Assembly: GCF_900129795.1 (NCBI RefSeq)
Contig: NZ_FQWW01000002.1
Coordinates: 186,001-250,000 of the forward strand
Origin: Flavobacterium sp. CF108
Lineage (GTDB): Bacteria > Bacteroidota > Bacteroidia > Flavobacteriales > Flavobacteriaceae
Direction of reading: 5' to 3'
DNA length: 64,000 bases
The notes beneath the pieces are model-generated. The model saw only the letters and a program-made list of their open reading frames with translations, made no database searches and had not been told where the DNA came from. Position numbers and translations under genes: made by a program. Below, one piece after another: positions 1-64,000 of the stretch; the first letter of the stretch is position 1; each line of letters begins with the position of its first letter.

Positions 1-361
1 CCTTTTTATTGACAGCAACAATGTTAAATCCGTTTTCGATCAACGTATTATAATGACCTATAAGTTCATCACTTGCGGTTGCATCGACGGCGATTAGATT
101 TTCGAATTCGTTTTCTTTTGCAAATTCGATAATATCTTCGACTCTAAAAGGAACGGCCAATTCTCTAAAATTGGTTTCCCATGCATATCCAACGCCTTCT
201 TTCTCGAAAAAGGCAACGGTTGAATTAGTAATTATCGGAAAGTGAAAATCGACATTTTTACTTTGCAGAAAAAACTCCTGACTTTCGATAATCTGATTGA
301 TTAATGTACTTCCTATATTCCCAATTCCAAAAAGGATAATATTTATTTTAAGCTTTGACAT
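1..361 (-). CDS. hom: Homoserine dehydrogenase, N-terminal part (cut by window edge)
   Basis: The reading frame opens at ATG 361-359 and runs off the left edge, so about 120 N-terminal residues are visible. The start carries a Rossmann NAD(P)-binding loop (GIGNIGS, about residues 12-18). About 95 residues later come AVDATASDELIGHY and NIVAVNKK, the pattern of the homoserine dehydrogenase NAD-binding domain. The enzyme reduces aspartate semialdehyde to homoserine, the precursor that acetylation turns into the substrate of metY next door. It lies 277 bp beyond the metY stop on the same strand, behind a likely terminator and a repeat element, so it may have its own transcript. Only the N-terminus is visible, so an aspartokinase fusion at the C-terminus cannot be excluded. 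Confidence 0.72.
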   Translation of the reverse strand, partial: MSKLKINIILFGIGNIGSTLINQIIESQEFFLQSKNVDFHFPIITNSTVAFFEKEGVGYAWETNFRELAVPFRVEDIIEFAKENEFENLIAVDATASDELIGHYNTLIENGFNIVAVNKK

Positions 362-397
362 AATTTTAATTTTTTAAAACATATCTATATTTAGTAA

Positions 398-558
398 ACC
401 ATATAAGTTATATAAGTTCATTTAATTTATCAACGTTTATAATTTTTGACGTCCTGTGTTTTCGAGTTAGACGCACTGCTGTGCGTCTCTACATCGGTGC
501 ATCGATTAGACGCACTGCTGTGCGTCTCTACTAAATGAACTTATATTACTTATATGGT
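398..558. repeat. 161-bp inverted-repeat element with two nested palindromes
   Basis: The outer arms 398-424 and 532-558 are 27-bp inverted repeats with one mismatch. Between them is a 26-bp direct repeat at 467-492 and 506-531. Each copy contains a perfect 8-bp stem (AGACGCAC / GTGCGTCT) with a TGCT loop. There is no coding sequence. This looks like a non-autonomous REP/MITE-like element inserted between metY and hom. Confidence 0.75.
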
Positions 559-573
559 GAAATCTTTTTTCAT

Positions 574-610
574 AAAAAATCACCTCTAGCAGAACTCACG
601 CTGCTAAAGG
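574..610 (-). terminator. Intrinsic terminator after metY
   Basis: On the minus strand, 29 nt past the metY stop, a 10-bp stem (583-592 with 601-610, one G-T pair) closes an 8-nt loop. A run of six T (574-579) follows two bases after the stem. Confidence 0.6.
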
Positions 611-638
611 CAATTTTTCAAACAAAAAACAAAAAAAC

Positions 639-1943
639 CTAATTTTTATTAATACTGTACTGTGACTGAGTTACGCTTTCAAAAACCGATTGTAAGTCGG
701 CAATTAAATCCTCAACATCTTCTATTCCAACAGAAAGTCGGACTAAATCTTTTGAAACTCCTGTAGCTAATTGTTCTTCTTCAGACAATTGCTGGTGCGT
801 AGTACTTGCCGGATGGATAATCAGCGATTTTGTATCACCAATATTAGCCAGAAGTGAGAACAATCTTGTTTCGTCTACCACTTTTTTAGCAGCATCAAAG
901 CCTCCTTTTAGTCCAAAAGTGATCACGCCGCTTTGGCCTTCAGGAAGATATTGTTTCGCTAAATCATAATATTTACTTGATTTTAAACCTGGGTAATTTA
1001 CCCAAACCACCTCATCTTGTTTTTCTAACCATTCGGCCAGAACCAAAGCATTTTCGCTGTGTTTTTTAATTCGGATAGGTAAGGTTTCTAGTCCCTGAAT
1101 AATCTGGAAAGCATTAAATGGACTTAAAGCTGCTCCAAAATCACGTAATCCTTCGATTCTTGCTTTTGCAATAAAGGCCGCATTTCCTAAAGCTTCGTGA
1201 TATACTAATCCGTGATATCCTGCAGAAGGTTCTGTAAATTCAGGGAATTTTCCGTTAGACCAGTCAAAAGTTCCAGCATCGATAATCGCGCCTCCTAATG
1301 AAGTTCCGTTTCCGGCAATATATTTTGTTAAGGAGTGAATTACAATATCGGCACCATATTTAATTGGGTTTAATAAATAAGGTGTCGCAACTGTATTATC
1401 TACTATAAATGGCACTTTGAATGCTTTGGCTTCCGCCGAAATTCCTTTTAAATCTAATACATCCAGTTTTGGATTCCCCAGTGATTCTACAAAGAACGCT
1501 CTGGTATTTTCTTTTGCTGCTTTAGTGAAGTTTTCAGGCTTTGAAGGATCTACAAAAGTGGTTGTAATTCCTAAACGGGGTAATGTTACACTCAATAAAT
1601 TGTATGTTCCGCCGTATAAACTGTTTGAGGCTACGATATGATCACCGGTTCTTAGCAAAGTCAAAAATGTTGTTGAAATTGCCGATGCTCCAGATGCTGT
1701 AACTACAGCTCCAATTCCGCCTTCGAGAGCCGCAAGACGTTGTTCTAAAACATCATTTGTTGGGTTGTTTAATCTGGTGTAGATAAATCCGGCTTCGGCA
1801 AGACCAAATAAATTGGCAGCATGATCTGCGTTATTAAATACGTATGATGATGTTTGGTAAATTGGCACTGCTCTTGTTCCTGAATTCTTAGTTACATCAT
1901 GTCCTGCGTGTAATGCGTTTGTTGCAAATTTTTGTGTACTCAT
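639..1943 (-). CDS. metY: O-acetylhomoserine sulfhydrylase (aminocarboxypropyltransferase)
   Basis: The 434-residue protein belongs to the Cys/Met-metabolism PLP enzyme family. It makes homocysteine (or methionine) from O-acetylhomoserine and sulfide (or methanethiol) in the cytoplasm. The PLP lysine is K207 in the SLTKYIAG motif. The YTRLNNPTNDVLEQRLAALE segment near residue 55 and the VDNTVATPYL segment near 181 are family hallmarks. The length fits the MetY/OAH-sulfhydrylase group of about 430 residues rather than the shorter cystathionine gamma-synthases of about 380. Upstream on the same strand are a 62-codon gene and a Met/Cys-rich leader with a terminator, so expression is probably controlled by attenuation. 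A likely terminator follows the stop. Confidence 0.92.
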   Translation of the reverse strand: MSTQKFATNALHAGHDVTKNSGTRAVPIYQTSSYVFNNADHAANLFGLAEAGFIYTRLNNPTNDVLEQRLAALEGGIGAVVTASGASAISTTFLTLLRTGDHIVASNSLYGGTYNLLSVTLPRLGITTTFVDPSKPENFTKAAKENTRAFFVESLGNPKLDVLDLKGISAEAKAFKVPFIVDNTVATPYLLNPIKYGADIVIHSLTKYIAGNGTSLGGAIIDAGTFDWSNGKFPEFTEPSAGYHGLVYHEALGNAAFIAKARIEGLRDFGAALSPFNAFQIIQGLETLPIRIKKHSENALVLAEWLEKQDEVVWVNYPGLKSSKYYDLAKQYLPEGQSGVITFGLKGGFDAAKKVVDETRLFSLLANIGDTKSLIIHPASTTHQQLSEEEQLATGVSKDLVRLSVGIEDVEDLIADLQSVFESVTQSQYSINKN

Positions 1944-1985
1944 GATTTCTTAGTTTTTTAAATATTGTTAATACGATATATTGAT

Positions 1986-2013
1986 ATTGTGAATTGTAAT
2001 TGATTTTTGAAAT
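1986..2013. repeat. Degenerate heptad repeat
   Basis: The spacer between the 62-codon gene and metY contains imperfect 7-bp units related to ATTGTGA. It is similar in style to the clearer array at 50189-50209 and is weaker than the arrays near etfA, thyA and accD. Confidence 0.35.
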
Positions 2014-2030
2014 TGAAATTGTCAATTGAT

Positions 2031-2219
2031 TTATGCAAAAGGAAATTCTCCTTCTATTTCAAGATCATACATTTGAAACAGTAATGATTTTTGACTTTTT
2101 CTATCTTGCTCCGTTTTTATTCTGATAACTTCTTTTGTTATCTCTTCTGATCTATTATTGTTTGTTTGAGAATCGTTTCTCAATAAATACTCTATGGCGA
2201 TTGAATTTAATGTCTTCAT
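2031..2219 (-). CDS. Small 62-aa protein between attenuator and metY
   Basis: I do not recognise this protein. The frame can extend upstream to 2273, but that would start inside the terminator hairpin, so ATG 2219 is preferred; it begins MKTLNSIAIEYLL. The product is charged and hydrophilic, with an acidic C-terminal end (DLEIEGEFPFA), and has no membrane segment or signal peptide. It lies 27 nt after the attenuator T-run and 87 bp before metY, so readthrough would co-transcribe it with metY. It could be a small regulator or accessory factor of methionine synthesis, or a decayed gene. Confidence 0.6.
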   Translation of the reverse strand: MKTLNSIAIEYLLRNDSQTNNNRSEEITKEVIRIKTEQDRKSQKSLLFQMYDLEIEGEFPFA

Positions 2220-2246
2220 AATTTTAAAATTTAAAGTGTGGAAATG

Positions 2247-2280
2247 AAAAAAGCCCTTTCGGATGGCGACCAAAAGGGCT
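2247..2280 (-). terminator. Attenuator terminator of the metY leader
   Basis: On the minus strand an 11-bp stem (2270-2280 with 2252-2262, one G-T pair) with a 7-nt loop is followed by a T-run (2247-2251). It begins about 30 nt after the stop of the Met/Cys leader ORF and lies before the 62-codon gene. Its 5' arm contains CTTTTGG (2270-2276 on the minus strand). This is complementary to CCAAAAG at the end of the leader ORF (2315-2321), which gives a competing antiterminator. Confidence 0.82.
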
Positions 2281-2311
2281 TATAGGTTAACTATAACAAA
2301 GATTTTATCTT

Positions 2312-2392
2312 TCACTTTTGGCAACAGCAAGGTTGGATGCACATTTGCATCATACTACAACACATCATATTATTTCTTGCTATTGTTTTCAT
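2312..2392 (-). CDS. Met/Cys-rich leader peptide (26 aa) of the metY operon
   Basis: ATG at 2392, TGA at 2314-2312. The 26-residue product contains 6 Met and 6 Cys, clustered as MMCC (residues 9-12), MMQMC (14-18) and PCCC (21-24). It is followed by a strong intrinsic terminator and then the metY genes, which is the classic layout of ribosome-mediated attenuation. Stalling at Met or Cys codons would leave the last codons (2315-2321) free to pair with the terminator 5' arm. A ribosome that reaches the stop codon would cover them and allow termination. A second leader of the same kind precedes the TonB receptor at 5635. The ORF composition, position and hairpins are seen directly; the mechanism is inferred. 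Confidence 0.82.
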   Translation of the reverse strand: MKTIARNNMMCCSMMQMCIQPCCCQK

Positions 2393-2440
2393 TTTAATTT
2401 AAAATTTAATTCTTTTTTAAACTCGACTAATTCGATAGAG

Positions 2441-2472
2441 TAAATGTAATATTTATTTATTTAACTGCCAAA
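2441..2472 (-). promoter_or_regulatory. Promoter of the metY leader transcript
   Basis: On the minus strand TTTG (2472-2469) is followed by a 20-nt spacer and TACATTTA (2448-2441), close to the Bacteroidota TTTG-N19-TAnnTTTG consensus. The block TTTGGCAGTTAAA just after the -33 element recurs, with one extra base, at the same position in the promoter of the second Met/Cys leader (5865-5877). The shared block may be an operator. Confidence 0.55.
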
Positions 2473-2540
2473 TAAAATTTTTATATTTAACATTAAAATT
2501 TTTATAGGTCGCGTAAATACTGGCTTCCTTTTTTAAGATT

Positions 2541-2776
2541 GACCACAGATTTTACAGATTAAACGGATTGACACGGGTTTCTTTTTTATTTAATGTAAAT
2601 ACTAAACCTATTATTTACATCAGTTCAAAACTTTAGCCACAGATTAAAAAGATTACATTGATTTAAAAAATCAGTGCTAATTCGTTTAATCAGTAAAATC
2701 TGTGGCCTGTTTTATAGAATAACATTGATTCAAAAAAAATCAGTGTCAATCCGTTTAATCCGTAAAATCTGTGGTC
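2541..2776. repeat. Nested inverted repeats (ccacagatt family)
   Basis: Arms 2541-2574 and 2743-2776 are 34-bp inverted repeats with one mismatch. An inner, less perfect pair lies at 2636-2645 and 2696-2706. All arms carry CCACAGATT or its complement, as does a related element at 21699-21803. No open reading frame is seen. Together with the promoter at 2441-2472 this accounts for the gene-free stretch 2393-2788. Confidence 0.75.
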
Positions 2777-2788
2777 TATTCTTTTTGC

Positions 2789-5635
2789 TTAAAATTTAAA
2801 GCTCAAACGAGCAAATCCAAATCTTCCGTTTAATCCAAATTGCGATACGGCTCTTGAATATGCAAACTGATTTGCATTTGTCAAGTCTGTACTTGGTGCC
2901 GGAGATAAAGTTGGAGTTGTATTGGTGAAAGCCGGAGTTGAAGGATTATTTCTGTCCGGATAAACATCTCCTATATTATTAAACCCAACAGTCGCTCTAA
3001 AATGTTCGTTGATTTGATATCCGAAAGATAAATCAGTTACTAATTTTGCGCTGTATTCCGGATGCTCGTATACAGAAGCAAATCCATCTAAATTAACATC
3101 AGTTGCTCCCGGATCCGTTACTTTTCCGAAATAACTGTTTCTTAAATAAATATCCAGTTTTTTAATACTGAAAGTTGTAGTTAAGTTCGCTTTCAATTTC
3201 GGAATTGCTTCTTCTAAATAAACTCGGCTTGATTCAGGAAAAAATGAATATATATAAGGATCTCCACCTGCATTAACAATAGACTGCGGAATATGTAAAT
3301 CTCCTACTCTTTTTGTTTGATTATAACTTAAAGCAAAATCATTTCTGATTACAAAATCCTGAATTACATCGTATTTTTGAGAAATTACTACATCAATTCC
3401 TTTCGTTTCAGAGTCAATTCCGTTTGTCCAGAACGAAGCTCTTTCTACACCTTTCAAATCAAATGCTTGTTGAAACAATGTCAAGGCATCTTTTTGTGTT
3501 TGCGATGTAGCGGCATTTATCTGCGCATCTGTAGGTCTTGCATATTGTCCAGACAAAACAATTCTGTCGTTGATTCTTGTAAAATAAGCATCGGTTGCGA
3601 TTGTGATATTGGCTTCCGGGATTTTAAATGTAAATCCTGTGCTGATACTTTTTGATTTCTCTGGTTTTAGGTTTTCTACACCAATACTTTTTGCTGCCTG
3701 AGAATCATTTGTAAAATATCCAACCTGATATGGAGATCCGTTAATGAACTGAGTTGAACTTGCTTCAAAGTATTTTTGCTGTAAAGATGGCGCTCTAAAA
3801 CCTGTTTGTCCAGAAATTCTCCAGTTGATATTATCGTTTAGTTTTAAAAGAGAAGCCAATTTAAAAGTAACTGTACTTCCAAAATCTGAATAGTTTTCAT
3901 AACGTGCAGCTCCGTTTAACAGCCAGTTTTCGGTTGCATTTAATTCTAAATCAATATAAGCTGCACCGCTTCGTCTGTCTCTTTCTTTAGCATCTGAAGG
4001 CTGAAATCCTGAAAATCCCTGTGCTCCTGCTCCACGTTTGTTTCCAAAAAAATCAGTAACAATTAAAGGTGAAGTAGTTGGTAAAACTCCCGAAACTAAA
4101 GTTCCATTTACATCATATAATCCGTATGAAGCTTCTTCTCCTTGTTTAATTTGATAATTTTCATATCTGAATTCACCACCAAAAGCAACGTTTAAACCTG
4201 CAAGAAAATCAAATTTTCTGCTGAAATCTAAATTGGTTGTACTTTGTAAAAATGAAACTTTTCCGGCATCAAAACTAGAAGGAGAATTTACGCCCAAAGT
4301 TGCATTGATCGTATTGTTTACATCATATTTAAAAGAGTTTGTTCCCAGGTTTGAACTCAAATCTGTATCAAATCCAAATAATTGTGTATTTACTCCAAGT
4401 GCTGCAGAAGCGTCTAAAATTCCCGATTCGATTTCTGGTAAAAATCCATTTTCATACACTTGTGTGAAAGTTCCAGAACCATTTGGAAGTCTGTTGAAAG
4501 CATACGATTTACCATCTCTATAAGAAACTCCACCAAATGAATACAATGAAGTTGTTTCTGTTAAAGGATATTTTGCATTATAATACGCTTGTCCCGAAGC
4601 CAGTTCTGACTGACCAACACTCATATTATAGTCCGCTCTTTCTTGTCCTCTGTATGCTAACTCATTATTAGTAACATCAAAATTAAGTGCAGTCTGCAAT
4701 TGCGTAATTGTTGTTGCAGATGAAATAGCGGTTTGCTGTGCCGGCGTAAAATAACTTACCTGCGGAGCATATTGCTGTATCGAGCTTATAATTTGTGCCG
4801 AATTTGGAGTCGTATTAATATTACTAAAAAGCGAATTGATCTGAACTCCATTTTGAGCCGCTCTGTTTTCTACAGCATTGTAGGCATTAAAAATTCCGTT
4901 ATTTCTAATTCCTGCACGGCTTGTTGCTTGTCTTGTTACGGCTGTTCCGGTAACATTCAAGAAACTTCCCGGTTTACCTAATGATGTCCCGTAGTTTAAA
5001 TCGACTTGCACGGTTTGTCCATCGGCTCCGCCTTTAAAATTATTGGATCCAGAAGATAAATTAGTTCCGTATTGAATTCCTCCCGAAAGATATTTAGCAT
5101 TCTTTTTCAATACAATATTAATTACTCCGGCAATGGCATCAGAACCGTATTGTGCCGCAGCTCCATCTCTTAAAACTTCGATTCTTTCAATGGCAAAAGA
5201 TGGAATCGCATTTAAATCTGTTCCTACAGATCCTCTTCCAGGTGATCCGTTTATGTTTACTAAAGCACTGGTGTGTCTTCGTTTTCCGTTTACTAAAATT
5301 AAAACCTGATCTGGGCCTAAACCTCTTAATTGTGCCGGATCAACGTGATCTGTTGCATCTGCAGTTGATGTTGCGTTACTGGTAAAAGATGGCGCAACAT
5401 AATTTAAAATTTGAGTTACGCTGGTTTGCGGTGCTCCTTTTGTTATTTCAGAAATATTAAAAACATCAACCGGAACCGGCACATCTGTTTTTACTCTATT
5501 TTTATTACGAGTTCCAATTACGGTAACTTCCGACAGTTCATTGTTCTTTAAAGTATCCTGCTCAGTTTTATTATCCTGGGCATACAGACCTGAAAATGTC
5601 AAAAGACCTAAAACGATTAGTACATTTTTTTTCAT
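2789..5635 (-). CDS. TonB-dependent outer-membrane receptor under Met/Cys leader control
   Basis: The 948-residue protein has a signal peptide (MKKNVLIVLGLLTFSGLYA). A plug domain of about residues 35-180 includes RIEVLRDGAAAQYGSDAIAG and VLILVNGKRR, and a large beta-barrel ends in a terminal aromatic residue (LSFKF). It lacks the N-terminal CarboxypepD_reg domain of SusC-type receptors, so a small-molecule or metal-complex cargo is more likely than a polysaccharide. Cargo cannot be read from sequence. The strongest clue is regulatory: a Met/Cys-rich 22-codon leader and terminator lie just upstream, as for metY, and metK is the divergent neighbour. Import of methionine, another sulfur compound or a related cofactor is therefore a reasonable inference. 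Confidence 0.88.
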   Translation of the reverse strand: MKKNVLIVLGLLTFSGLYAQDNKTEQDTLKNNELSEVTVIGTRNKNRVKTDVPVPVDVFNISEITKGAPQTSVTQILNYVAPSFTSNATSTADATDHVDPAQLRGLGPDQVLILVNGKRRHTSALVNINGSPGRGSVGTDLNAIPSFAIERIEVLRDGAAAQYGSDAIAGVINIVLKKNAKYLSGGIQYGTNLSSGSNNFKGGADGQTVQVDLNYGTSLGKPGSFLNVTGTAVTRQATSRAGIRNNGIFNAYNAVENRAAQNGVQINSLFSNINTTPNSAQIISSIQQYAPQVSYFTPAQQTAISSATTITQLQTALNFDVTNNELAYRGQERADYNMSVGQSELASGQAYYNAKYPLTETTSLYSFGGVSYRDGKSYAFNRLPNGSGTFTQVYENGFLPEIESGILDASAALGVNTQLFGFDTDLSSNLGTNSFKYDVNNTINATLGVNSPSSFDAGKVSFLQSTTNLDFSRKFDFLAGLNVAFGGEFRYENYQIKQGEEASYGLYDVNGTLVSGVLPTTSPLIVTDFFGNKRGAGAQGFSGFQPSDAKERDRRSGAAYIDLELNATENWLLNGAARYENYSDFGSTVTFKLASLLKLNDNINWRISGQTGFRAPSLQQKYFEASSTQFINGSPYQVGYFTNDSQAAKSIGVENLKPEKSKSISTGFTFKIPEANITIATDAYFTRINDRIVLSGQYARPTDAQINAATSQTQKDALTLFQQAFDLKGVERASFWTNGIDSETKGIDVVISQKYDVIQDFVIRNDFALSYNQTKRVGDLHIPQSIVNAGGDPYIYSFFPESSRVYLEEAIPKLKANLTTTFSIKKLDIYLRNSYFGKVTDPGATDVNLDGFASVYEHPEYSAKLVTDLSFGYQINEHFRATVGFNNIGDVYPDRNNPSTPAFTNTTPTLSPAPSTDLTNANQFAYSRAVSQFGLNGRFGFARLSFKF

Positions 5636-5699
5636 TTCTTTTTACTGATTAATTTGTTTTTGGCTTAAAAGGATTTACAGTTTATTTTCGGTTTTAAAC

Positions 5700-5729
5700 A
5701 AAAAAAAACCTCTGCGGCTGGCAGAGGTT
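5700..5729 (-). terminator. Attenuator terminator of the TonB receptor leader
   Basis: A perfect 9-bp stem (5721-5729 with 5707-5715) and 5-nt loop run directly into nine T on the minus strand (5708-5700). It lies 23 nt after the leader stop and about 65 nt before the receptor start. The leader ORF carries CCGCAGAG (5772-5765), identical to the terminator 3' arm, so it can capture the 5' arm (CTCTGC) as an antiterminator. Confidence 0.85.
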
Positions 5730-5752
5730 CTATATATGTTGTTGAAAAATAA

Positions 5753-5821
5753 CTACAATAGAGTCTCTGCGGATAATTCCGGCATCTTACAAGACATCAT
5801 ATTGCAAACTGTAAATTTCAT
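5753..5821 (-). CDS. Met/Cys-containing leader peptide (22 aa) of the TonB receptor
   Basis: ATG at 5821, TAG at 5755-5753. The 22-residue product has 4 Met and 2 Cys, concentrated in CNMMSCKM (residues 6-13). Its NMMSC core resembles NMMCC in the metY leader. It is followed by a perfect intrinsic terminator and then the receptor gene. The codons for Ala18-Glu19 (GCAGAG) lie in the segment that can pair with the terminator 5' arm, and a terminating ribosome would cover them. The parallel with 2312-2392, including the promoter block, supports shared attenuation control. It is too short for ordinary gene finders. Confidence 0.78.
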   Translation of the reverse strand: MKFTVCNMMSCKMPELSAETLL

Positions 5822-5845
5822 TTTGTTCTGTTTATTTTAACAAGG

Positions 5846-5877
5846 CAAATGTGCGAACTATTTTTTAACTGACCAAA
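5846..5877 (-). promoter_or_regulatory. Promoter of the TonB receptor leader transcript
   Basis: On the minus strand TTTG (5877-5874), a 20-nt spacer and CACATTTG (5853-5846) form a Bacteroidota-type promoter about 25 nt before the leader ATG. TTTGGTCAGTTAAA overlaps the -33 element and matches TTTGGCAGTTAAA of the metY leader promoter, with the same 20-nt spacer. Confidence 0.55.
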
Positions 5878-5966
5878 CAAAAACAAAAATATTTTCTATT
5901 ACCCTATCAAATTAGTATATTACTGTTAAATTTCTGCTATAAAAAATAAAAAAAGTTGAACTTTAA

Positions 5967-5996
5967 TTTGCAAATCAAAATGGTTTTATACCTTTG
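5967..5996 (+). promoter_or_regulatory. metK promoter
   Basis: TTTG (5967-5970), an 18-nt spacer and TACCTTTG (5989-5996) closely match the Bacteroidota sigma consensus. The start would fall near 6003, giving a structured 5' UTR of about 165 nt. Confidence 0.65.
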
Positions 5997-6002
5997 CACG
6001 CG

Positions 6003-6145
6003 AATACAGAGGAAAAATTTGAACTGATTGCAACCTCTTCATAATGAAATAATTCGTTATGAATACCGAAACCAAGATTTCGGTAGTAAAAAATGCTAAA
6101 GCAGGAATTCTCCTTTAGCACTTTCAGCAATTACTTTTCCTCGCT
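6003..6145 (+). promoter_or_regulatory. SAM-I-type riboswitch candidate upstream of metK
   Basis: The leader contains AGAGG (6008-6012), CTGATTGCAACCTCT (6024-6038) and ATGCTAAA (6093-6100). These resemble the conserved GCAACC and UGCUAA elements of SAM-I riboswitches. AGAGG pairs with CCTCT. Three further hairpins follow: about 6040-6061, 6065-6084 and 6094-6120. GAGGAAAA (6009-6016) is also perfectly complementary to TTTTCCTC (6135-6142), so it could close the aptamer or form the alternative state. The metK context fits SAM feedback. No covariance model was run; other SAM classes or an unrelated leader are possible. Confidence 0.62.
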
Positions 6146-6168
6146 TAATGTTAATTTAATAAATTATT

Positions 6169-7419
6169 ATGGCTTATTTATTTACGTCAGAATCTGTTAG
6201 TGAAGGGCATCCAGACAAAGTTGCAGATCAAATTTCGGATGCTTTAATTGATAACTTTCTGGCATTTGATGCTGACTCAAAAGTAGCTTGTGAAACTCTA
6301 GTTACTACAGGTCAGGTTATTTTAGCAGGTGAAGTAAAATCGAATACTTATCTTGATGTACAACAAATTGCACGTGAGGTAATCCGTAAAATTGGATATA
6401 CTAAAAGTGAATATATGTTTGAAGCAAATTCTTGTGGAATTCTTTCAGCAATTCACGAGCAGTCTGCAGACATTAACCAAGGTGTTGACAGAGCTAAGCC
6501 AGAAGAGCAAGGTGCAGGAGATCAGGGAATGATGTTTGGTTACGCTACAAACGAAACTGAAAACTACATGCCTCTAGCTCTTGATTTATCTCATAAATTA
6601 TTACAAGAGTTAGCTATTTTAAGACGTGAAAACAAGGAAATCACGTATTTACGTCCAGATGCTAAATCTCAGGTAACTTTAGAATACAGCGACGATAACA
6701 AACCAACTCGTATTGATGCGATTGTTATCTCAACCCAGCATGATGATTTTGATGAAGAAGCTGTAATGCTTGCTAAAATCAAAAAAGATATTATCGAAAT
6801 TCTTATTCCAAGAATTATCGCTAAAAACCCAACTCACGCTCATTTATTCAACGATAAAATCAACTACCATATTAACCCAACAGGAAAATTCGTTATTGGA
6901 GGACCTCACGGAGATACTGGTTTAACAGGAAGAAAAATCATCGTTGATACTTACGGTGGAAAAGGTGCTCACGGTGGTGGTGCATTCTCTGGAAAAGATC
7001 CAAGTAAAGTAGACAGAAGTGCTGCTTATGCAACGCGTCATATCGCTAAAAACTTAGTGGCTGCGGGTGTTGCTGACGAAATCTTAGTTCAGGTTTCTTA
7101 CGCTATTGGAGTTGCTCAGCCAATGGGTATTTTCATTGAAACTTACGGAACTTCTAAAGTAAACTTAACTAACGGTGAAATCGCTAAAAAAGTAGAAGCT
7201 ATCTTTGATATGCGTCCTTACTTTATCGAACAAAGATTAAAATTAAGAAACCCTATTTATAGTGAAACTGCTGCTTACGGACACATGGGACGTAAACCAG
7301 AAACGGTTACTAAAACTTTTTCTGCTCCAGGTGGAAACGAAAAAACAGTTACTGTTGAATTGTTCACATGGGAAAAACTTGATTTTGTTGACCAAGTAAA
7401 AGCTGCTTTTGGATTGTAA
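6169..7419 (+). CDS. metK: S-adenosylmethionine synthase
   Basis: The 416-residue cytoplasmic enzyme makes S-adenosylmethionine from methionine and ATP. It opens with [20 protein letters not shown], the ATP-binding signature of the family. It also contains DQGMMFGYA (about 119-127) and the glycine-rich [25 protein letters not shown] near 263-287. Length and order are normal for MetK. It is preceded by a clear promoter and a SAM-riboswitch-like leader and followed by a terminator, so it is a single-gene transcript divergent from the Met/Cys-controlled TonB receptor. Confidence 0.97.
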
Positions 7420-7466
7420 TTCATAGCTGATACGATTAATTTTTTTTAATCTTACTATATATATTA

Positions 7467-7504
7467 CCCCGAATTCTATTCGTTTAGAGTTCGGGGTTTT
7501 TATT
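7467..7504 (+). terminator. metK terminator
   Basis: An inverted repeat (about 7467-7477 with 7486-7496, core CCCCGAA/TTCGGGG) is followed by a T-run. Confidence 0.8.
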
Positions 7505-7555
7505 TGTTTATGTGGTTGTATTTGCTTTTCTTAGTACAAAATAACTGACCAAAAA

Positions 7556-9322
7556 ATGAGTAAACTTCCTTCGTTACAAAACGTTCTAAATGCGACGCTA
7601 AAAACTGTTTTGAGATTTCCTTTAGAAACTATAACCGCTATTTTAGGTACTGTTTTCGCTATTTTATTTATTAGACAAGATCGCATATATGATGACAAAT
7701 TCTATATAAAAGCCATTATGAGCTGCTCATTGTGCCTTGTATGGTTTGTTTCTGCAAGTTTGTTTTTTGCTGCAAAACACAAAAACGGTATAATCCGGTT
7801 TGTAGTTAGTATATTGGTTAGTGTACCATTAGTCGCTTTTGTATTTAATTTTGGAGAAAGAATCTCAGATGTTGAAGCGCAGCAGTTTTTTGTATTCAGC
7901 CTTACTTTGCATTTACTGGTTTCTTTTGCAGGTTTTTTACCAAGAACTTATAATCAGGAAGAGTTTTGGGAGTTTAACAAACAGCTTTTTTTACGCATAC
8001 TAACTTCCGGCTTGTACAGTATTGTTCTTTATACGGGTTTAGCTTTGGCTATTTTAGCTGTAGATAAATTATTTAAAGTAAAATTGGATGATAAAATCTA
8101 TGGATATTTATTTTTTACTATTGCCGGAATTTTTAATACCATTTTCTTTTTAAGCGGGGTTCCTGAAACCAATAGTAAAGAGTATCCGCTTCGTTTAAAT
8201 TATCCTAAAGGACTTAAAAATTTCACTCAGTTTGTTTTATTACCTTTAATAAGCATTTATTTAGTGATTTTGATTTGTTACGAAACCAAAATCCTTATCA
8301 CGCTTTCACTTCCTGTCGGCTGGGTTTCTTATCTGGTTTTGGCGTTTGCTATTGTTGGAATCCTTTCTTTTTTACTCGTTCATCCTATTGCAAATGAAAA
8401 TGGCAATTTATGGATGCGAACTTTCAATCGCTGGTTTTATTTCTTATTAATTCCGTTGTTGGTATTGCTGTTTTGGGCGATTTTATACCGAATCAATCTT
8501 TACGGATTTACGCACAAACGTTATTATGTTTTATTGTTATCAATTTGGCTGGCAGTTGTTGTGGCTTATTTTTTAATTTCCAAACATCCAAAAATAAAAT
8601 TCATTCCTATAAGTATGTGCCTTGCCGGATTGTTTTCTATTGTGGGGCCGCAAAGTGCCAGTTCTGTTTCAAAATACAGTCAATTATCCCGATTTGAAAG
8701 TTATCTGCAAAAAACTGAAAAGAAAAAATTGACTTTTGAACAAGAACAGGAATTAAGCAGTATCGTTGATTTTTTAGATCGAAATTATACACTTGAAGAT
8801 ATGCTTCCGTATGCAGATAAGAAATTAGATGCGTTATATAAAAAAGACAAAGATCCCGGATCATATAAGATTATGGAAAGCTTAGGTTATGAATATCGAT
8901 CCAAATATGACCGAAAAGATGATGCTGACGATATTTTTAATTATTATTTCTATGAAGATCCTGATGAAATAGTAGATATACACGGCTATGATTTCATAAT
9001 CGTTTTATATAAAAACAGTCCATACGAATGTAAAAGCTGTTTAACTATTGATAAAACTATTTATTCTATTAAATCGAAAGCTAGAGATTATGGTCAGGAT
9101 TTAATAATCAATCAAGATATTATTCCGCTGAAAATAAACGATTTCATCAATTCATCTTCTGGTTTTACTAACAATAACTCAGACAAAAAAATTGAACAGC
9201 GAATTGAGAATTCAAAATACACTATTTTACTAACTTATTTGAGTGCAAATGGGGATATTGAAAACAACAAAAAAACACCTGAAAATTACCAGATCAAAGT
9301 AATGGTAGCAATTAAAAAATAA
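7556..9322 (+). CDS. DUF4153 family multi-pass membrane protein
   Basis: The 588-residue protein has about ten hydrophobic helices in roughly residues 15-370. A hydrophilic, charged C-terminal part of about 210 residues follows, rich in Lys, Asp and Tyr. The arrangement, with an early PLETITAILGTVFAI helix, fits the DUF4153 family of Bacteroidota inner-membrane proteins, whose function is unknown. It lies between terminators as a single-gene unit, about 55 bp past the metK terminator. The C-terminal region (FEQEQELSSIVDFLDRNYTL onward) has no domain I can name. Confidence 0.75.
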   Translation: MSKLPSLQNVLNATLKTVLRFPLETITAILGTVFAILFIRQDRIYDDKFYIKAIMSCSLCLVWFVSASLFFAAKHKNGIIRFVVSILVSVPLVAFVFNFGERISDVEAQQFFVFSLTLHLLVSFAGFLPRTYNQEEFWEFNKQLFLRILTSGLYSIVLYTGLALAILAVDKLFKVKLDDKIYGYLFFTIAGIFNTIFFLSGVPETNSKEYPLRLNYPKGLKNFTQFVLLPLISIYLVILICYETKILITLSLPVGWVSYLVLAFAIVGILSFLLVHPIANENGNLWMRTFNRWFYFLLIPLLVLLFWAILYRINLYGFTHKRYYVLLLSIWLAVVVAYFLISKHPKIKFIPISMCLAGLFSIVGPQSASSVSKYSQLSRFESYLQKTEKKKLTFEQEQELSSIVDFLDRNYTLEDMLPYADKKLDALYKKDKDPGSYKIMESLGYEYRSKYDRKDDADDIFNYYFYEDPDEIVDIHGYDFIIVLYKNSPYECKSCLTIDKTIYSIKSKARDYGQDLIINQDIIPLKINDFINSSSGFTNNNSDKKIEQRIENSKYTILLTYLSANGDIENNKKTPENYQIKVMVAIKK

Positions 9323-9328
9323 AAAAAG

Positions 9329-9362
9329 AACCCGACAAGATTTTAAGTTTTGTCGGGTTTCC
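9329..9362. terminator. Bidirectional terminator between convergent genes
   Basis: AACCCGACAA (9329-9338) pairs with TTGTCGGGTT (9350-9359). T-rich DNA on the right and an A-run on the left allow termination from both strands. Confidence 0.8.
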
Positions 9363-9382
9363 TTTTTTATAAATTTTGAACT

Positions 9383-11635
9383 TTAATACGTTCCATTTTG
9401 CATTTTTGAAAGCGTTTGTTTTATATCGCTTGCCGTTACTTCTTCAACTTCTGGCGTTAAATATTTTACTGCCAAATTCTGCGTTACAATTGCTTTTTCT
9501 TTTTGACCGTCTTTATAATATAACTGTGCCAAAGTATCTAAATAATACGGATTGTTTTTTGTTACTACCAAACTGTATTCTGACCAAACAATAGCACTTT
9601 TTATAAAAGAAGCATTCTGCGGTTTTAAAACAACATTCCATGCCGTAGAATTACAAAGGTTTGAATGATAATCTTTAAATGAATTCCATCCGTCATAAGA
9701 ATAACTTGAAGTTGGATCTAAAGAAGAATATATAGCGTCTAATTTTTCAATTGGGCTTCCTTTTTCTGAGGCTAAGTTGGAGTCGAAATAACTGCTAAAG
9801 TCTTTTAGGAAATTCGTATTTGAACCGTCTTTATCTTCAATTTGGCTTAAATAATCAAAATAGTTTCGGTACGATTCAAAGTTTCCTTTTCCTAAAGCAA
9901 TGACCTTTTTATAAATCGAAATATTTTTCTCTTTATTTACTTCTCCTGAAGTTCCTTCCTGAGAAACATAAGTGTTTTGCTGTAATGCAGAAGAAATTTC
10001 AGAAACTACATTTCCTAAAACATGTATTTCTCCTTCTTTATTATTGAATGCTGTACGTTCAGCTTCAATTGCGTCAGAATGTTTTAAAAGATAATCAATT
10101 GCTAAATAATCTGTATCGTTTAAGATTCTGTCTTCATTAAAAAGCTGTTTTGTAAAACCTTGGTTTTTGATTTCTTTTACAATAGTTTCAACCAAATACA
10201 AGTTTGGTTTTGCGTCTTTTTGATGTGCTTCGATTAGTTTTTTCCAGGTTTGAGCAATCTCTTTTTTATCTACAGCTGTTTTTGTTATCGTAAATTCCGT
10301 AGGATTATCTTCTGTAACAACATAATCTGAATCATAATCATACGAAGATTCTAAAACCGAAGCTCTATTAAAAGCTCTGATCAAATCTGCGTCGGCTGCT
10401 TTTTTGTTTTTAAAAATTTTATCAATCGTTACAAAAGCATCTGCACGCAAAAGTTTTCTGTAAAGATCTCCATAATAATTAAAGTGATATGATTTGTCTG
10501 CTAAATCAGATTTTGCAACCGCTAATACATCTCCGTTTCCGTTTAAAACAAATACACTCGGATCGTTTGTAATTTTATTGTTTTTCAACCATTTTTTATC
10601 ATCGGCTCCAGCCAGATAATAATTATAAACATCATATTGCGGATTATATGCTTCGTACATATTATATCCAGTCTGCGTTTCCTGATCTTTTACAAAAGCA
10701 TCAAAACTTTCTTTTGCTGACTTATTTTTGCTATTTGCTAAAACAACCAAATACTTATTTGTACTTGCCCCTTTAGTAGATTCAATTGCTTTTTTAAGAT
10801 TGTTTTCGATTTTTAATTTAAAATCAAATTTTACAACATTAGAATCAACTGCATAATCAACCACAGCCGCAGAAGCTGTATCAACAGCAACTCCGGTTCC
10901 AAAATCTTCATTTAAATAATCAACTTTACCCGGATAAGTCCATTTTGAAACGGTTTGATTTTCAAGAGGTGTAACTTTTGATTTTTTTACGGGCTGCGGC
11001 TCTTTTTCGTTTAGAAATACCAACGGATTTTTCCCTCCTTTTTCAGAGATTTTTAATTCATTTGTTTTCTTGTCATAAAATCCGGCAAGTTTTAAATCGC
11101 CTAAAACTTCCAGTTCGTAATTAATCGTTATTTCAGCAATATCTTTTGGTAAAGCATATTTTTCCACATGGCTATTTCCATCATATTCCTCATAAACTAA
11201 GTATAAATAATCTGCTTTATCGATTTCAAATTCTAAATCTGTTTTTGCCCATTCAGGGTCCAGTTTAGTTTTTATATCCGAAAGTCTTTGATACTGGATT
11301 TCTTCTGTACCATTTTGAGTTCCTATATAAAAAGAATAATACGAAGGATCTAAAAATTTAATCTTGATATTTTTTGCTTTTTTATCAGTAACAAACGACA
11401 GATCAAATCTGTTTTCTGCGTTTGGTTTTTTAATAAAAACTAACGAATCGCCTTTAATTTCGTAACCTCCCGTATAAAAAACCAGTTCGTATTTATTATC
11501 GTCTAATAAGTTTAGTTTGATTTTTTGACCTTTGTTTGTAGATAAGTAAGTACCTTTTTCTATGCTTTTTGTTTGAGAAAAAGACATAAAAATTCCAGAA
11601 GTAAATAGTAATAAACTCCAAATAAAATTGCGCAT
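9383..11635 (-). CDS. Large secreted protein with thioredoxin-like segment and C-terminal TPR
   Basis: No family name is certain. The 750-residue protein has a signal peptide (MRNFIWSLLLFTSGIFMSFS). A beta-rich N-terminal half follows. A middle segment of about residues 290-390 has NKYLVVLANSKNKSAKESF and, later, DPSVFVLNGNGDVLAVA; this spacing resembles a thioredoxin fold that lacks a CxxC active site. The end (NPYYLDTLAQLYYKDGQKEK) is a TPR unit. It is probably periplasmic or outer-membrane associated. A terminator lies beyond its stop. The upstream barrel/GLPGLI pair is on the same strand, 91 bp away. Confidence 0.6.
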   Translation of the reverse strand: MRNFIWSLLLFTSGIFMSFSQTKSIEKGTYLSTNKGQKIKLNLLDDNKYELVFYTGGYEIKGDSLVFIKKPNAENRFDLSFVTDKKAKNIKIKFLDPSYYSFYIGTQNGTEEIQYQRLSDIKTKLDPEWAKTDLEFEIDKADYLYLVYEEYDGNSHVEKYALPKDIAEITINYELEVLGDLKLAGFYDKKTNELKISEKGGKNPLVFLNEKEPQPVKKSKVTPLENQTVSKWTYPGKVDYLNEDFGTGVAVDTASAAVVDYAVDSNVVKFDFKLKIENNLKKAIESTKGASTNKYLVVLANSKNKSAKESFDAFVKDQETQTGYNMYEAYNPQYDVYNYYLAGADDKKWLKNNKITNDPSVFVLNGNGDVLAVAKSDLADKSYHFNYYGDLYRKLLRADAFVTIDKIFKNKKAADADLIRAFNRASVLESSYDYDSDYVVTEDNPTEFTITKTAVDKKEIAQTWKKLIEAHQKDAKPNLYLVETIVKEIKNQGFTKQLFNEDRILNDTDYLAIDYLLKHSDAIEAERTAFNNKEGEIHVLGNVVSEISSALQQNTYVSQEGTSGEVNKEKNISIYKKVIALGKGNFESYRNYFDYLSQIEDKDGSNTNFLKDFSSYFDSNLASEKGSPIEKLDAIYSSLDPTSSYSYDGWNSFKDYHSNLCNSTAWNVVLKPQNASFIKSAIVWSEYSLVVTKNNPYYLDTLAQLYYKDGQKEKAIVTQNLAVKYLTPEVEEVTASDIKQTLSKMQNGTY

Positions 11636-11726
11636 AATTTAAATTTTGGTTGTTAATATTAAACACAAAGATATTTGATTCTTACTTAAACCCGGCAGGA
11701 AAACGCAAATGATTGTAATTAAAATA

Positions 11727-14414
11727 CTATAAATTATATTTCATCGAAAATATGATGTATCGCGGCTGTACAGTATATTGTGAGACTCTTGTAGAGAATT
11801 GCGAAAAACTATCGTCGTTAAGATATGTTGTATTTAATAAGTTTGTTGCCGAAACTTTATATTCCCATTTGCTGTTTTTCTTTTGATAAATTAAACTGGC
11901 GCTTAAAAAATCATATTCGTTGTCCACCGTTTTATCTCCGTTATAATAATGATAGAATTCATATTCTGACACGAAAGAAAAACTATCCAGGAAGTAATAA
12001 TCTAATTTTACAAAAGGTTTGTCTGTATAAAATGTAGAACCACTGTATTTATTCACCAAAAGATTATAACCAAACTCTATATTCGGCAGGTTTTTATAAT
12101 TTGTAGAAGCTTTAACGGTATAACTTTGCACAAAACTTTCAGTTGTTCTTTGTTCATTATTTTGAATGTTATTGAACTTTGACCAGTTCAAACTTCCATT
12201 TACTGAGGCTTTGTAATTCTTTAAAAACGAACGCCCGTAAGCTCCCATTCCAGAGAAAGTTTCATCGGCTAAATTGGAATTATATGGAACTGAAGATTGA
12301 TTAATTCCATCAAAATTAGCTTCTGTTTTAATCGCATCCACTTTTCTTGTATACGTTGCATTGGCGAAAATATTCTCGAAATTGAACATGTTATATTTGA
12401 AATAACGAAGCGAATGTACTTGCGAAGTTGCATTTTCTAAAGTACGATCTCCACGAAATAAACTACTGTAATCTGACAAAACGTAACCAGCCGCCAATTG
12501 ATTAATATCGGTAAAATCATTTGTCAAAGAGAAATTATATGTCAATGTTTCTGATTTTTTGATTTGGTATAAAGCAAAAAAGTCTGGCAGTATTTTAGTG
12601 AAACTCTGCGAATAATTTGAACCCAATTGTCCGTTTCTCATTTGATAAGAATGCAGACTAACTCCAGGCGTCAAAGTAAATTTTCCTGTTAGAATTTTAT
12701 AATGGAATCCTAAAAACGCATCGTTAAAACGATAATCTACATCATTGTTATTTTCTGTATTCGTTAAGTCATTTCTGTCCCCATTGTCCAACATTTGAAA
12801 AATATGAGAATTGAAATTTTGATATGAATAGGTATTTCCTACTGTAACATTGAAATTGCTTTTTGGCGTTACCATATAATAGTAATCCAATTTTGCGTCT
12901 AATTTATTGGTTTTAACAAAACGATCTTGATTGTAATCGTTTCGATTCTGACCTGGAATATATCCTGACAAATTGAAAGGAAGTGTTCGCAGATTGGCAT
13001 TATAAAATGGATTTTCGTCCTGATATAAATGCTGCATTTCAAAAGCAAAAATATTCTTTTCGCTTTGTGTATAATACAAACTCAAATTTTGATTAACCGA
13101 AGTTGGATCTTGTTTCTTAGTTGTAAAAATAGTTTCTGAGTCAGGAATCTTATTTACAACTTGTTCACGAAGTAAATCAGTATCTTCTTCCTGTTTTGAT
13201 AATTTGGTCAGAATATCATAATCAAACTGAAATTTATCATTTGGCTTATAAGTTGAACTTAATTTAAACAATCCCAAATTGTTTTTTTGATGCGTTAATT
13301 CGTCTCTTTTCTGCTGATCTCCAGAATCTAAAATCGTGGTTTGTGATTTGGTTTCTAAATCTGTTTTTGAAGTCGAAAGAATTCCGAAACCGCTTATATT
13401 CCATGCTTTTGTTGGAGAATAAGAGAAGTTTGTTGCGCCAAATTTGGTTTCAATTTCTTTTGCCCGATTGTTTCTTAAAACCGAAATTCCTAAATCATTT
13501 GATGATACATTAAAAGAGCTTCCGCCTTTTTTCATCATATTTTTAAATCCGCCCGTAAACTTAAAATAATCCTGCGCCGTAAGAGGCAGTTCTCCAATAT
13601 TATTAAAATTGGTAATTAAATTAATGCTGTATTTCGGGCTGTAATAAAATAGCTTTGGATTTATAATATAACGGCTGTCAAGTTCTGCAACGCCAATTCC
13701 GGCTGTCACATCTCCAAACCAAAAGTTCTTTTTACCTTCTTTCAGTTTAATATTCATCGCCACATTTTCCTGATCGTTTTCAAGACCTTTTAAAGCGCTT
13801 ACTTCGTTGTAATTCCTTAAAACCTGAACTTTGTCAATGGCATCGGCAGGAATATTTTTAACGCCCAGTTTGGTATCTCCGTCAAAAAAATCTTTTCCTT
13901 CAACCATTAATTTACTAACTTTTTTTCCTTCAACTTCAATCTCGCCATCGGCATTTACCTCAACGCCCGGAAGTTTCTTCAGGACATCTTCAAGCTTTTT
14001 TTCGGTTCCTGATTTAAACGAATCGGCGTTGTAAACAATAGTGTCGCCTTTTATAGAAACGGGCATTTCACGAACGATTTCAACTCCTTCGAGTTCAATT
14101 CCCGCGCCGTCCATAACAATGTTTTGAACGATATTTTCCGTTTTGGTCGAAATGGCAATTTCTTTAGATTTCATTCCCAGATAACTTACTTTAACTGTAT
14201 AGGAAGCATTTGGTTTTAAAGTCAATTGAAATTTTCCTTTATCATTAGTAATTCCGTATGAATCCATTGCTTTTGTAGCATTGTTGACTGCCATAATATT
14301 GGCCATCTCCAACGGATTTTTTTGTTCATCCTGAATAAATCCATCGAAACGAACACTTTGAGAAAAGCATATAGAAGTAAAAAGTAAGGCAAATAAAAAA
14401 AGTGTCTTATTCAT
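11727..14414 (-). CDS. Outer-membrane beta-barrel (TonB-receptor-like) with carboxypeptidase-regulatory N-domain
   Basis: The 895-residue protein has a signal peptide to about residue 18. A CarboxypepD_reg-like domain spans about 22-105 (FDGFIQDEQKNPLEMANI, YGITNDKGKFQLTLKP). A plug-like segment (DTIVYNADSFKSGTEKKLED, LKKLPGVEVNADGEIEVEGK) precedes a long barrel ending in SMKYNL. This is the outer-membrane-barrel family of Bacteroidota that resembles TonB receptors. It follows a GLPGLI gene by 89 bp on the same strand, a pairing common in this phylum, so both probably act together at the outer membrane. The substrate is unknown. Confidence 0.82.
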   Translation of the reverse strand: MNKTLFLFALLFTSICFSQSVRFDGFIQDEQKNPLEMANIMAVNNATKAMDSYGITNDKGKFQLTLKPNASYTVKVSYLGMKSKEIAISTKTENIVQNIVMDGAGIELEGVEIVREMPVSIKGDTIVYNADSFKSGTEKKLEDVLKKLPGVEVNADGEIEVEGKKVSKLMVEGKDFFDGDTKLGVKNIPADAIDKVQVLRNYNEVSALKGLENDQENVAMNIKLKEGKKNFWFGDVTAGIGVAELDSRYIINPKLFYYSPKYSINLITNFNNIGELPLTAQDYFKFTGGFKNMMKKGGSSFNVSSNDLGISVLRNNRAKEIETKFGATNFSYSPTKAWNISGFGILSTSKTDLETKSQTTILDSGDQQKRDELTHQKNNLGLFKLSSTYKPNDKFQFDYDILTKLSKQEEDTDLLREQVVNKIPDSETIFTTKKQDPTSVNQNLSLYYTQSEKNIFAFEMQHLYQDENPFYNANLRTLPFNLSGYIPGQNRNDYNQDRFVKTNKLDAKLDYYYMVTPKSNFNVTVGNTYSYQNFNSHIFQMLDNGDRNDLTNTENNNDVDYRFNDAFLGFHYKILTGKFTLTPGVSLHSYQMRNGQLGSNYSQSFTKILPDFFALYQIKKSETLTYNFSLTNDFTDINQLAAGYVLSDYSSLFRGDRTLENATSQVHSLRYFKYNMFNFENIFANATYTRKVDAIKTEANFDGINQSSVPYNSNLADETFSGMGAYGRSFLKNYKASVNGSLNWSKFNNIQNNEQRTTESFVQSYTVKASTNYKNLPNIEFGYNLLVNKYSGSTFYTDKPFVKLDYYFLDSFSFVSEYEFYHYYNGDKTVDNEYDFLSASLIYQKKNSKWEYKVSATNLLNTTYLNDDSFSQFSTRVSQYTVQPRYIIFSMKYNL

Positions 14415-14444
14415 TATCAGAATATTGGAAGTTGACCCGAGCGA

Positions 14445-14498
14445 AAGCGAACGGGCGAAGCAATTTTGGGATTTGAAATTTGAAATTTGGAATTTTAT
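14445..14498. repeat. Heptad array and small palindrome in the GLPGLI/barrel spacer
   Basis: Four 7-bp units related to ATTTGAA occupy 14471-14498, just past the GLPGLI stop. Beside them a short GC-rich inverted sequence (CCCG...CGGG around AGCGAAAGCG) lies near 14433-14452. Both sit in the spacer between two genes that are probably co-transcribed. Confidence 0.5.
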
Positions 14499-14503
14499 AA
14501 ATT

Positions 14504-15391
14504 TTATCTTCCCATTGGCATTGCAGGACCAGAAGTACGTCCGCGGTTCATTTCTCTAAATTCTTCCATTTTCTTAATTACCGTTTCGTCGTACTCTTTT
14601 TGAGAAACTACTTTCCCTTTTTTAGATGGTTTTATTTCGACTTTTTCTTTAGCATTCAAAACAATTTTAGAACATAAAATCACTGTTTTTCCATCGTTTA
14701 CTTCTAAAATCAAACCCGGTAATCCCCAATAATTTTCTGGCCCCTGATTAACCGGAATTTCCGGCGTATACCAAGCGGTAACGGTGATTTCTTTCGGGAT
14801 TTCAAAATTGTCTTCAAAATTAGTTTTTGTCTCTCCGGATGTTTTTTTGGCTTCATCCTTTTTTTCATCCTTATTTTTTGGTCTGAAGTTTCTAAAATCA
14901 GTTTTGCTGGCTTCTTTAACAGCCGTTGCTTTAAAACAATTGTAACCGCCAATTTGTTTGGTTTCCTGTTCTAGTTTCCAGTTTAATTTTGGCAGAGAAT
15001 CCACAACGAGGAATTCTTTTCCCATAAATTCTTTATCAACGGTATACGATTTTGCTTTCACATCTTTGTAAAAAGTTCCACCGCCCCCCATCATCGAACT
15101 CATCATAACACGAAAACCGCCTTGCTGTCCCGGAGTTTCGAGTTTTTCTTCTTCTTTATAAATAGAAGCTGTTTTATCAAAATTTAATATGAAAGTTTTC
15201 TCCAGCATTTGTTTCATACGCTCTTCCATGCTTTTCTGCATTTCTGGTGTAATATCTCGATTTCCAGCTCGCATTCCTTCAAATTTAGGCGGCTGAGTTT
15301 TAGATTCATAAACAGCCATTCCCTGAAAATCTTTTTGGGCGTGTACTTGTGTAAAAGCAAATATTAAGAGTAAATAAGATAGTTTTTTCAT
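14504..15391 (-). CDS. GLPGLI family secreted protein
   Basis: The 295-residue protein has a signal peptide (MKKLSYLLLIFAFTQVHAQ) and the diagnostic GLPGLI motif at residues 223-228 (YWGLPGLILEV). A Lys/Glu/Asp-rich insert runs from about 165 to 195, and the C-terminus is basic with Met-rich ends (MNRGRTSGPAMPMGR). The family is found almost only in Bacteroidota, has no known activity, and usually sits beside an outer-membrane barrel gene, as here. It is the first gene of the pair on the minus strand. Confidence 0.9.
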   Translation of the reverse strand: MKKLSYLLLIFAFTQVHAQKDFQGMAVYESKTQPPKFEGMRAGNRDITPEMQKSMEERMKQMLEKTFILNFDKTASIYKEEEKLETPGQQGGFRVMMSSMMGGGGTFYKDVKAKSYTVDKEFMGKEFLVVDSLPKLNWKLEQETKQIGGYNCFKATAVKEASKTDFRNFRPKNKDEKKDEAKKTSGETKTNFEDNFEIPKEITVTAWYTPEIPVNQGPENYWGLPGLILEVNDGKTVILCSKIVLNAKEKVEIKPSKKGKVVSQKEYDETVIKKMEEFREMNRGRTSGPAMPMGR

Positions 15392-15623
15392 GTGGTTATA
15401 TTTAAAAGATTGTGAAGTCTTGTAAAACTTACATTCAAATTTATTACTAATTTTAAAATACTGAAAGTTAAATATATCAATGCCAAAATGGTATCGACAA
15501 AATCGGTTCTTTGTAGGACTATTCTAATTTACAAAGGTTTAAATTCGAAAAACTGCCAAAACACTAATTTTAAGATATTCTTTAGCGTAGTTTTTGTACT
15601 TTGGCTTATGAAATTATACTATT

Positions 15624-16427
15624 ATGAGTAAAACAATGCGCCAAATTTTATTACTGCTGTTTATTGCGTGTTCGTTTTCGACTTTTTTTGGGCAAAGCCA
15701 AAAAGTAAATGCTTCTGTGATTTCAAAATTCAAAATTGATTCTGATGAATTTATTGGCTACGACTCTTTTGGATATTCTTATCAGATAAAGAACAATGTT
15801 TTTAGCAAAATAAAAGGAAGTGAAATTTTTGAATACAAGAATGTTTCGTTAGGAAATATTACAAAAGTTGATATTCAGAATCCGCTTAAAATTGTTTTGT
15901 TCTATGAAGATTTCAACATTGTTATTTTATTGGATAATCAGCTGAATAAAATGACCGAAATTAATTTTTCGCAAAATACAAATCCAATTGTTGTCAGCGC
16001 TATTGGGATGTCAACGCAAAATCAGCTTTGGATTTTTAATACGCTGAATCAGCAGATTTGCCTTTTTGATTATTTAAAAAATGAATACAAAACGGTTTCA
16101 ATTCCGTTAACCGAAGGCATAAAATATTACCAAACCGACTTTAATACTTTTTATTGGATTGATAGAAAAAACAATTGGTTTTCATGTGATATATTTGGAA
16201 AAATTTCAAGTTTGGGCAATGTTTCTGATTTTGATAAAATGGAAATAATTTCTTCTCAAAAATTCATTTTCAGCAAAGCTAACTTATTGTATTTGAGAGA
16301 AAATACTAACACAATTTCTGAAATTGAAGTTTTAGAAAAAACGTTTGACAAATTCTATTACAAAGACCAAATTTTATCTATTTTTACAACTAAAGAAATT
16401 GTAAATTATAAAATCGTAACACCGTAA
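15624..16427 (+). CDS. Exported protein, possible beta-propeller
   Basis: The 267-residue protein begins with a signal peptide (MRQILLLLFIACSFSTFFGQ within the first 24 residues). It continues as repeated short beta-strand units with aromatic/Asp spacing (QNQLWIFNTLNQQICLFDYL, FYWIDRKNNWFSCDIFGKI), suggesting an incomplete propeller of four to five blades. I cannot name the family. The stop overlaps the kinase start by one base (TAATG), so the two genes are translationally coupled. This is odd for an exported protein and a nucleoside kinase. Confidence 0.7.
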   Translation: MSKTMRQILLLLFIACSFSTFFGQSQKVNASVISKFKIDSDEFIGYDSFGYSYQIKNNVFSKIKGSEIFEYKNVSLGNITKVDIQNPLKIVLFYEDFNIVILLDNQLNKMTEINFSQNTNPIVVSAIGMSTQNQLWIFNTLNQQICLFDYLKNEYKTVSIPLTEGIKYYQTDFNTFYWIDRKNNWFSCDIFGKISSLGNVSDFDKMEIISSQKFIFSKANLLYLRENTNTISEIEVLEKTFDKFYYKDQILSIFTTKEIVNYKIVTP

Positions 16428-17041
16428 TGCACATAGCAATAGCAGGAAATATAGGCGCAGGAAAAACTACATTAACTAAATTATTAGCCAAACATTTTAA
16501 ATGGGAGCCTCATTATGAAGATGTGGTTGATAATCCGTACTTAGACGATTTTTACCATCAAATGGAACGCTGGTCGTTTAATTTACAAATCTATTTCCTG
16601 AATAGTCGTTTTCGTCAGGTTTTGCAAATTCGCGAAAGCGGTAAAAAAATCATTCAGGATAGAACGATTTATGAAGATGCGCATATTTTTGCTCCCAATT
16701 TATATGCAATGGGATTGATGACAAGCCGTGATTTTGAAAATTACACGTCTTTGTTTGAATTAATGGAATCCTTGGTAAAAGCGCCTGATTTATTGATTTA
16801 TTTAAGAAGTTCTATTCCTAATCTTGTTGGACAAATCCACAAACGCGGACGCGAATACGAAAACTCTATTTCGATCGATTATTTAAGCCGTTTGAACGAA
16901 AGATATGAAGCATGGATTCAGACTTACACTAAAGGAAAATTATTGATTATAGATGTTGATAATATAAATTTTGTTGATAATCCTGAAGATTTAGGAAACA
17001 TCATTAATAGAATTGATGCTGAGCTTAACGGATTATTTTAA
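16427..17041 (+). CDS. Deoxynucleoside kinase
   Basis: The 204-residue protein has a P-loop at residues 7-15 (GNIGAGKTT). It also has an ERWSFNLQIYFL substrate-pocket segment (about 47-58), a DRTIYEDAHIFA motif (about 77-88) and a lid-like HKRGREYE. These fit the deoxyadenosine/deoxyguanosine kinase family, which salvages deoxynucleosides with ATP. Specificity cannot be decided from sequence. It is coupled to the upstream exported protein through TAATG and followed by an intrinsic terminator. Confidence 0.9.
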   Translation: MHIAIAGNIGAGKTTLTKLLAKHFKWEPHYEDVVDNPYLDDFYHQMERWSFNLQIYFLNSRFRQVLQIRESGKKIIQDRTIYEDAHIFAPNLYAMGLMTSRDFENYTSLFELMESLVKAPDLLIYLRSSIPNLVGQIHKRGREYENSISIDYLSRLNERYEAWIQTYTKGKLLIIDVDNINFVDNPEDLGNIINRIDAELNGLF

Positions 17042-17073
17042 AACACGAATTTCACAGATTTGCACGAAATAAA

Positions 17074-17110
17074 AAAATGCCTCTAAATAATTTTAGAGGC
17101 ATTTTTGTTT
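17074..17110 (+). terminator. Terminator after the deoxynucleoside kinase
   Basis: A 14-bp stem (17074-17087 with 17092-17105) with a TAAT loop is followed by T-rich DNA. The 33-bp block 17074-17106 recurs as an exact inverted copy at 17644-17676. Confidence 0.85.
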
Positions 17111-17180
17111 TATGAGACTTTTCAAAAATTTAAAGCCAGGATTATTATTTAATATTTTTTAGATTGAATCGTAATGTATA

Positions 17181-17245
17181 GTCCCTACGGGACATTATTC
17201 CAACTCTTTTTTATTTTTTCTACCGATATTTAACTCCTAAAGGAG
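17181..17245. repeat. Palindromes with short TAC/AAA loops
   Basis: GTCCCTACGGGAC (17181-17193) and CTCCTAAAGGAG (17234-17245) are short stem-loops. The words TACCGATATTTAA (17221-17233) and the palindromes recur at 39163-39245, so both loci belong to one repeat family. Confidence 0.65.
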
Positions 17246-17300
17246 TATGATTCTCTATTTCTATTCCTTGATCCTTTTATCAAATATTTAATTCCTAATG

Positions 17301-17610
17301 ATATATCTCGTAGAGATTATATATCTGTAGAATATTATCGCACCACCTAATATTTGTCCCGTAGGGACTATACCAAACGAAATGATTCTTTATGAATATT
17401 TTATTCCTAAAAGTATATATCTCGTAGAGATTACATATCGGTAGAACATTATCGCACCACCTAACATTTGTCCTGTAGGGATTATACCAAACGAAATGAT
17501 TCTTTATGAATATTTTATTCCTAAAAGTATATATCTCGTAGAGATTACATATCGGTAGAACATTATTGCACCACCTAGAATTTGTCCCGTAGGGACTATA
17601 CCAAAGAATC
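17301..17610. repeat. Tandem 114-bp repeat, about 2.7 copies
   Basis: Copies start at 17301, 17415 and 17529, with an exact 114-bp period; the third is cut after 82 bp. Each copy contains ATCTCGTAGAGAT and a GTCCCGTAGGGAC-type palindrome. In the middle copy the second palindrome changes on both sides to GTCCT/GGGAT, which keeps wobble pairing. An apparent 105-residue frame across the array is a by-product of the periodicity. This and the neighbouring palindromes fill the gene-free stretch 17111-17640. Confidence 0.85.
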
Positions 17611-17642
17611 AAGTTTCTTACTCAATTCGAAATTCACTAAAT

Positions 17643-17676
17643 AAAAAATGCCTCTAAAATTATTTAGAGGCATTTT
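17643..17676 (-). terminator. hppA terminator
   Basis: A 14-bp stem (17645-17658 with 17663-17676) runs into T on the minus strand just past the hppA stop. It is the exact inverted copy of the kinase terminator at 17074-17106. Confidence 0.85.
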
Positions 17677-17706
17677 CGTTTTTATGAAACTTTGACAAAG
17701 CTATTT

Positions 17707-20259
17707 TTATTTAGCAGTTGCTGCGCTAATTTTCGCTTCAACTTCTTCTTCTGTTCCTTCGTAAACTTCTGTAGTTGTTTTTCCGTTTTCAGTTTTAGTT
17801 ACAGTTCCTCTAGTTTTACCGTTGTCATTTCTTAGATCAACGCGAACAGATTTTTTCTCATATTTACTTGTATCGAAACAATCTGTTTTTTGATATTTTC
17901 CGGTTTTATCAAAATGCGCTAAGCATTTTGCTGTTTCTTCTTCAGTACAGCCTTTTTCTTTGCACATTTTAATACATTCTTCTTTTGTCATTCCTGATAA
18001 ATCTCCGCATTTAGAAATTCCTCCTGCATGCATTTCAGTTTTTGCACAGCAAGAAGCTTTTCCTGCAATATTTGATTCAGAATGTCCATCACCTAAAATT
18101 GGTGCAACAACTAATCCAATCAAACAAGTTAATTTAATCAAAATGTTCATTGATGGCCCAGATGTATCTTTAAACGGATCTCCAACTGTATCTCCGGTCA
18201 CGGCAGCTTTGTGTGCATCAGAACCTTTATAAGTCATTTCGCCGTTGATCATAACTCCGGCTTCAAAAGATTTTTTAGCATTGTCCCAAGCTCCTCCGGC
18301 ATTGTTTTGAAAAACTGCCCAAAGCACTCCAGAAACCGTAACTCCTGCCATATATCCTCCTAACATTTCAGCAATTAACTGATTGTTATCTGCGTAAACT
18401 AATTTTCCTAAAAGTACAATTGCAATTGGAAAACCAATTGTTAGAATTCCCGGAAGCATCATTTCGCGTAAAGCTGCTTTTGTAGAAATTTCAACACATT
18501 TTCCGTATTCCGGTTTTCCGGTTCCTTCCATAATTCCCGGAATTTCCTTGAATTGACGACGAACTTCATACACCATATCCATCGCTGCTTTTCCAACAGA
18601 ATTCATCGCTAAAGCAGAGAAAACCACCGGAATCATTCCACCGACAAATAACATCGCTAAAACTGGCGCTTTAAAGATATTGATTCCGTCAATTCCTGTA
18701 AACGTTACATAAGCGGCAAATAAGGCTAATGAAGTTAAGGCTGCAGAAGCAATTGCAAAACCTTTTCCGGTTGCTGCAGTTGTGTTTCCAACAGAATCTA
18801 AAATATCGGTTCTTGTACGAACTTCTTTTGGTAATTCACTCATTTCGGCGATTCCTCCGGCATTATCAGAAATTGGCCCGAAAGCATCAATTGCCAATTG
18901 CATTGCTGTTGTTGCCATCATTGCAGAAGCTGCTAAAGCAACTCCGTAAAATCCTGCCAAAGCATATGAAATCCAGATCGCACCAGCGAACAATAATACA
19001 GTTGGGAAAGTCGAAATCATTCCCGTTGCTAAACCTGCAATTACGTTTGTTCCCGCTCCTGTAGATGATTTTTGAACAATGGCCAAAACTGGTTTTGTTC
19101 CTAATCCTGTATAATATTCTGTTACGGATGAAATAGCTCCACCAACAACTAATCCAACTAATGTTGCATAGAAAACACGCAATGATGAAATGTCTTTTGA
19201 TCCTTCTCCAAAGAAAGTCATCTGCATGGTTTCAGGAAGCATATGTTTTACTAAAAAGAAACAAGCCACAGCTGTTAAAACAATCGAAACCCAGTTTCCT
19301 ATATTTAATGCTTTTTGAACTTGTGCTTCTTTTGCATTGTCATCTGAAATTTTTACTAAAGTTGTTCCGATAATGGAGAATAAAATCCCGAAACCGGCAA
19401 TCGCCATTGGAAGTAAAATTGGACCAATTCCGCCAAAAGCGTCATTGATACTTCCGCCCATATCTTTTATAACATAGTTTCCTAGTACCATTGCAGCAAG
19501 AACTGTTGCTACATAAGAACCAAATAAATCGGCTCCCATACCGGCAACGTCTCCAACATTGTCTCCAACGTTATCTGCAATTGTTGCAGGGTTTCTTGGA
19601 TCATCTTCCGGAATTCCGGCTTCTACTTTACCAACTAAATCAGCACCAACATCGGCTGCTTTAGTGTAAATTCCGCCTCCAACTCTGGCAAACAATGCGA
19701 TTGATTCTGCACCAAGAGAAAATCCGGCTAACGTTTCTAAAACAATCGTCATTGTTTCAGTATCTTTCCAAACTCCGTCAGAAAATAAATTAAAGAAAAT
19801 TATAAAAAAAGTAGTTAAACCCAGAACTGCAAGACCTGCAACGCCCAGCCCCATTACGGTTCCGCCGCCAAAAGATACTTTTAGTGCCTGTGGTAAACTT
19901 GTACGTGCTGCCTGTGTTGTTCTAACGTTTGTTTTGGTTGCGATTTTCATACCTATATTACCTGCGTAAGCTGAAAATAATGCGCCAAAAATAAATGCAA
20001 TTACGATCAATAAATGTGTTTTTACACCCGGAATAAAAGTAATTCCTGCCAAAGCTAAACTTGCAATAATAACAAAGATGGTTAATAGTTTATATTCGGC
20101 TTTTAAGAAGGCTAAGGCTCCTTCGTAGATGTAATCTGAAATCTCTTTCATTTTACCGTCTCCGGCGTCTTGTTTTAAAACCCAAGTCCTTTTTATTCCC
20201 ATGAAAAGTAATCCTAAAACTGCCATGACAATTGGCAGGTAAATCATAAATGCATTCAT
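17707..20259 (-). CDS. hppA: Membrane-bound ion-pumping pyrophosphatase with Cys-rich C-terminal extension
   Basis: The 850-residue protein has about 16 membrane helices in residues 1-722. It carries the pyrophosphate-site motifs DVGADLVGKVEAG and DNVGDNVGDVAGMGADLFG and the C-terminal DTVGDPFKDTSGPS. The enzyme couples pyrophosphate hydrolysis to H+ or Na+ export. GNTTAATGKG has Ala where K+-independent enzymes have Lys, so K+ dependence is expected. The family usually ends near the last helix. Here a further 128 residues (about 723-850) contain eight Cys, several in CxxxC-like spacing (EECIKMCKEKGC), then a charged tail. Its role is unknown. The soluble pyrophosphatase gene lies just upstream. 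Confidence 0.95.
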   Translation of the reverse strand: MNAFMIYLPIVMAVLGLLFMGIKRTWVLKQDAGDGKMKEISDYIYEGALAFLKAEYKLLTIFVIIASLALAGITFIPGVKTHLLIVIAFIFGALFSAYAGNIGMKIATKTNVRTTQAARTSLPQALKVSFGGGTVMGLGVAGLAVLGLTTFFIIFFNLFSDGVWKDTETMTIVLETLAGFSLGAESIALFARVGGGIYTKAADVGADLVGKVEAGIPEDDPRNPATIADNVGDNVGDVAGMGADLFGSYVATVLAAMVLGNYVIKDMGGSINDAFGGIGPILLPMAIAGFGILFSIIGTTLVKISDDNAKEAQVQKALNIGNWVSIVLTAVACFFLVKHMLPETMQMTFFGEGSKDISSLRVFYATLVGLVVGGAISSVTEYYTGLGTKPVLAIVQKSSTGAGTNVIAGLATGMISTFPTVLLFAGAIWISYALAGFYGVALAASAMMATTAMQLAIDAFGPISDNAGGIAEMSELPKEVRTRTDILDSVGNTTAATGKGFAIASAALTSLALFAAYVTFTGIDGINIFKAPVLAMLFVGGMIPVVFSALAMNSVGKAAMDMVYEVRRQFKEIPGIMEGTGKPEYGKCVEISTKAALREMMLPGILTIGFPIAIVLLGKLVYADNNQLIAEMLGGYMAGVTVSGVLWAVFQNNAGGAWDNAKKSFEAGVMINGEMTYKGSDAHKAAVTGDTVGDPFKDTSGPSMNILIKLTCLIGLVVAPILGDGHSESNIAGKASCCAKTEMHAGGISKCGDLSGMTKEECIKMCKEKGCTEEETAKCLAHFDKTGKYQKTDCFDTSKYEKKSVRVDLRNDNGKTRGTVTKTENGKTTTEVYEGTEEEVEAKISAATAK

Positions 20260-20314
20260 AATATATTAATGGTTTTGGTTAATAGTCAACAATCTAACTG
20301 AAACGAATTTAAAC

Positions 20315-20351
20315 AAAAAAGCAATACTCCTGACGGCAGTATTGCTTTTTT
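20315..20351 (-). terminator. ppa terminator
   Basis: AGCAATACT (20320-20328) pairs with AGTATTGCT (20338-20346), extended by flanking A and T runs. It separates ppa from hppA on the same strand, so they are probably separate transcripts. Confidence 0.8.
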
Positions 20352-20372
20352 TATAATAAAATAGGGTATAAA

Positions 20373-20903
20373 TTATTTAATACTAAATAATCCCTCTGGT
20401 TTGTTTTCAATATCGTTAAAACGCTTTGTACACTCAGCAATAATTGCAAATGCTTCGTTTACATCTCCCCAGCCTTCTACATCTACTTGTTTGTTTTCAA
20501 GATCTTTGTAAACCTGAAAGAAATGCTCGATTTCTTTCAATAAGTGTCCATTAATATCTGAAAGGTCATTTAATGAATTCCAGATTGGATCTGAAACTGG
20601 TACACAAATAATTTTTTCGTCTGGTCCTTTATCATCTGCCATGTGGAAAACACCAATTGGTTTTACTTCCATAACACATCCAGGAAAAGTTGGTTCGTTT
20701 ACTAAAACCAATACATCAAGAGGGTCACCGTCAAGTGCTAAAGTTTCAGGAATAAATCCATAATCTGCAGGGTACATCATTGAAGAGAATAACATTCTGT
20801 CGAAACGCATTCTTTTGATTTCAAAATCGTACTCATATTTATTTCTGCTTCCTCTTGGTATTTCGATTAATACATCGAAAGTTGTTAGTTTGTCTGCGGT
20901 CAT
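20373..20903 (-). CDS. ppa: Soluble inorganic pyrophosphatase, family I
   Basis: The 176-residue cytoplasmic enzyme hydrolyses pyrophosphate to phosphate using Mg2+. The core signature DGDPLDVLVL (about residues 58-67) supplies metal-binding Asp residues. RGSRNKYEYD near 17-26 and YPADYGFIP near 44-52 are also typical. The length matches bacterial family I enzymes. It lies immediately upstream of hppA but is separated by a terminator. Confidence 0.95.
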   Translation of the reverse strand: MTADKLTTFDVLIEIPRGSRNKYEYDFEIKRMRFDRMLFSSMMYPADYGFIPETLALDGDPLDVLVLVNEPTFPGCVMEVKPIGVFHMADDKGPDEKIICVPVSDPIWNSLNDLSDINGHLLKEIEHFFQVYKDLENKQVDVEGWGDVNEAFAIIAECTKRFNDIENKPEGLFSIK

Positions 20904-21035
20904 TTTCGTTTTTTATTATATCTATAATTTCGACTGCAAAAGTAACTAAACAATCCTTTTTTACAATGAAAAAAGTATATTAATCTCTGTATTTATACAT
21001 TAATTAATATACTTTTCTTTTTATATAACAGACAG

Positions 21036-21635
21036 TTAATATGTAATTTTCCTATTTCGCTTATTTAGGTAATAATGCCATAGCAAATATGTCGCATAAG
21101 ATCGGTACGGACTCCATTGTTCTGCATGGATTTCCATCTCTTGTTTGTCATGAATATCCAGCAATTCTTTGATCGTATTTATGACTGCAATATCACCCAG
21201 CGGAATCAAATCCGGCTCTTGAAGACAGAACATTAAATAGATATCAATTGTCCAGTTTCCGATTCCTTTTAATTTGATTAATTCTTCGCGAACTTCTTTT
21301 GCCGATTTTGACGCCAGACTTTCTACATCTAATTCTTTGTTTAAAATCGCTTCAGACAAAATCTTGATGTATTTTGTTTTTTGACGGCTTACGCCAAGAC
21401 TTCTATATTCTTCATCTGCCAAAATTGCCATCGTTTCAGGATTGCAGGTTGTATAGGCTTTTATTTTTAAGAATGTGGCTTTCGCCGAATCTATAGAAAC
21501 CTGCTGCTCAAGAATTAATAATACCAAAGTCTCAAAACCCTGCGGACGCTTTGGTATTGGCGGAAGCCCGTATTTTTCGATTATTTCCTGAAATATTGGA
21601 TTTTTACTGGTTAGAAAATCGATAGCTTCTTGCAT
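21036..21635 (-). CDS. DNA-3-methyladenine glycosylase, AlkA/HhH-GPD type
   Basis: The 199-residue protein has a helix-hairpin-helix with LKGIGNWTID (residues 122-131) followed by the catalytic Asp D148 in PLGDIAV. This is the HhH-GPD arrangement of base-excision glycosylases that remove alkylated purines. It lacks the N-terminal domain of E. coli AlkA, which is common in short bacterial members. A typical EQQVSIDSAKATF helix lies at about 43-55. It is a single gene with repeats upstream and nothing obviously regulatory. Confidence 0.85.
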   Translation of the reverse strand: MQEAIDFLTSKNPIFQEIIEKYGLPPIPKRPQGFETLVLLILEQQVSIDSAKATFLKIKAYTTCNPETMAILADEEYRSLGVSRQKTKYIKILSEAILNKELDVESLASKSAKEVREELIKLKGIGNWTIDIYLMFCLQEPDLIPLGDIAVINTIKELLDIHDKQEMEIHAEQWSPYRSYATYLLWHYYLNKRNRKITY

Positions 21636-21698
21636 AAGTTATTTAAGTCTGTATCAAAATTAAATAAAAATCTCGCAAAGACAGAAACACAAAGTTTT

Positions 21699-21803
21699 TT
21701 GCCCACAGATTTTACAGATTAAAACAGGTTTAAGCAGATTTTTTTTCGATCTGCAATTATTTAATCTGCGCTTATCAGCATAAACCCGTAAAATCTGTGG
21801 GCA
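21699..21803. repeat. Inverted repeat of the ccacagatt family
   Basis: GCCCACAGATTTTACAGATT at 21699 onward is mirrored by GTAAAATCTGTGGGC ending at about 21803, with an inner AGCAGATT/AATCTGC-type pairing. It shares the CCACAGATT arms of the element at 2541-2776. Confidence 0.65.
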
Positions 21804-21887
21804 AAAAAGATATCTAAACATAAAAAAAGCCACAAAGAATTTAAACCTTTGCGACTTTGTAACTTTGATTCTTTGTACCTAATATAA

Positions 21888-24389
21888 TTAGAAATAGAAT
21901 CCGAAAGATCCTTTTACAGCAAATTTGGCAGCATCCGGCATGTTTAAATAACTTCCTCTCCACGAGAAATCAATGCGGAAAACTTTGAAGATATTTCCAA
22001 TTCCGGCGTTATATTCCCAATACACATTTTCTGGAGCGTTATATGGTAATCCCGAAGCATTTATTTCACGATTTGCTTTAGAAATAGTTCCATGAACAGC
22101 TTTAATACCAACAAATTCTCTCCAGTTTAGTTTTCGCATAAATGGAACTCTGGCGAACAATCTTCCTCCAAAATCATGATTCCATTGCAACGTTGTATAT
22201 TGGTCAGTAACGAATTCATAGAAATTAAGGTTACTAAACGTGTTTTCAATTGTAAAGTAAGTCTGGTTACCCGGAATCACACTCATTAATCCTAACGGAA
22301 TTGTTCCGAATGTTTTTCCTGTTTCTAAAATAATGTTTGATCTTCCTAAAGGCCCAATAATAATAGGCTGTTTATAGAATATCTGTATTTTTTCATATGC
22401 AAAATCACTGTCAAAAACACCTTTTAGACCGTAACTAAAGTTAACAAAGAAATGACTAAATGGACTGTCAACTAAATCTCTCTCAACTCCGTAACCAATA
22501 GTTTTACGGTTTGGCATATATTCAAACTGAATATTGGCTTCTGATTGTTTTACATCACTTTTTACAACTCCCATCGGATCTGCTGCAGTTGGCAAAGTTG
22601 TATAATAATCTAAACTAAATGTTTTTGATGCCGATTCTAATGTTCGATAAGAAAACCCTGCCTGAACAACAAAATTCTTTTTAGGTTCCATTTCTACCGA
22701 AATGTTACTCAAATTAATGTTGGTCAATTTTCCGTTGCTACCCGATGTAAACAAAGCAGAAGACGCAAAACTTCGTCCAAGAATATCATTTGTTGTGGTT
22801 AAACTGGCACCAATTTGTTCAATATCACGCCTGTTTCCTCCAGAAATAATAACACGTTTTTTCTTGTCGACCATCCATTTTCCAGAAACTCCGTATTTAA
22901 ATTTACTGTCATCAAATCCGTAAGCTGTATAAGCTTGTATACGCCAAGGATCGTTTGGCCCAAAATAAGTTCGTCCTCCTACTCTCAGCCTTAAACCTTC
23001 GACTTCATTATATCCAAATGTGGAGAAAATAGGTCCGTAATCGAAGTTTTTAAACTCAATATAACCACTTCCTAAAATGGAGACGAGATTATACAATTGC
23101 TTAAATCGCTTGACCGTCTGCAAAGTATCGAGCATTTTATAAATCCCTGCTTCATCTTTGTTTAATTTCTCAAAACGATTTTCTTCCCAAAATTCCGGCG
23201 GTCGTTCATAGACCGCATTGTCTATAAAATTGACTTCTTCTTTATAGAATTTCTCCGGTTTTTGAATATTGAATTTATGGTTTCGAAATAAGGTCGTTCG
23301 TTTTCCATAAACCCCTTTTGATTTTTCTTTTTTATTTAAAGCAAAATCAGACATCATATAATCGCGGGTCAATAGAAAAACAGAATCGTTTTCTACTTCA
23401 AATTCCTGTTCGATATAAATATCTTTTACCCAGTTAATATTGGCACTTTTAGTAACGCCCATATTAATTTTCTTGATCGCAAAAGTGGTATCGTTTACCC
23501 AAAAATCTCCTTTAAAAGTCAATTCGTTTTTACGCCTCGGATAAAAAACAATATTAAAACACCATTTTTTATCAATAAAAGCACTGTCTTTCAATACGTA
23601 ATTGTAAACATCAATTCCGGTTTTTGAAAGCGGACTTGTAAAACTTTTATCAAAAAATTTAAGGTGATTATCGTAGATATTATAATCTGAATAAAGATCT
23701 TTTACGAAAGCCAAAATCTGCTGATTTCCGTTGAAACCAGACATTTTATTTCCCGTAATATTTTCTTTTACTTTCTTTAATTTATTATCTCCGTAAACAT
23801 CATAAACTGATTCGTTGATAAAAATTGGCAGATACGTTTTTCCGGTAACATCTGAAGTATCAACATGATTAAACACAAACTCCATTCCTTTAAAGAGTTT
23901 GTTTTTCATGAAAGCACTATCAATCGTGTTCATGTCGAACTCGACTTTTTCGTACTTCTGCATTTCATATTGATTAAATTGGTAAAGTCCGTTTTTACGT
24001 TTTCTTTCCCATATTTTCCTCAAAATATCAAGCGCCGGATTATTCTTTTTTGATGTTTTTCCGGTATAAATTACAACTTCGTTTAATGCCTGAGGTTCAC
24101 TCAAAACAATTTTAAAATCGTAATTGACTGCTTTTTCTAAAGGAACTTCTCTATCTGAAAATCCGGCAGAACTAACCAATAAAGCGGTATAAGTATTAGG
24201 GGATTCGAGATAAAAACGGCCATCTTCGTTGGAAACGATTCCGGTGTTTGAACCTTTAAAAACAACATTTGCAAAAGGTATCGGCTGATTAGACTTATCT
24301 AAAACAATTCCACTCACTTTCGTTTGTGCAGTAGCAATAGCCGCAAATGCGAATACAAAAAATAGGCTGAGTAAAATTATTCTTTTCAT
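21888..24389 (-). CDS. DUF5686 outer-membrane protein with CarboxypepD_reg domain
   Basis: The frame extends to 24416, but ATG 24389 gives a clean signal peptide (MKRIILLSLFFVFAFAAIATA), and the longer start lies inside the pdhB terminator. The 833-residue product has a CarboxypepD_reg-like domain near 22-110 (SGIVLDKSNQPIPFANVVFK). The long DUF5686 region and an outer-membrane barrel follow, ending in GSFGFYF. It is probably an outer-membrane protein of unknown role found across Bacteroidota. It follows pdhB on the same strand behind a terminator. Confidence 0.82.
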   Translation of the reverse strand: MKRIILLSLFFVFAFAAIATAQTKVSGIVLDKSNQPIPFANVVFKGSNTGIVSNEDGRFYLESPNTYTALLVSSAGFSDREVPLEKAVNYDFKIVLSEPQALNEVVIYTGKTSKKNNPALDILRKIWERKRKNGLYQFNQYEMQKYEKVEFDMNTIDSAFMKNKLFKGMEFVFNHVDTSDVTGKTYLPIFINESVYDVYGDNKLKKVKENITGNKMSGFNGNQQILAFVKDLYSDYNIYDNHLKFFDKSFTSPLSKTGIDVYNYVLKDSAFIDKKWCFNIVFYPRRKNELTFKGDFWVNDTTFAIKKINMGVTKSANINWVKDIYIEQEFEVENDSVFLLTRDYMMSDFALNKKEKSKGVYGKRTTLFRNHKFNIQKPEKFYKEEVNFIDNAVYERPPEFWEENRFEKLNKDEAGIYKMLDTLQTVKRFKQLYNLVSILGSGYIEFKNFDYGPIFSTFGYNEVEGLRLRVGGRTYFGPNDPWRIQAYTAYGFDDSKFKYGVSGKWMVDKKKRVIISGGNRRDIEQIGASLTTTNDILGRSFASSALFTSGSNGKLTNINLSNISVEMEPKKNFVVQAGFSYRTLESASKTFSLDYYTTLPTAADPMGVVKSDVKQSEANIQFEYMPNRKTIGYGVERDLVDSPFSHFFVNFSYGLKGVFDSDFAYEKIQIFYKQPIIIGPLGRSNIILETGKTFGTIPLGLMSVIPGNQTYFTIENTFSNLNFYEFVTDQYTTLQWNHDFGGRLFARVPFMRKLNWREFVGIKAVHGTISKANREINASGLPYNAPENVYWEYNAGIGNIFKVFRIDFSWRGSYLNMPDAAKFAVKGSFGFYF

Positions 24390-24397
24390 TGTCTGGG

Positions 24398-24440
24398 CAA
24401 AAAAAAACTTCATCAATTAACTGTGAATGATGAAGTTTTA
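24398..24440 (-). terminator. pdhB terminator
   Basis: On the minus strand AACTTCATCA pairs with TGATGAAGTT and runs into nine T (24406-24398). It decides against the longer start of the downstream DUF5686 gene. Confidence 0.8.
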
Positions 24441-24459
24441 TGAGTATTCTAAATGTGTA

Positions 24460-25437
24460 CTATTTGTATAACACTTTTTTAACTGCTTTTACTACATCAC
24501 CTGCATTTGGCAACCAGTCTTTTAATAATACTGGAGAATAAGGCGCAGGAGTATCTGCAGTTGTAATACGTTGAATTGGCGCATCAAGGAAATCAAATGC
24601 TTGCTCCTGAACGATATAAGTGATCTCAGAAGAAATACTTGCAAATGGCCAAGCTTCTTCAAGAATTACTAAACGGTTTGTTTTTTTAACAGATTTAAGA
24701 ATAGCATCTTTATCCATAGGACGAACTGTTCTTAAGTCAATAATCTCACAAGAAATTCCTTCTTTAGCTAATTCATCAGCAGCGATAAAAGCTTCTTTGA
24801 TGATTTTTCCAAAAGAAACAATTGTTACATCTTTTCCTTCACGTTTAATATCAGCAACTCCTAATGGAATTGTGTATTCTCCGTCTGGCACTTCACCTTT
24901 GTCACCATACATTTGCTCAGATTCCATAAAAATTACAGGATCATTATCACGAATTGCAGATTTTAAAAGTCCTTTTGCATCATAAGGAGTTGAAGGTACA
25001 ACAACTTTAAGACCCGGAGTGTTTGCAAACCAGTTTTCTAAAGCTTGTGAGTGAGTTGCTCCTAATTGCCCTGCAGAAGCAGTTGGTCCGCGGAAAACGA
25101 TTGGCACATTAAATTGTCCTCCAGTCATTTGACGCATTTTAGCAGCATTATTTATAATTTGATCAATACCAACTAAACAGAAGTTGAAAGTCATATATTC
25201 TACAATAGGTCTGTTACCATTCATTGCAGAACCTACTGCAATTCCTGTAAAACCAAGCTCAGCGATTGGAGTATCGATTACTCTTTTTTCACCAAACTCA
25301 GCAAGCATTCCTTTTGAAGCTTTGTATGCTCCGTTGTATTCTGCAACTTCTTCGCCCATTAAATATATGGATTCATCGTGACGCATTTCTTCGCTCATCG
25401 CTTCACAAATGGCCTCTCTAAATTGTATTGTTCTCAT
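24460..25437 (-). CDS. pdhB: Pyruvate dehydrogenase E1 component, beta subunit
   Basis: The 325-residue protein has the transketolase pyrimidine-binding domain (MGEEVAEYNGAYKASKG; TPIAELGFTGIAVGSAMNG) and the C-terminal transketolase domain with DLRTVRPMDKDAILKSVKKT. It pairs with E1 alpha and thiamine diphosphate to decarboxylate pyruvate and feed acetyl-CoA. No alpha, E2 or E3 gene is adjacent, so this subunit is encoded apart from the rest of its complex. A TATTTTTG box (25477-25470) lies about 33 nt upstream. The closely related branched-chain oxoacid E1 beta is less likely but not excluded. Confidence 0.88.
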   Translation of the reverse strand: MRTIQFREAICEAMSEEMRHDESIYLMGEEVAEYNGAYKASKGMLAEFGEKRVIDTPIAELGFTGIAVGSAMNGNRPIVEYMTFNFCLVGIDQIINNAAKMRQMTGGQFNVPIVFRGPTASAGQLGATHSQALENWFANTPGLKVVVPSTPYDAKGLLKSAIRDNDPVIFMESEQMYGDKGEVPDGEYTIPLGVADIKREGKDVTIVSFGKIIKEAFIAADELAKEGISCEIIDLRTVRPMDKDAILKSVKKTNRLVILEEAWPFASISSEITYIVQEQAFDFLDAPIQRITTADTPAPYSPVLLKDWLPNAGDVVKAVKKVLYK

Positions 25438-25940
25438 ATTTTATATTGTATGTTGAATTTTCTGAAGAGCAAAAATAAATATTTTAAATAACTTAAAAGC
25501 ATAAATTGAATTTAAAATCGCACGAAGTTCTTTCTCTCTTTAGCTTTTAACTTTTTAAATATTATTGTGATATTTACGAAATCGATATAATAGACGTGTG
25601 ACCCACACTTAATTTGCCAAATCCATTTTTTTGACAAACTTTACTCTATTTGTTTAATTCCTGTTTCTCCGAAATTCTTTCATAAGAACGGGAAAATTCA
25701 AAAATTAGTATTTATGAGCCTAAACTTTAACCATTGTTTAATCTTCAAAAATTGCAAAATTCCTAACAATCAGACAAAATGAATGCTTTTTCATTTTAAG
25801 ATTCCGATGAAAACCACCTCAAAACACATAATCTTCGAAATCGTAATAGTTTTAAAAAATATTATGCATGCATAGTATAATTATTCCAAATTAAATTCTA
25901 AATTTGTAAAAGCATATTACAAATTCAAAATATATACTTT
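25438..25940. promoter_or_regulatory. Divergent pdhB/etfB control region
   Basis: This gene-free stretch of about 500 bp is AT-rich. It holds the pdhB -7 box TATTTTTG on the minus strand (25477-25470) and the etfB box TAAATTTG (25899-25906). A perfect 12-bp palindrome TATGCATGCATA (25863-25874) lies just before the etfB box and may be an operator. I see no convincing gene in the remainder. Confidence 0.5.
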
Positions 25941-26687
25941 ATGAAAATATTAGTTTGCATCAGCCATGTGCCTGATACTACTTCAAAAATTAACTTCTCC
26001 AATGGTGATTCAGAATTTGATACCAATGGTGTACAATATGTAATTAATCCTAATGATGAGTTTGGACTTACACGTGCAATCTGGTTCCAAGAGCAGCAAG
26101 GTGCAAATGTAACAGTTGTAAACGTTGGTGGTCCTGATACTGAACCAACATTGCGTAAAGCATTAGCAATTGGTGCAAACGAAGCAATTCGTGTAAACGC
26201 AAACCCAACTGACGGATTTTTTGTTGCAAAACAATTAGCTGAAGTAATTAAAAATGGTGGATACGATCTTGTAATTGCAGGAAAAGAATCTCTTGATTAT
26301 AATGGTGGAATGGTTCCTGGAATGATTGCAGGGATTTTAGGTTCTAACTTTTTAAATTCTTGTACATCTCTTACTGTTGATGGAAATAATGTAAAAGCGG
26401 TTCGTGAAATCGACGGTGGAAAAGAAACTGTAAGCACTACCCTTCCTTTAATTATTGGTGGTCAAAAAGGTCTTGTTGAAGAAAAAGATTTACGTATCCC
26501 AAACATGAGAGGAATTATGACAGCAAGAACGAAAGCTTTAACTATTCTTGAGCCAGTTGATGCTCCTGTAAATACAAAAGCGGTGAAATTTGAAAAACCA
26601 GCTCCAAAATCAGCAGTGAAATTAATTTCTGCAGATAATTTAGATGAGTTAGTTAATTTATTACACAACGAGGCTAAAGTGATTTAA
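25941..26687 (+). CDS. etfB: Electron transfer flavoprotein subunit beta
   Basis: The 248-residue protein starts MKILVCISHVPDTTSKI and carries the EtfB AMP/nucleotide-binding pattern (NPNDEFGLTRAI; AGKESLDYNGGMVPGMIAG). It forms the alpha/beta heterodimer that passes electrons from acyl-CoA dehydrogenases to the quinone pool. A basic RGIMTARTK segment (about 193-201) matches the recognition-loop region of the family. etfA follows after 152 bp containing a heptad-repeat element. Confidence 0.93.
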   Translation: MKILVCISHVPDTTSKINFSNGDSEFDTNGVQYVINPNDEFGLTRAIWFQEQQGANVTVVNVGGPDTEPTLRKALAIGANEAIRVNANPTDGFFVAKQLAEVIKNGGYDLVIAGKESLDYNGGMVPGMIAGILGSNFLNSCTSLTVDGNNVKAVREIDGGKETVSTTLPLIIGGQKGLVEEKDLRIPNMRGIMTARTKALTILEPVDAPVNTKAVKFEKPAPKSAVKLISADNLDELVNLLHNEAKVI

Positions 26688-26693
26688 GATTGT

Positions 26694-26837
26694 AGAGTTT
26701 AGATTTTAGATTGCTGATTGAACACAGCTCTAAAATCTTCCTCATTCAAATCAAAAATCATTTAATCTGAAATAAGAATCATTTTTAGATTTCAATTTTC
26801 AAAAAATCTGAAATCTAAAATCTAAAATCTAAAATTG
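26694..26837. repeat. Heptad-repeat hairpin element before etfA
   Basis: Five 7-bp units related to AAAATCT occupy 26803-26837 and end two bases before the etfA ATG. Their complements (AGATTTT-type units) occupy 26694-26714 just past the etfB stop. The two arms can fold back into one long hairpin spanning the intergenic region. Confidence 0.7.
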
Positions 26838-26839
26838 TT

Positions 26840-27808
26840 ATGTCAATATTAATATATGCAGAATCTGCAGAAGGAAAATTTAAAAAAGTAGCTTTCGAAT
26901 TAGCTTCTTACGCAAAAAAAGTAGCTGAGTCTTTAGGCACAACTGTTACAGCTTTAACTGTAAACATTAGCGACGTAAGCGAATTGTCTAAATACGGAGT
27001 TGATAAAGTTTTAAAAGTAAACAACGATAAATTAGCTGGCTTTACTGCTAAGGCTTACGCCGATGTAATTAAACAAGCTGCTGAAAAAGAAGGAACAAAA
27101 GTAGTTTTACTTTCTTCTACAACAGACAGTATTTACCTTTCATCATTAGTTGCAGTAGCTTTAAATGCTGGTTTTGCATCAAATGTTGTTGGATTACCAA
27201 TTAGCACTTCACCTTTTCAGGTAAAAAGAAATGCTTTTTCAAACAAAGCTTTCAACATTACAGAAATTTCTACAGATGTAAAAGTTCTTGGTTTAGCTAA
27301 AAACTCTTACGGAATTTTCGAAAGTGCAGGATCTGCATCTGAAGAAGATTTTAACCCAATAATTGGAGACAATGATTTTGGCGTAAAAGTAGAATCTGTA
27401 GAAAAAGTAACCGGAAAAGTTTCTATCGCTGATGCTGATATCGTAGTTTCTGGCGGACGTGGATTAAAAGGCCCTGAAAACTGGGGATTAATCGAAGATC
27501 TTGCTGCTGTTTTAGGCGCTGCGACTGCGTGTTCTAAACCAGTTTCAGATTTAGGATGGAGACCTCACAGCGAGCACGTTGGACAAACAGGAAAACCAGT
27601 TGCAACAAACTTATATATTGCAGTAGGTATTTCTGGAGCTATTCAGCATATTGCAGGTATTAACTCTTCAAAAGTAAAAGTAGTAATCAATAATGACCCT
27701 GAAGCTCCTTTCTTTAAAGTTGCAGATTATGGTATTGTTGGCGATGCTTTTGAAATTGTTCCTAAATTAACAGAGAAATTAAAAGCTTTTAAAGCGCAAC
27801 ATTCTTAA
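26840..27808 (+). CDS. etfA: Electron transfer flavoprotein subunit alpha
   Basis: The 322-residue partner of EtfB has an N-terminal alpha/beta domain. The C-terminal FAD-binding domain of about 195-315 includes VSGGRGLKGPENWGLIEDLA, SRP-like DLGWRPHSEHVGQTGK, AVGISGAIQHIAG and the NNDPEAPFF signature. It binds FAD and shuttles electrons from flavin dehydrogenases. Translation begins two bases after a heptad array with no Shine-Dalgarno sequence. Confidence 0.94.
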   Translation: MSILIYAESAEGKFKKVAFELASYAKKVAESLGTTVTALTVNISDVSELSKYGVDKVLKVNNDKLAGFTAKAYADVIKQAAEKEGTKVVLLSSTTDSIYLSSLVAVALNAGFASNVVGLPISTSPFQVKRNAFSNKAFNITEISTDVKVLGLAKNSYGIFESAGSASEEDFNPIIGDNDFGVKVESVEKVTGKVSIADADIVVSGGRGLKGPENWGLIEDLAAVLGAATACSKPVSDLGWRPHSEHVGQTGKPVATNLYIAVGISGAIQHIAGINSSKVKVVINNDPEAPFFKVADYGIVGDAFEIVPKLTEKLKAFKAQHS

Positions 27809-27970
27809 TTAAAAATTCTCTTCAAAAATATAGCTGCCTAAAAACAAGATATTGTATCTTTGTTTATAGGCAGCTTTTTTGTTCCATATTTTTTGATTAA
27901 AATTGCACTTTTATTTTCCAATCAAAAAATCATTAAAATGAGGCGCTAAGTGCCTTTTTTACAAACATAT

Positions 27971-28594
27971 ATGAGTCTAGTTAAATTATCTATAAAAGGA
28001 ATTTCATACAGTCAAACTCAAAATGGCGCTTATGCCTTAATTTTGAATGAAGTTGATGGTGAAAGAAAATTACCTATCGTTATTGGTGCTTTTGAAGCCC
28101 AATCGATCGCTATTGCCTTAGAAAAAGAAATAAAACCACCACGCCCGTTAACACACGATTTATTTAAAAACTTTGCTGAAAGATTTGACATAGTTGTAAA
28201 ACAAGTTATCATTCACAAATTAGTTGACGGTGTTTTTTACTCGAGTTTAATCTGCGAAAGAGATAAAATCGAAGAGATTATCGATGCTCGAACTTCTGAT
28301 GCAATCGCTTTGGCTTTGCGTTTTAACGCTCCAATTTTTACTTATAAAAACATTTTGGACAAAGCCGGAATTTATCTAAAATCAAACACTTCAGATTCTG
28401 ATCAGGGTTCACAGGAAATTGACGATGTACTTTCTAATCCTGAAACTTTTGGTCACGAAGAAGAAACAAATCAATCTGGTGACGTTTACGCAAAACACAG
28501 TTTGCAAGAACTAAACGAACTTTTAGATCAGGCTGTTTCTCAGGAAGATTACGAAAAAGCAGCAAAAATCAGAGACGAAATCTCGAAAAGATAA
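27971..28594 (+). CDS. Bifunctional nuclease-domain protein with UVR motif
   Basis: An upstream in-frame start exists at 27950, but MSLVKLSIKG at 27971 matches the usual family start. The 207-residue product has a DUF151/BFN domain of about residues 1-130 (LPIVIGAFEAQSIAIALE; RTSDAIALALRFNAPIF). A C-terminal UvrB/UvrC-type motif (LNELLDQAVSQEDYEKAAKI) follows. Relatives show RNase/DNase activity or act in stress response; the activity here is inferred. It lies between etfA and thyA. Confidence 0.8.
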   Translation: MSLVKLSIKGISYSQTQNGAYALILNEVDGERKLPIVIGAFEAQSIAIALEKEIKPPRPLTHDLFKNFAERFDIVVKQVIIHKLVDGVFYSSLICERDKIEEIIDARTSDAIALALRFNAPIFTYKNILDKAGIYLKSNTSDSDQGSQEIDDVLSNPETFGHEEETNQSGDVYAKHSLQELNELLDQAVSQEDYEKAAKIRDEISKR

Positions 28595-28605
28595 TTTTAA
28601 GGTTG

Positions 28606-28705
28606 TAAGCCTTAAGCTTTAGGCAATAAGCTTAAAGCACAAAACATAAAAAAACAAGCTGAAAGCATTAGGAAAAAGCCTAAAGCTTAAAGCCTAAAGC
28701 CTAAA
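28606..28705. repeat. Heptad-repeat hairpin element before thyA
   Basis: Four 7-bp units GCCTAAA/GCTTAAA occupy 28678-28705 and end six bases before the thyA ATG. The left arm (TAAGCTT and TTTAGGC-type units, about 28606-28633) is their inverted complement. Confidence 0.7.
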
Positions 28706-28711
28706 GCAACA

Positions 28712-29563
28712 ATGAAACAATACTTAGATTTAGTAAAGCACGTTTTAGAAAACGGCAATCAAAAAGGAGACCGTACCGGAACCGGAACAAAAAGTGTTTT
28801 TGGTTACCAAATGCGTTTTGATTTAAGTGAAGGTTTCCCAATGGTTACGACCAAAAAATTACATTTAAAATCGATCATTTACGAATTGCTTTGGTTCTTA
28901 AAAGGTGATACTAATATAAAATATCTTCAGGAAAACGGAGTAAAAATCTGGGATGAATGGGCAGATTCTAATGGTGATTTAGGACCTGTTTACGGACATC
29001 AATGGAGAAACTGGAACAGTGAAGAAATCGATCAGATTTCTGAATTAATTACCGAATTAAAAACAAATCCAAACAGCCGAAGAATGCTCGTTTCTGCATG
29101 GAATCCTTCGGTTTTGCCAGATACTAAAAAATCATTTGAAGAAAATGTTGCCAACAACAAAGCGGCTTTACCTCCTTGTCATGCATTTTTTCAATTTTAT
29201 GTTGCAGCTCCAGATTTAGAAAAAGGAGAAACAAAAGGAAAATTATCCTGCCAATTGTATCAGCGCAGTGCCGATATCTTTTTGGGAGTTCCTTTTAATA
29301 TCGCTTCTTATGCATTATTTACAATGATGATTGCACAAGTTTGCGATTTAGAGCCAGGTGAATTTATTCACACTTTTGGTGATGCACACATTTACAATAA
29401 TCATTTTGAGCAATTAGAACTGCAATTAACCCGCGAACCAAAACCATTACCAAAAATGATTTTAAATCCGGAGATTAAAAACATTTTTGATTTTGATTTT
29501 AATGATTTTACACTTTTAGATTATGATCCGCATCCTGCAATAAAAGGAAGTGTTGCTGTATAA
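28712..29563 (+). CDS. thyA: Thymidylate synthase
   Basis: The 283-residue enzyme converts dUMP to dTMP using methylene-tetrahydrofolate. Cys156 in ALPPCHAFF is the nucleophile. [11 protein letters not shown] at 21-31 and the [20 protein letters not shown] segment form the dUMP and folate sites. Compared with E. coli ThyA it has insertions before the catalytic Cys (about 136-151, [14 protein letters not shown]) and before SCQLYQRS. FolA, which regenerates tetrahydrofolate, is encoded about 0.9 kb downstream. Confidence 0.96.
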
Positions 29564-29570
29564 TTATAAA

Positions 29571-29604
29571 AAAATCCGCTGAAAATTTTCAAGCGGATTT
29601 TTTT
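29571..29604. terminator. thyA terminator
   Basis: AAAATCCGCT (29571-29580) pairs with AGCGGATTTT (29592-29601), followed by T. The leading A-run lets it also serve the convergent CBM48 gene. Confidence 0.8.
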
Positions 29605-29899
29605 ATACAACTAAAACACCATTTTCACTTCCGGCGTAATCATTCCATTTGTAAAAATCCGCTTCAGGATCATTCACATAAGTACCGTCGATTACGTATT
29701 TAAATTCGTAAATCGCGTCTTTAACCAAATCATAAGTAGCTTTAAAAGTTCCGTTTTTCAACTTGCTTAACGTTCCTTCTTCTACATTCCAGTTATTAAA
29801 ATCTCCAACTACTGCTGCCGAATCAGCATCTTTGGCATCTATTGAAAATGTAACTTTAACTACTGGTTTCGTTTTAATAAATTGTTTCTTCAAAGACAT
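29603..29899 (-). CDS. Small CBM48/isoamylase early-set domain protein
   Basis: The 98-residue protein is almost entirely one carbohydrate-binding-module-48 fold. It contains VTFSIDAKDADSAAVVGDFN then NW, TFKATYDLV, YEFKYVIDG and VNDPEADFYKWNDYAGSENG, as in AMPK glycogen-binding domains. With no catalytic domain or signal peptide, it may bind glycogen or act as a regulatory partner in the cytoplasm. It is convergent with thyA. Function beyond the fold is inference. Confidence 0.82.
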   Translation of the reverse strand: MSLKKQFIKTKPVVKVTFSIDAKDADSAAVVGDFNNWNVEEGTLSKLKNGTFKATYDLVKDAIYEFKYVIDGTYVNDPEADFYKWNDYAGSENGVLVV

Positions 29900-30139
29900 A
29901 ACTATTTAGTTTTTAGATTTCTACAATAAAATTACATAATTTCATCTGAACATTCGACAGCACTATAATCGATTTATGATTATAACAAAAACAGTATATT
30001 ATTTTAATTAGATATGTAATTTAATGTACGATATTTTTCACATTTCTAATTCACGGCAGATTTTGCAGGAAATATTCTGAGATCAAAATATGTAGTTTTT
30101 TGAAAATAAATTTTAACTTTATAGTCTCATTTATATCTT

Positions 30140-30484
30140 ATGGAAAAAGAAGTGCACGAACAATACGAGTATGCCAGAAGACGATTAAGGCAAAAAAAAG
30201 TCTTATATTTTCATTTTGTTCTTTTCCTTTTAGGAAGTTTATTTTTATTTATTGCTAATAAATTTTTTGGTTTTGGCGAAGGAGCAACTCAAAACTGGTG
30301 TATTTGGGGTATTACGATCTGGCTCTTTATCTTTATTTTACATTTCATAAAAGTCTATATAACAGATCGTTTTATGAATAAAAAATGGGAAAGAGAGCAA
30401 ATTGACCGTCTTGTTGCTTTACAGCAAAAGAGAATCAGCCAATTAGAATCGAAAATAAACGAAGACACCGAGAATAAAATTTAG
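30140..30484 (+). CDS. 2TM domain-containing membrane protein
   Basis: The 114-residue protein has a charged N-terminus (YEYARRRLRQKK) and two membrane helices (about 24-42 and 55-75). A basic helix (FMNKKWEREQIDRL) and a coiled-coil-like tail follow. This matches the 2TM domain of Bacteroidota, found alone or attached to histidine kinases. It ends 12 bp before folA and is probably co-transcribed. Confidence 0.8.
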   Translation: MEKEVHEQYEYARRRLRQKKVLYFHFVLFLLGSLFLFIANKFFGFGEGATQNWCIWGITIWLFIFILHFIKVYITDRFMNKKWEREQIDRLVALQQKRISQLESKINEDTENKI

Positions 30485-30496
30485 TTAAAACACAAC

Positions 30497-30979
30497 ATGA
30501 TTATAATGATAGCGGCTGTTGCCGAAAATAATGCTCTGGGAAAAAACAATGATTTAGTCTGGCATTTACCCAATGATTTTAAAAGATTTAAATCACTGAC
30601 AACTAATCATCATATTATTATGGGGAGAAAAACTTTTGAAAGTTTCCCTAAACCTTTACCAAACCGCACACATATTGTCATAACTCGTCAAACAGATTAT
30701 AATCCGGAAGGATGTATTGTTGTAGACAGCATTGAAAAAGCTATTGCATTGTGTCCTGAAGAGGAAGATTCATATATCATTGGCGGTGGAGAAATCTACA
30801 ACCTGGGTTTACCTTTTACGGATATAATTGAAATTACTAAAGTACACCACACTTTTGAGGCTGATACTTTTTTTCCTAAAATCAGTAAGAGTGAATGGCA
30901 GTTAGTAGAATCTGAAGAAAATTTTAAAGATGAAAAACATCTTTATGATTATACTTATGAAACTTACATTCGAAAATAA
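30497..30979 (+). CDS. folA: Dihydrofolate reductase
   Basis: The 160-residue enzyme reduces dihydrofolate with NADPH. MIIMIAAVAENNALGKNNDL covers the usual N-terminal active-site region, with the LVWHLPNDFKRFK motif (Trp22, Asp27-type acid) following. MGRKTFESFP and IIGGGEIY form the NADPH-binding loops. Its length is typical. It sits downstream of the 2TM gene and close to thyA, which consumes the cofactor it regenerates. Confidence 0.95.
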   Translation: MIIMIAAVAENNALGKNNDLVWHLPNDFKRFKSLTTNHHIIMGRKTFESFPKPLPNRTHIVITRQTDYNPEGCIVVDSIEKAIALCPEEEDSYIIGGGEIYNLGLPFTDIIEITKVHHTFEADTFFPKISKSEWQLVESEENFKDEKHLYDYTYETYIRK

Positions 30980-30983
30980 ATAA

Positions 30984-31013
30984 AAAAACACCCTCTTTTG
31001 GAGGATGTTTTTT
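30984..31013 (+). terminator. folA terminator
   Basis: A stem with one mismatch (core CCTC/GAGG within AACACCCTC and GAGGATGTT) closes a 5-nt loop and runs into T. Confidence 0.7.
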
Positions 31014-31555
31014 AAAAACGATTGACTTTTAGTCTTGACTCGCTCAAGAAATAGTTTTTGTAAAAATCTCAAATGGAAAAAAGACATTTGAAATAATGAA
31101 TAACATTTAATGTTAATTGAGAACAAGTCTCAAAAACGCCTTTAATAACAAATACCACTAAGATATTAAAGGCAAGAAAATTAAAATTTCCAAAAACAAA
31201 TTTAATCCTAAGAACGTACTTCGCACTTTTTAAAATAGTATTCCCCCAAGAACAACACTTTAAAAACTACCACTTGAACAAATGACTGCCAGTGCAAAAA
31301 AAGCGGCCATCTGATTAAGTCAATGTGAAACTATCAATCATTAAAATTTCATCATTTTTACTTTGACAAAGTTGGGTATAAAATCAGCCGGACACAATAC
31401 CCACTTTTGGTGATTTTTTAAAAATACCCACTTTTGGTGATGCTTAAGCAAGTCCAAAAAAAGGATTGAATGCATCCTCTAAAACATTTAATTGACAATT
31501 TAAAAAACTCAATTACAGTTAAACTAGATTGTTTATATTTGCGTAAATTATAATA
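31014..31555. other. Long gene-free region with direct and inverted repeats
   Basis: No convincing gene lies between folA and ubiE. The stretch holds a 10-bp inverted repeat GCCTTTAATA/TATTAAAGGC (31138-31147 with 31164-31173). It also holds a 19-bp direct repeat AATACCCACTTTTGGTGAT (31396-31414 and 31423-31441), and the ubiE -7 box TATATTTG (31534-31541). The direct repeats could be the remains of a mobile-element end. Confidence 0.5.
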
Positions 31556-32287
31556 ATGTCTGAGAAAATAACTCCATATAAAGACTCTTCTTTAGGTAAG
31601 AAAGAGCAGGTTGCCCAAATGTTTGACAACATCTCTGGGAACTACGACAATCTGAACCGTGTAATTTCATTTGGTATTGATACGAAATGGAGAAAAAAAG
31701 TATTGAAAATAGTTTCTGACTCTAAACCAAACGTTATCCTTGATATCGCTACCGGAACTGGCGATCTGGCTATTTTAATGGCTAAAACTAATGCCGAAAA
31801 AATTATTGGTCTTGATATTTCGGCCGGAATGCTTGAAGTTGGAAAAAAGAAAGTCGAAGAAAAAAAGCTTTCGAATGTTATTGATTTAGTTTTAGGCGAT
31901 TCTGAAAATATCCCTTTTGAGGATAATTATTTTGATGCGATTACGGTAGGTTTTGGCGTACGTAATTTTGAACATTTAGAAAAAGGCTTTGCCGAAATTT
32001 TACGAGTTTTAAAACCAAACGGCGTTTTTGTAATTCTGGAAACTTCTGTTCCGGATAAAACACCATACAAACAAGGATATAAATTTTACAGCAAAAATAT
32101 ACTTCCACTTATTGGAAAATTGTTTTCAAAAGACAATTCAGCTTACGGTTATTTATCTGAATCTGCTGCGGCTTTTCCTTATGGTGAAGCATTAAACAAT
32201 ATTTTGAGAAAAACTGGGTTTATAGATGTTGTAGCAATGCCGCAAACTTTTGGTGTAGCAACCATTTATTCAGCATCTAAAAAATAG
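31556..32287 (+). CDS. ubiE: Demethylmenaquinone methyltransferase
   Basis: The 243-residue SAM-dependent methyltransferase has motif [16 protein letters not shown] near residues 62-76, the SAM-acid region LGLDIS-like ([11 protein letters not shown]) and the UbiE signature [20 protein letters not shown]. In Bacteroidota it makes menaquinone from demethylmenaquinone, so menG is an equal name. A TATATTTG box ends 14 bp before the ATG, implying a very short 5' UTR. porT starts one base after its stop. Confidence 0.93.
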
Positions 32288-32288
32288 T

Positions 32289-33011
32289 ATGAAAAAAATT
32301 GTAATCGTATTTTTATTAGTCTTAACGACAAAAGGATATTCTCAATTTGCTAAAAGTATGTTTAGTAAAGATCCTATTATTAACCTTGAAAACTGGCAGA
32401 AACAACGTGTCTATTTCGGTTATTATTTAGGCTTTAATAGTTTTGATTTTAAATTTGATTACAAAGATGTAGTTCAAGAAGACATTCAGGTAAAAAAAAC
32501 AACTGGTTTTAACGTGGGTGTTGTTGCTGATTTAAGATTACAGGAATACATTAATTTGCGTTTTGAACCCGGTTTATACTATACAAAAAGAGATTTATAT
32601 TTCCCTGGTGTTGGAGGCTTGGAAAAAGATTATTTACGAGAAGTGAATAGTACTTACATTCACTTTCCGTTATTATTAAAATTCTCATCTTTAAGAACTG
32701 GAAACATTCGTCCTTATTTAGTAGGCGGAATGTCAACAACTTTGAACTTATCCAGCAACTCAAGTTCTATCGATGATAACTTTGAAGGTAAATTCAGGGT
32801 TAAACAATGGACAGCTGCTTACGAATTAGGTTTTGGAATTGATTTCTTTACAGAGTATTTTATCTTTTCTCCTTCTATTAGAGGCATGTTTGGTATTACT
32901 GACGAGTTAATTCGTGATAATGTAACTCCAGAACATCCGGTAAGTCCATATACGGATAATATAGATTCAATGAAATCGAGAGCTATTTTAATAAATTTCA
33001 CATTTCATTAA
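32289..33011 (+). CDS. porT: PorT-family outer-membrane protein
   Basis: The 240-residue protein has a signal peptide (MKKIVIVFLLVLTTKGYSQ). An eight-stranded-barrel pattern follows (VYFGYYLGFNSFDFKF; NLRFEPGLYYTKRDL; HFPLLLKFSSLR; GFGIDFFTEYFIFSPSIRG). It sits directly behind ubiE, the arrangement known for PorT/SprT of the type IX secretion system in Flavobacteriia. PorT is needed for T9SS secretion and gliding in known members; here the assignment rests on family pattern and synteny. Confidence 0.78.
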   Translation: MKKIVIVFLLVLTTKGYSQFAKSMFSKDPIINLENWQKQRVYFGYYLGFNSFDFKFDYKDVVQEDIQVKKTTGFNVGVVADLRLQEYINLRFEPGLYYTKRDLYFPGVGGLEKDYLREVNSTYIHFPLLLKFSSLRTGNIRPYLVGGMSTTLNLSSNSSSIDDNFEGKFRVKQWTAAYELGFGIDFFTEYFIFSPSIRGMFGITDELIRDNVTPEHPVSPYTDNIDSMKSRAILINFTFH

Positions 33012-33020
33012 AACAAAATC

Positions 33021-33749
33021 TTAACTATTTCGTTTAAATTCACTTAAAATAATTGCTGTTGCTGTAGCTACATTTAAACTTTCGGTTTTTTGCAGCTCTC
33101 CAAATCTTGGAATTGTAAGTCGGCTGGTCACTATTTTTTCAATTTCTGCCGAAATACCATTGGCTTCATTACCCATAATAATGATTCCGTTTTGTGGTAA
33201 ATTAGATTGATAAATATTGTTTCCATCCATAAAAGTTCCAAAAACAGGAAGTTTTGTTTGACTTATAAAAGTTTTTAGATCAACATAATTTACGTTTACC
33301 CTGGCAATTGATCCCATTGTGGCCTGTACTACTTTTGGATTATAAATATCGACTGTTTCTTTTGAACAGACAATTTGTTTGATTCCAAACCAGTCGCAAA
33401 GACGCATTATTGTCCCTAAATTTCCGGGATCACGAATATCGTCTAACGCCAGAATTAAACCAGAATTTATGATTTGATTTTCTACAGGCATTTTAAAAAC
33501 TGCCAAACAAGAATTTGGAGTTGTTAAAGCACTTATTTTTTTCAGTTCTTGTTCATTAATAAGAGTTCGTTTTGCAGTTTGAACTTCTTCAAAATCATTT
33601 AGCGTGGTGTATAAATGCTCTAATTCAAAATTGGATTGCAACAATTCCTGAATTACCTTTACTCCTTCGGCAAAAAACAATTGATTTGCAAAACGCTGTT
33701 TTTTTTGATGCAGGCCTGATATAAGCTTTATTTGGTTTTTACTAACCAT
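33021..33749 (-). CDS. SpoU/TrmH-family RNA 2'-O-methyltransferase
   Basis: The 242-residue protein has an N-terminal RNA-binding domain and a SpoU domain of about 95-240. The three SpoU motifs are DIRDPGNLGTIMRLCDWFGI, IIMGNEANGIS and ESLNVATATAIILSEF. It methylates a ribose in rRNA or tRNA with SAM; the target is unknown. It is convergent with porT (9 bp apart) and divergent from tamL. Confidence 0.88.
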   Translation of the reverse strand: MVSKNQIKLISGLHQKKQRFANQLFFAEGVKVIQELLQSNFELEHLYTTLNDFEEVQTAKRTLINEQELKKISALTTPNSCLAVFKMPVENQIINSGLILALDDIRDPGNLGTIMRLCDWFGIKQIVCSKETVDIYNPKVVQATMGSIARVNVNYVDLKTFISQTKLPVFGTFMDGNNIYQSNLPQNGIIIMGNEANGISAEIEKIVTSRLTIPRFGELQKTESLNVATATAIILSEFKRNS

Positions 33750-33787
33750 AAAATAAATGTACTTTTGAATTAAATATTAAAAAACAC

Positions 33788-36361
33788 TTGAAAAATAATT
33801 CCACAAAAATAACAGCATTTATTCTAATAGCAATACTTATTTGCGCTTGTAATGCTGTAAAAAGAGTTCCAGATGGAAAAAACCTTCTCGTAAAAAATAA
33901 TATTGTTGTAAACGGAAAAAATACAAACGATGAAAATGCATCTAATCAATTGTACCAAAAACCAAACGGTACTTTATTAGGATACAAACTTCGTTTAAAC
34001 TTATACAACCTAGCGAACTTAAATCCGGATTCGACTTATCAGGCAAAATTTAAAAATCATCCGGGTTTATACGAACGCCAGGCGAAACTATTATCGGCCA
34101 AACAAGTAGACAGACTTGGTCAGTCTTTTTTATACAAAGGAATTCACGAATTTTTAAAAAATACTGGTGAACCACCCGTAATTATTGACACTGCCAGAAC
34201 TAAAAAATCTTTGCAGCGTTTAAAATTTTACTATTTCAACAATGGTTATTTTAATGTTTCAACAGATTATACAATCGATAGTATTGCCCGAAAAAAAGCG
34301 CAGATAAATTATAATATCACAACAGGACCGGGTTATATTTTGGATACCATTAAAACCAAAATATTGACTCCTGCACTCGATTCATTATACAAAATAAACA
34401 CTGATCCTTCATTTTTAAAATCAGGAAATCAATATAAAACTACTGATTTTGAGGAAGAAAAAAATCGTATTACAACTTATTACAGAAATCACGGCGCTTA
34501 CTTTTTTCAGCCAACATACGTAACTTTTGACATTGATACGATTGGTAAAAAACATAAAGCCGATGTAACTTTAATAATCAACAACAACAATATTCAGGAA
34601 AGAGATTCAAGCAGAACAGAACCTTTTAAATTATACAAAATCAGCGATGTAAACATTTATACTGATTACTCTCCTGCCAACTCAAAAAGCAAAATCAACG
34701 ACAGCACAACGTACAATAATTTTAACTTGTACAGTTATAAAAAACTAAAATATAAACCTCGTGCCATAACAGATGCAATCTTTATTAATAAAGGAAGCAC
34801 TTATTCTGATACAAGAACAACGCTTTCTTCTCGATATTTGAACAATCTTAAAATTTTCAATTATCCATCTATACAATATGAAGTAGACAAACGTGATTCG
34901 ACTGCACAGTCTTTAATTGCAAATGTGTATTTAACTCCGAGGAAAAAATACAGTTTTGGTGCAACTCTGGATGTAACACACTCTAATATTCAGGATTTTG
35001 GTATTGGGGCCAGTATTTCTCAAACTATTCGAAATGTATTCAACAGAGCTGAAACATTAGAAATTTCGGCAAGAGCTAATATTGGTTCATCAAAAGATAT
35101 GGCGAATCCAAACAATAACTTTTTTAATGTTTCAGAATACGGACTTGATTTAAAGCTTAATTTCCCAAGGATTTTACTGCCTTTTGGAACAGAAAAAATT
35201 ATTCCGAAGAGGATGATTCCTTATACTTCGATTACATCTGGTTTTTCGAAACAGCAAAATATTGGTTTAGATAAAGAAAATTTCACCGGAGGTATCTCGT
35301 ACAACTGGTCACCTAAAAGATATAATACGGCTAAACTAGAATTGTTGAACGCTCAATATGTTCGAAATTTAAATCCGAATAATTACTTTAATGTTTACAC
35401 CTCATCTTATGATGAATTAAATGGCATTGGTAAGGATTACAACACTGTTCCTACCAACTGGGGAGAAGAAGCAGAGCAACAAGCTCAAAAAAACCTAACG
35501 ATCCCAACTGGAACTACAAATTTTACGAATGACGTTTTAACAGGAAACACAGCTTTAGTTCCAGGAGACCCTGAATATAAAGATGTGCAAAGTATTGAGG
35601 AAAGAAGAGTTCGTTTGACCGAGAATGATTTTATTCTTGCCACAAGTTATACGTTTACCAAAACAACAAAAAAAGACCTTGCCGATAATACTTTTTATCA
35701 GTTTAAAACAAAAATAGAATCTGCAGGAACCTTATTATCTGCCGTTTCAAGCATTGCAAAATTGGAAAAAAATGCGAATGGGAATTATTCGATTTTTAAT
35801 TTAGAATATTCTGAATACTTAAAAACCGAATTCGATTATATCAAACACTGGGATTTTGGAAAAGAAAAAGTGCTGGCAGTTAGAAGCTTTTTCGGAATCG
35901 CTGTTCCGTTTGGAAATTCAGATTATATTCCGTTCTCACGAAGTTATTATTCAGGAGGATCAAATGATAATCGTGCATGGCAGCCCTACTCTCTTGGTCC
36001 CGGAAGTACAAATGCTTTAAACGATTTTAACGAGGCCAATATGAAAATTGCTTTAAGTGCCGAATTTCGTTTTAAGATTTTTGGAGATGTTAAAGGAGCG
36101 CTCTTTGCAGATGCCGGAAATATCTGGAATGTGTTCGATAATGTGATTGACGACAAGGCAAGATTCAACAACTTAAACGATTTAGATGAAATTGCTTTAG
36201 GTTCAGGATTTGGTTTACGATACGATTTAAGCTTTTTTGTTATTCGTTTAGATTTAGGCTTCAAGACCTATAATCCGGCGCATGACGAGGGCGACAGATG
36301 GTTTAAAGAATACAATTTTGGGCACTCGGTTTTAAATTTTGGAATAAATTATCCTTTCTAA
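33788..36361 (+). CDS. tamL: Translocation and assembly module lipoprotein (TamL)
   Basis: The 857-residue protein begins at TTG 33788. No in-frame ATG precedes the lipoprotein signal, whose lipobox LICAC places the lipidated Cys at residue 21. Periplasmic POTRA-like repeats of about 80-340 (FYYFNNGYFNVSTDYTIDS; ITTYYRNHGAYFFQPTYVTF) lead to an Omp85/BamA-type barrel ending GINYPF. Relatives insert barrel proteins with TamB; in Bacteroidota the Omp85 subunit is a lipoprotein. No tamB gene is adjacent in this window. The TTG start is unusual but well placed. Confidence 0.85.
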   Translation: MKNNSTKITAFILIAILICACNAVKRVPDGKNLLVKNNIVVNGKNTNDENASNQLYQKPNGTLLGYKLRLNLYNLANLNPDSTYQAKFKNHPGLYERQAKLLSAKQVDRLGQSFLYKGIHEFLKNTGEPPVIIDTARTKKSLQRLKFYYFNNGYFNVSTDYTIDSIARKKAQINYNITTGPGYILDTIKTKILTPALDSLYKINTDPSFLKSGNQYKTTDFEEEKNRITTYYRNHGAYFFQPTYVTFDIDTIGKKHKADVTLIINNNNIQERDSSRTEPFKLYKISDVNIYTDYSPANSKSKINDSTTYNNFNLYSYKKLKYKPRAITDAIFINKGSTYSDTRTTLSSRYLNNLKIFNYPSIQYEVDKRDSTAQSLIANVYLTPRKKYSFGATLDVTHSNIQDFGIGASISQTIRNVFNRAETLEISARANIGSSKDMANPNNNFFNVSEYGLDLKLNFPRILLPFGTEKIIPKRMIPYTSITSGFSKQQNIGLDKENFTGGISYNWSPKRYNTAKLELLNAQYVRNLNPNNYFNVYTSSYDELNGIGKDYNTVPTNWGEEAEQQAQKNLTIPTGTTNFTNDVLTGNTALVPGDPEYKDVQSIEERRVRLTENDFILATSYTFTKTTKKDLADNTFYQFKTKIESAGTLLSAVSSIAKLEKNANGNYSIFNLEYSEYLKTEFDYIKHWDFGKEKVLAVRSFFGIAVPFGNSDYIPFSRSYYSGGSNDNRAWQPYSLGPGSTNALNDFNEANMKIALSAEFRFKIFGDVKGALFADAGNIWNVFDNVIDDKARFNNLNDLDEIALGSGFGLRYDLSFFVIRLDLGFKTYNPAHDEGDRWFKEYNFGHSVLNFGINYPF

Positions 36362-36375
36362 TGCTAATTAATTCT

Positions 36376-36383
36376 TATTTTTG
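36376..36383 (+). promoter_or_regulatory. fbaA -7 promoter box
   Basis: TATTTTTG matches TAnnTTTG and lies 38 bp before the fbaA ATG. Confidence 0.55.
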
Positions 36384-36421
36384 CAACCTAAAAACTAAAA
36401 ACAACTATAAAAAAAATTACA

Positions 36422-37489
36422 ATGGCACACAACATTAAACCAGGAGTAGCTACAGGAGATCAGGTTCAGGAGATTTTTAATTATGCAAAAGAAAAAGGTT
36501 TTGCTTTACCAGCAGTTAACGTAACTGGATCAAGCACAATCAATGGAGTTCTTGAAACTGCAGCAAAACTAAATGCGCCAGTTATTATTCAATTTTCAAA
36601 CGGAGGAGCACAATTTAACGCTGGAAAAGGTTTATCTAACGCAGGTGAAAAAGCAGCTATCGCTGGTGGTATCGCCGGAGCAAAACATATTCACACTTTG
36701 GCAGAAGCTTACGGAGCAACTGTAATTTTACATACTGACCACTGTGCAAAAAAATTATTGCCTTGGATTGATGGTTTATTAGATGCTTCTGAAAAACATT
36801 TTGCAGAAACAGGAAAACCATTATTTAGTTCTCATATGATCGATTTGTCTGAGGAGCCAATCGAAGAGAACATTGAAATCTGTAAAGAATATTTGGCTAG
36901 AATGAGCAAAATGGGAATGACATTAGAAATCGAGCTTGGTATTACAGGTGGGGAAGAAGATGGTGTTGACAACTCTGACGTAGACAGCTCAAAATTATAC
37001 ACTCAGCCAGAAGAAGTAGCTTATGCTTACGAAGAGTTATCTAAAGTAAGTCCTAAATTTACAATTGCAGCTGCTTTTGGAAACGTTCACGGTGTTTACA
37101 AACCAGGAAACGTAAAATTAACTCCAAAAATCTTAAAAAATTCTCAGGATTTCGTTCAAAACAAATTCAACACTGGACACAACCCAGTTGATTTCGTTTT
37201 CCACGGAGGTTCAGGTTCTACACTTGAAGAAATCAGAGAAGGAATTAGCTACGGAGTTATCAAAATGAACATCGATACTGATTTACAGTTTGCATACACT
37301 GAAGGAATTCGTGATTATATGGTTAAAAATCTTGACTATTTAAAATCACAAATTGGTAACCCAGAAGGTGCTGATGCTCCAAACAAAAAATATTACGATC
37401 CAAGAAGATGGGTTCGTGAAAGCGAAGTAACATTCAACGCAAGACTTGAACAAGCTTTTGCAGATTTAAATAACGTAAATACACTTTAA
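36422..37489 (+). CDS. fbaA: Class II fructose-bisphosphate aldolase
   Basis: The 355-residue zinc enzyme splits fructose 1,6-bisphosphate in glycolysis. The metal ligands lie in LHTDHCAKKLLPW, FGNVHGVY and FHGGSGS (the last is also the substrate phosphate loop). The length fits the E. coli FbaA-like subgroup. It has its own promoter box and is followed by a heptad element and accD. Confidence 0.96.
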   Translation: MAHNIKPGVATGDQVQEIFNYAKEKGFALPAVNVTGSSTINGVLETAAKLNAPVIIQFSNGGAQFNAGKGLSNAGEKAAIAGGIAGAKHIHTLAEAYGATVILHTDHCAKKLLPWIDGLLDASEKHFAETGKPLFSSHMIDLSEEPIEENIEICKEYLARMSKMGMTLEIELGITGGEEDGVDNSDVDSSKLYTQPEEVAYAYEELSKVSPKFTIAAAFGNVHGVYKPGNVKLTPKILKNSQDFVQNKFNTGHNPVDFVFHGGSGSTLEEIREGISYGVIKMNIDTDLQFAYTEGIRDYMVKNLDYLKSQIGNPEGADAPNKKYYDPRRWVRESEVTFNARLEQAFADLNNVNTL

Positions 37490-37490
37490 A

Positions 37491-37595
37491 TTTTAGATTT
37501 TTGAATTTAGATTTCAGATTTCTAATGAAGCCTGAAATTTAAATTTTGAATTCAGATTGAAAAATCTAAAATTTAAAATCTACATTCTAAAATTA
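37491..37595. repeat. Heptad-repeat hairpin element before accD
   Basis: Five 7-bp units related to AAAATCT occupy 37561-37595 and end five bases before the accD ATG. Five inverted units related to TTTTAGA occupy 37491-37525 just past the fbaA stop. The arms can form one imperfect hairpin. Confidence 0.7.
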
Positions 37596-37600
37596 AAAAA

Positions 37601-38455
37601 ATGGCTTGGTTTAAAAGACAGGAAAAAGGGATTACGACCGCGACAGAAGATAAGATGGACGTTCCGAAAGGATTGTGGTACAAATCTCCAACAGGAAAAA
37701 TTATTGATGCAGACGAATTAGCAAGAAACTTATTCGTAAGCCCAGAAGATGATTTTCACGTTCGAATTGGAAGCGCAACCTATTTTGAAATTTTATTCGA
37801 CAACAACGAATTTGTTGAGTTAGATAAAAACATGACATCAAAAGATCCTCTGCATTTTGTGGATACAAAAAAATATGCAGAAAGATTGAAAGATGTAATG
37901 GAAAAAACTCATCTTAAAGACGCTGTACGTACGGGAGTAGGAAAATCTAAAGGAAGAGAACTTGTAATTTGCTGTATGGATTTTGCCTTTATTGGTGGAT
38001 CTATGGGAGCAGTTGTAGGTGAAAAAATCGCAAGAGGTATTGATCACGCGATCAAAAACAAACTGCCTTTTGTTATGATTTCTAAATCTGGTGGAGCTCG
38101 TATGATGGAAGCTGCTTATTCTTTAATGCAATTAGCAAAAACTTCTGTAAAACTAGCTCAATTAGCAGAAGCTAAATTACCTTATATCTCTCTTTGTACA
38201 GACCCAACAACGGGTGGAACAACTGCATCTTACGCAATGTTAGGAGACATCAATATTTCTGAACCGGGCGCTTTGATTGGTTTCGCTGGCCCTCGTGTTG
38301 TACGTGATACTACAGGAAAAGATTTACCGGAAGGTTTCCAAACGGCTGAGTTTCTTTTAGAGCATGGTTTCCTAGACTTTATCACGCCTAGAAAAGAATT
38401 AAAAGATAAAATCAATTTATATATCGATTTGATTCAGAATAATGATATTAGATAG
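37601..38455 (+). CDS. accD: Acetyl-CoA carboxylase carboxyltransferase subunit beta, zinc ribbon lost
   Basis: The 284-residue protein forms the carboxyltransferase with AccA and makes malonyl-CoA for fatty acid synthesis. The crotonase-like core is intact: [51 protein letters not shown]. The N-terminal segment aligns with the E. coli zinc ribbon ([20 protein letters not shown]), but the four Cys positions are Ser29, Gly32, Ser47 and Asp50, so zinc cannot be bound there. Zinc-ribbon loss is probably a trait of the lineage rather than damage, because the rest is full length. Confidence 0.92.
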
Positions 38456-38477
38456 TTTTTAAACTTCTAAAACATAT

Positions 38478-38512
38478 AAAATCCCATTTGCTTCGGCTGA
38501 TGGGATTTTTTT
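38478..38512 (+). terminator. accD terminator
   Basis: AAAATCCCAT pairs with ATGGGATTTT around a 12-nt loop and runs into T. The hairpin and the DNA after it resemble the block upstream of the second lipoprotein gene (39841 onward). Confidence 0.8.
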
Positions 38513-38539
38513 TTATCTTTATTTTAAATCTCATTCTTT

Positions 38540-39154
38540 ATGGCTAGAATTTTTATTGCGTTTATGATTTGTTTGCTTCTTTTGAATTGTACCAAGAAAG
38601 AAGGCTTAGGAGAAAATATTCCCTATATAATTCCTAAGGACAGAAAAGGAAAAATTACTGGTAATGATACCATTCCCCCAACCCCTCCTATTCCTGGTTG
38701 GTTAGTGTATGGAACAAATACATTTATTATCAACACTGACTCTACAGCATACTATTTTCAAAATAAAGGAATAGGATTTATATGTGGAACACCAGATGCA
38801 GACACAATTCCTTATTTTATAAATTTACAACCCAAAGATTTAATTCAAATTTCAAATAAAAACCTCTATGAATTTATAAAATTGAATTATAAAGACAACT
38901 TTCGAAATGCAACTTTTATTGCATCAGAATCTGATACATTGAAATCGAAGATGTTTTTTGATTTACAAAAATCTTTAAATTATTTCAAAAGAGACCGAGA
39001 TTTTATTGCCATCAGAAGAACAACTCAAGAAGAAGATACTGTTTTAAAATATAAGAGAGATAGCGAATCTTATTATTCCTCGGAACACATAAAATGGGAT
39101 AAAACAAAAATTAAATTTCCCGAACTTGTCAAATTTGTAAAAAAACCTAAATAA
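38540..39154 (+). CDS. Lipoprotein, first of two paralogues
   Basis: The 204-residue protein has a lipoprotein signal (MARIFIAFMICLLLLNC, lipidated Cys17) and a Pro-rich linker (PPTPPIPG). It is paralogous to 39901-40485: the Cys is at the same position, and both share RRTTQEEDTVLKYK near the C-terminus and a DTIP motif. I do not recognise a family. The upstream terminator-plus-TTTATTTTAAAT block is also duplicated, so the whole unit was copied. Confidence 0.7.
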   Translation: MARIFIAFMICLLLLNCTKKEGLGENIPYIIPKDRKGKITGNDTIPPTPPIPGWLVYGTNTFIINTDSTAYYFQNKGIGFICGTPDADTIPYFINLQPKDLIQISNKNLYEFIKLNYKDNFRNATFIASESDTLKSKMFFDLQKSLNYFKRDRDFIAIRRTTQEEDTVLKYKRDSESYYSSEHIKWDKTKIKFPELVKFVKKPK

Positions 39155-39162
39155 CATATACA

Positions 39163-39245
39163 GTTCCTACGGAACATCTAAATGTACCATTTCAACTTCC
39201 AACGGAATAAATTCCGTTGCTACCGATATTTAATTCCTACGGAAT
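39163..39245. repeat. Palindrome cluster of the TAC-loop family
   Basis: GTTCCTACGGAAC (39163-39175), an inner TTCC...GGAA pair near 39197-39207, and ATTCCTACGGAAT (39233-39245). TACCGATATTTAA (39221-39233) is shared with the cluster at 17181-17245. Confidence 0.65.
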
Positions 39246-39408
39246 TTTCTTGACTTGCGATTTTAATCTCAACTAATTAATACTTGTCTGAAAAATTGTA
39301 TTTTTGTTTTGCAATAATAGTTTTATCCCAAGTGAACTATTAAAAAATGTATCGCACTAAAACGGACTTGTTTTTTACCAAAACCAATTTTTATTAAAGC
39401 ATTATAAA

Positions 39409-39416
39409 TATCTTTG
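39409..39416 (+). promoter_or_regulatory. Promoter -7 box of the XRE regulator, near-leaderless
   Basis: TATCTTTG matches TAnnTTTG and ends four bases before the ATG, so the transcript would begin at or next to the start codon. Confidence 0.45.
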
Positions 39417-39420
39417 AACT

Positions 39421-39813
39421 ATGAGCACAGCAACAAAACCAAATCATATAGGACGAAAAATAAGCCGTATTCGTGAACTTAAAGATATGAAGCAGGAAGC
39501 TCTCGCTCAAGCTCTGGGAATATCACAACAAACTGTTTCTGCAATAGAAAACAGCGAAACCATAGACGATGCAAAACTTGCAGAAGTAGCAAAAGCACTT
39601 GGAGTAAGTGTTGAAGCAATTAAAAACTTTACCGAAGAAAATATGATAAATTATTTTAATAGTTTTTATGACAATAGTTTTGCACATGGAACAATGAGTC
39701 CATATTATTGTACATTCAATCCAATAGATAAAGTAGTAGAACTTTTAGAGCGTATGCTTCAGGCAGAAAAAGAAAAAGTTGAGTACTTAGAAAAATTATT
39801 AAAAGAAAAATAA
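39421..39813 (+). CDS. XRE-family transcriptional regulator
   Basis: The 130-residue protein has a Cro/CI-type helix-turn-helix of about 10-65 (IRELKDMKQEALAQALGISQ, then TVSAIENSE). A C-terminal stretch ends in a charged helix (ERMLQAEKEKVEYLEKLLKE) suited to dimer formation. It lies between two paralogous lipoprotein genes and may control them. Its -7 box implies a nearly leaderless mRNA. There is no sign of a toxin partner or prophage. Confidence 0.88.
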   Translation: MSTATKPNHIGRKISRIRELKDMKQEALAQALGISQQTVSAIENSETIDDAKLAEVAKALGVSVEAIKNFTEENMINYFNSFYDNSFAHGTMSPYYCTFNPIDKVVELLERMLQAEKEKVEYLEKLLKEK

Positions 39814-39840
39814 GGTTTTCAAAACATATTAAATTCTATA

Positions 39841-39875
39841 AAAAATCCCAAGAAATTGCTTCTTGGGATTTTTTT
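39841..39875 (+). terminator. XRE gene terminator
   Basis: A 14-bp stem (39841-39854 with 39860-39873) and 5-nt loop are followed by T. The block after it parallels the accD terminator and first-lipoprotein promoter. Confidence 0.8.
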
Positions 39876-39900
39876 ATATCTTTATTTTAAATACTGTTTT

Positions 39901-40485
39901 ATGAGGAGAATTTTTATTGGTATTGCAGTTTGTTTGCTTCTTTTGAATTGCAATTCAAAAGAGAGTGAGAAAGAAAACAATCCCTATGTAATTTCAATTG
40001 AAAAGATTAAATTATTAAATGAATTAAAAAAGAAAAATATTCCACCTCCACCTTCTGGATTTTACTCTTACAATAATATAATTATAGATCAAAAAGGCGA
40101 TTTTTATTTTTATCAAAAAGAATATACGCCTTGGCATTGTATTCCATCTGAAAGAGATACAATTCCAGATTTCTTCAACATTAAACCAATTGAAATAATT
40201 AAAGTACCAAATAATAGCATTGTTGATTTTATAAAACAAAATGTTGCAAATAGAAATGAAATGAAACGCATGCTTGTAATTGCGTCTCAAAATGATACTA
40301 TAAAAAATAACACTCTATTTTCTTATTTAAATGAAAACCAACTAAGATCTTTTTCTACAAGAAGAACAACACAAGAAGAAGACACGGTTTTAAAATACAA
40401 GAAAAACAATGAATTTTACAATTATGAAGATATTAAATGGAATCCAGACAGAATAATACTTCCATTCAAAAAACCGAAATTATAA
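39901..40485 (+). CDS. Lipoprotein, second of two paralogues
   Basis: The frame extends upstream, but ATG 39901 gives a 194-residue protein with a lipoprotein signal (MRRIFIGIAVCLLLLNC, Cys17) like its paralogue at 38540. It shares RRTTQEEDTVLKYK, and its central part is more diverged. Function is unknown. It is the last gene of the small cluster; the next gene is convergent. Confidence 0.7.
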   Translation: MRRIFIGIAVCLLLLNCNSKESEKENNPYVISIEKIKLLNELKKKNIPPPPSGFYSYNNIIIDQKGDFYFYQKEYTPWHCIPSERDTIPDFFNIKPIEIIKVPNNSIVDFIKQNVANRNEMKRMLVIASQNDTIKNNTLFSYLNENQLRSFSTRRTTQEEDTVLKYKKNNEFYNYEDIKWNPDRIILPFKKPKL

Positions 40486-40524
40486 AAGAAAAAGAATATT
40501 TCTCTTTTATAATGAATTTCGAAA

Positions 40525-41412
40525 TTAGCTCGCTTTTTTCAAATCCTTTTTCAATTCTTTCTCAGCAATTTTAAAAGCTAGTTTTTCACGCCATATCGCA
40601 TAACGTTCTCTAAAAACAATTTTTATAGCGCTATCAACTGCTCCATGCATAAATAAACTCCAAACACTGGCTATTTTTCTGGTTATGGATGAATCCCAAG
40701 CACGAAGACTCAGCGAAAAAGAACCATCAATATAACGCATCCAATGCCACATTCCGGTTGGCATAAATAAAGTATCTCCGTGTTCCAGAAAAACTTCATA
40801 ACCTTCTACTCCTTTTAACGCAGGAAATTTTTCAAAATCAGGATTAGCAACATCATAATCTTCTAAAGCATAAGTTGTATTTGGAATACAATAAAGCCTC
40901 TTTTTCCATTTATTGTCAAATAAGATAATATGTTTTCTTCCGCCAAAATGAGTATGAAAAAGATGTGGCAGATCGATATCATAATGCAAAAAAGTAACCG
41001 CTTTAGAACCGCCAAAAAACATGGCCGGCATACTTTCTATAAAGCCGCCCATTAATTCTTTTGGAACTTTTACATCATTAACTAATTCGGGTTTGTGTTT
41101 AAAAAGATTGAAGAAAAAAATACGTAAGTCTGTTGGTTCTCTTTTTATCAAATCAAGATAATCGCCAAATTTCATACTAGCGATAGAGGCATTAATTACT
41201 TTAGTTGGATCTGCTTTAGAATTGTCAACCAGCTTTACTTCAATATCTCCCGCAATTTCCTTAAAATAATCAGTTGACCATTTGTCTCTTGCAGGCCAGT
41301 CTTTTGTTAATCCTTTTATAACAAGAGGCCTTCTTTTACCTAAATAATTCTTTTTAAAATCTTCTCTGGAAATAGACTCAACAGCATCAACGGGTTTTAA
41401 TATAAAGCTCAT
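40525..41412 (-). CDS. Cupin-like (JmjC-type) Fe(II)/oxoglutarate oxygenase
   Basis: The 295-residue protein has an HxD pair, H143-Y-D145 (FLHYDIDLPHLF), and a distal His in MPTGMWHWMRYI (H223). These are the metal ligands of JmjC/cupin-8 hydroxylases. RRPLVIKGLTKDWPA near residue 27 is the family's N-terminal hallmark. It probably hydroxylates a protein or small molecule; the substrate is unknown. It follows the ABC permease on the minus strand at 88 bp. Confidence 0.82.
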   Translation of the reverse strand: MSFILKPVDAVESISREDFKKNYLGKRRPLVIKGLTKDWPARDKWSTDYFKEIAGDIEVKLVDNSKADPTKVINASIASMKFGDYLDLIKREPTDLRIFFFNLFKHKPELVNDVKVPKELMGGFIESMPAMFFGGSKAVTFLHYDIDLPHLFHTHFGGRKHIILFDNKWKKRLYCIPNTTYALEDYDVANPDFEKFPALKGVEGYEVFLEHGDTLFMPTGMWHWMRYIDGSFSLSLRAWDSSITRKIASVWSLFMHGAVDSAIKIVFRERYAIWREKLAFKIAEKELKKDLKKAS

Positions 41413-41500
41413 TTTTTTATCATTTAAATTCTATGTTGCCAAAAATATTTAAATAATCCCCGCCTTCAAAATTTTAAGTAAAATATTACAAAAAATAACA

Positions 41501-42748
41501 CTACATCCCGGTCCGTATAGCCTCAACCGGATCTAAATTAGCAGCAGAAATTGCTGGAAGAATTCCCGAAATCAATCCAATCAATGCCGCAAGACCAGTT
41601 CCTAAAAGTATATTTCCTAAACTTAAAACAAACTCAAAATCCAGCGCTTTTGTTAGAATAATTGAAATTCCCCACACCATCAATAAACCAATAATCCCAC
41701 CAATTACAGAAAGAATTATGGCTTCAAATAAAAACTGAAATAATATGAAACGATTTTTTGCTCCCAATGATTTTTGAATCCCAATTAAATTCGTTCTTTC
41801 TTTTACCGAAACGAACATAATATTAGCAATTCCGAAACCGCCGACTAAAAGAGAAAATCCGCTGATAATCCATCCCACTACATTCATTTGACCTAAAATA
41901 CCGTCAATAAAATCAGTAAAACCAGAAAGTACATTTATAAAAAAGTTATCCATTTCTCCCGCCTTCATTCCGCGAATGGCTCTCAGTTTTTGTGCAACTT
42001 CTGCTTTGTAAGCGTCCATATCTACACCTTTTGTTGGTTTTAAAACAATAACCGGCGTCATAGAATCGCTGTCGCCATACATTCGGCGTAAAAAGTTTGC
42101 GGGTAAATAAACCGAAGTATCATTACTGTCTCCAAAAAATCCTGCTCCTTGTTTTGCGATTACTCCAATAACAGTAAAACGCTGCCCGTAAAGACGAATA
42201 TTTTTTCCCGTTGGATCCATATCTCCAAAAAGACCCTGAGCAATCTCATATCCTAAAACTATAACTGCGGTTCCCGAATTTGATTCAGATTCATTGTAAA
42301 ATCTACCTTTATCAAAACTTAATCCGTCAATATTTACCATTTCAAATGAAGACGGAACAATATTTACATCGGCAACCGTTTTTGAATCGTACTTTAAAGT
42401 TTCATGATTTACAAAAAGCTGATAACCTACCTGATCTGTATTATTCATAGAATTTTTCAATCCTACATATTCATCGTATTTTACATTTGGAAACTGTTCT
42501 CTCTTCCATTGTGGAATTTCAGATGGACCAAAGCAATATTTCATTAAATAAATCGTATTTTTATCTAAGCTGCTCAAATCTTTAGAGATTTTTTTATCTA
42601 AAGAATCAACTGCGGCCAGAACGGCAATTATTGAAAAAATACCAATTGTAACGCCAAGCAGTGACAATAATGTACGCAGTTTATTATTTCGCAAAGCATT
42701 TATGGCAAAACTCAGACTTTCTTTTAATAATCTTAAATAAAGAAGCAT
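41501..42748 (-). CDS. MacB-type ABC transporter permease
   Basis: The 415-residue protein has an N-terminal helix (TLLSLLGVTIGIFSIIAVLA, about 26-45) and a periplasmic MacB core of about 50-280. Three C-terminal FtsX helices include GFGIANIMFVSVKERTNLIG and end GILPAISAANLDPVEAIRTG. It pairs with a MacB-like ATPase to move molecules or drive lipoprotein/peptide export. No ATPase gene is adjacent, so the partner is elsewhere. Confidence 0.88.
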   Translation of the reverse strand: MLLYLRLLKESLSFAINALRNNKLRTLLSLLGVTIGIFSIIAVLAAVDSLDKKISKDLSSLDKNTIYLMKYCFGPSEIPQWKREQFPNVKYDEYVGLKNSMNNTDQVGYQLFVNHETLKYDSKTVADVNIVPSSFEMVNIDGLSFDKGRFYNESESNSGTAVIVLGYEIAQGLFGDMDPTGKNIRLYGQRFTVIGVIAKQGAGFFGDSNDTSVYLPANFLRRMYGDSDSMTPVIVLKPTKGVDMDAYKAEVAQKLRAIRGMKAGEMDNFFINVLSGFTDFIDGILGQMNVVGWIISGFSLLVGGFGIANIMFVSVKERTNLIGIQKSLGAKNRFILFQFLFEAIILSVIGGIIGLLMVWGISIILTKALDFEFVLSLGNILLGTGLAALIGLISGILPAISAANLDPVEAIRTGM

Positions 42749-42881
42749 ATAATAGTATTTTTCAATAAAGTAAAATTCAATAATTTAAAAACAAAAACCT
42801 AATAAAAGTTAACTTACTCATCAGTAGATTTTTTTAAGAGAATGTTACATTAATTTCTTTTAAAATAATATATAAAAAAAC

Positions 42882-42889
42882 TACTTTTG
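42882..42889 (+). promoter_or_regulatory. purH -7 promoter box
   Basis: TACTTTTG matches TAnnTTTG and lies 24 bp before ATG 42914. It rules out the apparent TTG start at 42887, which falls inside the box. Confidence 0.6.
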
Positions 42890-42913
42890 CAGTCTGAAAA
42901 TCATAACTACACA

Positions 42914-44440
42914 ATGAGCACAACTAAAAAAATACAATCAGCGTTAATATCTGTTTTTTCGAAAGATGGATTAGAACCAATCGTTAGAAAATTACACGAA
43001 CAAAACGTAACACTTTACTCAACTGGAGGAACAGAAGATTTTATTAAAAACCTAGGAATTCCGGTAGTTCCTGTTGAAGACATTACTTCTTTCCCTGAAA
43101 TTCTTGGCGGAAGGGTAAAAACTTTACATCCGAAAATTTTTGGCGGAATTTTAAATCGTCAGGATAATGAAAGTGATGTGCAGCAAATGAAAGAATTTGA
43201 CATCCCTCAGATTGATTTAGTAATTGTTGATTTGTATCCTTTTGAAAAAACAGTTGCTTCTGGTGCAAGCGAACAAGATATTATTGAAAAAATTGACATT
43301 GGCGGAATTTCTTTAATCCGTGCCGGTGCAAAAAACTTCAAAGACACTGTAATTGTTGCTTCGGTTAACGAATACAGCTTACTTTTAGATTTAATTACAG
43401 AGCAAAATGGTGCTACAACTCTTGAAAACAGAAGATTGTTAGCGACTAAAGCGTTCCACGTTTCATCTCACTATGACGGTGCTATTTTTAACTATTTCAA
43501 TACAGATGAAACAATCTACAAAGAAAGTATTGATAACGGACAGGTTTTAAGATATGGAGAAAACCCACATCAAAAAGGATTTTTCTTTGGAGATTTTGAC
43601 GCTATGTTCAAAAAAGTTCACGGAAAAGAGTTATCTTACAACAACTTATTGGATGTTGATGCTGCAGTTAACTTAATTGCTGAATTTAAAACTGACGGAC
43701 CAACATTTGCTATTTTAAAACATAATAATGCTTGTGGTTTAGCGTCAAGAAAAACCATCAGCGAAGCTTATTTAGCAGCTTTGGCTTGTGATCCTACATC
43801 TGCTTTTGGAGGTGTTTTGATCTCAAATACTAAAATTGATTTAGCTACAGCACAGGAAATCAACAAATTATTCTGCGAAGTTGTAATTGCTCCAAATTAT
43901 GATGATGAAGCGATTACTGTTTTACAAGAAAAGAAAAACAGAATTATTTTAGTTCAAAATGAAGTTGAATTACCTTCAAGACAAGTTAGAACATGTCTTA
44001 ATGGTTTGTTAATTCAGGACAGAAATAATATTACAGATAATAAAGAGCATTTAAAAACCGTTACAATAACAGAACCTACTGCTCAGGAGATCGAAGATTT
44101 GATCTTTGCATCAAAAATTTGCAAGAATACAAAATCAAATACCATTGTTTTTGCAAAAAACGGAACATTAATTTCATCTGGTACAGGTCAGACTTCAAGA
44201 GTTGATGCTTTAGTTCAAGCAGTTGACAAAGCAAAAGCTTTTGGATTTGATTTAACTGGAGCTTCAATGGCAAGTGACGCATTTTTCCCATTTCCGGATT
44301 GTGTAGAATTAGCTAAAAAAGCAGGAATAACCGCAGTAATTCAGCCGGGAGGTTCGATAAAAGATGAATTAAGCATAAATTATTGCAATGAAAATAATCT
44401 TGCAATGGTATTTACAGGAACACGTCATTTTAAACATTAA
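42914..44440 (+). CDS. purH: Bifunctional AICAR transformylase/IMP cyclohydrolase
   Basis: The 508-residue enzyme does the last two steps of IMP synthesis. Residues 1-190 form the cyclohydrolase (FSKDGLEPIVRKL; YSTGGTEDFIKNLGIPV; GGRVKTLHPKI). The rest is the transformylase with LKHNNACGLASR and the C-terminal FPFPDCVELAKKAGITAVIQ then PGGS, ending NLAMVFTGTRHFKH. ATG 42914 is chosen over the TTG at 42887 because the promoter box overlaps the latter. mreB follows after 57 bp with its own box. Confidence 0.96.
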   Translation: MSTTKKIQSALISVFSKDGLEPIVRKLHEQNVTLYSTGGTEDFIKNLGIPVVPVEDITSFPEILGGRVKTLHPKIFGGILNRQDNESDVQQMKEFDIPQIDLVIVDLYPFEKTVASGASEQDIIEKIDIGGISLIRAGAKNFKDTVIVASVNEYSLLLDLITEQNGATTLENRRLLATKAFHVSSHYDGAIFNYFNTDETIYKESIDNGQVLRYGENPHQKGFFFGDFDAMFKKVHGKELSYNNLLDVDAAVNLIAEFKTDGPTFAILKHNNACGLASRKTISEAYLAALACDPTSAFGGVLISNTKIDLATAQEINKLFCEVVIAPNYDDEAITVLQEKKNRIILVQNEVELPSRQVRTCLNGLLIQDRNNITDNKEHLKTVTITEPTAQEIEDLIFASKICKNTKSNTIVFAKNGTLISSGTGQTSRVDALVQAVDKAKAFGFDLTGASMASDAFFPFPDCVELAKKAGITAVIQPGGSIKDELSINYCNENNLAMVFTGTRHFKH

Positions 44441-44446
44441 TTTGTT

Positions 44447-44454
44447 TAACTTTG
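44447..44454 (+). promoter_or_regulatory. mreB operon -7 promoter box
   Basis: TAACTTTG matches TAnnTTTG and lies 43 bp before the mreB ATG. Confidence 0.5.
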
Positions 44455-44497
44455 TTCGATAAATTATTTTATAACATTTTAAACCCCTAAAAAACTT

Positions 44498-45526
44498 ATG
44501 GGATTTTTTGATTTCATGACCGAGGATATTGCGATAGACCTTGGTACCGCAAACACTTTAATCATTCATAATGATAAAGTTGTTATTGATAGTCCGTCAA
44601 TCGTTGCACGTGATAGAATATCAGGCAAAATCATTGCTGTTGGTAAGGAAGCCAACATGATGCAAGGTAAAACGCATGAAAACATCAAGACCATAAGGCC
44701 TTTAAAAGATGGTGTAATTGCCGATTTTGATGCTTCGGAAAAAATGATCAACATGTTCATTAAAAGTATTCCTGCATTAAAAAAGAGAATGTTTACTCCT
44801 GCATTACGCATGGTAGTTTGTATTCCTTCTGGTATTACGGAGGTGGAGATGAGAGCGGTAAAAGAATCTTGTGAAAGAGTAAACGGAAAAGAAGTTTATT
44901 TGATTCACGAGCCAATGGCAGCCGCAATTGGTATTGGTATCGATATCATGCAGCCAAAAGGAAACATGATTGTTGATATTGGGGGTGGTACAACAGAAAT
45001 TGCCGTTATCGCATTAGGCGGAATTGTTTGCGACAAATCTGTAAAAATTGCAGGGGACGTTTTCACAAATGATATTGTTTATTACATGCGTACACAGCAT
45101 AACCTTTTCGTAGGAGAAAGTACTGCTGAAAAAATTAAAATTCAAATTGGAGCGGCTATCGAAGATTTAGACGGACCGCCAGAAGATATGTCAGTTCAGG
45201 GTAGAGACTTACTTACAGGGAAACCAAAACAAGTTGATGTTTCTTACCGTGAAATTGCAAAAGCATTAGATAAATCTATTCAGCGTATTGAGGATGCAGT
45301 AATGGAAACATTATCTCAAACTCCTCCTGAGTTAGCTGCCGATATTTACAATACTGGTATTTATTTAGCTGGTGGAGGATCTATGTTAAGAGGTCTTGAC
45401 AAACGTATTTCTCAAAAAACAGATTTACCAGTTTACATTGCCGAAGATCCGTTAAGAGCAGTTGTTCGCGGTACAGGAATGGCGCTTAAAAACATCGCAA
45501 AATTTAAAAGTATCTTAATCAAATAA
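44498..45526 (+). CDS. mreB: Rod shape-determining protein, actin homologue
   Basis: The 342-residue protein is a bacterial actin that organises lateral wall growth at the inner membrane. The nucleotide-binding motifs are IDLGTANTLI (phosphate 1), MIVDIGGGTTEIAVIALGG (phosphate 2) and GIYLAGGGSMLRGLD (adenosine). It starts the mreB-mreC-mreD-mrdA-rodA operon, with all genes in the same direction and short or overlapping junctions after mreC. Confidence 0.97.
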   Translation: MGFFDFMTEDIAIDLGTANTLIIHNDKVVIDSPSIVARDRISGKIIAVGKEANMMQGKTHENIKTIRPLKDGVIADFDASEKMINMFIKSIPALKKRMFTPALRMVVCIPSGITEVEMRAVKESCERVNGKEVYLIHEPMAAAIGIGIDIMQPKGNMIVDIGGGTTEIAVIALGGIVCDKSVKIAGDVFTNDIVYYMRTQHNLFVGESTAEKIKIQIGAAIEDLDGPPEDMSVQGRDLLTGKPKQVDVSYREIAKALDKSIQRIEDAVMETLSQTPPELAADIYNTGIYLAGGGSMLRGLDKRISQKTDLPVYIAEDPLRAVVRGTGMALKNIAKFKSILIK

Positions 45527-45638
45527 GATTCAAAAATAACAATCAATATACTTTTATTAGGGTCAAATTTCTAATATTTGACCTTAATAAAATTTGAAAC
45601 CTTAAAGCATATCCTGAAACAAAATAACCAGACACGAA

Positions 45639-46469
45639 ATGCAGCAAATTTTTAATTTCATTATAAGAAACAGTAATCGATTGCTGTTTTTGCTGCTTTT
45701 AGGTATTTCGTTGACTCTCACAATTCAATCGCATTCGTACCACAGAAGCAGAGTAATCAGTTCCGCAAATTTTTTGAGCGGAGGTGTTTATGAAAGAATC
45801 AATCATGTAAACGAATATTTGAATTTAAGAACCGAAAACGACGAACTTGTACTTGAAAACGCAAGGTTAAAAAGTCTTTTATTCAATAAAGAAGACACAA
45901 CAAAAGCACCATTACCAGATAGCATTAAAGGAGTAAAACCTGCAGATATTATCGTTTCAAAAGTAATTCACAACTCTTACAGCACACACGAAAACTTCAT
46001 TACACTTAACTCCGGAAATAAAGAAGGAGTTAAACAAGATATGGGTGTTATTAACAGCTTAGGAATTATTGGAGTTATCGACAACACTTCAACAAATTAC
46101 TCAACTGTAGTGAGCATTTTGAATATGAAATCACAGATAAATGCTAAACTAAAAAAGACAAATCACTTTGGTTCTTTAACCTGGGACGGAAAAAGTACTG
46201 GATTTGTACAACTGGAAGATGTTCCTAGATTAGCCTCAGTAAGAAAAGGAGATACTATTGTTACCGGAGGACAATCTGTAATTTTTCCGGAAGGAATCAA
46301 TATTGGTACTGTAGAAAATATATACAAAAAAGACAATTCAAGTTTTTATGTTATAAGAGTTAAACTTTTTAACGATATGACAAACTTAGGTCACGTATAC
46401 ATTATCAAGAGTAAGGACAGAGAAGAACTTATTAATCTAGAAAACAAAAGCAAGGAAAAAAATGAGTAG
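45639..46469 (+). CDS. mreC: Rod shape-determining protein MreC
   Basis: The 276-residue protein has one N-terminal membrane helix (about 12-27), a coiled coil (RTENDELVLENARLKSLL) and the MreC beta domain (SKVIHNSYSTHENFITLNSG; GIIGVIDNTSTNYSTVVSIL; VTGGQSVIFPEGINIG). It connects MreB with PBP2 and RodA from the periplasmic side. Its end overlaps mreD by 8 bp. Confidence 0.93.
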   Translation: MQQIFNFIIRNSNRLLFLLLLGISLTLTIQSHSYHRSRVISSANFLSGGVYERINHVNEYLNLRTENDELVLENARLKSLLFNKEDTTKAPLPDSIKGVKPADIIVSKVIHNSYSTHENFITLNSGNKEGVKQDMGVINSLGIIGVIDNTSTNYSTVVSILNMKSQINAKLKKTNHFGSLTWDGKSTGFVQLEDVPRLASVRKGDTIVTGGQSVIFPEGINIGTVENIYKKDNSSFYVIRVKLFNDMTNLGHVYIIKSKDREELINLENKSKEKNE

Positions 46470-46968
46470 CGCTTTGTTAGTAAATATTTTTCGATTTATT
46501 ATGTTGCTGGCAATTCAGATTGTTATTTTTAACAACATGAATTTTCTAGGATACATAAGTCCTTTTCCATATATCCTGTACATTATTTTATATCCGGTAA
46601 ACAGTAACAGAGCGGGATTAATTATTTCCAGCTTTTTATTAGGATTAGTAATGGATATGTTTTGTAATTCTGGTGGAATTCACGCTACAGCTTGTGTGAT
46701 TCTTGCTTACTATCGACCGTATATTTTTAAGTTTTCGTTCGGATTAAGTTACGAATATCAAACTATTAAACTGAATGAATCTTTAACACCAGAACGGTTT
46801 TCATTTATATTAGTTTCTGTTTTATTACATCATATTGTACTATTTACATTAGAAGCTTTTCAGTTTAAGTTCATATTCGACATTTTACTACGAACACTAT
46901 TTAGTTCTATTTTTACAATAATCACTTCAATTATAATAATTTATATTATTAAGCCCAATAAACGATGA
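46462..46968 (+). CDS. mreD: Rod shape-determining protein MreD
   Basis: The 168-residue protein is almost all membrane helices (about five), with no extra domain. Identification rests on size, helix pattern (PFPYILYIILYPVNSNR; LLGLVMDMFCNSGGIHATAC) and its place between mreC and mrdA. The 8-bp overlap with mreC and the ATGA overlap with mrdA indicate translational coupling. Confidence 0.85.
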   Translation: MSSALLVNIFRFIMLLAIQIVIFNNMNFLGYISPFPYILYIILYPVNSNRAGLIISSFLLGLVMDMFCNSGGIHATACVILAYYRPYIFKFSFGLSYEYQTIKLNESLTPERFSFILVSVLLHHIVLFTLEAFQFKFIFDILLRTLFSSIFTIITSIIIIYIIKPNKR

Positions 46969-48932
46969 GAAAAGTTCTGCTGCCCTCTTTAATTATTATT
47001 GCAGCATCTTTGCTAGTGATTCGGATATTTTATCTGCAAATTGTTGATGATTCATTCAAATTGAAATCAGAAAATAATGCGATTAAGAAAGTCTATGACT
47101 ATCCGGAACGCGGCTATATTTATGACAGAAATGGTAAGTTATTAGTTGCCAATCAGGCTTCATATGATATCATGGTAATCCCAAGAGATATCAAAGAAAA
47201 CCTTAATGTGAATGAATTCTGTGCACTTTTAAACATTACACGAGAAGATTACGAAAAAAGAATTGCAAAGGCCAGAGTTTACAGCCCAAGGCTTCCATCT
47301 GTATTTTTATCTCAGTTAAATAAAACCGAATTTGCTGCCTTTCAGGAGAAAATCAGAAAGTATGAAGGTTTCTATTTTCAAAAGCGTTCTCTTCGTGACT
47401 ACGAAGTAGATTATGGCGCTAACATTTTTGGTTTCATTACTCAGGTAAACGAGAACTTAATTAAAAAGAATCCATATTACAACAGTGGTGATTTAATTGG
47501 AAAACAGGGTGTAGAAGAAAGTTACGAAGATATTTTGCGCGGAATTAAAGGTGTAAAATATATTCAAAAGGATAAATATAACCGAGAAATTGGTGCCTAC
47601 AAAGAAGGAAAATACGACACTATTGCCGTTGCCGGAGAAGACATCAATTTAAGTATTGATGCTGAACTTCAAAAGTACGGTGAAGAATTAATGATTAATA
47701 AACGAGGCGGAATTGTTGCTATTGAACCAAAATCTGGTGAAATATTAGCACTAGTTACTGCTCCTTCTTATGATCCAGGTATTTTGGTTGGAAGACAAAG
47801 ATCTAAAAACTACACGCTGTTATATCATGATTCTATCGCAAAACCTTTATATGACCGCGGCCTTTTAGCAGAGTATCCTCCGGGTTCTCCGTTTAAAATT
47901 CTAACCGGTTTAGTGGCGCTTCAAGAAGGTGTTATCAACGAGCAGACTACTTTTATGTGTTATCATGGATTTAGTTATGGAGGTGGTCGTTTTATGAAAT
48001 GCCACGGTTTTGGACCTCATCAATTGCATAATGGAATTTACAATTCCTGCAACACTTACTTTGGACAGGCTTATATGTTAACGATTAACAAATACTCAGA
48101 TCCGGGCAAAGCTGTTGATGTTTGGAGCAGTCACGTAAAAAGTTTTGGTTTAGGACAATTTATGGGATATGATTTACCAACGGGTAAAAAAGGTAATATT
48201 CCAACATCAAAAACATATAAAAGAATTTATCCTAACGGCGGCTGGCGAAGCTCAACCATTGTATCAAACGCTATTGGTCAGGGAGAGGTTTTAATGACCC
48301 CTATTCAGTTAGCAAATATGATGGCAACAGTTGCGAATCAGGGATATTATTATACGCCTCACATCATTAAAAAAATTGAGGGCAAGAAAATTGATCCTAA
48401 ATTTACAGAAAGGCATACGACAACTATTGATCAAAAATATTTCCCACCAGTTATTAGCGGGTTATTTGATGTTTACAACAAAGGTACTGCTTACGCTCTT
48501 AGAGTAAACGGAATTGATATTTGCGGAAAAACAGGAACAGCTGAGAATTATGCCAAAATAAACGGCAAAAGAGAAAAGCTTAAAGATCACTCTATATTTG
48601 TGGCTTTTGCACCAAAAGACAATCCGAAAATTGCAATTGCAGTTATGATTGAAAATGGAGGTTTTGGAGCAACTGTTGCGGGGCCGATTGCCAGTTTAAT
48701 GATTGAAAAATATTTAAGAAAGAAAATCACAAGAACTGATTTGGAGGTTCGTGTTTTAAACAAAAGTTTAGCCGCGGAATATGCTAAATTAGGCGGAATG
48801 AACGAAGCAAGCGCAATCGAATCGACACCAAAAGATTCTGTTTTAAAAGCTAAGATTGTAGTTCCTAAAACGGTAACTGCTCCAAAAACAGAAATTAAAA
48901 AAACAACAATAGACACTACTAAAGAAAATTAA
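46965..48932 (+). CDS. mrdA: Penicillin-binding protein 2 (class B transpeptidase)
   Basis: The 655-residue protein has an N-terminal membrane anchor, a PBP dimer domain of about 50-215 and a transpeptidase domain. The active-site motifs are SPFK (Ser308, Lys311), SCN (361-363) and KTG (522-524). It crosslinks new glycan strands made by RodA during cell elongation. The Lys/Thr-rich tail after about 620 is variable in the family. Its start overlaps mreD (ATGA). Confidence 0.95.
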   Translation: MRKVLLPSLIIIAASLLVIRIFYLQIVDDSFKLKSENNAIKKVYDYPERGYIYDRNGKLLVANQASYDIMVIPRDIKENLNVNEFCALLNITREDYEKRIAKARVYSPRLPSVFLSQLNKTEFAAFQEKIRKYEGFYFQKRSLRDYEVDYGANIFGFITQVNENLIKKNPYYNSGDLIGKQGVEESYEDILRGIKGVKYIQKDKYNREIGAYKEGKYDTIAVAGEDINLSIDAELQKYGEELMINKRGGIVAIEPKSGEILALVTAPSYDPGILVGRQRSKNYTLLYHDSIAKPLYDRGLLAEYPPGSPFKILTGLVALQEGVINEQTTFMCYHGFSYGGGRFMKCHGFGPHQLHNGIYNSCNTYFGQAYMLTINKYSDPGKAVDVWSSHVKSFGLGQFMGYDLPTGKKGNIPTSKTYKRIYPNGGWRSSTIVSNAIGQGEVLMTPIQLANMMATVANQGYYYTPHIIKKIEGKKIDPKFTERHTTTIDQKYFPPVISGLFDVYNKGTAYALRVNGIDICGKTGTAENYAKINGKREKLKDHSIFVAFAPKDNPKIAIAVMIENGGFGATVAGPIASLMIEKYLRKKITRTDLEVRVLNKSLAAEYAKLGGMNEASAIESTPKDSVLKAKIVVPKTVTAPKTEIKKTTIDTTKEN

Positions 48933-48943
48933 GATTATTTCAA

Positions 48944-50179
48944 ATGAAAAATCAAAGTGTAAAAAATAACATTGACTGGATAAGTGTCTTTATCTACATT
49001 GCGCTGGTAACATTGGGGTGGCTGAATATTTATTCCTCCTCATTATTATCAACCGATGGGACGTATCAAAAACAATTAATTTTTATTGGATGTACAATTC
49101 CACTAATTTTTGTTGTGCTTTTTGTTGATGGAAAATTTTACGAAAAATACGCTAGTATTATTTTTGGTGTGGCATTATTGTCTTTGGCCGGATTGTTTCT
49201 CTTTGGAAAAACAATTGCCGGTCAGCGATGCTGGTATGCTATAGGAAGTTTTACGCTTCAGCCGTCAGAGTTTGCAAAAGCTGCTACATCATTGGCATTA
49301 GCCAAATATTTAAGTGATACACAAATTAACCTTAAAGAAACAAACAGGCAGTTTCAGGCTTTAGCAATTGTATTTCTGCCGGTATTACTTATTTTACCAC
49401 AGCCCGATCCGGGAAGCGCTTTAATTTACAGCGTTTTTATTTTGGTTTTATTTAGAGAAGGATTGCCGTCTTGGTACGTTTGGACTGGTTTCATCACCAT
49501 TCTGTTATTTGTATTAACACTTATTCTAGAACCTTATGTTGTTATTTTAATAGCACTGGGTGTTCTGATCATTATACATTTTAAGGGAAGAGCTGTTGAT
49601 AGAAATCTTCTTTTAAGTGCTATTTTATTGGCGCTTATCTCTGGATTTGTTCTTTCTGTTGATTATGTATTCGACAATGTATTTAAACAGCACCATAGAG
49701 ATCGTTTTAATATTCTTTTAGGAAAAAGCGTTGACATGAAAGGTATTGGTTATAATACTAATCAATCTGAAATTGCTATTGGATCCGGAGGATGGTTTGG
49801 AAAAGGCTTTTTAGAAGGAACGCAAACCAAAGGAGGATTCGTTCCTGAACAGCATACCGATTACATTTTTACAACTGTTGGTGAAGAATGGGGATTTACG
49901 GGTTCTCTAGTTGTGATTTTACTTTTTACGGGTTTATTCCTGAGAGTAATTTATTTGGCAGAAAGGCAAAAGACTAAATTCAGCCGGGTTTATGGTTATT
50001 GCGTCGCCGGAATTTTATTTATACACTTCTTTGTAAATATTGCCATGGTTATTGGTGTTTTCCCAACAATTGGGGTTCCTCTGCCCTTCTTTTCTTATGG
50101 TGGTTCGGGACTTTGGGGATTCACTATCTTATTGTTCATCTTCTTAAAAATGGATGCTAATAAGGTTAATGAATGGTAG
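48944..50179 (+). CDS. rodA: Rod shape-determining SEDS glycosyltransferase RodA
   Basis: The 411-residue protein has about ten membrane helices and SEDS family motifs (GQRCWYAIGSFTLQPSEFAK; PQPDPGSALIY; PFFSYGGSGLWGF near the end). It polymerises peptidoglycan with PBP2. It is the last gene of the operon, 11 bp after mrdA. Confidence 0.95.
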   Translation: MKNQSVKNNIDWISVFIYIALVTLGWLNIYSSSLLSTDGTYQKQLIFIGCTIPLIFVVLFVDGKFYEKYASIIFGVALLSLAGLFLFGKTIAGQRCWYAIGSFTLQPSEFAKAATSLALAKYLSDTQINLKETNRQFQALAIVFLPVLLILPQPDPGSALIYSVFILVLFREGLPSWYVWTGFITILLFVLTLILEPYVVILIALGVLIIIHFKGRAVDRNLLLSAILLALISGFVLSVDYVFDNVFKQHHRDRFNILLGKSVDMKGIGYNTNQSEIAIGSGGWFGKGFLEGTQTKGGFVPEQHTDYIFTTVGEEWGFTGSLVVILLFTGLFLRVIYLAERQKTKFSRVYGYCVAGILFIHFFVNIAMVIGVFPTIGVPLPFFSYGGSGLWGFTILLFIFLKMDANKVNEW

Positions 50180-50516
50180 GATTTAATAATTGTGAATTGT
50201 GAATTGTGAATTCTATTACAATTTAATTTTTAGAAGTTTTCTTCTGCACCAGATAGCAAACAATTTTAATCAAAAGCTGTAGCAACTGAAATTTCATTCT
50301 GTAAACATAGCCCACGGTTTCAACCGTGGGAAACGAATGGATTGAATACAAATCACAATTACATATATTGCGTCCCACGGTTGAAACCGTGAGCTATATT
50401 TAAAATGCAATAATATTATTCAACCGATGATATTTAAATCGAATCATATCTAAATAATCAGAAAATAAAAAAGTCCGAAGTTTTTAAGCTTCGGACTTTT
50501 TTATTTTCTGTTGAAA
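50180..50516. repeat. Post-rodA repeat region: heptads and long palindromes
   Basis: Three perfect ATTGTGA heptads lie at 50189-50209. Two palindromic units with CCCACGGTTTCAACCGTGGG-type stems (50309-50330 and 50371-50395) are inverted copies of each other. No gene is seen in this 337-bp stretch apart from the terminator at its right end. Confidence 0.75.
50468..50501. terminator. Bidirectional terminator between rodA and DedA genes
   Basis: AAAAAGTCCGAAG (50468-50480) pairs with CTTCGGACTTTTT (50489-50501) around an 8-nt loop, with A and T runs on both sides. Confidence 0.85.
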
Positions 50517-51197
50517 TTATATTTTTTCAGTTGGCCTTTTCTTTAAAAGTTTAAGTAAAACCGGGAATGTAGATATCAGAACAATTATAATGATAATGTA
50601 TTCAATATGTTCTTTTAAATCAATCCCTTGTTTTAGAAATACACCGTACAAATAATGTCCGGCAAAGATCAAAATGAATGACCACAAGAAAGAACTTAAA
50701 ATGTTATAGAACATGAATTTCTTTTTATCCATAGAAACTATTCCGGCAATAATTGGCGCGAAAGTTCTGAATATTGGAAGGAAACGTGCGTAAATAATTG
50801 CTTTTCCACCGTATTTTTCAAAGAAATCTTTTGATTGCAAAAGGTATTTTTTCTTAAACCAAAATGTATCTTCTTTTTTAAATAAATAATAACCGCTTTT
50901 TGCTCCAAACCAATAACCAGTCATATTTCCAAAAACTCCCATAATTGCTACGGCAGTAGAAAGTAAAAATACATTGATAAAATCTCCAGGAATATAAACA
51001 ACATTTTGAATTAAGTCTCGGCTATAAATTCCAGCTAGAAAAAGCAAACTATCTCCTGGAAGAAAGAAACCTGCAAAAAGTCCTGTTTCGGCAAAAACAA
51101 TAAACAGAACAATAAACAACCCAATCTCAAAACCTCCGATACTTAAAGTTATATAGAATTCAGGGTTTAGTAACTGGGTCCACTCAAAATTATTCAT
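50517..51197 (-). CDS. DedA/VTT-family membrane protein
   Basis: ATG 51197 is preferred to the longer start at 51239; it gives a 226-residue protein. It has several membrane helices and the family pattern: FAETGLFAGFFLPGDSLLFL, FGNMTGYWFGAKSGYYLF and FARFLPIFRTFAPIIAGIV-like (YARFLPIFRTFAPIIAGI). Relatives affect undecaprenyl-phosphate flipping and membrane homeostasis. It is the only gene between two terminators. Confidence 0.88.
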   Translation of the reverse strand: MNNFEWTQLLNPEFYITLSIGGFEIGLFIVLFIVFAETGLFAGFFLPGDSLLFLAGIYSRDLIQNVVYIPGDFINVFLLSTAVAIMGVFGNMTGYWFGAKSGYYLFKKEDTFWFKKKYLLQSKDFFEKYGGKAIIYARFLPIFRTFAPIIAGIVSMDKKKFMFYNILSSFLWSFILIFAGHYLYGVFLKQGIDLKEHIEYIIIIIVLISTFPVLLKLLKKRPTEKI

Positions 51198-51295
51198 AAA
51201 ACGAATTTGGTTATACTTATAAGTTTGTGAAATTAACAATTATTTACCTTAACCACAATTAAAAGCCATATTTTAAAGATAAATTAACTATATAA

Positions 51296-51324
51296 AAAAG
51301 CCCGAAGATTAACTCGGGCTTTTA
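51296..51324 (-). terminator. Terminator of the metal operon
   Basis: AAGCCCGA pairs with TCGGGCTT on the minus strand just past the HMA gene stop and runs into T. Confidence 0.8.
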
Positions 51325-51327
51325 AAA

Positions 51328-51672
51328 TTATTTTTCTCTCTCATACTTACAGCAAGAATGAAGATTTTCATAATCGGCATCGGTGGCTTTTACTTCTTTA
51401 GTATCATGCCCCACTTTTGCAATTGCAGCATTCAAATCCTGTGGGGAAGATTTTTCTTCGTTTAAAATCACAGTAAGCTGATGTGTGCTAATATCCCAAG
51501 AAGCAGTTTTTACACCCGGAACTCCAAATGCAGCTTTTTCAATACGTTTTTTACATTGTTCGCAGTTTCCGTTAACTTCGACAGTATATTTTAAATTTTT
51601 ATTTTTTTTAGTTTGAGCCTGAGCCGAAAATCCTAAAAAAGTTATCATTGCTATTAAAATCAAATTTTTCAT
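51328..51672 (-). CDS. Exported heavy-metal-associated (HMA) domain protein
   Basis: The 114-residue protein has a signal peptide (to about residue 19) and one HMA domain with a metal-binding CEQC at 37-40. HSCC (105-108) near the C-terminus could add ligands. It resembles secreted or outer-membrane-side CopZ/mercury-type carriers. It is the last gene of the minus-strand unit HYC_CC_PP protein, TonB receptor, HMA protein, so it probably takes metal from the receptor. Copper is likely, not proven. Confidence 0.85.
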   Translation of the reverse strand: MKNLILIAMITFLGFSAQAQTKKNKNLKYTVEVNGNCEQCKKRIEKAAFGVPGVKTASWDISTHQLTVILNEEKSSPQDLNAAIAKVGHDTKEVKATDADYENLHSCCKYEREK

Positions 51673-51717
51673 TGTCTATTATTTAGTGTTATAAATTTAT
51701 TATTGATATTGATATAT

Positions 51718-53724
51718 TTATTTTATTTTAAATCGTAATCCGGCGTAATACATCTGCCCAAAAATTGGTGCATAAGCAACAGAAGCATCAAAATTTGGTC
51801 CAAAAGGATCATTTGCTCCTAAAATCGCTTTTTGTTGTTTGTAATTTCCAATATTTTCTCCTCCAATATAAACCTCAAAAACTGGCGAGAAAACCCTTGT
51901 AACCTGAGCATTCATAACAGCATACGAAGGCGAGAAATCAGGAAACTGATCTTCAGCAGGATTTGACGCTGTGTACGGAAGCTGTTGTTTTCCAGACCAA
52001 TTAAAAGTATAATCAAACTTCCATTGTTTGTCATTATTCAAAGTTGTTTCGTATTCTAAATTCCCTAGAAAACGATGTTTTGCCTGAAGCGGACGCTGAA
52101 AAGTTCCTCTTAAATAATCGGTTTGAATGTCATAGTATTTATAAGCTGTTCTTAAATTTAAGTTATGAATTAACTCGTAATTAAATTCTACCTGAATACT
52201 ATTGGCAAAAGAACTTCCTTTTAAATTATAAAACAAAACTTCTTGCGGACTCTGCATTAAATCTACAACGGCCTGATTTTGAAAATCGGTTCTGTAGATA
52301 TCGAATCCCGCATCGGCATTTTTACCGAAAAGTTTAAATTTCTGCGAAAAGCTAACTCCGTAATTCCATGCAATTTCCGGATTTAAACCATAAATTTTTC
52401 CGTTGTTATCTAAAATTGAAAAGGTTCTGGAACTGGCGAAAAGCTGCTGATTCTCGGCAAAGATATTAGCGGAACGTTTTCCTCTTCCTGCAGAAAAACG
52501 AATTACTCCATTTTTCCATGGATTGTATCTAACATGAAGTCTTGGCGTAGCAAATAATCCTAAACGGTTATGATTGTCAACTCTTCCTCCTAAAATTATA
52601 CTGAAGTCATCTGTATTATCATACGTATATTCAAAAAATGCCCCAACCGAATTATCGATTCGGCTGTAATCTGTAACATTTACAAACTCCTGATATTGAT
52701 CGTATGAAAAATTTAAACCAGTAGTAAATTTATGCTTCGTATTATTGATAATCGAATTGAAAATTAAATTCGAATAAAAACTATTCTGCTTAATATCATA
52801 TTGATTTAAACCAAAATATGAATCTTGTTTATGGCTGTTGAAAGCATTTTGAAAACCGATGCTTTGATAAGGCATATCTTTAAAAACATATCCAATTTTT
52901 GTAGACACATCAAAACGTTCTGTATTAATTTCTGAACCCCAATGATTTGTAGTTCCGCGATCGCGGTCTTTATCAAAATCAACTTCTCCAGTCTGCTTTT
53001 TATCATTCATATATCTGAAATTGATAAAACTCACTAAACCACTTTCGGGATCATAATATTGATATCGGTTTAAAACATTGATTTGTTTTCCTAAGGGATT
53101 ATCTAAAAATCCGTCATCATTCATATCGTTTTTAGCAACACGAGCATTTCCATGAACAAATAGACTTGTCGCCCATTTATCAGATAACTTTTTATTAAAA
53201 TGTGTATTCAATTCAAATCTTGAATCGGTTGAACCGTAGGCATTCAGGAAAAACGGAATATCACTTAATGGTTTTAAGAGTTCGGTATTTATTTGTCCCG
53301 AAATACTTTCGTAACCATTAATAACGCTTCCGGCGCCTTTGGTAATTTGAACACTTTCGATCCAGGTTCCGGGTGTAAAAGACAAACCATAGGCTTGCGA
53401 CGCTCCGCGAACCGAAGGAATATTTTCTTCGGTAATCATTAAATACGGACTTGTTAAACCCAGCATTTTGATTTGTTTCGTTCCTGTTAAAGCATCAGAA
53501 AAATTGACATCAATAGACGGATTTGTCTCAAAACTTTCGGCAAGATTACAACATGCTGCTTTTAAGAGTTCTTTACTCGTAATTAAAGATGTATTTGCGG
53601 TTACGGTATAGGATTTTGTAATTCCTTTTTGCTTTTTTTTGACTTTTACTTCCTCTAAATTTTCTTGTGAAAACATAGAAACCGAAAGTAAAAACATCGC
53701 AAAAAGCATGATATTTTTTGGCAT
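51718..53724 (-). CDS. TonB-dependent receptor, probably for a metal
   Basis: The 668-residue protein has a signal peptide (to about 19), a plug domain (SFETNPSIDVNFSDALTGTK; MLGLTSPYLMITEENIPSVR; ITKGAGSVINGYESISGQIN) and a barrel ending FGQMYYAGLRFKIK. AACC near residues 55-58 in the plug is unusual and could bind metal. There is no CarboxypepD_reg domain. It lies between a HYC_CC_PP gene and an HMA gene, which points to metal uptake. Confidence 0.87.
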   Translation of the reverse strand: MPKNIMLFAMFLLSVSMFSQENLEEVKVKKKQKGITKSYTVTANTSLITSKELLKAACCNLAESFETNPSIDVNFSDALTGTKQIKMLGLTSPYLMITEENIPSVRGASQAYGLSFTPGTWIESVQITKGAGSVINGYESISGQINTELLKPLSDIPFFLNAYGSTDSRFELNTHFNKKLSDKWATSLFVHGNARVAKNDMNDDGFLDNPLGKQINVLNRYQYYDPESGLVSFINFRYMNDKKQTGEVDFDKDRDRGTTNHWGSEINTERFDVSTKIGYVFKDMPYQSIGFQNAFNSHKQDSYFGLNQYDIKQNSFYSNLIFNSIINNTKHKFTTGLNFSYDQYQEFVNVTDYSRIDNSVGAFFEYTYDNTDDFSIILGGRVDNHNRLGLFATPRLHVRYNPWKNGVIRFSAGRGKRSANIFAENQQLFASSRTFSILDNNGKIYGLNPEIAWNYGVSFSQKFKLFGKNADAGFDIYRTDFQNQAVVDLMQSPQEVLFYNLKGSSFANSIQVEFNYELIHNLNLRTAYKYYDIQTDYLRGTFQRPLQAKHRFLGNLEYETTLNNDKQWKFDYTFNWSGKQQLPYTASNPAEDQFPDFSPSYAVMNAQVTRVFSPVFEVYIGGENIGNYKQQKAILGANDPFGPNFDASVAYAPIFGQMYYAGLRFKIK

Positions 53725-53838
53725 AAAAAAAGATTTTAATGTTATTTAGAAATTCTGCTTTTAGGTTTCTGTAGAATAAGAAACACTAAAACATTCATTG
53801 CAAGCCATAGAAAGAAGGCTTGATTCTAAACATTAAAA

Positions 53839-54234
53839 TCAGGAATAAAAAATGTATTGATTGTATAATTTGAATAAGGGGGGCGCATTCGCATCAGAAT
53901 AATACGAAATAACCTGATTGTTTTTGAAGTTTGGAATTGACAAAAATGCAATTGGTTTGTATTCCTGAATTACAGCCGGAAATGCAAGCTGGAAAAAGAA
54001 AACCTTAAAAGTTGCATCGCTTGATTTTTTTTCAAATTTTACAACTTTGTCCTTGCAGCAAGATGATTTTTTTTCTTTTTCACCACAGCATTTTTTCTCT
54101 GGTGATGCAGAAGCCGAAGTATTTAAAGAAACGGAAGCAATTTTTCCTCCGCAGTAATGCACATCAAAAGCAAACCCAATGTTGGAAACCAACAATAGGA
54201 ACGCTAAAAATAAAACTGTGCACTTTTTTCTCAT
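53839..54234 (-). CDS. HYC_CC_PP family protein
   Basis: The 131-residue protein has a signal peptide and the motifs that name the family: HYC (26-28), CC pairs (49-50 and 59-60, in KKCCGEKE and SSCCKDK) and PPLF near 117. The Cys/His content suggests metal binding outside the inner membrane. The family is known by pattern only. It is the first gene of the metal unit with the TonB receptor. Confidence 0.83.
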   Translation of the reverse strand: MRKKCTVLFLAFLLLVSNIGFAFDVHYCGGKIASVSLNTSASASPEKKCCGEKEKKSSCCKDKVVKFEKKSSDATFKVFFFQLAFPAVIQEYKPIAFLSIPNFKNNQVISYYSDANAPPLFKLYNQYIFYS

Positions 54235-54280
54235 ACTGCAAAAGTATTTAAAAAGACTCAGATAAAATTTAAATGAAATG

Positions 54281-54727
54281 TTATTTTTTTAAATTTTGAA
54301 GCTGATAGTAAAATGCAGGAATAAACAAAAGCACAAATATAGGCTGAATGATAAATCTTCGAACATAAAACAACAGCCAGCTTTTCTCCGGAAAATATTC
54401 GACAATTATAAAAAACATCCCGAAAAGAACAACTGAAAAAAATGCGTATAAAAAGGAACTAAAGATTAAAATTCCTTTATCCCTAAAAAGGGTATAAATT
54501 AGAATAAGAGATAACGCCGTGTTTAAAACAAACCGAAGTAAAAGATTCAGAAAAAGTTTTAACGAATCGACTTCTGGTAATTTTATATTATTAAAATCAG
54601 ATTCAAAATATTCTAAGAAGGGATCATAAAACAGGGAACTTTCAAAAGCTCTTATCAACCCGAAACAGCAAATAACAAGTATTGAAATGAAAACTTTCGT
54701 TTTTTCTTCTCTTATTTTATTTAGCAT
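54281..54727 (-). CDS. Exosortase F system-associated membrane protein
   Basis: The 148-residue protein has four hydrophobic helices and no catalytic motif. It overlaps the xrtF stop by 11 bp and follows it directly. That fits the small membrane protein that regularly accompanies XrtF in Flavobacteriia. Its role is unknown; the call depends on context. Confidence 0.7.
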   Translation of the reverse strand: MLNKIREEKTKVFISILVICCFGLIRAFESSLFYDPFLEYFESDFNNIKLPEVDSLKLFLNLLLRFVLNTALSLILIYTLFRDKGILIFSSFLYAFFSVVLFGMFFIIVEYFPEKSWLLFYVRRFIIQPIFVLLFIPAFYYQLQNLKK

Positions 54728-55253
54728 ACTTCGAAAATTTATTAACCCAAATAATCCATAAAATAAAAACAGTTCCGTAAATAATTAACGGAAAAAGAAC
54801 ACCGTGCAAAAGATGATTTTTTTCGGGAAAATGAAATAACAAAATGGTCAATAAAGCGATTCGGGCAATATTTAAAAGATAAATAAACACGATTCCGAAC
54901 AGGATATAATATAAGGTAACTTTAAATTTCCCAGAAAAAGCAAGCACGAAAGCAATAAACAAGATAATAACACTTATAGCATTGCAGCCTTCAATAATTC
55001 GAACAATGTAATGATTGTTATACAGAACTTCTAACCAGGAACTGGAAAAGCTTTTTTGAATTTTTACATCAAAATTAAAGGCGTGAAGCAGCTGCTCGAC
55101 ATTACGGCCAACTAAATTTGTAATTCCGTCGACTTCATCTGCTTTAAAACTGTTCAAATAAAATTTATATAATAGCGTTAATGCAATGTAAGCTGCAAAA
55201 AAAGTACCTATAAAAATTAAAAACGGCTTGAATTGGGCTAGATATTTTTTCAA
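54717..55253 (-). CDS. xrtF: Exosortase family protein XrtF
   Basis: The 178-residue multi-pass membrane protein has the exosortase triad: Cys90 (EGCNAIS), Arg131 (NIARIALL) and His150 (HLLHGVLFP). Exosortases are integral transpeptidase-like enzymes that process a C-terminal sorting signal at the inner membrane. XrtF is the Flavobacteriia-type member, without the exopolysaccharide operon of proteobacterial systems. It is co-transcribed with its associated protein; no recognisable substrate lies in this window. Confidence 0.85.
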   Translation of the reverse strand: MKKYLAQFKPFLIFIGTFFAAYIALTLLYKFYLNSFKADEVDGITNLVGRNVEQLLHAFNFDVKIQKSFSSSWLEVLYNNHYIVRIIEGCNAISVIILFIAFVLAFSGKFKVTLYYILFGIVFIYLLNIARIALLTILLFHFPEKNHLLHGVLFPLIIYGTVFILWIIWVNKFSKYAK

Positions 55254-55324
55254 CAGATTTTTTTTTCAAATTTATGTATTTTTTGAGTTCAGCTTTAAAT
55301 ACTTTTGTATAAAATTTTCAAATC

Positions 55325-55780
55325 ATGACATTTCAAGAATTACAACCAAAAATAAGTGCTATAGTATCTGATAATAATAAAGTTAGAGATGAAAAACTAT
55401 TAGCTGTCTGCCAATTATTAAACGAAAATGTAGAATATTACAACTGGGTTGGTTTTTATTTTGCAAATCACGAAAACAAAACACTTCATTTAGGCCCGTA
55501 TGTAGGTGCTGAAACAGATCATACTGTTATTCCTTTTGGTAAAGGAATTTGCGGACAAGTTGCTGAAAGCAATGCAAATTTTGTTGTGCCAGATGTAAAA
55601 GCACAAGATAATTATATTGCCTGCAGTTTAACTGTAAAATCAGAAATCGTTGTTCCTCTTTTTGTAAATGGAATAAACATTGGTCAAATTGATATTGACA
55701 GCCACGTAATTGATCCTTTTACAGAAGCTGACGAAAGATTTTTGGAGTTTGTTAACCAAGAAGTTGCTAAGTTATTCTAG
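55325..55780 (+). CDS. GAF-domain protein, free-methionine-(R)-sulfoxide reductase-like
   Basis: The 151-residue single-GAF protein matches the fRMsr pattern FGKGICGQVAES ... VVPDV ... YIACSLTVKSEIVVPLFV. Of the three Cys of E. coli fRMsr, two are kept with the right 24-residue spacing (Cys76 and Cys100). The third position, 10 before Cys76, is His66. It may reduce free methionine sulfoxide with altered recycling, or be only a sensor. It is divergent from xrtF. Confidence 0.75.
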   Translation: MTFQELQPKISAIVSDNNKVRDEKLLAVCQLLNENVEYYNWVGFYFANHENKTLHLGPYVGAETDHTVIPFGKGICGQVAESNANFVVPDVKAQDNYIACSLTVKSEIVVPLFVNGINIGQIDIDSHVIDPFTEADERFLEFVNQEVAKLF

Positions 55781-55815
55781 AAGAGCTATTTTTAATGTAT
55801 AAAAAATAGATCTGA

Positions 55816-56511
55816 ATGAAAAAAAATGTATTCATCATATTTCTTCTTATAAGTTCAGTCAATCTATTTGGGCAGATTAACATGGTCTCGAAAAAGATTT
55901 TTCTTGACTCGTTAAATCGTGAAACTACACCTGAAAATTACACTTACACAAGAGTAATTACGAATTATTCTCAAAAAAGTGTACGGTATGTCGTTACTGA
56001 TTTTTACAAAAACGGCAGAAAAAAAATGACGGGCTGTACTTTAGACAGAGACATTTTAAAAAAGGATGGCGAGTTTATTTGTTATTTTAAAAATGGATCA
56101 AAAGAATCTGTTGTAAATTATTCTGACGATCATAAAGTAGGCAAAGAGATTAATTGGTATGAAAACCAAAGCAAAAAATGGGAGAAACAGAATTCGTGGA
56201 ATCCTAAAACCAAAACAGCTCAAACTTTAATTCTTAATTTTTGGGATGAAAATAAAAACCAAACTGTAGTTGATGGGAATGGAGAATATGAAGAAACCGA
56301 TAAGTTTGTGACCCAAAAAGGAATCATTAAAAACGGTTTAAAACAAGGTGTTTGGGTTGGAAACGATGCTTTACGTAAAATTTCATTTACAGATAATTAC
56401 GATCAGGGAGTTTTAATTTCAGGAACAAGTATAGACGAAAACAATGTAAAACTTTCTTACTCCTCCTTAAATGAGAAACAAACAGGTAAAAAAGTCTTGA
56501 AATTAAAATAG
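55816..56511 (+). CDS. Exported MORN/YwqK-like repeat protein
   Basis: The 231-residue protein has a signal peptide (to about 20) and YwqK/MORN-type repeats (DGEFICYFKNGSKESVVNYS; KVGKEINWYENQSKKWEK; NGLKQGVWVGN). It is a paralogue of the next gene (start of mature part, FLDS, repeats), but stops before the TonB C-terminal domain that the partner has. A shortened copy or an ancestral form is possible. Function is unknown. Confidence 0.7.
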   Translation: MKKNVFIIFLLISSVNLFGQINMVSKKIFLDSLNRETTPENYTYTRVITNYSQKSVRYVVTDFYKNGRKKMTGCTLDRDILKKDGEFICYFKNGSKESVVNYSDDHKVGKEINWYENQSKKWEKQNSWNPKTKTAQTLILNFWDENKNQTVVDGNGEYEETDKFVTQKGIIKNGLKQGVWVGNDALRKISFTDNYDQGVLISGTSIDENNVKLSYSSLNEKQTGKKVLKLK

Positions 56512-56607
56512 CAATTAAAAACAAAGATCACTTTAATTAGCAAACGCTGAATTCTTGTTTATTTGTATTAAAAATACTACTTTAGATTTTTCATTAATAA
56601 ACCTAAC

Positions 56608-57558
56608 ATGAAAGCTATTTTACGCGTATTATTTTTTCTTTTTATTTCTAACCAACTTTTTTCTCAATCACTTCTTTCAGAAAGTAGAGTAATATTTCTG
56701 GACTCTTCTTATGTGGAAAGTTCAGCAGTAGACTATAAATATATTAGGATTATTGAAGATTATTATACTGATAAGAAATCGTATAATTATAAAGAATATT
56801 ACAAATCTAAAGCAATTAAATGTATAGGAACAACTTTAGACAAAGATGTCATTAGACTAGATGGGCCATTTATGTCGTATTATGAAAATGGCAACAAAAA
56901 GTCGACTGTAACTTTTGCAAAGCTCAAAAAAACAGGAAAAGAATTCAATTGGTACGAAAACGGAAATATCAAATCAGAAATTGAATATTTCGAAAATAAA
57001 AAAGGAGAAGTTGAGTGCAAGCTCAACAATTTCTGGAATCCTCAAAAAGAACAAATCGTAACCTACGGCAATGGAGATTATACATATGCAAATGAATATT
57101 CCGAAGAAAGCGGAAAGATAAAAGATGGGTTGCCTGATGGGATTTGGAAAGGAAAGTATTTGGAAAAGAAATCAAGTTTTACAGAAACTTATGAAAATGG
57201 CAAATTAGTTTCAGGAATTAGCTTGGATTCTTTAAACATTGAGCACCCTTATACCATCAGAGACCAGCCTCCAAGTCCAAAAAAAGGTATAAATTCTTTT
57301 TACACGTATGTTGGAAGATCTATGGTTATACCAGTTGAAGCAAGAAATAAGGTTTTTGGAAAGATATATTTAACTTTCACTGTAGATGAAGAAGGAAATC
57401 TGGTTGAACCAAAAATATTAAAGGGATTGGGCTACGGATTAGACGAAAATGCAATTAGTGTAATTAAAGGCGCGAAAAAATGGAGTCCAGGCATAAGAAG
57501 AGGTATTCCCGTAAAAGTTCTTTATTCATTACCGTTGACGATAGCTCCGACAAATTAG
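56608..57558 (+). CDS. MORN/YwqK-like repeats fused to a TonB C-terminal domain
   Basis: The 316-residue protein has a signal peptide, YwqK/MORN-type repeats of about 50-190 (DGPFMSYYENGNKKSTVTF; TGKEFNWYENGNIKSEIEY) and a C-terminal TonB_C domain of about 240-312 (GKIYLTFTVDEEGNLVEPKI; AISVIKGAKKWSPGIRRGIP). It lacks the membrane anchor and Pro-rich spacer of a classic TonB, so it is more likely an exported cell-surface or periplasmic partner than an energy transducer. It follows its paralogue by 96 bp. Confidence 0.78.
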   Translation: MKAILRVLFFLFISNQLFSQSLLSESRVIFLDSSYVESSAVDYKYIRIIEDYYTDKKSYNYKEYYKSKAIKCIGTTLDKDVIRLDGPFMSYYENGNKKSTVTFAKLKKTGKEFNWYENGNIKSEIEYFENKKGEVECKLNNFWNPQKEQIVTYGNGDYTYANEYSEESGKIKDGLPDGIWKGKYLEKKSSFTETYENGKLVSGISLDSLNIEHPYTIRDQPPSPKKGINSFYTYVGRSMVIPVEARNKVFGKIYLTFTVDEEGNLVEPKILKGLGYGLDENAISVIKGAKKWSPGIRRGIPVKVLYSLPLTIAPTN

Positions 57559-57672
57559 CACTTTTAAACAAAAAGTGAATCCCTAAAACATTAAAAAAGA
57601 ATTATTTTTACCTGAAATTGACTAATTATTAAAATTTTCAAAGTTTAAATTTATTTTTTCGGAAAAAAGATG

Positions 57673-57680
57673 TAATTTTG
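57673..57680 (+). promoter_or_regulatory. rpsO -7 promoter box
   Basis: TAATTTTG matches TAnnTTTG and lies 55 bp before the rpsO ATG. Confidence 0.6.
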
Positions 57681-57735
57681 CACCCGTCTTACAAAGGATG
57701 TATGACATACATAAAAATCATTAAATAATATTGGA

Positions 57736-58002
57736 ATGTATTTAACTAAAGAAAAGAAAGAAGAGATTTTCGCACAACACGGTGGTGCAACAAACACTGG
57801 AAGCGCAGAAGGTCAAATTGCATTGTTCACTTACAGAATTTCTCACTTAACTGAACACTTGAAAAAAAATCGTCACGATTACAACACTGAGCGTTCTCTT
57901 GTACTATTAGTAGGTAAAAGAAGAGCTTTGTTAGATTACTTGAAAAAGAAAGAGATCAACAGATATCGTGAGATTATCAAAGTATTGAATATCAGAAAAT
58001 AA
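57736..58002 (+). CDS. rpsO: 30S ribosomal protein S15
   Basis: The 88-residue protein matches S15 ([40 protein letters not shown]). It binds the central domain of 16S rRNA. As in many bacteria it is followed by pnp; a hairpin lies between them. Confidence 0.96.
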
Positions 58003-58011
58003 TCAATATAG

Positions 58012-58037
58012 AAAAGAGGTGCGAGAGTGCCTCTTTT
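58012..58037 (+). terminator. Hairpin between rpsO and pnp
   Basis: AAAAGAGG pairs with CCTCTTTT around a loop with weak inner pairs and is followed by T. It could be a terminator or a processing site in the rpsO-pnp unit. Confidence 0.6.
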
Positions 58038-58162
58038 TGTTTTTACATTACAAGCATTTTATAAAAAAAAGTTTGGTTTTTCATTGGGTTTTAGAAACAA
58101 CAACTACACACAACAACTACAACACAACTAAAACCCATTGTATAACCAATAAGGAAAAATTT

Positions 58163-60298
58163 ATGATTCCACAATTATTTGTAGAAAAGATCGATTTAGG
58201 TGATGGCAGAAGCATCACAATCGAGACAGGACGTTTAGCAAAACAAGCTGATGGTTCTGTAGTAGTAAGAATGGGCGACACAATGATTCTTGCAACAGCA
58301 GTTTCAGCTCGCACATCAAACCCAGGCGTTGATTTTTTACCGTTAACGGTAGATTACCGCGAAAAATTCGCAGCAGCAGGTCGTTTCCCGGGAGGTTTCT
58401 TCAAAAGAGAAGCACGTCCAAGCGACAGCGAAGTATTAACAATGAGATTAGTTGACCGTGTTTTACGTCCGCTTTTCCCAGACGATTACCATGCTGAAAC
58501 ACAAGTTATGATTCAGTTAATGTCTCATGACGAAGAAGTTATGCCAGACGCTTTAGCTGGTTTAGCTGCATCTGCAGCATTAGCTGTTTCAGATATTCCA
58601 TTTTACAACTTAATTTCTGAAGTACGTGTTGCACGTATCGACGGGAAATTTGTGATCAACCCAAGCAGAGTAGACTTAGAAAAATCTGACATCGATATGA
58701 TGATTGGAGCTTCTATGGATTCTGTTGCAATGGTTGAAGGTGAGATGAAAGAAATTTCAGAAGCTGAAATGGTTGAAGCAATTAAATTTGCTCACGAAGC
58801 TATTAAAGTTCAAATCCAGGCACAATTACGTTTACAAGCTGCTTTTGGTAAAAAAGAAATTCGTACTTACGAAGGTGAGAAAGAAAACGAAGAAATCTAT
58901 AAAAAAGTAAAAGCTGCTGCATACGATAAAATTTATGCTATTGCAAAAGTTGGTTCGGCTAAACACGAAAGAGGTGCTGCATTTGCTGAAGTAAAAGAAG
59001 AAGTTAAAGCTTTATTTACTGAAGAAGAATTAGCAGCTGACGGTGATTTAGTTTCTAAATATTTCTACAAAACAAACAAAGAAGCTGTTCGTAATGTAGT
59101 ATTAGAATTAGGTGTTCGTTTAGATGGCAGAAAAACTACAGACATCAGACCTATTTGGTGCGAAACTGATTATTTACCAAGAGTTCACGGTTCATCTTTA
59201 TTTACTCGTGGAGAAACTCAGGCTTTGGCAACTGTAACTTTAGGAACATCTAGAGAAGCAAACCAAATCGATTCTCCATCTGAACAAGGTGAAGAGAAAT
59301 TCTACTTACACTATAACTTCCCTCCTTTCTCAACTGGTGAAGCAAAACCACTAAGAGGAACTTCAAGAAGAGAAGTTGGTCACGGTAACTTAGCTCAAAG
59401 AGCTTTAAAAAATATGATCCCTGCTGATTGTCCTTATACAATTCGTGTTGTTTCTGAGGTTTTAGAATCTAACGGTTCTTCTTCTATGGCGACAGTTTGT
59501 GCTGGAACAATGGCTTTAATGGATGCTGGAGTTCAAATGGTAAAACCAGTTTCTGGAATTGCTATGGGATTGATTACTGATGGAGAGAAATTTGCTGTAT
59601 TGTCTGATATTTTAGGTGATGAAGATCACTTAGGAGATATGGACTTTAAAGTAACTGGAACTGCTGATGGTATCACAGCTTGTCAAATGGACATCAAAAT
59701 TGATGGTTTACGTTATGACATTATGGAGCAGGCTTTAGGGCAGGCACGTGAAGGACGTTTACACATTTTAGGAAAATTAACTGAGACTATCGCTGCTCCA
59801 AGAGCTGACGTAAAAGCTCATGCACCAAAAATCATTACCAGAACTATTCCTGGAAACTTTATTGGAGCATTAATTGGACCTGGTGGAAAAGTAATTCAGG
59901 AATTACAAAAAGCTACTGGAACAACTATTGTAATCAACGAAGTTGATGAGCAAGGTGTTATCGAAATCTTAGGTACAGATCCTGCTGGAATTGAAGCGGT
60001 ATTAGCAAAAATTGCTTCTATCACTTTCAAACCACAATTAGGAGAAGCATACGAAGTTAAAGTAATCAAAATGCTTGATTTTGGAGCTGTTGTAGAATAT
60101 ACTGCTGCACCAGGAAACGAGGTATTACTTCACGTATCTGAACTTGCTTGGGAACGTACTGAAAACGTTGCCGATGTAGTTAAAATGGGAGATGTTTTCC
60201 AAGTGAAATACTTAGGAGTTGACCCTAAAACTAAAAAAGAAAAAGTGTCTAAAAAAGCACTTGTTCCAAGACCTCCACGTGAGGACAAAAAAGAGTAA
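58163..60298 (+). CDS. pnp: Polynucleotide phosphorylase
   Basis: The open frame reaches back to 58019, but ATG 58163 ([20 protein letters not shown]) is the family start; the extra 48 codons lie in a 5' UTR. The 711-residue 3'-exoribonuclease has two RNase PH domains (about 10-145 and 320-545, with [19 protein letters not shown] and [17 protein letters not shown]), a KH domain ([15 protein letters not shown]) and an S1 domain (about 625-690). It degrades RNA by phosphorolysis. The 160-bp leader after rpsO may serve autoregulation. Confidence 0.96.
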
Positions 60299-60332
60299 TC
60301 AGATCTTAGTTTACTAAAGGTTTATTCATAGA

Positions 60333-60365
60333 AAACCCCAATTCATTTAGTTGAATTGGGGTTTT
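60333..60365. terminator. pnp terminator, bidirectional
   Basis: AACCCCAATTCA pairs with TGAATTGGGGTT and is followed by T; the leading A run serves the opposite strand. Confidence 0.85.
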
Positions 60366-60370
60366 TAAGT

Positions 60371-60970
60371 TTAATTAAAAAGCTTATTCTTTTTGAAAGG
60401 AATTTTGTTACGAATCAAATAGGCATGATAACAGCTAGGAACATCAAATGTCCATTTTGGAAGAATTAAGATGATAAGCAAAACATCTATATGACCAACA
60501 ATTCCAAAAATAATTGCTAAAGAAAAAGTAATTCCAGAATATCCAAAACCTATCATTCCAACAAAAGCAAGCAATAACGTTATTCCCCATAATTTAGAAA
60601 GAAATGCATGTGTACAGGTTTCTTTACCAAATTTCATAAAGCTGAAAACATAAGTCAATGCTTCCATTATAAAAATCAAGGCAATAGGCAGTGCATTTTC
60701 TATTATTATTTCGGGATTTAATATCCACGAACACCAAGCAACGCACAACCAAAAAACTAAATCTGTCTGACTGTCCATTCTTCGAAGTTTTTCTGAAGAA
60801 GTTCCTAACCGGCGGGCAATAATGCCGTCAAAAATATCAGACAATAATCCCAAAAAGATTAAAACAACAAGTTCTTTTCTAATTTCAGTTCCATAATTAT
60901 ACGTTAGCATTATTAAAATTGGCCCTAATAAAAGCCTGAAAGTGATAAGCGAGATTGGTATATTTTTCAT
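60371..60970 (-). CDS. CDP-alcohol phosphatidyltransferase family protein
   Basis: The 199-residue multi-helix membrane protein has the family motif in the form D45xxD48G49xxA52R53 ... D66xxxD70 (FDGIIARRLG; RRMDSQTD). The conserved Gly eight residues after AR is Leu62. Members transfer a phosphatidyl group from a CDP-linked lipid to an alcohol in the inner membrane. The acceptor is unknown; the Gly change may alter activity. Confidence 0.8.
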   Translation of the reverse strand: MKNIPISLITFRLLLGPILIMLTYNYGTEIRKELVVLIFLGLLSDIFDGIIARRLGTSSEKLRRMDSQTDLVFWLCVAWCSWILNPEIIIENALPIALIFIMEALTYVFSFMKFGKETCTHAFLSKLWGITLLLAFVGMIGFGYSGITFSLAIIFGIVGHIDVLLIILILPKWTFDVPSCYHAYLIRNKIPFKKNKLFN

Positions 60971-60982
60971 TTGTTTTATTTT

Positions 60983-61816
60983 TTATTTCTTAAACTGCCA
61001 GTTAAAAAAAGGAAGTTTACGTTTTCCATTTGTGTTCCAAAGACCAAATTGCATTCCTCGCAATTCTTTAGAATTATTAAACAATCCTATTTGAATTCCG
61101 TTATGTCGTCTGGAAACGTTTGATGGCCCAATTTGAATTCCATTTCCCGAATCAGATATATTTGCTAAACCCGAAATACTCACACCAGAAAAGCTCTTTG
61201 TATTCAATATTCCTCCAACAGAGAATCCGTTCATTTTATTCATTCCAGAAATTATAGAAATATTTATACCTCTTAATTCTGCACCGCCCATAAATCCTCC
61301 CGAACTAATATTTAAACCGTTTATCTTAATATAAGTACTGGTTTGATCATCAAAAAAAGCGACGTTACTAATAACATTGTCATTAATTCCAACCAAAAAA
61401 GACTCAAACGGAACATTAATTGAAATTGTAAATAAAGCGACTGACAGAGGACTCGCTTCAACGTTTAATCCATTAATTGTTTGGAGTTTAATTTTTTCAT
61501 TCTCATAATGGCCTACTCCCAGAGCAAAACCATTTACTTTATTAACTCTTCTTGATATTGGAGACAGACTAAAAATCTTTATACTGTCATTTCTTAAGTT
61601 ATTATTAGATTTCCATCTGAAATAATGCAGGTCAATATCTTTTCCATCAAATTCTACAGAAGGATTTTCCGAAATATTACTGACTAAGGTATCCTTGACT
61701 TTTGACGAACCATCTTGTCCAAAACAAAAGCCGGTAAACAAGAAAAGACCTACAAACTGTACTCTGTGAAAACGACCAAAAGAATTGGCGCTCATAACTT
61801 GATTTATAATTTTCAT
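60983..61816 (-). CDS. LA_2272-type surface repeat protein
   Basis: The longer frame starts at 61861, upstream of a TAGGTTTG box, so ATG 61816 (277 residues) is preferred. A signal-like segment (FVGLFLFTGFCFGQ) is followed by repeated beta-type units (INGLNISSGGFMGG; SGLANISDSGNGIQIGPSNV; HNGIQIGLFNNS; RGMQFGLWNTNG). These GIQIGxxN repeats fit the LA_2272/LA_2273 surface-repeat family. It is divergent from a regulator with a short shared promoter region and ends 12 bp before the phosphatidyltransferase gene. Confidence 0.75.
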   Translation of the reverse strand: MKIINQVMSANSFGRFHRVQFVGLFLFTGFCFGQDGSSKVKDTLVSNISENPSVEFDGKDIDLHYFRWKSNNNLRNDSIKIFSLSPISRRVNKVNGFALGVGHYENEKIKLQTINGLNVEASPLSVALFTISINVPFESFLVGINDNVISNVAFFDDQTSTYIKINGLNISSGGFMGGAELRGINISIISGMNKMNGFSVGGILNTKSFSGVSISGLANISDSGNGIQIGPSNVSRRHNGIQIGLFNNSKELRGMQFGLWNTNGKRKLPFFNWQFKK

Positions 61817-61840
61817 ACTATTTCTTTTAAAATTACAGGA

Positions 61841-61903
61841 CAAACCTATTGCATTTATCACATATCAATTTGCGCAAAACAATAATATATTTCGTTATAT
61901 TTG
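61841..61903. promoter_or_regulatory. Divergent promoter of surface-repeat and regulator genes
   Basis: TAGGTTTG on the minus strand (61848-61841) faces TATATTTG on the plus strand (61896-61903). A palindromic TTTGCGCAAA (61869-61878) lies between them and is a candidate operator. Confidence 0.55.
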
Positions 61904-61918
61904 TGATTATCGCAAATT

Positions 61919-62881
61919 ATGAAACATCAGGAATCGTTTTTAAAAGCCATTAGAAGTAAAATTTCTAAATCAAATTCTTTAATAGATGAGATTGCTTCTA
62001 TTCTGGAAATCAGTTATGATGCGTCGCATCGAAGGATATCTCAAAAGAGTAAATTTTCTATTGACGAAACCATCAAACTGGCTAATCATTTTAATATTTC
62101 GTTGGATAATTTATTTTCACAAAAGGAAAAAGTCATTGTAGAAAAAACAATCGAAATTGAATCCTTAAAAGATATGCTTCAGTATTTTAAAGCATCGGCG
62201 CAGCAGGTTGAAATACTTACAAAAAATCCCAAAACAAAACTTTATTATTCGGCAAAAGATATTCCGTTGTTCTATTTTATGGACGGAACGATTTTGTCAA
62301 AATTTAAAGCTTTTGTCTGGCTGAATCTTTTAAATACTAATCAGAAAAAAGTGTCTTTTGAAAACTTTGTTATTGAAGAATCTTTTACTGAATATATGCA
62401 GACTTTAAAAAAAGCATATGAAAGTACAACGGTAAATGAAATTTGGAATGACACCACTATAAATAGCAGCTTACAGCAGATTCTTTATTTTTATGAAGCT
62501 GGCTTATTAAATTTAAAAAACGCGAATGCACTTTGTAAAGACTTAAAAAGAATTATAAGTTTAATACAGGCAAAATGCAATAATGCTAATAACAACTTTG
62601 CTCTTTATTATAATGAACTCATATTGTTGAATAATAACATGCTCATAGAAACAGAAGAAAAACTAACTATGTTTGTGCCTTACACACTTTTGGGTTATTT
62701 TATTACAGATAATGAAGACAGCTGTAAAAATGTACATCAGTTTTTTAAACAGCAAATTACTAACTCAATAGCTTTAGGCCAATCTGGAATTAAAGAACAA
62801 AACCTTTTCTTTAATCGCGCCATTCGAAAAATAGATTATTATCTCGAAAAAATTAATTCGCAGGTTGATTTACTTTTCTAA
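61919..62881 (+). CDS. Helix-turn-helix regulator with large C-terminal region
   Basis: The 320-residue protein has an N-terminal HTH of about 15-70 (SLIDEIASILEISYDASHRR; FSIDETIKLANHFNISLDN). A long alpha-helical C-terminal part with many aromatic residues follows (YFKASAQQVEILTKNPKTKL; TLLGYFITDNEDSCKN). This pattern is common in Bacteroidota transcription factors of unnamed families. It faces the surface-repeat gene and may regulate it through the shared TTTGCGCAAA region. Confidence 0.72.
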   Translation: MKHQESFLKAIRSKISKSNSLIDEIASILEISYDASHRRISQKSKFSIDETIKLANHFNISLDNLFSQKEKVIVEKTIEIESLKDMLQYFKASAQQVEILTKNPKTKLYYSAKDIPLFYFMDGTILSKFKAFVWLNLLNTNQKKVSFENFVIEESFTEYMQTLKKAYESTTVNEIWNDTTINSSLQQILYFYEAGLLNLKNANALCKDLKRIISLIQAKCNNANNNFALYYNELILLNNNMLIETEEKLTMFVPYTLLGYFITDNEDSCKNVHQFFKQQITNSIALGQSGIKEQNLFFNRAIRKIDYYLEKINSQVDLLF

Positions 62882-63087
62882 AATAATAAGCCATTTCTAC
62901 AATAAACCAATTCATTTCTTTCAGCTGATTTTTTTATTTTGTAAAGCAAATTATAATATTTATTATCGATGAACGGTAATAAACAAATAATTTAACAAAA
63001 AAAACACGACAATGCTTATATTTTCTTAAAGAAATAAAATATCTTTAACCCACCAAAAATAAAACTATTAACCCTAAAAACCTTATT

Positions 63088-63480
63088 ATGGACTTTAATG
63101 TCATTCAAATCACAAGAATTAACACAGTAGATTTTACTTTTACAGACACAGTGAACATTACTTTTCCTGTTCCTCCTTTAGCTTCGGCAAAAATTTACAA
63201 CAATAATGGAGTAAAAACATTAAAAATCTGTGCTACTGTATACATTAACTCAAAAGATTCGCAAAACCCTGTAGTTGGAACATTAACAGAACATGTTAAT
63301 ACTGTCGAAGTTTATTTTGATTACGACTGGGATGAAGAAACACCGAATACTTATGATGTATGGTATGTTGAAATAGATTATACTTCTGAAAGTGTTGAAA
63401 ACATTACTACTGTAATGTCATATTTAAGAAATATTGATCCTGAAACATCAAGAGGTACTACAACACAAGTAGGCAACTAG
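63088..63480 (+). CDS. Orphan 130-aa beta-rich protein
   Basis: I do not recognise this protein. It has no signal peptide. The sequence is beta-strand-like with regular Val/Ile/Thr alternation (FNVIQITRINTVDFTFTDTV) and an acidic patch (FDYDWDEETP). It lies downstream of the regulator behind a 206-bp spacer with no gene, and a strong terminator follows. Confidence 0.6.
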   Translation: MDFNVIQITRINTVDFTFTDTVNITFPVPPLASAKIYNNNGVKTLKICATVYINSKDSQNPVVGTLTEHVNTVEVYFDYDWDEETPNTYDVWYVEIDYTSESVENITTVMSYLRNIDPETSRGTTTQVGN

Positions 63481-63492
63481 AAATTAATATTC

Positions 63493-63530
63493 ACATCGCT
63501 TAATTGAAATAATTAAGCGATGTTGCTTTT
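63493..63530 (+). terminator. Terminator after the orphan gene
   Basis: A 13-bp stem (63493-63505 with 63511-63523) with loop GAAAT is followed by a T-rich stretch. Confidence 0.8.
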
Positions 63531-63557
63531 CTGTAATTTCAATTCCTAATTTACAAT

Positions 63558-64000
63558 ATGTTAAAAATTAAATTTTTTATCAATATAGTTTTCCTGTGCC
63601 TTCCCTCCTTGTTTTTTTGTCAAGTAAAACCAACTGCTAATACATTAAATAGAATAATTGAGGAGAAGACCAATGGATTCAAAAAAGAAATCGATTTTGA
63701 AAAAGCTAAATCATTTTTTACAAAAAAGGATTGGGATTCTACCTTAACATATTCTATACGCGCATTATCTATCACAAAAAATAAAGAGACCGCTAATTAT
63801 TGCCATTTTTTTAGAGGATACAGTTTTAGAGAAAAAAGACTTTTTAAGCAGGCTCAGAAAGAAATGCTTTTAATATCTCGAAGTTTTAAACTTTACCCTT
63901 TTGTAAATAAAAACCTGGGACAGATTTGTTTGGAATTAAAAGATTTTAAAAAAGCAATCTACTATTTTAATGAGGCAGAAAAAACACCTATCCCTAATAA
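63558..64000 (+). CDS. Secreted TPR protein, N-terminal part (cut by window edge)
   Basis: The frame opens at ATG 63558 and is still open at the right edge (about 147 residues). A signal peptide (FFINIVFLCLPSLFFCQ) is followed by TPR-like units (WDSTLTYSIRALSITKNKE; KDFKKAIYYFNEAEKTP). In Bacteroidota such N-termini often belong to TPR proteins with a C-terminal HTH or histidine-kinase domain; the end is outside the window. Confidence 0.7.
   Translation, partial: MLKIKFFINIVFLCLPSLFFCQVKPTANTLNRIIEEKTNGFKKEIDFEKAKSFFTKKDWDSTLTYSIRALSITKNKETANYCHFFRGYSFREKRLFKQAQKEMLLISRSFKLYPFVNKNLGQICLELKDFKKAIYYFNEAEKTPIPN

Follow-up and report, generated by a model that had tools for sequence, protein, structure and literature searches.

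A short leader ORF rich in methionine (Met) codons, hereafter leader 1, stands before the gene of a TonB-dependent receptor in Flavobacterium sp. CF108, and with high probability it is part of a transcription attenuator of the trp/his/leu-leader type, ribosome-mediated and responsive to methionine, under whose control the receptor has come; the response to methionine is here an inference. Comparison of loci establishes the ORF, the spacing of its Met codons, the two alternative helices and the conserved gene context. The window, that is, the whole stretch of DNA analysed, comprises 64,000 nt, and the features of the locus are given below in its coordinates.

5846..5877 (-): promoter-like motif P1 of leader 1, TTTG, 20 nt, CACATTTG, of the flavobacterial -33/-7 type
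5753..5821 (-): leader ORF 1, 22 codons, MKFTVCNMMSCKMPELSAETLL, conserved in 57 of 57 receptor loci
5783..5785 (-): last Met codon of leader 1, 15 nt 5' of the antiterminator strand (spacing count)
5765..5785 (-): segment 1:2 hairpin ATGCCGGAATTATCCGCAGAG, a predicted fold that would hide the antiterminator strand if no ribosome stalls
5758..5770 (-): segment 2, the putative antiterminator strand GCAGAGACTCTAT, within leader ORF 1 (folding and covariation)
5721..5733 (-): segment 3 ATAGAACCTCTGC, terminator 5' arm and also partner of segment 2 (folding and covariation)
5700..5731 (-): intrinsic terminator, 9-bp stem AACCTCTGC/GCAGAGGTT, T run 5708-5700 (hairpin scan and folding; the helix covaries)
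2789..5635 (-): TonB-dependent receptor gene, 948 aa, 3' of the terminator (PF07715 plug and PF00593 barrel)
2312..2392 (-): leader ORF 2, MKTIARNNMMCCSMMQMCIQPCCCQK, before metY, present in 57 of 57 receptor loci
2251..2281 (-): leader 2 terminator; its 5' arm CTTTTGG is able to pair with CCAAAAG (2321-2315), where leader ORF 2 ends
2219-2031 (-): 62-aa ORF between the leader 2 terminator and metY
639..1943 (-): metY, O-acetylhomoserine aminocarboxypropyltransferase (TIGR01326, 641.7 bits against a cut-off of 495.1)
6003-6109 (+): SAM-II riboswitch RF01726, long-loop form, before metK (48.5 bits)
6169-7419 (+): metK, divergent from leader 1

Both receptor domains score above their cut-offs (PF07715 68.1 bits, PF00593 99.8 bits). 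The 62-aa ORF has no match in Pfam or NCBIfam, and homologous stretches, 49-71% identical, occur in some of the tandem loci. No RNA family (riboswitch, T-box) is found by Rfam 15 at gathering score at 5640-6000 or 1945-2780. Since the SAM-II riboswitch precedes metK, this gene appears to be under a riboswitch and its divergent neighbours under leader attenuators. Leader 2 (2392-2251, minus strand) contains more cysteine (Cys) codons than leader 1, so that a second signal may come in through it. Far from this locus, the window contains an S15-Flavobacteria ribosomal protein leader (RF03161, 65.4 bits) at 57673-57738 on the plus strand, and near-identical palindromes beginning AAATGCCTCTAAA at 17073-17106 and 17644-17677, on either side of a repetitive ORF at 17295-17612.

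Leader 1 and its terminator before the receptor gene

A first-pass annotation of this DNA had described a 22-codon ORF with four Met codons (start counted) and two Cys codons, and we find it at 5821-5753 on the minus strand, which the annotation left unstated. The perfect 9-bp stem that it placed after the ORF is there as well (5729-5721 with 5715-5707), and so are its nine T, with the correction that the first two of these still belong to the stem, as its final bases. As it also said, CCGCAGAG is present both in the leader and at the terminator 3' arm, and the leader strand is able to take the 5' arm, GCAGAG (5770-5765) pairing with CTCTGC (5726-5721) over 6 bp; in addition, the antiterminator has a flanking helix, UCUAU:AUAGA (5762-5758 with 5733-5729). 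The fold of the 132-nt leader region beats 200 of 200 shuffles (z -4.3), with much of the excess coming from the terminator alone. On the whole, 27 terminator-like hairpins pass our scan in the 64-kb window, and an arm-duplicating short ORF, sought even without a Met requirement, accompanies only those of leader 1 and of the metY leader. When Met codons are required, a further 60 loci, which amount to 362,448 nt with both strands included, contain no such unit. A leader ORF followed by a terminator with a duplicated arm is, in the window, more than chance.

To see the same region in related genomes, loci were collected by the receptor protein alone, the leader not being used in the search. Among the 58 loci returned, 57 hold close orthologues at 88% identity or more (by title, 55 Flavobacterium, one [Flexibacter] sp. 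and one Flavobacteriaceae bacterium), and the remaining one, a 32% fragment (L068), is excluded from all receptor counts. Absence of the ORF before orthologous receptors would have refuted the first-pass reading; actually, ORF and terminator are present in all 57 loci, each of which also has leader 2 after the receptor, metK upstream and metY downstream. In these 57 loci the ORF enters the antiterminator strand in one constant frame, the preceding length differences being 3 nt. A more distant receptor, 82% identical, in genome G309 likewise lies behind a leader-1 unit (L175). Such counts within the genus ignore kinship and overstate independence, because the sequences are related, so that covariation across genera weighs more.

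Of the 58 loci, 57 have a promoter-like motif (at most one mismatch) ahead of leader 1 and 55 have one ahead of leader 2, the background being 2.6% of 2000 random 90-nt stretches of the window. The motif follows the flavobacterial -33/-7 consensus. Between the terminator and the receptor start (about 80 nt) it occurs in none of the 58 loci, only this type having been sought and no other. Because no promoter-like motif lies there, expression of the receptor should depend on read-through of the leader-1 terminator, which we regard as the most likely arrangement, inferred without transcript data.

Alternative helices and Met codons

For the comparison of helices, 94 leader-1 units are counted from 99 loci, while L180, L181, L195, L197 and L201 gave no unit by script. 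The 36 units outside receptor loci were found mostly via leader-peptide profiles, which favour Met and SAE, and since the set was found through the translated peptide, a distance from ATG to antiterminator in multiples of three is true by construction and is no evidence. In all 94 units the RNA that would stay free beside a stalled ribosome folds onto the 5' arm of the terminator, and TCCGCAGAG is present in 83 of them. The mean energy of the antiterminator duplex is -13.2 kcal/mol for native arms against -5.0 kcal/mol for shuffled ones. Arms swapped between units reach -12.7 kcal/mol, and the native arm beats the median swap in 52% of units; that swapping costs only 0.5 kcal/mol on average is because the motif hardly varies within the genus.

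More telling is the comparison across genera, on an alignment of 59 units from Flavobacterium and nine other genera. In the antiterminator helix, 98.6% of cells are paired and both-sided changes occur at four of five pairs (11 cells); either value is reached by none of 500 shuffles, and sliding the partner gives a pairing of 23-52%. For the terminator helix, in which the same 5' arm takes part, both-sided changes are seen at three of six pairs, a pair number reached by 8 of 500 shuffles and a cell number reached by none of 500. Compensated pairs include GCAGCG/CGCTGC (L233, L235, L238), GCAAGG/CCTTGC (L216), GCGGAA/TTCCGC (L200) and GTAGGG/CCCTGC (L175). In L164, L200 and L175 the leader, the 5' arm and the 3' arm change together, and putting the window's arm on these leaders costs 5-7 kcal/mol. 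Compensation is not general among the changed units: L173 pairs with the window's arm no worse than with its native one (-14.2 vs -13.7), and L170 has a mismatch. As for the predicted 1:2 hairpin after the last Met codon, it pairs at least four bases of TCCGCA in 94 of 94 units, with no covariation seen in the one fixed register that could be counted.

These helices bear on whether the terminator is simply constitutive and the ORF incidental, for instance a small RNA or merely the end of the leader transcript. Short RNA would build up from a terminated leader whether or not it is regulated, so much can be granted; however, the 5' arm covaries with a second pairing partner, the ORF is kept in 57 of 57 receptor loci and no promoter-like motif of the type sought is found for the receptor itself, and we give this explanation hardly any credence. 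Regulation of the terminator remains an inference from conservation, made in the absence of termination data.

The Met codons are placed with the same regularity. In 91 of 94 units the distance from the last of them to GCAGAG is 15 nt; these are 57 of the 58 receptor loci, among which the window is counted, and 34 of the 36 others, and a recount without any demand on the position of Met gives the same 91 of 94. At least two non-start Met codons precede the antiterminator strand in 93 of 94 units; L173 has a single one before it and keeps the fold. Going by ribosome footprints, 15 nt roughly corresponds to a ribosome that holds the last Met codon in its A site and just frees the strand. Taken together, the covariation of the antiterminator and the fixed spacing of the Met codon support ribosome-mediated attenuation.

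The first-pass annotation spoke of a Met/Cys leader, of which the Met part stands and the Cys part proves dispensable. A leader that senses cysteine, or methionine and cysteine jointly, as a general sulfur-starvation attenuator could appeal to the Cys codon or codons found in 93 of 94 Flavobacterium leader-1 units and to the still higher Cys content of leader 2. We consider it rather unlikely, given that the leaders of L177, L216, L235, L270, L292 and L296 have no Cys codon at all and yet keep the architecture, and that the fixed 15-nt spacing counts from the last Met codon. Since some leaders are without Cys and none is without Met, methionine is the likely signal; judged from these codons, methionine alone is most likely, and a contribution of cysteine is not excluded. 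A metal-binding peptide, which the CNMMSCKM stretch resembles, was set aside, as Cys is lost in several leaders and the part conserved past the Met run coincides with pairing RNA.

What is conserved after the Met codons seems to be RNA rather than peptide, because the TCC and GAG codons of the strand are rare in eight genes of the window (3.6% of Ser and 10.5% of Glu codons, respectively), yet TCCGCAGAG is near invariant. In L169, L179, L196 and L202 the ORF stops early, and the downstream TATTG bases persist as RNA. This matters for the proposal that the nascent peptide, instead of codon stalling, arrests the ribosome and senses methionine or S-adenosylmethionine, for which one may cite a loosely recurring core N-M-x-x-M-M and the recurring residues after it. 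Those residues, however, fall within the predicted hairpin and could be kept by RNA pairing, the four early stops spare the TATTG bases only as RNA, and the N-terminal part of the leader varies widely between genera, so that arrest by the peptide is in our opinion very unlikely.

In the attenuator that we propose, transcription would start just upstream of leader 1. With enough charged tRNA-Met the ribosome would reach the stop codon, segment 2 (GCAGAG...) would be covered or folded back, the terminator would form and the receptor would be off. When methionine is short, the ribosome would stall at the Met codons with its leading edge just before segment 2, and the free segment 2 would pair with the terminator 5' arm, letting the polymerase read through into the receptor gene. 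Because a similar leader precedes metY, the receptor and the MetY enzyme should rise together. It is inferred that the leader is translated, that ribosomes stall at its Met codons, in which direction the response goes and that the receptor depends on read-through. One objection must be raised against the attenuator: Met starts every protein, so that a lack of methionine should make initiation at the ATG of the leader itself less frequent, and the response would then be weaker or even reversed. As methionine also initiates all proteins, the leader might report a starvation window, in which moderate shortage would open the receptor gene and severe shortage would stop initiation of the leader and close the gene again; by its position between two tandem Met attenuators, a receptor for methionine or another sulfur source would thereby have come under amino-acid attenuation. 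We put this forward as a tentative idea, possible but on balance unlikely. The substrate itself is a guess. For the receptor, AlphaFold2 on 18 sequences gives a mean pLDDT of 53, too poor for a fold search, and a sequence search among solved structures yields 18 distinct sequences, the best matches being limited to the first 210 residues, to siderophore, ferric enterobactin, colicin I and B12 receptors and one TonB-linked receptor; matches of this extent do not name the substrate, and methionine or a sulfur source is no more than a guess.

Leader 1 with and without the receptor

We then present the distribution of the two leaders in Flavobacterium. Among 299 genomes, leader-peptide profiles give matches to leader 1 in 75 and to leader 2 in 71 (E at most 0.05, some weak chance matches included), and by the coordinates of the matches both are present in 55. 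In 42 of the 55 the leaders are 3.2-3.5 kb apart, as with a receptor between them, a spacing known from coordinates only, except in the window. In the other 13 the leader starts lie about 150-540 nt apart, and all 13, when opened, show tandem leaders before metY and no receptor. The first-pass annotation had linked leader 1 to the metY leader by a shared peptide core; the loci without the receptor, where metY is preceded by the two leaders in tandem, make the link stronger than could be seen from the window. Further loci have leader 1 before metY with no second Met/Cys-rich leader flagged (L166, L167, L172, L178), two leaders before MetX-like and aspartokinase/homoserine dehydrogenase or homoserine-dehydrogenase-like genes (L164, L173), or leader 1 before Cys/Met PLP enzymes (L177). 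At L164 (1005-6004, genome G364), tandem Met leaders are followed by a MetX-like gene and then, by eye, by OsmC, homoserine dehydrogenase and MetH, of which only the MetX-like gene has been checked; from this gene order the attenuators may govern a whole Met operon.

The receptor itself was sought in 27 genomes, and seven have a match at E 1e-100, two of them at the leader locus and five, 54-56% identical, elsewhere. Upstream of four of these five homologues no Met/Cys leader is found. On a metY tree of 93 rows, 59 with the receptor, the distribution of the receptor needs at least 10 changes, or 6 if only starred branches count. The tree was made by a quick method and is unrooted, and 57 of its 59 receptor rows were chosen for having the receptor. 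It is simpler to assume that the receptor was lost repeatedly and that both leaders stayed behind, a point which an unrooted tree does not decide.

This patchiness, together with the retention of leader 1 before metY in loci lacking the receptor, is what could be expected if leader 1 still served metY and the receptor were only a passenger between tandem attenuators. Leader 2, however, about 3 kb downstream, has its own terminator, and a promoter-like motif of its own in 55 of 58 loci, and all close receptor orthologues found (57 loci and that of G309) sit here behind leader 1; a mere passenger is thus quite unlikely to our mind, and control of the receptor by the leader-1 attenuator remains the reading we prefer.

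Beyond the genus, 120 genomes, one per genus, were taken, 77 of which have metY, and 76 stretches upstream of metY were examined (not those of G037 nor of the second copy in G018), two of them (L222, L283) shortened by a contig end. A Met-rich ORF combined with a terminator one of whose arms is duplicated is found in 10 of the 76, which are nine other genera and leader 2 of this genome. The same scan finds none in 76 reversed stretches, none in 76 on the opposite strand and none of 76 in each of three shuffled sets.

An RNA model (R1) built from the 59 aligned units extends this distribution; nine of the 16 genera that it matches are in its training set. At 52 bits or more it is found in 18 of 239 genomes, namely this genome, G127 and 16 other genera. 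At E of at most 0.01 it matches 107 of 239 genomes, the matches that are not strong scoring at most 46.2 bits, and the four of these that were opened (L305, L306, L307, L308) are all plain terminators. One match of 41.2 bits in G002 (L260, last 250 nt) lies directly before metY and resembles a leader-1 unit with an early stop. Because of that resemblance the 18 genomes are a lower bound, and as far as such matches can tell, the leader family is probably wider. In this genome R1 scores 84.7 bits at leader 1 and at most 39.0 bits elsewhere, and the second-ranked match (L317) was rejected as a plain terminator without a Met leader.

In the 16 genera the gene downstream of the leader is metY in 13, metX-like in two (L292, L301) and unidentified in one (L296), where the contig ends after two leaders and a transposase-like ORF lies at that end. 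metK adjoins the leader in 11 of the 16, in seven divergently and in four upstream in the same direction, and in the remaining five it does not lie within the 1.5 kb examined. A search of genomes for Met leader-terminator units and their downstream genes, which the first-pass annotation had suggested, thus returns metY, metX-like and other Met/Cys-metabolism enzymes, with the receptor in addition in Flavobacterium; by this list of targets, outside some Flavobacterium species all identified ones are methionine or Cys/Met-metabolism genes. A leader specific to the receptor can no longer be maintained, since the unit stands before metY or metX-like genes in 15 of the 16 other genera, and before metY in Flavobacterium loci without the receptor. 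On this distribution leader 1 would be a Met-gene attenuator older than its link to the receptor, or at least wider spread.

Relation to known attenuators and meaning

The unit resembles the enterobacterial trp, his, leu and ilv attenuators in its short ORF, which carries the regulatory codons, in an antiterminator and a terminator helix that exclude each other and, by inference, in the position of the ribosome as the switch. Of the anatomical features of the classical family that were compared, all are present except that the 1:2 hairpin is a prediction without covariation. It differs from those leaders in its likely methionine signal, its tandem units and an outer-membrane receptor as the target. 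In the same intergenic region, the SAM-II riboswitch before metK also provides methionine/SAM control, but on the opposite strand and with a different gene and mechanism.

In Shewanella, the available portion of PMC2659441 describes leader attenuators as well as riboswitches before TonB receptors (cobalamin and TPP, its Table 2). Those riboswitches and leader 1 have in common that a receptor is controlled at the level of RNA, whereas the ligand of a riboswitch binds the RNA, and for leader 1, where no described aptamer is found, the sensor would be the translating ribosome. Nearer to the present case, the accessible part of PMC9723704 reports strong clues for leader-peptide attenuation before amino-acid biosynthesis operons in Flavobacterium psychrophilum, of the same genus, the TonB receptor there having a cobalamin riboswitch instead; the words methionine and metY are absent from its main text, supplements not covered. 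Leader-like short ORFs in B. thetaiotaomicron are described in PMC7366714, again as far as the accessible part goes. Our literature search, in which subscription journals are thinly covered, returned no report that a TonB receptor or metY is controlled by a methionine leader attenuator. Within that coverage, a methionine attenuator before a TonB receptor looks new, and the underlying mechanism is well known.

If the response holds, the range of ribosome-mediated attenuation would grow by methionine as a signal in Flavobacteriaceae and by an outer-membrane receptor as a target. An orphan TonB receptor gains, through its leader, a physiological context that can be tested, methionine shortage, and the tandem leaders with and without the receptor offer a natural series on how a transport gene enters an amino-acid switch.
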